Shown: positions 1 through 22,746 of the stretch, piece by piece
How the letters are laid out: every line of letters starts with the position of its first letter
Numbering within the stretch: the first letter of the stretch is position 1
IMG/VR virus record: IMGVR_UViG_3300025146_000072
Location: 1-22,746 of that record
From: a virus
Direction: 5' to 3' (one strand)
Length of the DNA stretch: 22,746 nt
Made by a program: the position numbers and the translations under genes
The notes under the pieces: model-generated
Told to the model about the DNA's origin: nothing
The model's database searches: none
Seen by the model: only the letters and a program-made list of their open reading frames with translations

Positions 1-3
1 AAT

Positions 4-381
4 ATGAACCCACGAAATGCAAAAGCGGCTTTCCGCCACCACGAGAAAAAAATGGCGGAGCTCCGGGACAAGACCAACCTGGATGCCAACTCAATGCTCG
101 ACGTTATCAACGAGGGCACCCTTCACATGGTCGAACATTTTAGCCGGGCCATCGGTCCGCAATATAAGCGCGACTATGTGTTCGTTATGGGCAAGGCGTT
201 CCTGGGAACTGAAAAGGCTGACCCAGCCCAGGACGTCCAGGCGTGCTCGTTTTTCCATTGCGGCGATATCCACGAGTGGTCCCATGACCTGGCGGATCTT
301 ATGGCCGCGGAGCCAGCGATCCACGACCATGTGATGCACGCGATCCACATTTATCACCTCAACAAACTGACAGGCAAATGA
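4..381 (+). CDS. Hypothetical phage protein, possibly 5'-truncated by the window edge
   Basis: This frame encodes 125 residues. I do not recognise a family. The protein is rich in histidine and acidic residues, with a His/Asp/Glu-rich stretch at about residues 86-120 (HCGDIHEWSHDLADL, then several HxxH-like spacings). These could bind metal, but no established catalytic motif is visible. It looks soluble, with no signal peptide or membrane segment. Only three bases precede the ATG in the window, so the true start could lie further upstream. Its end overlaps the next start by four bases (ATGA), which implies co-transcription and coupled translation. Confidence 0.75.
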   Translation: MNPRNAKAAFRHHEKKMAELRDKTNLDANSMLDVINEGTLHMVEHFSRAIGPQYKRDYVFVMGKAFLGTEKADPAQDVQACSFFHCGDIHEWSHDLADLMAAEPAIHDHVMHAIHIYHLNKLTGK

Positions 382-638
382 AAATTTTCAAGTACCCCGT
401 AACGATCAGCGACGACCAGAACGTCGTGATGCCCGCGGGCGCGCAAATCTTAACCGTCCAGATCCAGGGACGGACACCGGTGCTCTGGGCTCTGGTTGAT
501 GAAACCGGTCTGCCGACGCAACGGCGCATCGAAGTGCATGGAACCGGCAACCCGATCCCGGAAGGAAAGCGTCAATATATCGCCACGATACAGACCCACC
601 AGGGCCAGTTCGTGTGGCACTTCTTTGAACGCTTTTAA
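378..638 (+). CDS. Small phage protein, DUF7352-like
   Basis: The product has 86 residues. It starts MKIFKYPV, followed by a beta-rich pattern with VMPAGAQILTVQIQG at about residues 17-31 and a closing FVWHFFERF. This arrangement (MKI-F-KYP, then 'MPxGAxIL-VQ', then 'WALVD') matches small phage proteins I know as the DUF7352 type, whose function is not known. The start overlaps the upstream stop by four bases. A 43-base gap separates it from the next gene. The family assignment is from memory of the sequence pattern. Confidence 0.75.
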   Translation: MKIFKYPVTISDDQNVVMPAGAQILTVQIQGRTPVLWALVDETGLPTQRRIEVHGTGNPIPEGKRQYIATIQTHQGQFVWHFFERF

Positions 639-666
639 AAGTTAATGGAAAGTTTTTTTATATTGC
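633..666 (+). promoter_or_regulatory. Weak candidate promoter upstream of the 682 gene
   Basis: A TATATTGC at 659-666 resembles the Bacteroidetes -7 element TAnnTTTG imperfectly. A T4 run at 633-636 lies 22 bases upstream in place of the -33 TTTG. The -7 ends 15 bases before the ATG at 682. The stretch TGGAAAGTTTTTTTATATT at 646-664 also partly resembles the promoter-proximal blocks at 5069 and 10796. The match is weak. Confidence 0.3.
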
Positions 667-681
667 GCCAAATCTAAGTAC

Positions 682-963
682 ATGACGACACCGAAAAAAG
701 CGAGTAAGGTCCGGCACGCCCGGACCATTGCGCTCGAACTACACAAGCAATGGCGGACCCTGGAGCGAAAGGGCGACGCGGATAAATTGGCGACCATCCT
801 GGAGGTATCAAAGCCCACCATCGACAAAGCACTCATTTACGGCTGCGTACACCAGCAGAAAATCGTGGACGGTATAACCAAATTTTTCGCCGATCGCATC
901 CTGGCCGAAAAGGAAAGCGCCCAGGGCCTAAAAGACCTAGCATCACAAACCCCAAACTCTTAA
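682..963 (+). CDS. Small putative helix-turn-helix protein
   Basis: The product has 93 residues and is basic at the N terminus (KKASKVRHAR). Residues about 30-55 contain KGDADKLATILEVSKPTIDKAL, which reads like a helix-turn-helix: a helix, a short turn, then a 'SKPTIDKAL' recognition-type helix. A transcription or replication regulator is plausible. It precedes the recombination genes and ends three bases before the next ATG, so the two are probably co-transcribed. The HTH reading is inferred from pattern only. Confidence 0.7.
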   Translation: MTTPKKASKVRHARTIALELHKQWRTLERKGDADKLATILEVSKPTIDKALIYGCVHQQKIVDGITKFFADRILAEKESAQGLKDLASQTPNS

Positions 964-966
964 CCA

Positions 967-1911
967 ATGACAGACAACGCAAACAAAGAAGCCGAAAAGA
1001 CCGAAACCGTCACCGCGGAGGTCATCCAGGAAACAGCCATATCGCTGATCACCAAAGCCGAGATCGATATGCAAATCAGCACGGCCCAGGCGTTCCCGCG
1101 GTCCATGCAAAAGTTCCTGCAACAAGCAAGGGAAATGGCCACCCTGACCGTCGAGATCGCGGAAAGTTGCGCCTATTCATTGCCCAGGGGAGGCAAATTC
1201 GTCGAGGGTCCATCGGTTCGCCTGGCTGAAATCGTGGCCAGCTGTTACCACAACCTTCGCACGGGCGCGCGCGTAATATTCAACGACGGCAAAGTGATCA
1301 CCGCCCAGGGTATCGTTCACGACTTGCAAAAGAACATCATGCACACCGAGGAGGTCCAGCGGTCCATCCAGCAGAATGAATGGGAGCCAGATCCGAACAA
1401 GCCAGGCAAGAACCGGAAAACCGGGCGCATGATCCCTATGACCGAGGACATGCAAATCGTCACCGGCCGGGCGGCGTGCGCGATCGCTTACCGCAACGCT
1501 GTTTTTAAAGTGGTCCCTGCGGCCATTATCCAGGACCTGTACGAACTGGTAAAGGAAACCGCCAAAGGGACCGCCGAAACCCTGGTGGCCCGCCGTGAGA
1601 AAGCTATGGCCTATTTCCGCGGCCTGGGCGTTAAGGACGAGCAAATATTCCAGATCCTGGAGGTGAAAGGACTGGCCGACATAGGGCTCGACGAACTGCA
1701 AAAGCTGACCGGCATGCGCGCGGCCATCAAGAACGGGGAGGCCACGATCGAAACGCTGTTTTTCACGCCTGACCCAAAAAGCAAAGCCGACAACGCGACC
1801 AAAAAGACCGAGGACAAGCTGAACAAAACCGGCAACAAGGCAAAGGACACGGCCGCGGCGATGGATGACAAATTGAAAGGCGGCGCCGACGGTACACCAC
1901 CAGCCAGTTAG
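967..1911 (+). CDS. Candidate single-strand annealing protein (phage recombination partner)
   Basis: The product has 314 residues. It carries the block LPRGGKFVEGPSVRLAEIVA at about 73-92, then NLRTGARV, a VITAQGIVHDLQKN strand pair at about 114-127, and TGRAACAIAYRNAVFKVVP at about 161-179. I recognise this as a common phage protein usually left unannotated. The order of beta strands followed by a conserved 'GRAAC-A-RNA-F-VVP' helix resembles the Rad52/Erf-type annealing fold, but I cannot prove this. It is directly upstream of a YqaJ-like exonuclease, the classic partner of an annealing protein. The last 45 residues are a low-complexity Lys/Asp/Ala tail, probably disordered. The gene is certain; the function is inference. 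Confidence 0.85.
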   Translation: MTDNANKEAEKTETVTAEVIQETAISLITKAEIDMQISTAQAFPRSMQKFLQQAREMATLTVEIAESCAYSLPRGGKFVEGPSVRLAEIVASCYHNLRTGARVIFNDGKVITAQGIVHDLQKNIMHTEEVQRSIQQNEWEPDPNKPGKNRKTGRMIPMTEDMQIVTGRAACAIAYRNAVFKVVPAAIIQDLYELVKETAKGTAETLVARREKAMAYFRGLGVKDEQIFQILEVKGLADIGLDELQKLTGMRAAIKNGEATIETLFFTPDPKSKADNATKKTEDKLNKTGNKAKDTAAAMDDKLKGGADGTPPAS

Positions 1912-1912
1912 G

Positions 1913-1936
1913 TATTGCATCCGTGCAATATTTTTG
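1913..1936 (+). terminator. Hairpin with T tract directly after the 967-1911 gene
   Basis: TATTGCA at 1913-1919 and TGCAATA at 1924-1930 form a perfect seven-base inverted repeat with a four-base loop, followed by TTTTTG. It begins two bases after the stop codon at 1911. The stem is A/T-rich, so as a terminator it would be weak; it could instead be an operator for the downstream nuclease gene. Confidence 0.45.
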
Positions 1937-2023
1937 TTTACTTTACCCGCAATACATTAAGGGCCAGCCAGACGGCGAATCCGGGCAGCCCTGTATTTTT
2001 ACAATAATCACGAAAATCACGGC

Positions 2024-3052
2024 ATGAAAAAACACATCGAACTCATCCCCACGGCTGGGATGGACCGGGACCAGTGGCTCTCTTATCGTCACTCCGGGAT
2101 CGGCGCCAGCGAGGTCGGTTGCGTCCTGGGCCTGGACGATTACACCAGCTCCCTGGAGCTTTACTATTACAAAATTGGCGAGGTCCCTAAGTTCGACCTG
2201 GAAAACATGGCCAAATTTATCGGCAAGATCGACGAGCCGAAAATTGCGAAAATGTGGCAATACTGGGACCCGGCCACGCAGGACGAGCTGACCATGATCC
2301 GCAACTTCCAAATGGGTAAGGTCGTCCGCCGATGCCAGCGCGTCACCGCGTACGTCCGCAACCCAGCCTACCCCTGGTTATTCGTTTCCCTGGATCGAAA
2401 AATAAACAAGTACGACCACCGTGGCGAGGGCACCCTGGAGCTGAAAACAATCGGCGGCTGGGAGGCCGACAAATGGGACGCCGGGCTGCCGCCCAAATAC
2501 ATCACCCAGGTGAACACCCAGATGCTGGTGTGCGAGTTCCTGTTCGGGGAAATGGCACTGCTCCAGGATAACCGCCGGTTTTTTGTGTACCCGTTCGACC
2601 GGTCCGATAACATTGCCAACCACATCGTGAACCGGACAAAGGACTTCTGGGACCGGGTGGTGGCTGGCCGAAAGCTGGTAAATGAAAAATTCCACTGTAT
2701 GACGACCTTCAACGAGAAGCGCATCCAGGAGCTGAACCACGAAATCGACGCCCTGGCGCCCGAACCTGATGGCACGCTGGCCTACGCGGACTTCCTGGCC
2801 GACCGGCATGGAAAGCCGACGCGCCTGGAAAGGAAGGGCAGTATAATCGAGCTGGATTTTGCCAAAGCACACCGCGACGCCAGCGATCGACTGAAAGAGA
2901 TCCAGGAAATAAAGACCCTGAACGAAAACAATTTGAAACGCGCGATGGCCGACACCCAGTGCCTGGACTTTGGAACGGATGGCAAGGTGTACTGGTCCAC
3001 GACGCCCAGCGGGTCCCGGATCTTTCGCAATAAGTTAAAAACTCGTGCATAA
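2024..3052 (+). CDS. YqaJ-like / lambda-exonuclease-type recombinase nuclease
   Basis: The product has 342 residues. It is a PD-(D/E)XK exonuclease of the YqaJ viral recombinase type, which would resect double-stranded phage DNA to give single strands for annealing. Residues 25-50 carry the family start motif (SGIGASEVGCVLGL, then the LELYYYKIGE helix). Catalytic candidates are D124 in SLDRK, E139 and K141 in LELKT, and the QVNTQ helix at 162-166. Its length is usual for the family. The C-terminal third (about 225-300) is helical and probably accessory. It follows the candidate annealing protein after a 112-base gap with a hairpin. The start is the only well-placed ATG ahead of the motif. The family call is strong. 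Confidence 0.92.
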   Translation: MKKHIELIPTAGMDRDQWLSYRHSGIGASEVGCVLGLDDYTSSLELYYYKIGEVPKFDLENMAKFIGKIDEPKIAKMWQYWDPATQDELTMIRNFQMGKVVRRCQRVTAYVRNPAYPWLFVSLDRKINKYDHRGEGTLELKTIGGWEADKWDAGLPPKYITQVNTQMLVCEFLFGEMALLQDNRRFFVYPFDRSDNIANHIVNRTKDFWDRVVAGRKLVNEKFHCMTTFNEKRIQELNHEIDALAPEPDGTLAYADFLADRHGKPTRLERKGSIIELDFAKAHRDASDRLKEIQEIKTLNENNLKRAMADTQCLDFGTDGKVYWSTTPSGSRIFRNKLKTRA

Positions 3053-3112
3053 CTACCTCCAAATGTGTGGAAAACGGCTTTTTTGCCGTGGGCGCTTTGT
3101 TCATTGTTTACA

Positions 3113-3240
3113 TATATTCGCCGCCCATCTTTGTTGTGATCATAATGACCACGCCCTGGAATTAGGGCCGGATCGTGGCCAATTTCACAGCCTCACAAAC
3201 CCTGGCCGCTGGTGCCCTAATCACCGCTGCCGGGTTTTTT
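3113..3240 (+). promoter_or_regulatory. Structured leader or small RNA before the replication gene
   Basis: The 193-base gap 3053-3245 has no gene. A TATATTCG at 3113-3120 resembles a -7 box, although no well-spaced TTTG lies upstream (the nearest, at 3096, is only 13 bases away). Downstream, CCAC 3149-3152 and GCCCT 3153-3157 pair with AGGGC 3164-3168 and GTGG 3175-3178. The segment then runs into the terminator hairpin at 3199-3240. This is either a cis-acting attenuated leader or a small RNA of roughly 110 bases. There is also a small ACGGC-T6-GCCGT hairpin at 3074-3089. Confidence 0.35.
3199..3240 (+). terminator. Rho-independent terminator / attenuator before the 3246 gene
   Basis: ACCC 3199-3202 and GGC 3204-3206 pair with GCCGGGT 3229-3235, with T3203 bulged. 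An inner helix pairs GC 3208-3209 with 3226-3227 and GGTG 3211-3214 with CACC 3222-3225, leaving a seven-base loop. A T run follows to 3240. The T run ends five bases before the ATG at 3246, so readthrough would directly control that gene. Confidence 0.65.
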
Positions 3241-3245
3241 ATTTT

Positions 3246-4223
3246 ATGCGACCAAAATACTCAAACGACGGCGGCAGCTTTTTGCTGATCCGTGACGAGC
3301 ACCTCCTGATCACTGGCGGCAATATCGTGGCCGCTGCACTGATCCACATTTTTGAACATTGGCACTATCACAAGGTCGCCAACGGCCACCAGAACAAGGA
3401 GGCCAATGAGACGGCTGAACGCCACGGGGATCAACGAACGATGCCGGAAAGTCTTTACCAATGGCACACCACTGAAAGCCTGGAATCACAGTTAAAAGGT
3501 TTGGGATCTAAGCGAACCATCCAGGAGGCCCGGCAGCTATTGGAGGACCTGGGCGTGATCACTGAACACCGCAACCCGAACCCCCGCTACACATTCGACC
3601 GGACAATCCATTTCCTTTTTTACCCGAACGTGGTGGCCGAACTGCTCCTCCTGAAGGACCAGGTGAGCGCTCCATCGGCACAAATGAGCCAACGGGAGGA
3701 CCAATCGGGTCAATATCCATATATATCTTCCATAAATAACCCCATAGATGACTCCACAGATAGTGCTGCCGCTGGCGCGACAGTGGATAAAAAGCCGGAC
3801 ATAAAACCGGACAAAAAGAAAAAAGCACCAGGCGCCGGGACCGATCAGGACTGGCAGCGGTGGGTGGATGCCTGGCATGAATTTTTTAAAGGGCGTCACG
3901 AAGGTATCGAGCCCATGTGGAACGGTGCAAACCTGGCCAGCCTGAAAAAATTGCGCGCGTACCTTTGCAAGATCGCCACCCAGGTGGACGGTAAGAGCCG
4001 AGACGATTGCGGGTTCGGTGCCTGGTCGTTCATCCTGGAAAACTGGGACCTGCTGGACGAATGGCAGCGCGGACAGTTCGACCTCGGCGTCGTTTATCAA
4101 AAAATTTCTAACATTCTAACCCAGATAAAAAATGGAACCAACACGAATAGGGGCGCTCATGCCAGTGGCAACGGAAAAGTTAGCCCTGGTGCCGCAAGGT
4201 TCGAGGCAATTAAAAACTATTGA
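3246..4223 (+). CDS. Winged-helix replication-initiation-type protein
   Basis: The product has 325 residues. Residues about 20-130 look like a winged helix: LLITGGNIVAAALIHIFEHW, then KGLGSKRTIQEARQLLEDLGVI (recognition-helix pattern at about 84-105), then a RYTFDRTIHFLFYPNV wing. A polar Ser/Lys-rich linker at about 140-190 leads to a helical C-terminal domain with conserved tryptophans (DWQRWVDAWHEFF, then WSFILENWDLLDEW). This layout fits phage replication initiators and helicase-loader adaptors of the DnaD-like kind. I chose the ATG at 3246 because an upstream open stretch runs through the hairpin leader. It overlaps the next gene. The specific role is inferred. Confidence 0.85.
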   Translation: MRPKYSNDGGSFLLIRDEHLLITGGNIVAAALIHIFEHWHYHKVANGHQNKEANETAERHGDQRTMPESLYQWHTTESLESQLKGLGSKRTIQEARQLLEDLGVITEHRNPNPRYTFDRTIHFLFYPNVVAELLLLKDQVSAPSAQMSQREDQSGQYPYISSINNPIDDSTDSAAAGATVDKKPDIKPDKKKKAPGAGTDQDWQRWVDAWHEFFKGRHEGIEPMWNGANLASLKKLRAYLCKIATQVDGKSRDDCGFGAWSFILENWDLLDEWQRGQFDLGVVYQKISNILTQIKNGTNTNRGAHASGNGKVSPGAARFEAIKNY

Positions 4224-4668
4224 CCACGAGGACAGCTTCGGGCTGGCCGTGAATGATCAACGCCTGGCGCAAACCGGGGAGCCTGGTCTTAAAAATGCTT
4301 TGCAGTACGTGTTCGCCCTGGTGGGATTGCGGTCGGTACCGGTCGGTCCTGAAAAGGAATTTTTGCACCAGTACATCCTGAAAAATTACGCTGGCCATAC
4401 ACCCGCCGAGATACAGCTGGCCTTCGACATGGCGGTGCAGGGTCAGCTGGATCTGGACCCGCGGGACGTCCGGTGTTATGAAAATTTCTCGGTGATCTAT
4501 TTCGCCACCATTATGCGCGCCTACCGCGCGTGGGCGAGTGACCAGGCCCGTCGCCTGGAGCGAGTGGCTGAACCACAAAAGCCGACTCCAGAACAGATCC
4601 TCACCATCAACATCGAGTACGCTTTTTACCTTTTTTCACTGGTCAATAAATTACCCGTCAAGCTATGA
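4132..4668 (+). CDS. Hypothetical replication-module protein
   Basis: The product has 178 residues if it starts at 4132. A second ATG at 4159 has an AGGGG nine bases upstream and is at least as likely. The core at about residues 52-135 is helical: ALQYVFALVGLR, then FLHQYILKNYAGHTPAEIQLAFDMA, then YENFSVIYFATIMRAYRAW. I recognise the 'NY-xHT-EI-LAFDMAV-G-L' pattern from Bacteroidetes phage genomes, where it often follows a replication initiator, but I know no proven function. A helicase-loader or replisome accessory role is possible. It overlaps the preceding gene by 92 bases (65 if the second ATG is used) and the next by four. Confidence 0.8.
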   Translation: MEPTRIGALMPVATEKLALVPQGSRQLKTIDHEDSFGLAVNDQRLAQTGEPGLKNALQYVFALVGLRSVPVGPEKEFLHQYILKNYAGHTPAEIQLAFDMAVQGQLDLDPRDVRCYENFSVIYFATIMRAYRAWASDQARRLERVAEPQKPTPEQILTINIEYAFYLFSLVNKLPVKL

Positions 4669-5066
4669 GCAAAGGCATGTTAAAAGACAAGATGAACCCG
4701 CAGGAATTTCGCGATTACCTGGCGAAAGTGGAGGCCGGTAAACTGTCAAAGTACAAGGCCATCCCGACCGAAACCGCCGACGGTCAAAAATTCCGGTCCA
4801 AATTGGAGGCGACGTATTACAACCGCGTCCGGCTATTGCAAACCCAGGGCGACCTGATAAAGTTCGAGCGGGAGGTCCGGTTCGAGCTGATCGTCAACGG
4901 GCTGATGGTTTGCGCGTACGTGTGCGACTTTATCCTTTACTGGAAAGATGGCCGGATCGAACACATCGACTGCAAAAGCCAGGCGACGATGACCCCGATT
5001 TATTCGATCAAAAAGAAGCTCATGATGGCGGTCCACGGGATCGAATTAAAGGAGGTGTACGAATAA
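4665..5066 (+). CDS. DUF1064-like PD-(D/E)XK nuclease
   Basis: The product has 133 residues. The pattern KYKAIPTETADGQKFRSKLEATYYNRV (about 29-55), then LIKFEREVRFELI, then VCDFILYWKDGRIEHIDCKS (about 86-105) and YSIKKKLM fits DUF1064. These are small phage nucleases with the PD-(D/E)XK fold, thought to act on branched or replication DNA. Candidate active residues are the Glu in KLEAT, the Asp in VCDF, and the Asp-x-Lys in HIDCKS. The start overlaps the upstream stop (ATGA). Its position in the replication block is consistent with a junction-processing role, which is inference. Confidence 0.85.
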   Translation: MSKGMLKDKMNPQEFRDYLAKVEAGKLSKYKAIPTETADGQKFRSKLEATYYNRVRLLQTQGDLIKFEREVRFELIVNGLMVCAYVCDFILYWKDGRIEHIDCKSQATMTPIYSIKKKLMMAVHGIELKEVYE

Positions 5067-5068
5067 TC

Positions 5069-5111
5069 TGGAAACTTATTTTGTATCTTAAACAATGTCT
5101 TTTTATATTCA
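5069..5111 (+). promoter_or_regulatory. Bacteroidetes-type promoter for the 5128 gene
   Basis: The 19-base block TGGAAACTTATTTTGTATC at 5069-5087 contains a -33 TTTG at 5080-5083. After 20 bases comes TATATTCA at 5104-5111 as the -7 box. A near-identical block (17/19) lies at the same distance before the 10856 gene. The -7 ends 16 bases before the ATG at 5128. Confidence 0.55.
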
Positions 5112-5127
5112 CCAAAATTTTTACACG

Positions 5128-6591
5128 ATGGCAAAAGCAGCAAAGAAAAAAGGGCCAGCCTCCGGCGTGCAGGAAGCCCACACCATTGACGTCGAGCACG
5201 AGGTCATTGAAACCACAACCGCAACGAACAAGGAAAACGGCGGCGCGATCCTGGTGGACGACCAGACGCGCATTAAAATGGAAATCGCAAAGCTGAACGT
5301 CGCCGACGCCGGTATTGCGGTCCTGAAGGAAAAATACGGTACCCTGGTCATCGCCGACGCCAGCGACAAAAAGGGCTACGAAGCCGTTAAGAAAGCATGG
5401 AACGAGGTCAGATCCACTCGCACGGCGCTGGAAAAAAAGGGCCTGGAAATTCGCAACCAGTTCAAAGTAATTACCACGGCCGTCAAAGCCGAGGAGGAGC
5501 GACTGATCGAAAGCCTGGACCCGCTGGAAACTGACCTTTATAAAAAGTGGAAAGCCATCGACGACGAAAAGGAACGGGCCAAAAAGGAACAGGAGGAGGC
5601 CGAACAGAAACAGCTCATGGCCCGCGTTGAGGAGGTCCAGACCCTGGGCATGGCTTTCAAAGATGGTTTTTACCAGATAGGCGACACGATCGCGGTGGAC
5701 GTGGCCAGCCTTCGCATGTATAACGACGAACAGTACGCAAAGCTGAAAGGCGCCATCGATGCAAAGAAAAAAGAGCTCGACAAGATCGCCGCCGATGCCG
5801 CTGAAAAATTGCGCCTGGAAAATGAACAGCGCCAGAAGGAACAGGACGACCTCAAGCGCCAGCAGGATGACCTGAAAAAACAACAGGACCAGCTGCGCGA
5901 ACAGCAGGAACAGCTGAAACGTGACCAGGATGCCGCCGCTAAAATCAAACGGGACAACCGGATCAATAAACTGGTGGCCCTGGGCATGACTTACAACGAG
6001 CGCACTGATCTGTTCGTGCACGATAACGGGTTCAGGACTACCACCCACGGCGGCGCGGATCTGTTCTCCCTGGACGATTACGGGTTCGACGAACATGCGA
6101 AAATTATCGCCGGTCACATCACGGACAACATTGCCGACAAGGCAAAACACGACCAGGAGGTGGAAGCTGAACGCCAAGCCCTGGAGAATCACAAAAAGTT
6201 CATAGCCGCCACGATGGACCGCGCCGGGCTTAATTTTTCATACACCGCCCAGTCGTTTACCTGGGAGGACAAGAACACTGCCATCGAGGTCACGTTCGCC
6301 GAACTGATCCCGCTGACCGAGCCGGAAGTTTCCGAAAAGGCCCAGGCAATCCAGGCCCAGATCGAGGAGGCCAAAAAGGCAACCGCCGCGGCTGATAAAA
6401 AAGCCAAAGACGCCGCAGACAAAGAGGCGAAACTGGCCCTCGGTGACAAGGAACGATATCAGCAGGAACACTCAGCCATCGGTGCTGCGGCGCTGAAAAT
6501 GGTGCCGGGTGAATTTAAGACCAAAAAGTACCAGCAACGTGCCCAGAACTTTCTGGACAGATTAAGCAACCTTTTAATGGAATTTCAATAA
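5128..6591 (+). CDS. Coiled-coil protein, DUF1351-like
   Basis: The product has 487 residues. After a short polar start (MAKAAKKKG) and a Glu/Thr-rich stretch, residues about 45-155 carry the DUF1351-like helical pattern (YGTLVIADASDKKGYEAVKK, RTALEKKGLEIRNQF, ESLDPLETDLYKKW). A long coiled coil at about 205-275 includes four consecutive heptads of the form DDLKxQQ/DQLREQQ. The C terminus (about 350-430) is again Lys/Ala/Glu-rich. Function is unknown; homologues sit among phage recombination genes. An ATG at 5095 is in frame but lies between the -33 and -7 boxes, so 5128 is the better start. It ends one base into the next start codon. Confidence 0.88.
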   Translation: MAKAAKKKGPASGVQEAHTIDVEHEVIETTTATNKENGGAILVDDQTRIKMEIAKLNVADAGIAVLKEKYGTLVIADASDKKGYEAVKKAWNEVRSTRTALEKKGLEIRNQFKVITTAVKAEEERLIESLDPLETDLYKKWKAIDDEKERAKKEQEEAEQKQLMARVEEVQTLGMAFKDGFYQIGDTIAVDVASLRMYNDEQYAKLKGAIDAKKKELDKIAADAAEKLRLENEQRQKEQDDLKRQQDDLKKQQDQLREQQEQLKRDQDAAAKIKRDNRINKLVALGMTYNERTDLFVHDNGFRTTTHGGADLFSLDDYGFDEHAKIIAGHITDNIADKAKHDQEVEAERQALENHKKFIAATMDRAGLNFSYTAQSFTWEDKNTAIEVTFAELIPLTEPEVSEKAQAIQAQIEEAKKATAAADKKAKDAADKEAKLALGDKERYQQEHSAIGAAALKMVPGEFKTKKYQQRAQNFLDRLSNLLMEFQ

Positions 6592-6803
6592 TGCCAACCT
6601 GCGCCTTCCCCCTTTGCAACCGGCACGCCGAAAAAAACGGGTATTGTGTCGGCCACCGGATCTACGCCGCCGACCAGGCGGGTGGAAAGTCCAACGCGTC
6701 GAAACCCAAACCGGAGCCCGGTGAAAAAAAAAACCCCGTAAGCGGATCAAAACAAAGTCAAAAAAGCTCGCCAGCCGGGAGCGCCAGTATAAAAAAATCG
6801 TGA
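6591..6803 (+). CDS. Upstream half of a split HNH-like gene (zinc-knuckle N-terminal part)
   Basis: Read without shifting, this frame gives 70 residues. Residues 4-21 form a small metal-binding pattern: C4, C9, C18 and H21 in CAFPLCNRHAEKNGYCVGH. A polar Lys/Pro/Ser linker follows. After about residue 48 the reading becomes Ser/Gln-rich and loses protein-like character, while the -1 frame becomes convincing (KRIKTKSKKLASRERQYKK) and continues into the HNH-like domain. The switch coincides with a run of ten A's at 6724-6733. Joining the frames by -1 at A AAA AAC gives one 142-residue protein whose layout (N-terminal zinc knuckle, basic linker, HNH-like core) matches single-gene proteins of other Bacteroidetes phages, as I recall them. 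Confidence 0.75.
   Translation: MPTCAFPLCNRHAEKNGYCVGHRIYAADQAGGKSNASKPKPEPGEKKNPVSGSKQSQKSSPAGSASIKKS
6713..6734 (+). other. Candidate -1 frameshift site (A AAA AAC) in an A10 run
   Basis: In the frame of the 6591 gene the codons read GAA AAA AAA AAC, so A AAA AAC occupies 6728-6734 as a canonical X XXY YYZ slippery heptamer. GGAG at 6713-6716 lies about 12 bases upstream, as in dnaX-type bacterial frameshift sites, although Bacteroidetes ribosomes use such signals little. I see no strong stimulatory hairpin just downstream, only a weak GCTC/GAGC pair near 6766-6782. Transcript slippage, a real mutation, or a homopolymer sequencing error would look the same. Confidence 0.6.
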
Positions 6804-7018
6804 CGGAAATGCTGGCTTTGTCCCAGGTGTGCGAACTTAACACGCCGGATTGCACCAGGGAGGCGCAGGGATTACATCACATGAAAGGCCGCGGGGTCCA
6901 TTTACTTAACCGCAAATTTTTAAAGCGCGCATGTAACGCATGCAACGGGTACGTCGAAAGGCACCCGGCCTATGCCCTGGAGCATGGGCTATCGGTCAGT
7001 CGGCACACAAAACAGTAA
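6800..7018 (+). CDS. Downstream half of the split gene: HNH-like endonuclease domain
   Basis: From a GTG at 6800 this gives 72 residues, but the protein-like frame extends back to 6725, just after an in-frame TGA at 6722-6724, with no ATG in between. This makes production by frameshift from the 6591 gene likely. The core shows C11 and C18, then LHHMKGRG, then N-R-KFLKRACNACNGYVERHP: paired CxxC zinc ligands, a His-His and a terminal His, as in HNH/recombination endonucleases. The usual CxxCH is CNACN here, so one canonical histidine is replaced. A role in nicking or processing phage DNA would suit the neighbouring recombination genes. Activity is not assured. Confidence 0.75.
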   Translation: MTEMLALSQVCELNTPDCTREAQGLHHMKGRGVHLLNRKFLKRACNACNGYVERHPAYALEHGLSVSRHTKQ

Positions 7019-7046
7019 TTTTTTTATTCACATTTAATCCTCAATT

Positions 7047-7763
7047 ATGGACATCAAAAAGCTACGGCTCCACAAGATGAAAAACGGCAACGGCCTGGAG
7101 TTGTCGATCGAACGATCCGGCAACGTCGGCGACAAAGTGACCTGCCTGGAAATCCACAAGGCCATCGTTCACAATGACCTTTATAATGCCGTCCAGGCGC
7201 TCGCGGTCCACCTGGCGATCATGGCCTTCCACGTTAAGGACAACGAGGTCGAGGACATTGCGATGCCAGACCCCGCCCGGTTCAAAGATTTTTCCTGCGG
7301 TTCTTACAGTATCAGCGGCGAGGAAGAAAAGCGCGGCATCATTATCAGCGGGACCCTGCGCAAAGGTGGCAAGGCCCACAATTTCAACACCCCGTTTTAT
7401 CGGTTCGAGGAGCCAGACTCCGGCCGGTATGCTTTTATGGGCGACCTGGAGGCCCGTTTGCGCGTGATTGAAACCGAGGTGATCGCTTACCTGGATGGTG
7501 TTAAACGTGGCGAAGCTATTCAGCCTGAACTTGGCGAGGGAGGTGCACCAGTTACAAAAATGAAAATCGCGCCGGATCTGACCGATGAAAAAGCCACGGC
7601 CGAGGGCAACCTGGTGAAAGGAAAGGACCGCGATAAGTATGCGAACAAGGACGCGATGGCCCGCGTCGCTGAAATGGAAAACGGCGACGGTAAAAAGAAG
7701 CCATCCGGTAAAAAGAAAGTTCAGCAAACAGCGGCCACACCGTCCGGGGAGGTGGAGCAATAA
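7047..7763 (+). CDS. Hypothetical phage protein
   Basis: The product has 238 residues and I do not recognise a characterised family. Residues about 1-150 are mixed alpha/beta: KLRLHKMKNGNGLELSIERSG, a helical AVQALAVHLAIMAFH at about 50-64, then FSCGSYSISGEEEKRGIIISGTLR and a LEARLRVIETEVIAYLDG helix. The last 80 residues are Lys/Asp/Glu-rich, probably disordered, with two basic KKK clusters. No signal peptide or membrane segment is seen. It is separated from the HNH-like gene by 28 A/T-rich bases. Its stop overlaps the ATG of the first methyltransferase (TAATG), so the two are translationally linked. It could be an accessory nucleic-acid-binding protein, which is a guess. Confidence 0.8.
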   Translation: MDIKKLRLHKMKNGNGLELSIERSGNVGDKVTCLEIHKAIVHNDLYNAVQALAVHLAIMAFHVKDNEVEDIAMPDPARFKDFSCGSYSISGEEEKRGIIISGTLRKGGKAHNFNTPFYRFEEPDSGRYAFMGDLEARLRVIETEVIAYLDGVKRGEAIQPELGEGGAPVTKMKIAPDLTDEKATAEGNLVKGKDRDKYANKDAMARVAEMENGDGKKKPSGKKKVQQTAATPSGEVEQ

Positions 7764-8461
7764 TGGACAAGCTCGAACGCAACAAGATCTACCAGATGGA
7801 CTGCCTGGACGGGATCAAAGGGATCGAATCGAACAGCGTCAAGCTGATCGTGTCCGACCCGCCTTACTTTCTGGGCATGACCCACAACGGCCAGCGCGGC
7901 TCGTTCGTGGATCTGGCGATCTGTAAACCCTTTTACAAAGAACTTTTCCAGGAATATAAGCGCATCCTGCGGCCCGATGGCGAGGTCTATTTTTTCAGTG
8001 ACTGGCGCGGATATGCTTTTTATTACCCGCTGTTTGATGCCATCCTGGGCTGCAGGAACCTGATCGTGTGGGACAAGGTGGCCCGGCCTGGGTCCTTTTA
8101 TTCCTTTCAGCATGAGTTTATCCTGTTCCATTGTGTGGATAATTCCACGACTAAAAAGGGCGGCAATGTATGGCGGTCCAAAGGGTTCAGCGCCGGGGCT
8201 AAATCCACTAACGGCGAAAAGGTCCACACCACGCAGAAAACCCTGGAAATAATCGAGAAGATCGTGGTGGAAAACAGCAAGCAGGGCGACCTGGTGGTGG
8301 ATACGTTCGGCGGATCTGGGACCACGGCCGTGATATGCAAAAAGACCGGGCGCGATTACATAGTTTTTGAACTGGACGAGGACAACTTCGATATAAGTCA
8401 GCGACGCGCCGCGCTGTCAGTCCAGGACACGATGTTCAAAAACAGGGGGGAGCGGGAATGA
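7763..8461 (+). CDS. DNA amino-methyltransferase (DPPY, beta-type order)
   Basis: The product has 232 residues. It carries catalytic motif IV SDPPYF with DPPY at residues 32-35, and the AdoMet-binding motif VVDTFGGSGTT at about 178-188 near the C terminus. That order (catalytic motif first, AdoMet motif last) is beta-class. HTTQKTLEI at 155-163 is the motif X-type helix, and IVFELDED at 200-207 follows motif I. It would transfer methyl groups to adenine N6 or cytosine N4. No separate target-recognition domain or restriction gene is present, so it is probably an orphan phage enzyme that protects the genome. It overlaps the next methyltransferase by four bases. Confidence 0.92.
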   Translation: MDKLERNKIYQMDCLDGIKGIESNSVKLIVSDPPYFLGMTHNGQRGSFVDLAICKPFYKELFQEYKRILRPDGEVYFFSDWRGYAFYYPLFDAILGCRNLIVWDKVARPGSFYSFQHEFILFHCVDNSTTKKGGNVWRSKGFSAGAKSTNGEKVHTTQKTLEIIEKIVVENSKQGDLVVDTFGGSGTTAVICKKTGRDYIVFELDEDNFDISQRRAALSVQDTMFKNRGERE

Positions 8462-9147
8462 TCAGCGAGGTTTATAACCGGGATTGCATGGTGAACATGG
8501 GCTGCTACCCCGATGGGTTCTTTGACCTGGCGATCGTTGACCCGCCCTACGGGATCGACGCCAGCAATATGAAACTCGGAGAGGGTGGCGGCCTGTACCG
8601 TGCCCCTAAAACTTACAAGCGGGGAAACTGGGATAAGGAACCACCAGATCCCGAATACTTCCGCCAGCTGTTCAGGGTGGCCAAAGACGTGATAATTTTC
8701 GGCGCTAATCATTTCATAAGTCGCCTCCCACCGGATCGCCAGGATGCCAGCTGCTGGGTCGTGTGGGATAAGAACAACGGCGAGACATCATTCGCCGACG
8801 TGGAGCTGGCCTGGACATCGTTCGACCGTCCCGCGCGGATGGTCAAGTACACATGGTCCGGCTTTATCCAGGGCCGGATGGGTGACGAAAAGGAGGACAA
8901 AATTCACCCGACACAAAAACCCGTTTATTTATACCGGTGGCTCCTGAACAAATTCGCGGCGACTAAGGACGGGATTATCACCCACCGCAAAATATTGGAC
9001 ACCCACATGGGCAGCCAGTCGTCCAGGATCGCGGCCCACTTTCTGGGCCTGGACTATTACGAGTGGGAAATCGACCCGGACTACTTTGCGGAGGGCAATA
9101 AGCGATACGCCGAGGAAACAGCCCAGCAGTCACTTTTCAACTTTTAA
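8458..9147 (+). CDS. Second DNA amino-methyltransferase (DPPY, beta-type order)
   Basis: The product has 229 residues. DPPYGID starts at residue 28, the KIHPTQKPVYLYRWLL helix at 149-163 is the motif X-type segment, and ILDTHMGSQSSRIAA at 179-193 is the AdoMet-binding loop. This last motif departs from the usual F-x-GxG and is typical of a phage methylase subgroup I know from Bacteroidetes genomes. An aromatic segment (SCWVVWDKNN at about 98-107) probably lines the base pocket. Sequence differences from the first enzyme suggest a different target. The genes are coupled by an ATGA overlap. Target sequence cannot be read from the sequence. Confidence 0.92.
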   Translation: MISEVYNRDCMVNMGCYPDGFFDLAIVDPPYGIDASNMKLGEGGGLYRAPKTYKRGNWDKEPPDPEYFRQLFRVAKDVIIFGANHFISRLPPDRQDASCWVVWDKNNGETSFADVELAWTSFDRPARMVKYTWSGFIQGRMGDEKEDKIHPTQKPVYLYRWLLNKFAATKDGIITHRKILDTHMGSQSSRIAAHFLGLDYYEWEIDPDYFAEGNKRYAEETAQQSLFNF

Positions 9148-9149
9148 TC

Positions 9150-10112
9150 ATGAGCGTCACAACGATCGAATGGACAAAAAGACCGGGGACCGTCGGCGAA
9201 ACGTGGAACCCCACCACCGGTTGCAATAAGGTGGACCGCGGCTGCAAAAATTGCTACGCCGAAATAATGCACAAGCGCCTCCACGCAATGGGCCAGGCTA
9301 AGTATGCCGCCCCTTTCCTGGATGGTGCGAAACCACACCAGGACACCCTGCACATACCGATGGGATGGACAAAGCCGCGCACGGTGTTCGTCAATTCAAT
9401 GAGCGACCTGTTCCATAAGGATCTGGCGTTCGAGTTCATCCTGGAGGTTTTTCAGGTCATGCAACTGACCCCTTACCACACCTACCTGGTCCTCACAAAG
9501 CGCCCGGAGCGCGCCCTGGAGTTCTGGCAATGGATGAAAGAAAAGCAACGCCAGGAAAGTGGTGCGCATGGTGAAGCCTGGCGTCCGCCGCTGAACCTTT
9601 GGCTGGGCACCAGTGCCAACGACCAGGAAAGTGCGAACAAACGGGTGCCGATCCTTTTAAAAATTAAAGGGGTCCTCCGTTTCCTTTCCTATGAACCAGC
9701 GACCGGCGGCCTGGATCTGACCAGGATCGAGCCGAGCGTCTTTACGCCTACGATCAACGCGCTGACCGGTGTGACCACCTTCGGCGATTACGTGGATCGT
9801 GACCACCCACGGCTCCACTGGGTCATATGTGGAGGCGAAAGCGGTCCCAAAGCGGTGCCGATGCATCCCGCGTGGGCGCGACGCGTGCGCGACGATTGCC
9901 AGGCTGCTGGCGTCCCTTTTTTCTTTAAACAGTTCGGGGCCTGGGCGCCGTTCACTTTCCTGGATGCCGAGGGCGTGCCGCGGCTGAACTTTGCCAACGA
10001 TAAAAAAGTTTTTACATTCACCGAGCCAGGCCAGAACATGATCAAGGTCGGAAAGCATAAGTCCGGCCACGAACTCGATGGCCAGGTCTGGCAACAATTT
10101 CCAACCACATAA
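9150..10112 (+). CDS. Phage Gp37/Gp68 family protein (DUF5131)
   Basis: The product has 320 residues. Its start (TTIEWTK, ETWNPTTGCNKVDRGCKNCYAE) is diagnostic for the Gp37/Gp68 (DUF5131) family. Cysteines at 25, 32 and 35 form C-x6-C-x2-C, which could hold an iron-sulphur cluster; the fold is thought to be radical-SAM-like, though chemistry is not established. Further family blocks are VFVNSMSDLFH, YLVLTKRPERALE, WVICGGESGPKAVPMHPAWAR and FFFKQFGAW, in the usual order and length. It starts two bases after the second methyltransferase, so a link to DNA or nucleotide modification is reasonable inference. Confidence 0.92.
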   Translation: MSVTTIEWTKRPGTVGETWNPTTGCNKVDRGCKNCYAEIMHKRLHAMGQAKYAAPFLDGAKPHQDTLHIPMGWTKPRTVFVNSMSDLFHKDLAFEFILEVFQVMQLTPYHTYLVLTKRPERALEFWQWMKEKQRQESGAHGEAWRPPLNLWLGTSANDQESANKRVPILLKIKGVLRFLSYEPATGGLDLTRIEPSVFTPTINALTGVTTFGDYVDRDHPRLHWVICGGESGPKAVPMHPAWARRVRDDCQAAGVPFFFKQFGAWAPFTFLDAEGVPRLNFANDKKVFTFTEPGQNMIKVGKHKSGHELDGQVWQQFPTT

Positions 10113-10124
10113 ACTGCTGACATC

Positions 10125-10361
10125 ATGCGCAAATTTTGGGAGCGGATCTTAACGGCCGCCCGCGTTCTCTATGCTAAAAACATCATTGTGATCGACGTGG
10201 CAACCCAGGCAAAGAATAACCGCCTGGCCGTTACATTGTGGACAACCATCGACAGCGAGGACAGCCAGATCGAATACCTGGACGCGATGGCGAAGGAGCT
10301 GAAATATGAACAGCAGCAACGCCGGGAAAAAGTTCGTAAGTTTATGGCCGTAAACAACTGA
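10125..10361 (+). CDS. Small hypothetical protein
   Basis: The product has 78 residues. It begins with a basic amphipathic helix (MRKFWERILTAARVLYAK), then a short beta stretch IIVIDVAT and LAVTLWTTID, and ends in a charged helix (ELKYEQQQRREKVRKF). No family is recognised. It follows the Gp37/Gp68 gene by 12 bases and precedes the next gene by two, so it is in the same operon. Confidence 0.65.
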   Translation: MRKFWERILTAARVLYAKNIIVIDVATQAKNNRLAVTLWTTIDSEDSQIEYLDAMAKELKYEQQQRREKVRKFMAVNN

Positions 10362-10363
10362 CA

Positions 10364-10708
10364 ATGGCCGGACCTGGATTTTTCGACAATACCGTCATCA
10401 AGATCGCGGCCTCGCCGATAGTGGCTGCCACGATCAACGCTGAACTGGCCACCCAGAACACGGCCGGGTACTGGATGACCTCCCTGGAATTTATCGACGC
10501 CAACAACGCGGTCGCCCTGTTCGTAAAGACCAACACCGCGGTGACGGCACCGGTGGAGCAAAAGGTGAACCTGGTGACGGCCACGCAGGTCGCCCTGGAC
10601 GCGGACAAGGCAACGGAAACAGCCGACGGATGGTGGCCCACGGGGATCTTTGTCACGCCAGGCGGCGGGCTCCTGGTCCTTTATTCTTTGCTATTTCCAA
10701 CTACTTAG
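10364..10708 (+). CDS. Hypothetical protein
   Basis: The product has 114 residues with no recognised family. It is hydrophobic and Ala/Thr/Val-rich, with a mixed pattern (VIKIAASPIVAATINAELAT, then LEFIDANNAVALFVKTN, then a WWPTGIFVTPGGGLLVLYSLLF end). The C-terminal 15 residues are hydrophobic but too short and glycine-broken to call a membrane segment with confidence. It is the last gene before a hairpin and a promoter-containing gap, so it probably ends an operon. Confidence 0.7.
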   Translation: MAGPGFFDNTVIKIAASPIVAATINAELATQNTAGYWMTSLEFIDANNAVALFVKTNTAVTAPVEQKVNLVTATQVALDADKATETADGWWPTGIFVTPGGGLLVLYSLLFPTT

Positions 10709-10734
10709 CGGTTTTTCATATCGGGGTATAACGA

Positions 10735-10757
10735 ACGGGGACTGCGTAGGTCCCCGT
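10735..10757 (+). terminator. Strong hairpin, terminator-like, after the 10708 gene
   Basis: ACGGGGAC at 10735-10742 pairs perfectly with GTCCCCGT at 10750-10757 around a seven-base loop. The downstream tail (CGTGTTTGT) is only modestly T-rich, so termination may be inefficient. It lies between an operon end and a new promoter, which suits a terminator. Confidence 0.5.
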
Positions 10758-10795
10758 CGTGTTTGTACTATCCAACCACCTTTTTTATAAGTTTT

Positions 10796-10838
10796 TGGAA
10801 ACTTTCTTTGTATCGTGTCGCCGGGGCGATTATCTTAG
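10796..10838 (+). promoter_or_regulatory. Bacteroidetes-type promoter for the 10856 gene
   Basis: TGGAAACTTTCTTTGTATC at 10796-10814 includes a -33 TTTG at 10807-10810. TATCTTAG at 10831-10838, exactly 20 bases on, is a -7 box (TAnnTT-G). The block is 17/19 identical to the one at 5069, with nearly the same distance to the start codon (42 versus 41 bases). Confidence 0.6.
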
Positions 10839-10855
10839 CAGCCTAAACGTAAGAC

Positions 10856-11167
10856 ATGAAATACACACTCAACAAAAAGGACACCGGCCGCAAAACTGGC
10901 CGTTATCATTACACCGTTACCGACGAAACTGGCGCCATCACTTCGGAGCGCAATAGCGACCGAGACTACGTGGCCTGTACTTTCGACGGTTCATTTTATT
11001 TTGGTCGCCTGGATCTTATCGGCGGCGGTGATCATGGAAAGCAGATCAAATACGCCCAGGGCTGGGGTCGTGACGCCAAGATGAAGCTGGTGCCGAACAT
11101 GCAGCAACCGGACGAGGACCGCCTGGAAAAACTTAACCGGATCGCTTACCTGGCCCCCCAATCTTAA
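10856..11167 (+). CDS. Hypothetical protein
   Basis: The product has 103 residues. The first half reads as alternating beta strands (KYTLNKKDTGRKTGRYHYTVTDE, ITSERNSDRDYVACTFDG, SFYFGRLDLIGGG), followed by a short helical end. I do not recognise it. It begins a new transcription unit behind a well-placed promoter and is followed by the PAPS-reductase-like gene after three bases. Confidence 0.7.
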   Translation: MKYTLNKKDTGRKTGRYHYTVTDETGAITSERNSDRDYVACTFDGSFYFGRLDLIGGGDHGKQIKYAQGWGRDAKMKLVPNMQQPDEDRLEKLNRIAYLAPQS

Positions 11168-11170
11168 CCC

Positions 11171-11857
11171 ATGCAACTGGTCATCAATTTCAGCGGAGGA
11201 AAGGACAGCACTGCAATGCTGGCCTTCCTTTGTGAAAAATATCCCGACGTCCCGAAGCGTGTCATCTTTGCCGATACCGGCTGGGAACACGCCGGGACGG
11301 AGGACTGGTGCCGCCAGCTGGTGGCCATGTTCGGCCTTACCCTGGACGTGTGCCGGTCGAACACTAAGACCTTCCTATCCATGAGCGAAAGCCGTGGAAT
11401 GTTCCCAGGGATGCAGCAGCGCCAGTGCACCAGCGACCTGAAACGTGACCCGATAAAAAGCTGGATCATTAACAACATAACGGACCCGGTGGTGATCAAC
11501 TGCATGGGCATCCGGTCGGAGGAAAGTCCGAACCGGGCGAAAGCTAAAACGCTGGCCAGGAATAAGCGCCAGACGAACAGCCGCCGGACAGTTTGGGATT
11601 GGAACCCGATCAAAGACTGGACCGAGGCCCAGGTGTTGCAATACCTGGCGGACCGTGGGCTCCCATTGCATCCGGTCTATTCGTACCTGCGGCGGTTTTC
11701 GTGTCGAATGTGCATCTACATGACCCAGCGCGATCGTGAACAGGTGCAAAAACATGACCCGGAGGCGGTCCAGATCATTCACAAGCTGGAGCAAAAAATC
11801 GGGTTTTCTTTTTTCCAGGACGGCTACCTGGCCGACCTTTTAAACTTACCCAAATGA
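11171..11857 (+). CDS. PAPS-reductase / PP-loop ATPase-like protein
   Basis: The product has 228 residues. It has an N-terminal PP-loop SGGKDS at 8-13, ADTGWEH at about 34-40, QRQCTSDLKRDP at about 83-93, GIRSEES at 113-119 and WNPIKDWTEAQVLQYL at 144-159, the recognised order of phosphoadenosine phosphosulfate reductase-like proteins. Cysteines C86, C178 and C181 are placed to ligate a cluster or metal. Phage members of this family are common and usually unassigned; some relatives (DndC type) act in DNA sulphur chemistry. It overlaps the next gene by four bases. Whether this one reduces PAPS or adenylates something else cannot be told from sequence. Confidence 0.9.
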   Translation: MQLVINFSGGKDSTAMLAFLCEKYPDVPKRVIFADTGWEHAGTEDWCRQLVAMFGLTLDVCRSNTKTFLSMSESRGMFPGMQQRQCTSDLKRDPIKSWIINNITDPVVINCMGIRSEESPNRAKAKTLARNKRQTNSRRTVWDWNPIKDWTEAQVLQYLADRGLPLHPVYSYLRRFSCRMCIYMTQRDREQVQKHDPEAVQIIHKLEQKIGFSFFQDGYLADLLNLPK

Positions 11858-12108
11858 AAACTAACCAGATCAAGGTAGGTGAGACTTACATGTTCGTGGC
11901 CACTGACAGCCCTGGGCGTAAACACCTGGAGGGCCAGCCGTTCACCGTCGAACGGATCGAGGCCGTGTGGCGTCGCCGGTTCAAACAGTCCAGGAAGGTG
12001 AAGCGGTTTTTCAACGAGGACAACGTGGGCGCGCGCGCGGAGGAGCTGGAGCCTTTGGATAGTGAAAAACCTACGGAAAAACCCGCGGACGACGACCTTC
12101 CTTTTTAG
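11854..12108 (+). CDS. Small protein with an SSB-like acidic C-terminal tip
   Basis: The product has 84 residues. The first half is beta-rich with a basic, Arg/Lys-heavy block (RIEAVWRRRFKQSRKVKRFF). It ends in an acidic, Pro-rich tail closing ADDDLPF. That ending is close to the C-terminal tip of single-stranded-DNA-binding proteins, which docks many replication and repair proteins. No OB fold is evident upstream, so this is not a normal SSB. It may mimic the SSB tip to recruit or block host proteins. The gene overlaps the PAPS-reductase-like gene by four bases. Confidence 0.75.
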   Translation: MKTNQIKVGETYMFVATDSPGRKHLEGQPFTVERIEAVWRRRFKQSRKVKRFFNEDNVGARAEELEPLDSEKPTEKPADDDLPF

Positions 12109-12146
12109 TAAATCTACGCGGCCAGGCAAATCATTTTAAAAATTAT

Positions 12147-12177
12147 TTTGTTTTAATTTTGTCTCGCCATACTTTTA
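12147..12177 (+). promoter_or_regulatory. Bacteroidetes-type promoter for the lipoprotein gene
   Basis: A -33 TTTG at 12147-12150 and TACTTTTA at 12170-12177 are 19 bases apart, close to TTTG-N19-21-TAnnTTTG. The -7 ends 19 bases before the ATG at 12197. A second TAATTTTG at 12154-12161 also matches the -7 form but lacks a -33 partner. Confidence 0.55.
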
Positions 12178-12196
12178 ACCCACAAACGGCAACACA

Positions 12197-12475
12197 ATGA
12201 AAAAAACACTTATTACCATCGCGGCTCTGATCATGCTGGCATCATGTTCGAAGCAGTCCGCGGAACTGGCGGCACCAGTGGACCCACCGGTCCAGAAGGA
12301 AAAACTTTTTAGCCAGGTCATGCGATACAAAGACGGGCGGACCCCCGCGGTCGATACCGTGTGGACCCTGCGCCTTCAAACCCAGGACATGGTGAACACG
12401 TACACCCCGCTCGATGGCTATTTGTACGACGAAACCAGCACCTACCGGAAGGTGGGCGTGCTTTATAGTAAATAG
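12197..12475 (+). CDS. Small lipoprotein
   Basis: The product has 92 residues. It has a classic type II signal: MKK, a hydrophobic core (TLITIAALIML) and the lipobox LASC with Cys17 as the lipidation site. The next residues are Ser-Lys-Gln-Ser, without a strong acidic surface-export tag. The mature part (about 75 residues) is beta-like with no recognised family. It has its own promoter and terminator, as expected of a moron-type gene that may be expressed separately from the phage operons. A cell-envelope role such as superinfection exclusion is a hypothesis only. Confidence 0.85.
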   Translation: MKKTLITIAALIMLASCSKQSAELAAPVDPPVQKEKLFSQVMRYKDGRTPAVDTVWTLRLQTQDMVNTYTPLDGYLYDETSTYRKVGVLYSK

Positions 12476-12490
12476 TTTTTTGTCTTACGT

Positions 12491-12517
12491 GGGACCCAGC
12501 CGAGGGGTCCCTTTTTT
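12491..12517 (+). terminator. Rho-independent terminator after the lipoprotein gene
   Basis: GGGACCC at 12491-12497 pairs with GGGTCCC at 12505-12511 around a seven-base loop, followed by six T's. It lies 11 bases before the next start codon at 12529. Confidence 0.85.
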
Positions 12518-12528
12518 ACTCCCCTATT

Positions 12529-12903
12529 ATGACCAGCAAACTGACCGGCATCCTTACCGACGTTTTTCCCGTCGAGACAACACCCAAATTTTCTAAAAAA
12601 GTTTTCTGGCTGAAACAGCCGGACACCGAACGGTACCCGCAACACTGGGAACTCGAACTCCACACGCCTGACATCGAGCGCCTGAAAGGGATCAAAGTCG
12701 GCGACGTCCTGGAGTGCGAGGTCGAGATCCGCGGCCGCAAATTCAAACGGCGCGCCGGTGGTGAGGGCATCTTTGTCACCCTGAAATGCACCGGCATCCT
12801 GGTGCTGGATAAACTGGACGTGCCAGGGTTCAAAGCCAAAATTAAACCCGGCCGCGAGCACGATGACGACCGAAAAAAGGAACAGGGGGAGCTGCCATTA
12901 TGA
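12529..12903 (+). CDS. DUF3127-like OB-fold protein
   Basis: The product has 124 residues. The pattern LTGILTDVFPVETTPKFSKK, then WELELHTPD (about 40-48), then KVGDVLECEVEIRGRKFKR (about 56-74), then FVTLKCTGILVLDKL resembles DUF3127, a small OB-fold family common in Bacteroidetes and thought to bind nucleic acid. The C terminus is a charged tail (HDDDRKKEQGELPL), again reminiscent of SSB tails but lacking the terminal Phe. A single-strand-binding role is inference. It starts just behind a terminator with no room for a promoter, so transcription must come by readthrough. Its stop overlaps the next ATG. Confidence 0.8.
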   Translation: MTSKLTGILTDVFPVETTPKFSKKVFWLKQPDTERYPQHWELELHTPDIERLKGIKVGDVLECEVEIRGRKFKRRAGGEGIFVTLKCTGILVLDKLDVPGFKAKIKPGREHDDDRKKEQGELPL

Positions 12904-13010
12904 TCATGGGCATAATAATCGACCACCACGACCGTGGGATGCTGTTAATAATCGGCCTCCTTCTGGTGTTCGCGCTGATCACCTGGCTCGAAGGTCGTCG
13001 CAATAAGTAA
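12900..13010 (+). CDS. 36-residue single-pass membrane peptide
   Basis: The frame MIMGIIIDHHDRGMLL, then IIGLLLVFALITWLEG and RRNK, encodes one hydrophobic helix at about residues 14-30 followed by a positively charged end. The ATG is coupled to the preceding gene (ATGA), and a terminator follows four bases after the stop. Such a short, well-placed, operon-final frame with a clean membrane helix is likely a real microprotein. No family is recognised. Possible roles include a small membrane effector or an accessory of the upstream proteins. Confidence 0.6.
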   Translation: MIMGIIIDHHDRGMLLIIGLLLVFALITWLEGRRNK

Positions 13011-13014
13011 ACCC

Positions 13015-13037
13015 GCCCGGAGGTATCCGGGCTTTTT
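13015..13037 (+). terminator. Rho-independent terminator just before the 13044 gene
   Basis: GCCCGG at 13015-13020 pairs with CCGGGC at 13027-13032 around a six-base loop, followed by five T's. It ends six bases before the ATG at 13044, leaving no space for a promoter between. Confidence 0.75.
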
Positions 13038-13043
13038 AATATC

Positions 13044-13625
13044 ATGGCTACAAAGAAAAAAGCGGCGCGAAAAAAAGCGCCACCCAAAAAGAAACCGGCC
13101 GCCAAAAAGAAGCCGCCAGTCCTGAATCTTAGCGAGTGCAAACCAATGCCCGGACCACACTCGGCATGTGAACTCGCCGCCCGCGTTTACATGGAAGACA
13201 CGCCCTGGCCGGACTGGATCGCCGACGAATTTAAAGCCCGGCTCGAAAAGGAAATGAGCGAATATCGCACCTTCGTGGACCGGATGAACGCGCCAGCCAA
13301 AGATATCGAAACCGTGGTGCGCCGCCTGTTCCACCAGCTGTCCGCCATCCCGGCGATCGACGGACTGAAAGCCGTGGCCCACTTCCTGGATGAAATGAAA
13401 GCCCGCAAACAGGCCAACCTGGGCATCGGTGGCCAGGCGGTAAAGCTGGCCCATGAAGCCGAACAAAGCGCCATCGACCAGGCCGACCTCCTGGAGAAGA
13501 TCCTGGCCGGGAATTACGCTATCATAAAACCAATTTCATCATTCCAAAGCGGTGCCCGTGACACAACCAACCAGCGATCAGCTGACCAGGGAGAAGCCCT
13601 TGTTAGTAAGCGTTCCACTAATTAA
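13044..13625 (+). CDS. Protein with histone-H1-like basic N-terminal tail
   Basis: The product has 193 residues. The first 25 are almost only Lys, Ala and Pro (ATKKKAARKKAPPKKK...), like bacterial and phage H1-type DNA-binding tails. The remainder is helical and charged (residues about 40-165: ELAARVYMED, ARLEKEMSEYRTFVDRM, IETVVRRLFHQLSAIP, AVAHFLDEMKARKQ), with no recognised family. It may bind DNA non-specifically through the tail while the helical body binds a partner. Its last 74 bases overlap the next gene. It sits directly after a terminator hairpin. Confidence 0.8.
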   Translation: MATKKKAARKKAPPKKKPAAKKKPPVLNLSECKPMPGPHSACELAARVYMEDTPWPDWIADEFKARLEKEMSEYRTFVDRMNAPAKDIETVVRRLFHQLSAIPAIDGLKAVAHFLDEMKARKQANLGIGGQAVKLAHEAEQSAIDQADLLEKILAGNYAIIKPISSFQSGARDTTNQRSADQGEALVSKRSTN

Positions 13626-14262
13626 CCCGATCCGCGACCAGTACAAGACCGAAACCCGGCGTTTGGCTGGCCTGGACCAGATCAATGAAAACCCTGACCG
13701 GTACACGTTCCTGCGCATGGAATACCTGGACCGGTCCGGGCGTTTCTGGGCGGTGTTCCTGGATGGTGAAACCGGAAACGACGTGACCGTGGCCAGCCGA
13801 TACGGTGGGCTCGGTACCACGTTGTGGGTCCGCGAGAATTGGTACGCGGGCCAGGGGTACGACCTGACCAAACCGCGGGACCTACCCAGACCCGAACGGT
13901 CAAAGATCCTGCACGGGTTCATGGCCGAAGGCGACAAGCCGGTATGGGCTGGGAAAACCCGCCCAGGAATCCACATGCCGCGATGGATGGCCCGGTACAT
14001 ACTGACCAACCAGGACACCCATCCGCAACGGCTGCACGACATCACCGAGGCCGACGCGAAACGCGAGGGCGTCGAGCGGGGAATTTTGCGCGACGGTCCG
14101 AACACTGAAAAGGGCGAGTTCCAACTTGAGCTCACCTGTAAAGGCAGCCCAATCGGCACTTTCCTGGACGGGTTCAAATTCACATGGATGCAATTAAACG
14201 GCCGGCCCAGCTGGGATATCAACCCCTGGGTCTGGGTCATTAAATTCACGCTAAACCCCTGA
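13552..14262 (+). CDS. ASCH-like phage protein
   Basis: The product has up to 236 residues from a GTG at 13552; GTG at 13558 or TTG at 13600 are alternatives, since no ATG precedes the conserved start. The blocks KTETRR (32-37), GTTLWVRENWY (88-98), RPGIHMPRWMAR (137-148), LHDITEADAKREGVERG, and FTWMQLNGRPSWDINPWVWVIKF at the end match a widespread phage group with an ASCH/PUA-like fold. The 'KTxTRR', 'LWVRE', 'IHMPRWxxR' and 'NPWVWVI' order is very characteristic. ASCH proteins are thought to bind RNA or modified bases; the phage role is unknown. It overlaps the preceding gene and is followed three bases later by the next. Confidence 0.85.
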   Translation: MPVTQPTSDQLTREKPLLVSVPLINPIRDQYKTETRRLAGLDQINENPDRYTFLRMEYLDRSGRFWAVFLDGETGNDVTVASRYGGLGTTLWVRENWYAGQGYDLTKPRDLPRPERSKILHGFMAEGDKPVWAGKTRPGIHMPRWMARYILTNQDTHPQRLHDITEADAKREGVERGILRDGPNTEKGEFQLELTCKGSPIGTFLDGFKFTWMQLNGRPSWDINPWVWVIKFTLNP

Positions 14263-14265
14263 CAA

Positions 14266-14592
14266 ATGAAACAGCTGAACATCATCGAGCTGGGCTATGC
14301 CACCTGGGTGGATCTTTACCAGGACCTGCGCGCCCAGGGATTACAGGACGAAAAGCACATCGCCCTCACCTGGGCGGATGCTGAAAGCCAGGAGGACCGG
14401 GACCGGCCGGACGTGAACATGCCGATGGCCCAGGTCCAGGCCAACGCGTTCGCCGAACTTTATGACCGTTTACCTTTGCCTGGCACGATCGAGCTGATCA
14501 CCGACATGATAAGACAATCCAACATCACGGGCCTCCCAGTGGACCCGTCGGTGCTGGAATTTTTAACCAAACTCCCCACACGATCCGAATGA
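14266..14592 (+). CDS. Hypothetical protein
   Basis: The product has 108 residues and is mostly helical, with an acidic middle (WADAESQEDRDRPD) and closing helices (FAELYDRLPLPGTIELI, VLEFLTKLP). No family is recognised. It is coupled to the exonuclease gene by an ATGA overlap, so it may work with it. Confidence 0.7.
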   Translation: MKQLNIIELGYATWVDLYQDLRAQGLQDEKHIALTWADAESQEDRDRPDVNMPMAQVQANAFAELYDRLPLPGTIELITDMIRQSNITGLPVDPSVLEFLTKLPTRSE

Positions 14593-15218
14593 TCACCTTC
14601 TTCGATACCGAAACAACCGGACTCCCCAAAGACTGGAAAGCGCCCATGACAGACCTGGAAAACTGGCCCCGTGTCATTCAGCTGGCCTGGATGACCTGCG
14701 ACCTTAAAGGCGAAATATTAAGCCAGCGCGAGCTGCTGATCAAACCGGACGGCTGGGAGATCCCGGTCGATAAGTTCTGGATCGAGCACGGGTTCAACAC
14801 GCCCACCAGTATGCTGAACGGTGTGCCACTGCCTGGCGCGCTGCAGGACTTTTGCCAGGACCTGGAGCAGTCCGTGTACCTGGTCAGCCATAACATGGAC
14901 TTCGATCACAAGGTGCTCGGCGCCGAAATGATCCGGTACGACGTAAAGGGCAAGCGCCTGGTGAAAATTTGCACGAAAGAGGCCAGCACCGAATGGGCTA
15001 AAATTCCGTTTTTCAACCAGGGCCACCGGTCCAGCTATTCCAGGATGGCCCAGCGATACAAGTGGCCAAAGCTGGAGGAGCTTTACCTGAAACTTTTCGG
15101 CCGCGACTTTGACAATAAACACCAGGCGGGTGGCGACGTTCACGCGCTGAAGGAGTGCTTTTTTGAACTGGTTCGCATCGGCGTGATCCAGCTGGACCCT
15201 GAACACCGTATCGCATGA
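14589..15218 (+). CDS. DEDDh 3'-5' exonuclease (DnaQ-like)
   Basis: The product has 209 residues. Motif I FFDTETTG supplies D6 and E8; motif II SHNMDFDHKVL (about 100-110) supplies D106; motif III HQAGGDVHAL (178-187) supplies H178 and D183. This is the DEDDh order of DnaQ and polymerase III epsilon proofreading nucleases, which remove 3' nucleotides with two metal ions. Length is usual for a stand-alone phage exonuclease. No polymerase is visible in this window. The start overlaps the preceding stop by four bases, and the stop overlaps the next ATG by four. Confidence 0.93.
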   Translation: MITFFDTETTGLPKDWKAPMTDLENWPRVIQLAWMTCDLKGEILSQRELLIKPDGWEIPVDKFWIEHGFNTPTSMLNGVPLPGALQDFCQDLEQSVYLVSHNMDFDHKVLGAEMIRYDVKGKRLVKICTKEASTEWAKIPFFNQGHRSSYSRMAQRYKWPKLEELYLKLFGRDFDNKHQAGGDVHALKECFFELVRIGVIQLDPEHRIA

Positions 15219-15625
15219 GCACCAAGTTGAAAATATGGACCGCCTGGAATAAGGAACCCAGGGAGAGAATGTTCTGGGAGGACCCACCTGTGATCGTTCG
15301 GCCGCCGTTGGTCCAGGTGCGCGTTTACCTGGAATTACTGGACGAACACGGCCGCAAAGGTGTGACGCTGATCTGGCAAATGGAAGCCTACGAGGACCAT
15401 GACGAGCCATGCATGCGCCACAATATGCTGGCCAGCACAAGGTGGGAGCGCCAGTACCACATCAACGGCAACCCGGACCCGCGCAATATCACGGCCATCG
15501 AGGTGGACGATCCCACCGGACTGCTGAAATGGCTATGCCCTGGCCAGGACCTCAAAGACTTTTTTAATGCCCAAAATCAAAACCTTTTAAATGACAAATC
15601 TTTACGACTTCCTGCGCCACATTAA
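15215..15625 (+). CDS. Hypothetical protein
   Basis: The product has 136 residues. It is acidic and aromatic-rich with beta-strand character (LVQVRVYLELLDEHGRKGVTLIW at about 32-54) and a WLCPGQDLKDFF segment. No family is recognised and no signal or membrane segment is seen. Its C-terminal part overlaps the next gene by 35 bases. It lies downstream of the exonuclease, in the same operon. Confidence 0.7.
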   Translation: MSTKLKIWTAWNKEPRERMFWEDPPVIVRPPLVQVRVYLELLDEHGRKGVTLIWQMEAYEDHDEPCMRHNMLASTRWERQYHINGNPDPRNITAIEVDDPTGLLKWLCPGQDLKDFFNAQNQNLLNDKSLRLPAPH

Positions 15626-16028
15626 GGCCCAGGCGGACCGCGCGGTACCTGGCGCCGCCCCGTTGAGCCAGGATCTTTACATCACGATGACCGATGCCGA
15701 CCGTGACTGGCTGACCCAGTACATGCAATCGCCGGACGTTCAGATCCACTTCAAAGCCAAAGACACCGGCAACAAAGACGCCCAGGGCGAACCGATCATG
15801 GAGCTGGACCTGGCGATCGCTGGCGACCCGTTCGAGGTCTTTGCCCTATTGTGCGAGGCCATGATCAACAACTATCAATTTGCCCAGATGGTCCAGCAAG
15901 CCGTGGGCTTTTACCGGGATCACATACCGACCTGCCCGATCTGTGCACCTAAACACTTCGGCAATAAAGAGCCGGAGAAAACCTGGATTTTTTCACACAA
16001 TAAACCCGATACAGATGGACAAAAGTAA
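15591..16028 (+). CDS. Hypothetical protein
   Basis: The product has 145 residues. It begins with a helical stretch (LYDFLRHIKAQADRA), then an alternating pattern (QDLYITMTDADRDWLTQYM, VQIHFKAKD, IMELDLAIAGDPFEVFALLCEAM), and has C-x2-C at 115-118 (CPIC) near a KHF tail. It could be a small alpha/beta protein with a late metal site; no family is recognised. It overlaps both neighbours by short stretches, consistent with one operon. Confidence 0.7.
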   Translation: MTNLYDFLRHIKAQADRAVPGAAPLSQDLYITMTDADRDWLTQYMQSPDVQIHFKAKDTGNKDAQGEPIMELDLAIAGDPFEVFALLCEAMINNYQFAQMVQQAVGFYRDHIPTCPICAPKHFGNKEPEKTWIFSHNKPDTDGQK

Positions 16029-16419
16029 ACCTCCCTCAATGGGCACGGGTGAACAGAACCCGAAGCTCGAAATGGCCGCCAAAGAAATCGCGGACATACT
16101 TAAAAAGCACGACATCGCTGGCGTCGTTCAGCTATACACGCCAGGCTTCAACAAGTACACCATGAACATCGCGCCCAGCTTTTCAGTCGTGGCCGTGGAC
16201 GAGGTGGGCCGCCTGAAGATCACCCAGCCGATCGTGGAAAGCCAGGACGAGGAGGCCAGCAAAGCGCGCATCCTGGAAACGGTTCGCATGCTGGCGAACA
16301 TTCGCATCTATCTGGGCCGGTTGACCATGACCATGACCCAAAGCGAGATGGCCGTCCGGTCATTTTTCAAGATAGCACCGCCGGAAAACGGTGTAAACAA
16401 TTTGCCATTTAAAAACTGA
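16015..16419 (+). CDS. Hypothetical protein
   Basis: The product has 134 residues from the ATG at 16015, chosen because it sits 14 bases before the preceding stop, in keeping with the operon's small overlaps. The protein is alpha/beta: a KEIADILKKHDIAGVVQLYT start, a FSVVAVDEVGRLKIT strand region, and a helical EASKARILETVRMLANIRIYLGR at about 81-103. No family is recognised. It ends VNNLPFKN, loosely recalling SSB tips, but the two extra residues make that weak. It is followed by seven bases and the zinc-ribbon gene. Confidence 0.7.
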   Translation: MDKSKPPSMGTGEQNPKLEMAAKEIADILKKHDIAGVVQLYTPGFNKYTMNIAPSFSVVAVDEVGRLKITQPIVESQDEEASKARILETVRMLANIRIYLGRLTMTMTQSEMAVRSFFKIAPPENGVNNLPFKN

Positions 16420-16426
16420 TCAACGC

Positions 16427-17107
16427 ATGAAACTGAAACCCACGGACATCATTTTTAAAGTCGAGCACCAGTTCACGCTATACCTCCAGCGGTGTGGCGT
16501 GAGCCGTGCATCCTTACCCGCGGACCAATACAGTGAAATCCGCAAAGCGTTCTACGGCGCTGCCGGTCAGATCTTTTTTTTAATGGCCCAGGACATACCG
16601 ACCCTGCCCGGCGGGTCATACATTCCGGTCCTGGAGAATATCCAGGCCGAAATTCAAAAGTTTTGGACCGATGAAACCGAGCGCCATAAGAAGGGCCACC
16701 TGGAATACGCAGGGCAAATGCTTTGCGCGTGCCCGTGTGGATGGAAGGGCACGGTTGCGGATCTTACCAAACCGGTGAAAGGCGCCGCCGATGACCGGTG
16801 CGCATGCCCTAAGTGTGGCAACCTGGAGCTACTGGTCCCGGAGGAGGTCGCGTACGTTAAGCCCTGGCGCCCGGTCCTGGTGGACCCGAAAGCCTTTTAT
16901 ACCCACGACGCCTACGGTATTACCGACGCCCGGCGCCTGGAATTATCCGACCAGATGGCTACGATCCACGGGGAAATGCTGGGCGCCATTACGCCCGTCC
17001 ATCACCGGCTCGATCGCCTGGCGGACATTTGCAACACGGCCGCGGAGTATGCGTATTGCATCCATGTGGACACGATCTTCCTGGAAAGAAACCGGGCGAA
17101 CTTATGA
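16427..17107 (+). CDS. Hypothetical protein with a central zinc ribbon
   Basis: The product has 226 residues. A helical N-terminal part (about 1-95) is followed by a zinc-ribbon segment: C100, C102, C104 in LCACPCGWKG and C125, C127, C130 in CACPKCG. A C-terminal helical part (about 165-220: RRLELSDQMATIHGEMLGAI, HHRLDRLADICNTAAEYAYCI) ends in a charged stretch. The family is not recognised. The ribbon suggests nucleic-acid or protein binding. The stop overlaps the next ATG by four bases. Confidence 0.75.
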   Translation: MKLKPTDIIFKVEHQFTLYLQRCGVSRASLPADQYSEIRKAFYGAAGQIFFLMAQDIPTLPGGSYIPVLENIQAEIQKFWTDETERHKKGHLEYAGQMLCACPCGWKGTVADLTKPVKGAADDRCACPKCGNLELLVPEEVAYVKPWRPVLVDPKAFYTHDAYGITDARRLELSDQMATIHGEMLGAITPVHHRLDRLADICNTAAEYAYCIHVDTIFLERNRANL

Positions 17108-17421
17108 CCGCCATACTGTTCGAGGTCTATCCAAAGCGCGCCCTCCACGAACCGATCGACACCCTGGTCCTCCTGGATCGCGACACCAGCCTAAAGAAAG
17201 CCCGCGCCAGCGCCAGGCAATGGGGTGGCGTCGTGCTGAAAATCCGGGCTAAGATCCTGACCAAAAACCCGCTCACCAGGGAGGTCATCACCCAGGAGGT
17301 GGTGTTCGTTCACAAGCCCAGGAAACCGGTCAGCGATGAACGTGACCAGATTACCCGCAAACAGCTGATGGGCAAGCTGCGCCAAAATAATAAAAGCCTT
17401 TACCGGGGTTTTCGACGGTAG
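17104..17421 (+). CDS. Hypothetical protein
   Basis: The product has 105 residues from the ATG at 17104, which overlaps the preceding stop by four bases. It is small and basic, with a beta-rich first half (AILFEVYPKRALHE, TLVLLDRDTSLKKARASARQWGGVVLKIRAK) and a basic end. No family is recognised. It precedes a small membrane-protein gene by seven bases. Confidence 0.7.
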   Translation: MTAILFEVYPKRALHEPIDTLVLLDRDTSLKKARASARQWGGVVLKIRAKILTKNPLTREVITQEVVFVHKPRKPVSDERDQITRKQLMGKLRQNNKSLYRGFRR

Positions 17422-17428
17422 CACAATC

Positions 17429-17638
17429 ATGCGAAAGATCAAAATAACCGGGCTTTGCATCGTTCTGGGTGCCGCCCTGGGCATCGGCGTCGGCGCCCTG
17501 GTGATGCTGGCAATGAAAAACACCGGCGGCCTGATACTGGCCAGGGACATCGTGGGCATCCGGTTCGGCTTTCCGGTCCTGGGAGCCTGGGTGGGATATT
17601 ACGTGGGCCACTGGATCGCCGACAACTGGAAACCATAA
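17429..17638 (+). CDS. Small two-helix membrane protein
   Basis: The product has 69 residues. It has a basic MRKIKI start and two hydrophobic glycine-rich segments at about residues 7-29 (GLCIVLGAALGIGVGALVML) and 45-63 (RFGFPVLGAWVGYYVG). This size and topology occur in holins, but position well before the packaging genes and lack of a lysin neighbour make that only one possibility. It is the last GC-rich gene before the AT-rich island. Confidence 0.7.
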   Translation: MRKIKITGLCIVLGAALGIGVGALVMLAMKNTGGLILARDIVGIRFGFPVLGAWVGYYVGHWIADNWKP

Positions 17639-17814
17639 TTTTCAACATTCAAAAATCGGACAGGGCTTGCCGCCTGTTTTGGAATTGGCGGCAGTCAGAC
17701 CATGTATAGGTGAAGATGCCGTGATAGGTGCAGTTAGGGGTTGATTTTCAGCCAAAATAGCGGCAAACCCCATGTTGCAAGTCAGGCCACGGGTAATTGA
17801 GGGGTAGTTCTTTG
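17639..17814 (+). other. Left flank of the AT-rich island with hairpins and repeats
   Basis: No gene is seen from 17639 to 17944. TGCCGCC at 17668-17674 pairs with GGCGGCA at 17687-17693. A second hairpin has GGGGTTG at 17735-17741 opposite CAAACCCC at 17764-17771 with one bulge. TGTTGCAAG at 17773-17781 and GCCAC at 17786-17790 recur inverted at the island's right side. AATTGAGGGGTA occurs at 17795-17806 and again at 17816-17827, 21 bases apart. From about 17815 the composition shifts to AT-rich. Confidence 0.5.
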
Positions 17815-17833
17815 AAATTGAGGGGTAAAATTA
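17815..17833 (+). repeat. Left inverted repeat of the AT-rich island
   Basis: The 19-base repeat shares 17 positions with the inverted copy at 18853-18871. Its first 13 bases overlap the second copy of the AATTGAGGGGTA direct repeat. Confidence 0.6.
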
Positions 17834-17856
17834 TTTTAAAAATAGTTTGCAAAATA

Positions 17857-17888
17857 TTTGATTGGTATCAAAAATGATACTATATTTA
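17857..17888 (+). promoter_or_regulatory. Island promoter with a palindromic operator in the spacer
   Basis: TTTG at 17857-17860, then exactly 20 bases, then TATATTTA at 17881-17888 matches the Bacteroidetes promoter in seven of eight -7 positions. The spacer contains GTATCA (17865-17870), AAAA, TGATAC (17875-17880), a perfect inverted repeat touching the -7 box. A protein bound there would block transcription. The XRE-type protein at 18643 is the obvious candidate repressor. Confidence 0.65.
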
Positions 17889-17944
17889 ATATATCAATTC
17901 AAACAAAAAGAGGCGGCAACTCTATAATCACGGCGAAAAACAAA

Positions 17945-18169
17945 ATGACTACAATTAATAAAATTCCGTCTGAAGTTTCTTCAGCAATTCACAACAATCG
18001 TTTAGTTTCAAAAAGAGTGCAGGAACTTAGAGAAAAAGGCTTCTACGTTGCAGAAAGAAGAATGGGTGCCGGTGGTGTTTTTCAGTTTAAAACAGTAGGG
18101 AAAGAAACACGCATCCAAATTGGATACGGACATGGTCGTTATAATTATGCAATGTGTGTAATCCTTTAA
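17945..18169 (+). CDS. Island gene 1, small hypothetical protein
   Basis: The product has 74 residues from the ATG at 17945. An upstream in-frame ATG at 17858 falls inside the promoter and is rejected. The protein is basic: a helical first half (KIPSEVSSAIHNNRLVSKRVQELREKG) and a beta-like second half (YVAERRMGAGGVFQF, TRIQIGYGHGRYNYAMCVIL). No family is recognised. It is the first gene behind the island promoter and 10 bases before gene 2. Size, basic charge and an adjacent XRE regulator would suit a toxin-like or inhibitory protein, but nothing in the sequence proves it. Confidence 0.7.
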   Translation: MTTINKIPSEVSSAIHNNRLVSKRVQELREKGFYVAERRMGAGGVFQFKTVGKETRIQIGYGHGRYNYAMCVIL

Positions 18170-18179
18170 ACTTTTCAAT

Positions 18180-18641
18180 ATGCAAATAGAATATTTACAA
18201 GGAGAAAACGCCCTGAGAAATTCGGGGCATCCTTTAAACGAAGGTGAAGCATTTGTTTTCGTTGATGGGAAGCAAGTGAAAAATGAAATTATAGACAGAT
18301 TTGATATTAAGGGTTACTATGTTGGCGAACGTGTAACAGGATTGACCGGAAAATTAATTGTAAACCTTTATAAAATTTCTATTGATTTAATCGAAAAGTT
18401 TAATGAGCATGTTCCTGGATTAAAGTTTACTGATTTAGATGATAAAGAAAGTTATATTGAATTTGCTCTAATACCTTCAACTGTTCATCAATTTGATGGA
18501 TCAACCAAAGACGATTGGTATATCAGCGAAAGATTAAATGATGAAATGTATACCCGTCCTTCAAAAAGATATAAATCAAAAATGCAGCGACTTAATAAAG
18601 AATGGGGCGAAAGTGAGATTAATAACGAACAAGCAAATTGA
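18180..18641 (+). CDS. Island gene 2, hypothetical protein
   Basis: The product has 153 residues. It is acidic, beta-rich early (EAFVFVDGKQVKNEIIDRF, YYVGERVTGLTGKLIVNLYKI at about 43-63) then helical (LIEKFNEHVPGL), and ends in a charged Lys/Arg/Glu helix (KRYKSKMQRLNKEWGESE). I recognise no toxin, kinase or nuclease motif. It lies one base before the XRE-type regulator gene. Gene 1 and gene 2 both contain a 'GxYVxER' pattern (GFYVAER in gene 1, GYYVGER in gene 2), which hints at a shared ancestor or common structural element. Confidence 0.75.
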   Translation: MQIEYLQGENALRNSGHPLNEGEAFVFVDGKQVKNEIIDRFDIKGYYVGERVTGLTGKLIVNLYKISIDLIEKFNEHVPGLKFTDLDDKESYIEFALIPSTVHQFDGSTKDDWYISERLNDEMYTRPSKRYKSKMQRLNKEWGESEINNEQAN

Positions 18642-18642
18642 T

Positions 18643-18855
18643 ATGACAGACAAACAACTTAATGAAGATCGTTTAAAAATAGCCGCATTCATTCAAAAAA
18701 GACGTAACGAATTAGGCATTTCACAGGCTGCACTTGCTGAACTAACAGGAATGGGAATTGCTACTATTAAAAGGTTTGAAAGTGGTAAATTCTGGCTTAA
18801 CATGAAGCAATATATTTTACTTCGGAACGCATTACAGTTGCCTACTTCTTTTTAA
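18643..18855 (+). CDS. Island gene 3, XRE-type helix-turn-helix regulator
   Basis: The product has 70 residues. Residues about 12-60 show the XRE pattern: IAAFIQKRRNELGISQAALAEL, then TGMGIATIKRFESGKFW, then a closing LLRNALQLP. The Ser-Gln-Ala-Ala-Leu-Ala-Glu helix and the following TIKRFESGK recognition helix are clear. The ATG at 18643 is used because an earlier in-frame start lies within the preceding gene. It is last in the island operon and is the natural candidate to bind the palindrome at 17865-17880, giving autoregulation. The right inverted repeat begins at its stop codon. Confidence 0.88.
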   Translation: MTDKQLNEDRLKIAAFIQKRRNELGISQAALAELTGMGIATIKRFESGKFWLNMKQYILLRNALQLPTSF

Positions 18856-18871
18856 TTTCTCCCCTCAATTT
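18853..18871 (-). repeat. Right inverted repeat of the AT-rich island
   Basis: The inverted partner of 17815-17833 (17/19). It starts with the TAA stop of the XRE-type gene, so the repeat is part of the gene end. Confidence 0.6.
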
Positions 18872-18882
18872 TGTTTTATAAA

Positions 18883-18914
18883 GTCACTGCCCGAAAGAGC
18901 AGACTGGTAGTGGC
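18883..18914 (+). other. Hairpin right of the island
   Basis: GTCACTGCC at 18883-18891 pairs with GGTAGTGGC at 18906-18914 over nine bases, including two G-U pairs, with a 14-base loop. No T tract follows, so it is not a standard terminator. The GTGGC end is part of the outer inverted repeat whose left half is GCCAC at 17786-17790. Confidence 0.4.
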
Positions 18915-18931
18915 TTGCTTGCAACAACACT

Positions 18932-19384
18932 ATGACAGGTGCACAACTTATCGCCGACGAACGGCGCGAACAGATCTACCGACACAAACGGACCATCGCC
19001 AACGACGTGGCCACGAACACCAGCAACGAACTTGAAACAGCGGCGCAACGATTACTCACCCAGGTGCTGGGAAAGAGCGGGCACTATCCGGCGTGGCCCG
19101 AACACTGGGACGCGGCCATTTGCGACAAGATGGACGCAAAGACCGACTTCGAAAAGATCCAGATCGCTGGCGCTTTCCTGGCCGCGGCCCTGGATCGTCG
19201 AATGGCAACCGGCTGCGGACCCGGCAAAGCCTACGACGAATTTACCCAGGCGGTCCGGCCGCTGATCGAGTACCTGGCCCAGAACCATCACCCACACCAC
19301 ACGGCGATCGTCACCAACACCGGCGCCGAATTATTGGAGGGCCAGAAATCGACCGGCAAGATCATGGACTACATACAAGACTGA
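18932..19384 (+). CDS. Hypothetical phage protein
   Basis: The product has 150 residues. It begins TGAQLIADERREQIYRHKRTIANDV, then ELETAAQRLL and YPAWPEHWD, and carries a central helical region (EKIQIAGAFLAAALDRRMATG). The opening 'LIAxERxEQIxxHxRT...DV' is a pattern I recall in many Bacteroidetes phage proteins of unknown role. It begins six bases after the outer repeat CTTGCAACA (18918-18926), so its own promoter may have been displaced when the AT-rich island arrived. Composition is again phage-like. A terminator follows downstream. Confidence 0.78.
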   Translation: MTGAQLIADERREQIYRHKRTIANDVATNTSNELETAAQRLLTQVLGKSGHYPAWPEHWDAAICDKMDAKTDFEKIQIAGAFLAAALDRRMATGCGPGKAYDEFTQAVRPLIEYLAQNHHPHHTAIVTNTGAELLEGQKSTGKIMDYIQD

Positions 19385-19571
19385 CACGCGGGAGGGCAAA
19401 TGGAATGCCCTGGGCACCTGGTGGAATAATGCACCGCCAGGGTAAACAACCGCGGGAGTTCAACACGGGCCGAATATTTCCGAATGAATAAGCGGCTCGC
19501 TCCCTGCGCCATAATAACCTAAGCATACGCCCCGCCGGTGGTCCCGGCTTTACAGCCCGCCTCTGCAAGTG

Positions 19572-19598
19572 AGCCCTTCCTTCGGGAGGGGCTTTTTT
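19572..19598 (+). terminator. Strong rho-independent terminator
   Basis: AGCCCTTCC at 19572-19580 pairs with GGAGGGGCT at 19585-19593 over nine bases (one G-U), closed by a UUCG tetraloop and followed by T's to 19598. It probably ends early/middle transcription before the packaging promoter. Confidence 0.9.
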
Positions 19599-19694
19599 CG
19601 TCATTTGCAACTTCGCCCCCTTTTTGAACATTTGCCCCGCCCATTGTATCACTTTCTGCTATTTTTCGCACGCAAACCGTCGTTTTTGTGCACT

Positions 19695-19726
19695 TTTGGC
19701 CGCGTCGTTTTTTCCCGTTAAGTTTG
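19695..19726 (+). promoter_or_regulatory. Consensus Bacteroidetes promoter for the packaging module
   Basis: TTTG at 19695-19698, 20 bases, then TAAGTTTG at 19719-19726 is a full match to TTTG-N20-TAnnTTTG. It sits 30 bases before the ATG at 19757 and after the strong terminator, so it is the best candidate late or packaging promoter. Confidence 0.75.
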
Positions 19727-19756
19727 TTCTACGAGCAATCAACACGGCGGAGCACT

Positions 19757-20200
19757 ATGGCGGACGACCAGATCCCAGACACAATCCCAAAAAAGGCGCT
19801 CAAAGTTAAAGGTGGCAACCCTTTCGCGAGCGGCTTCAAACCCAATGGAAAACGAAGGGCCAACGCGTCGGCGTCGTACCTGACAAAGCGGTCCCTTTTG
19901 AAACAGATGCTGGAGGTGGACATTACGATCCAGGACCTGCCGACAGCGATGGCGGATGAATTGCGGCGGATCTTACCGGGATGGTTCGACAACGTGGAGC
20001 GCAAATTCAACATGCGCCAGATCATGGAGCTGGTCCAATTTCAGCTCCTGTTTTCAAAGTCGGATTATGTGAAACAGGATGCCATCAACGCGATCAAAGA
20101 CCGGGTCGAGGGCAAAGCGGTCCAGAAGGTCCAGGTGGAAGCGGCGGAGGCCGAACCGACCGAGATCGTGTTACCAGGTGGCCGCAGGATTATCATTTAA
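19757..20200 (+). CDS. Candidate small terminase subunit (DUF5681-like)
   Basis: The product has 147 residues from the ATG at 19757, 30 bases after the promoter; an upstream in-frame start would overlap the promoter and is rejected. GGNPFASGFKPNGKRRANAS at about 19-38, a helical DLPTAMADELRRILPGW region and QDAINAIKDRVEGKAVQ at about 109-125 fit the DUF5681 pattern (GNP-x-F/KPNG..., 'I-DRxEGKxxQ'). These proteins are often encoded near large terminase genes and thought to act as the small DNA-recognition subunit. Here three genes lie between it and the large subunit, which is unusual but not rare. Confidence 0.75.
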   Translation: MADDQIPDTIPKKALKVKGGNPFASGFKPNGKRRANASASYLTKRSLLKQMLEVDITIQDLPTAMADELRRILPGWFDNVERKFNMRQIMELVQFQLLFSKSDYVKQDAINAIKDRVEGKAVQKVQVEAAEAEPTEIVLPGGRRIII

Positions 20201-20211
20201 ACCCTTTTTAT

Positions 20212-20532
20212 ATGTTAGCGATCAACTTCGACGGGGCCAGGGAAATCGGAAAGCCGCCCAGTATGACGGACGAACAATGCAGCGGGCTGCCGATATTCCA
20301 GGCCGTTATGGATAGGGCCGAGGACCCTCCGGGGTATGCGTTCGCCGGGTTCGCGCACCAGGGCATCATTGACGGCCCGCCGTACCCGTTCACATTATCG
20401 GCCTGGATGCCCAGCAAAGAGGACCGGGAGGCGATCATGGCGGGGCGCCCGATCTGGGTGCGCTTTTTGTCCCATGTGGTGTTCCCGATGGCTATGTTCA
20501 CACTGGACGACGCCGGGGAAATTAACCAGTAA
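20212..20532 (+). CDS. Hypothetical protein
   Basis: The product has 106 residues from the ATG at 20212. It is mixed alpha/beta with hydrophobic stretches (AINFDGAREIG, YAFAGFAHQGIIDGPPYPFTLSAWMP, PIWVRFLSHVVFPMAMFTLDDAG). No family is recognised; Gly/Pro content suggests a compact, mostly beta fold. It lies 11 bases after the candidate small terminase and 11 before the membrane/Ig-like gene, in the same operon. Confidence 0.7.
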   Translation: MLAINFDGAREIGKPPSMTDEQCSGLPIFQAVMDRAEDPPGYAFAGFAHQGIIDGPPYPFTLSAWMPSKEDREAIMAGRPIWVRFLSHVVFPMAMFTLDDAGEINQ

Positions 20533-20543
20533 ACCCTTCAACC

Positions 20544-21149
20544 ATGCAAATGAACCGCCGCGCTAAATTTATCTGCCACATGACCGTCCTAATGGGCATC
20601 ATGCTGGCCGTTTCCATCGCTATCAAAATGCGCTTTTACGCCCAGCTCGTAATTTGGGGCCTGTTCGCTTATATCATTGCCAAAGAGGTCATCGACTACC
20701 TGCGGGAAAACCGGGCACGACGCCGGTGCCAGCGGTGGCCGATCACTTTTATTTATTCACACTTTAAAATCAAAGGAACCGCTATGAGTTTCCAACTACA
20801 CACGGACGAGGTGTTGCCCTTTAAATTAGGCAAACCCGTCGATTCAACTGGCGCGGACGCGGAAGTTGAAGAGGGCTCCCTGGTCATTGAATCCAGCGAC
20901 CCGACAGTTTTCACAATCGAACAGGACCCCGACTTCCCGGAGGACCCCTACGCGGGTCTTATCGTTAGCCAGGGCGAGGGCACGGCCACGCTGAAAGCGA
21001 AAGCCGACGCCGACCTGGGCGAAGGGGTGGAAGAAATCACCCTCGAAGTTGAGGGTCAGATCCTGGCTGCTGGTGCCGTGGGCTTTGCGCCCTGGGCCTT
21101 CGGTACGCCGAGGAAAAAAACGCAGCCAGCTGAAAGCCCACAAGGGTAA
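20544..21149 (+). CDS. Membrane-anchored Ig-like protein (in-frame fusion)
   Basis: The full frame encodes 201 residues. Residues 1-55 carry two hydrophobic segments (about 8-28 and 31-50), followed by a basic LRENRARRRCQRW stretch. From Met81 the sequence becomes an acidic beta-rich domain (SFQLHTDEVLPFKLGKPVDSTG, VIESSDPTVFTIEQDPDFPED, GLIVSQGEGTATLKAKADADLGEGVEE), as in bacterial Ig-like domains of phage proteins. No stop separates the parts, so either a fusion is made or translation also starts at 20784. Elsewhere the Ig-like part is usually a free-standing gene, as I recall. Confidence 0.7.
   Translation: MQMNRRAKFICHMTVLMGIMLAVSIAIKMRFYAQLVIWGLFAYIIAKEVIDYLRENRARRRCQRWPITFIYSHFKIKGTAMSFQLHTDEVLPFKLGKPVDSTGADAEVEEGSLVIESSDPTVFTIEQDPDFPEDPYAGLIVSQGEGTATLKAKADADLGEGVEEITLEVEGQILAAGAVGFAPWAFGTPRKKTQPAESPQG
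20784..21149 (+). CDS. Alternative start: free Ig-like protein
   Basis: Starting at ATG 20784, preceded by an AAGGA nine bases upstream, this gives a soluble 121-residue protein with only the Ig-like domain. The residues MSFQLHTDEVLPF are a typical start for such phage proteins. The same frame continues upstream into the two membrane helices, so both forms can exist. Ig-like domains commonly decorate phage particles or help attachment; its role here is not known. Confidence 0.6.
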   Translation: MSFQLHTDEVLPFKLGKPVDSTGADAEVEEGSLVIESSDPTVFTIEQDPDFPEDPYAGLIVSQGEGTATLKAKADADLGEGVEEITLEVEGQILAAGAVGFAPWAFGTPRKKTQPAESPQG

Positions 21150-21156
21150 GGGCTGA

Positions 21157-21201
21157 ACCCTGCGCAGGGTCCGGCGTCGTGATGGCGCCGGGCCTTTTTT
21201 T
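21157..21201 (+). terminator. Terminator with an overlapping alternative hairpin
   Basis: GGTCCGGCG 21168-21176 pairs with CGCCGGGCC 21186-21194 (one G-U) around a nine-base loop, followed by seven T's. ACCCTGCGCAGGGT 21157-21170 is a separate perfect palindrome whose last three bases are shared with the terminator stem, so the two structures may compete. Confidence 0.75.
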
Positions 21202-21204
21202 ATT

Positions 21205-21233
21205 CGTGTCACGAGCGGCAATTTGTTGACACG
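21205..21233 (+). repeat. Inverted repeat before the 21235 gene
   Basis: CGTGTCA 21205-21211 and TGACACG 21227-21233 are perfect seven-base inverted copies around a 15-base spacer. They end one base before the ATG at 21235 and could be an operator or a hairpin that masks the start. Confidence 0.4.
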
Positions 21234-21234
21234 G

Positions 21235-21423
21235 ATGGCATCACCAGCGGACGATATCACCTACATCATTGACCAGCTGACCGGCATCGGTTCGGTCCTG
21301 GATGAACTGACCCTATTACGGGCCACCCTGCGCCTATACGCGGAAGGGATGGACCCAGCGGACGCGGTGGCCAGGGCGTGCGAAATGTTAAGCCACTCAA
21401 TCACGAAAACCCCGCTCCCATGA
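21235..21423 (+). CDS. Small helical protein before the large terminase
   Basis: The product has 62 residues from the ATG at 21235; a TTG at 21223 is a weaker alternative. It is almost entirely helical (DITYIIDQLTGIGSVLDELTLL, then ATLRLYAEGMDPADAVARACEML) and has no recognised family. It is coupled to the large terminase by an ATGA overlap, and small helical genes at this position may help assemble or regulate the terminase. That is inferred from position only. Confidence 0.65.
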   Translation: MASPADDITYIIDQLTGIGSVLDELTLLRATLRLYAEGMDPADAVARACEMLSHSITKTPLP

Positions 21424-22739
21424 TCACGGCCGACCTGACAAAGAACCCCAAACAAACCAATTTTTTCGACCTGGTGCTCGCCGCGGCTTTTGGCGACGTG
21501 GACTACCGCTACCTGTTCTACGGTGGCGCCATCCGGGGCGGTAAGACATTCGCCAGCCTGGTCACGCTGATCATATTGTGCCGGATCTTTCCTGGTTCGA
21601 AGTGGTACGTGTTGCGTAAAAGTTTTACCAATATCCAGGAAACGACCCTCCCCACGATGGGCAAAATACTGGGCAAATCACCGAACTGGAAATGGAACCG
21701 GGACAAGTCCAATTTCTTTGTGGAGAACATTAAGTACGGCTCCCGGATCTATTTCGCGGGCGAGGAGTTCAACCGCGACAAGGAGCTCACCTGGATGCTG
21801 GGTCTGGAATGTAACGGCTTTTTTTTGGAACAGGTCGAGGAGCTCCAGGAAAAGACTTTTGAAATGTGTATAAGCCGCGCCGGGTCGTGGATAATCGACT
21901 GCATGCCGACGCCGCTGATCCTGGGAACATTCAACCCGACGATGACCTGGGTGCGCACGCGCGTGTATTTACCGTGGCAGGAGAAGTGCCTGGTGGCGCC
22001 GTACTATTACCAGGATGCCAGCCCACACGATAACCCCTGGGTAACAGCTGAACAGTGGAAAAACTGGGGAAACATGGACGACCAGTTATACAGCCAGTTC
22101 ATCGACGGCTCCTGGGAATTTGCCAAACCGGCCAACGTGTTCGCGTACGCGTTCGACGAAAAGAAGCACCACCTGGAATGTGGCTACGACAGCGACCACC
22201 ACCTGTTTGCGTCGTTCGATTTTAACGTGGAACCGATCACCTGCCTATTCGCCCAGCACGACACCGAATGGGCTCACATCTTTAAAGAATTTCGGCTGCT
22301 GAACTCGGACATATGGGCGCTGACCGATCACATCATTGCCAACTTCCCGGACGCCTTTTTTATGGTGACGGGTGACGCCAGTGGCCAGGCCCGGAGCGCG
22401 ATCAGCAAAGGGAACCGGACCTATTACCAGATCATTCGCCAGCAGCTGGTCCTGGGCACCACCCAGGTGAAAGTACCGCGCGCGAACCCGTCCATCCGCA
22501 ACACGCGCGTGCTGACAAATTCGCTATTTTCAAAACACCCAGGGTACCGGATCAACACCAGGCAATGCCCACACCTGACCACGGATCTGAACAGCGTGGT
22601 GGTGGGCGACAATGGCGAGATCGACAAGGCAAACGACAAAAGGAAAACCCACCTGCTGGACTGTTTGCGCTATTACAACTGGACCTTTCACCGGGATTTT
22701 TTAGATAATTCGTTGTACCAATACCTCGGCAACGATTAA
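21420..22739 (+). CDS. terL: Large terminase subunit (ATPase and nuclease)
   Basis: The product is complete at 439 residues. The ATPase half has Walker A GGAIRGGKT at 35-43, a Walker B-type FFLEQVEE at 134-141, and the coupling motif TFNP at 170-173. The nuclease half has D267 in ASFDFN, D319 in VTGDAS and D414 in THLLDCLR, matching the metal-binding acids of the RNase H-like terminase nuclease. It drives DNA into the prohead with ATP and cuts it at the end. I chose the ATG at 21420, coupled to the preceding gene; an earlier in-frame ATG at 21378 lies inside that gene. The portal gene would be expected just beyond the window. Confidence 0.95.
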   Translation: MITADLTKNPKQTNFFDLVLAAAFGDVDYRYLFYGGAIRGGKTFASLVTLIILCRIFPGSKWYVLRKSFTNIQETTLPTMGKILGKSPNWKWNRDKSNFFVENIKYGSRIYFAGEEFNRDKELTWMLGLECNGFFLEQVEELQEKTFEMCISRAGSWIIDCMPTPLILGTFNPTMTWVRTRVYLPWQEKCLVAPYYYQDASPHDNPWVTAEQWKNWGNMDDQLYSQFIDGSWEFAKPANVFAYAFDEKKHHLECGYDSDHHLFASFDFNVEPITCLFAQHDTEWAHIFKEFRLLNSDIWALTDHIIANFPDAFFMVTGDASGQARSAISKGNRTYYQIIRQQLVLGTTQVKVPRANPSIRNTRVLTNSLFSKHPGYRINTRQCPHLTTDLNSVVVGDNGEIDKANDKRKTHLLDCLRYYNWTFHRDFLDNSLYQYLGND

Positions 22740-22746
22740 CTTCGGC

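Follow-up and report, generated by a model that had tools for sequence, protein, structure and literature searches.

A small gene in a 22,746-base viral sequence (IMG/VR virus record IMGVR_UViG_3300025146_000072, analyzed whole and referred to here as the window) is divided between two overlapping reading frames that meet at a run of ten adenines (A10). Judged from homology, this is one ancestral gene, coding for a zinc finger followed by a basic helix and an HNH-like region, that is interrupted at A10. The interruption probably results from a change in the length of the run, either a real indel or polymorphism or an artefact of assembly or sequencing, and not from programmed frameshifting; between a real indel and an artefact, we lean slightly to the former. 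Either would be of little consequence in itself. Where two frames meet inside a long A run, finding a slippery heptamer in frame says little about recoding; the comparison with homologues is what decides.

Two reading frames and the A10 run

The features of the interrupted gene are listed in Table 1. In the -1 frame, TGA at 6722–6724 precedes an open stretch that starts at 6725 and terminates with the stop codon at 7016–7018, so that this TGA and the end of ORF1 confine any frame switch to positions 6725–6800. Within this interval, the junction was assigned to A10 by homology, using a profile of 46 relatives from which the window sequence was left out: the fusion of the two frames at A10 scores 106 bits, whereas ORF1 alone scores 3 bits. 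The A7 run was considered as an alternative ancestral junction and rejected, given that fusion at this position scores 86 bits. Similarity of the -1 frame to the family begins with ...KPRKRIKTKSKKLASRERQY, right after A10 (compare PRKPIKKKSLKQCSRERQY in the relative L088). Residues 1–26 of ORF1 match the closest relative, L009, at 79% identity over 24 residues, and the ORF1 tail after position 6734 has no match to the family. The joined protein consists of 48 + 94 = 142 amino acids.

ORF1 parses the run as GAA AAA AAA AAC, which places A_AAA_AAC in frame. The initial annotation was accurate in its description of the locus: a -1 change of frame at ten A's, this heptamer within ORF1, a joined protein of 142 residues, and an upstream GGAG, which is located 11 bases before the heptamer. 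The presence of A10 alone is unremarkable, such a run being found in 31 of 100 dinucleotide shuffles and in about 50% of synonymous recodings of the window's genes; for the Glu-Lys-Lys-Asn stretch itself, A10 arises in 20% of recodings. What goes beyond chance is the coincidence of the frame change with the run, rather than the run itself.

Table 1. Features of the interrupted gene (window coordinates)
Feature	Positions	Strand	Comment
ORF1	6591..6803	+	70 aa; zinc-finger part, then out-of-frame tail after A10
Putative zinc finger, C-x4-C-x9-C-x2-H	6600..6656	+	C4, C9, C19, H22; conserved in L009 and Pan5
Second A_AAA_AAC	6632..6638	+	Middle of the zinc-finger part
GGAG	6713..6716	+	Proposed Shine-Dalgarno-like stimulator; judged not functional
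A10 run	6724..6733	+	Frame-change site; only run of at least 9 identical bases in the window
-1 frame	6725..7018	+	Basic linker, long helix, HNH-like part; 105-bit match to the profile of 46 relatives
A_AAA_AAA within A10	6725..6731	+	In frame
A_AAA_AAC within A10	6728..6734	+	In frame
A7 run	6791..6797	+	Second candidate junction with in-frame A_AAA_AAA, just before the ORF1 stop
Possible reinitiation ORF	6800..7018	+	GTG at 6800 (GTGA overlap with the ORF1 stop) or ATG at 6809
HNH-like core	6830..6943	+	C81, C88, H96-H97, C115-x2-C118 (joined-protein numbering); little or no variation at these columns in 41–42 relatives

Intact relatives and the predicted protein

Relatives of the gene were read from 79 viral contigs (46 non-redundant) and were additionally found in Pseudanabaena phage Pan5 and in one Bacteroidota MAG. 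None of the 79 is split; all are continuous, as are the Pan5 and MAG copies, and the A runs in the 46 non-redundant relatives do not exceed 8 bases. An internal stop flagged in L089 lies outside the true ORF, and the L088 gene is continuous and intact. In the closest relative, L009 (57–60% identity), the gene is unbroken, the junction lacks a run and the neighboring genes are the same; this orthologue in the same neighborhood, along with the score of the A10 fusion, bears out the earlier reading of zinc finger, basic linker and HNH-like region, in that order, as one gene. Homology spans the linker, the helix, the HNH-like core and the conserved C/C/HH/C-x2-C residues (105–106 bits), by which the window copy is identified as an interrupted homologue of the family of zinc-finger plus HNH-like proteins that includes L009, Pan5 and the other relatives. 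Some family members consist of the HNH-like part only, without the zinc finger; a zinc-finger frame was sought upstream of these relatives, and none was found in another frame. In L018, the zinc finger is encoded in the gene's own frame, upstream of the first ATG.

The Pan5 protein (UXO94086.1, HNH endonuclease-like; 34–38% identity) has the same order of zinc finger, basic linker and HNH-like region, but is encoded by one continuous ORF without A10, whereas the window copy is broken and has Asn in place of His after C-x2-C. The residue that follows C118 is His in most relatives, and CN is found also in L009, L016 and L075. Profile comparisons yielded weak matches only: the zinc finger matched Pfam Zf_WRKY19 below the cut-off (E=0.0006), the -1 frame matched PHROG 740 (phrog_740, E=0.0013), and the best matches in a PDB profile search were Cascade subunits (8zp9/8yb6, E=0.002); this Cascade subunit carries an HNH domain.

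The structure of the L009 protein was modeled with AlphaFold2 from an alignment of 41 sequences (mean pLDDT 91.5). The model contains a zinc-finger segment at the N-terminus that includes a helix at residues 21–31, followed by a long helix at 44–63 that is conserved in the family, with nearly invariant S, K, Y and R residues and pLDDT values of 96–98. A strand at 80–83 bears the HH pair, and is followed by a strand at 97–100 and a helix at 102–110 beside C-x2-C, an arrangement that resembles a small beta-beta-alpha-metal (HNH-like) core. A Foldseek search of the PDB with this model yielded nothing significant. From sequence and model together, the intact product would be a small DNA-binding protein or putative nuclease composed of a zinc finger, a basic helix and an HNH-like core; nuclease activity is considered only putative given the replacement of His by Asn after C-x2-C.

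Indel or artefact versus recoding and reinitiation

Under the reading that we consider probable, the length of the homopolymer formed by the lysine codons of a single ancestral gene changed, breaking the frame, so that normal translation would yield a 70-aa product, the zinc-finger part followed by junk residues, and most of the HNH-like part would be lost. If the change is real, the phage population would carry an indel or polymorphism, probably of recent origin, and a minority of transcripts may regain the frame by incidental slippage of RNA polymerase on A10. This reading is supported by the location of the junction exactly at the only long run in the window, and by the relatives, with L009 intact without a run and the other frames continuous with shorter runs. 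The -1 frame contains no stop and retains the conserved residues of the family, as would be expected of a recent or artefactual break. Singleton, homology-supported frame transitions are mainly sequencing errors or indels according to the GeneTack authors (PMC3711429), and long A runs are hypermutable through replication slippage (PMC1088944). The gene resembles the slippage-rescued 'pseudo-pseudogenes' (PMC1088944) in being broken at a long A run across which slippage could restore the frame, but differs from them in that it is known, run length included, from assembled contig sequence alone.

Apart from the window, the split occurs only in contig L005, which has the same A10, and a scan of the collection with a 23-mer from the gene itself found only this contig. 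It is 100% identical to the window over positions 1–9188 (9188 bp), and the contig ends differ. Recovery of the same A10 from a separate assembly makes an artefact less likely, provided that the reads are independent; A10 was thus assembled twice, but may have come from the same reads, and many IMG records in the number range of L005 are presumably re-assemblies. The undecayed HNH-like frame counts against an indel or artefact, as does the distance to the nearest intact relative, which is only ~60% identical and thus leaves room for recoding confined to this lineage.

Such recoding, recently gained at A10 by transcriptional slippage or -1 frameshifting and supplying both products in a host blind to Shine-Dalgarno sites, appears unlikely, and nothing specific supports programmed recoding in this lineage; if true, A-run recoding in such a phage would be a rarity. 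Functional transcriptional slippage, whereby RNA polymerase would stutter on A10 and produce mRNAs of mixed lengths from which the phage would use both a zinc-finger protein and the fusion, requires no ribosomal stimulator and fits the undecayed HNH-like frame; furthermore, many bacteria show slippage on A runs once these reach about 9 bases, and it is by such slippage that 'pseudo-pseudogenes' are rescued (PMC1088944). However, the run is conserved in no relative and incidental slippage does not equal function, so we consider this version improbable. Programmed -1 ribosomal frameshifting on A_AAA_AAA or A_AAA_AAC, yielding a zinc-finger-only protein and a zinc-finger/HNH-like fusion, was the proposal of the initial annotation, and it is not supported by comparison with the homologues, which are intact without a comparable A run, the finding that the initial annotation had itself named as a refutation: neither the frame transition nor the slippery site is conserved. 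In its favor are the in-frame heptamers and the GGAG, the spacing of which suits a dnaX-type stimulator. The heptamer at the junction is nevertheless weak evidence, since a long A run brings it along (every run of at least 9 A's supplies an in-frame A_AAA_AAA) and unbroken relatives have it too: A_AAA_AAN heptamers occur in the continuous frames of 11 of the 46, and the gene itself contains four in frame, including one in the zinc finger at which a -1 shift would terminate at TGA 6722. A_AAA_AAC is used by some IS elements of bacteria, in one case without an established stimulator, but this heptamer has low efficiency in E. coli, because bacterial ribosomes poorly tolerate re-pairing from AAC to AAA (PMC4066793); the better shifter would be A_AAA_AAA, one codon earlier in the run. 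As for stimulators, Shine-Dalgarno matches of at least 4 bases are depleted at the gene starts of the window (4 of 33 starts, picked by eye, versus 31% of random positions), and ribosomes of Bacteroidia sequester the anti-Shine-Dalgarno tail and ignore Shine-Dalgarno sites (PMC9976891). With the phage genes showing no Shine-Dalgarno use, as in Bacteroidota, GGAG is not credible as a stimulator, and in a search for downstream RNA structure the segments folded no better than shuffles (z = -0.05, -0.66 and +0.14). The locus is like dnaX and the IS1/IS3 elements (PMC4066793, PMC3711429) in its overlapping frames with an in-frame A_AAA_AAN at the junction, but unlike them in that the site is not conserved, can draw on neither a Shine-Dalgarno site nor an RNA structure as stimulator and owes its heptamer to the A run. 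Taken as a whole, this evidence makes programmed frameshifting very unlikely.

Equally remote is the production of two separate proteins by translational coupling, with ORF1 translated and the second frame reinitiated at GTG 6800 or ATG 6809. Both start codons are present, contrary to the initial annotation, in which no ATG follows the site in the second frame; the GTGA overlap with the nearby ATG would suit coupling, and HNH-like-only relatives exist, most of them without an upstream zinc-finger frame. A start at 6800 or 6809, however, drops most of the helix that the relatives keep and lowers the profile score from 105 to 80 bits. In addition, positions 6734 to 6800 of the -1 frame are still family-like, which suggests that this segment was translated as protein until recently.

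The phage and the gene neighborhood

By sequence, the window looks like part of a tailed phage of Bacteroidota, given that its terminase matches those of Bacteroides, Flavobacterium and Cellulophaga phages, among others, that Shine-Dalgarno-like sites are depleted, and that a relative of the HNH-like gene is present in the Bacteroidota MAG. The latter was detected by scanning genomes with the family alignment, which yielded no further relative among 395 genomes of the phylum of that MAG. Contig L005 (positions 1–2138) adds 2138 bases to the upstream end of the window and could be used for lengthening it.

The broken gene is preceded by a gene for a 498-aa protein without an assigned function, the stop codon of which overlaps the ORF1 start (TAATG), and is followed by a gene at 7047–7763; relatives of both flank the intact copy in L009, in the same order. 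Genes for a RecE-like exonuclease and a Holliday-junction-resolvase-like protein are also neighbors of the broken gene, which suggests that its product may act in the recombination or processing of phage DNA. The gene at 378–638 lies 6 kb upstream of the broken gene, whereas its L009 relative (3378–3653, 35% identity) is immediately downstream of the intact HNH-like copy; this difference in position points to a rearranged gene order between the two phages.

Two adjoining DNA methyltransferase genes with overlapping ends occupy 7763–9147. The early region of the phage further encodes a DUF5131 protein (9150–10112, E=2e-85) and a PAPS-reductase-like protein (11171–11857, E=4e-23). A low-GC island at 17858–18855 (36% GC in 18001–19000 versus ~55% elsewhere) encodes two small proteins without assigned functions and a helix-turn-helix protein (HTH_3, E=3e-9, with a weak match to the MqsA antitoxin), and looks like an acquired cassette, possibly a toxin-antitoxin module or a regulator.
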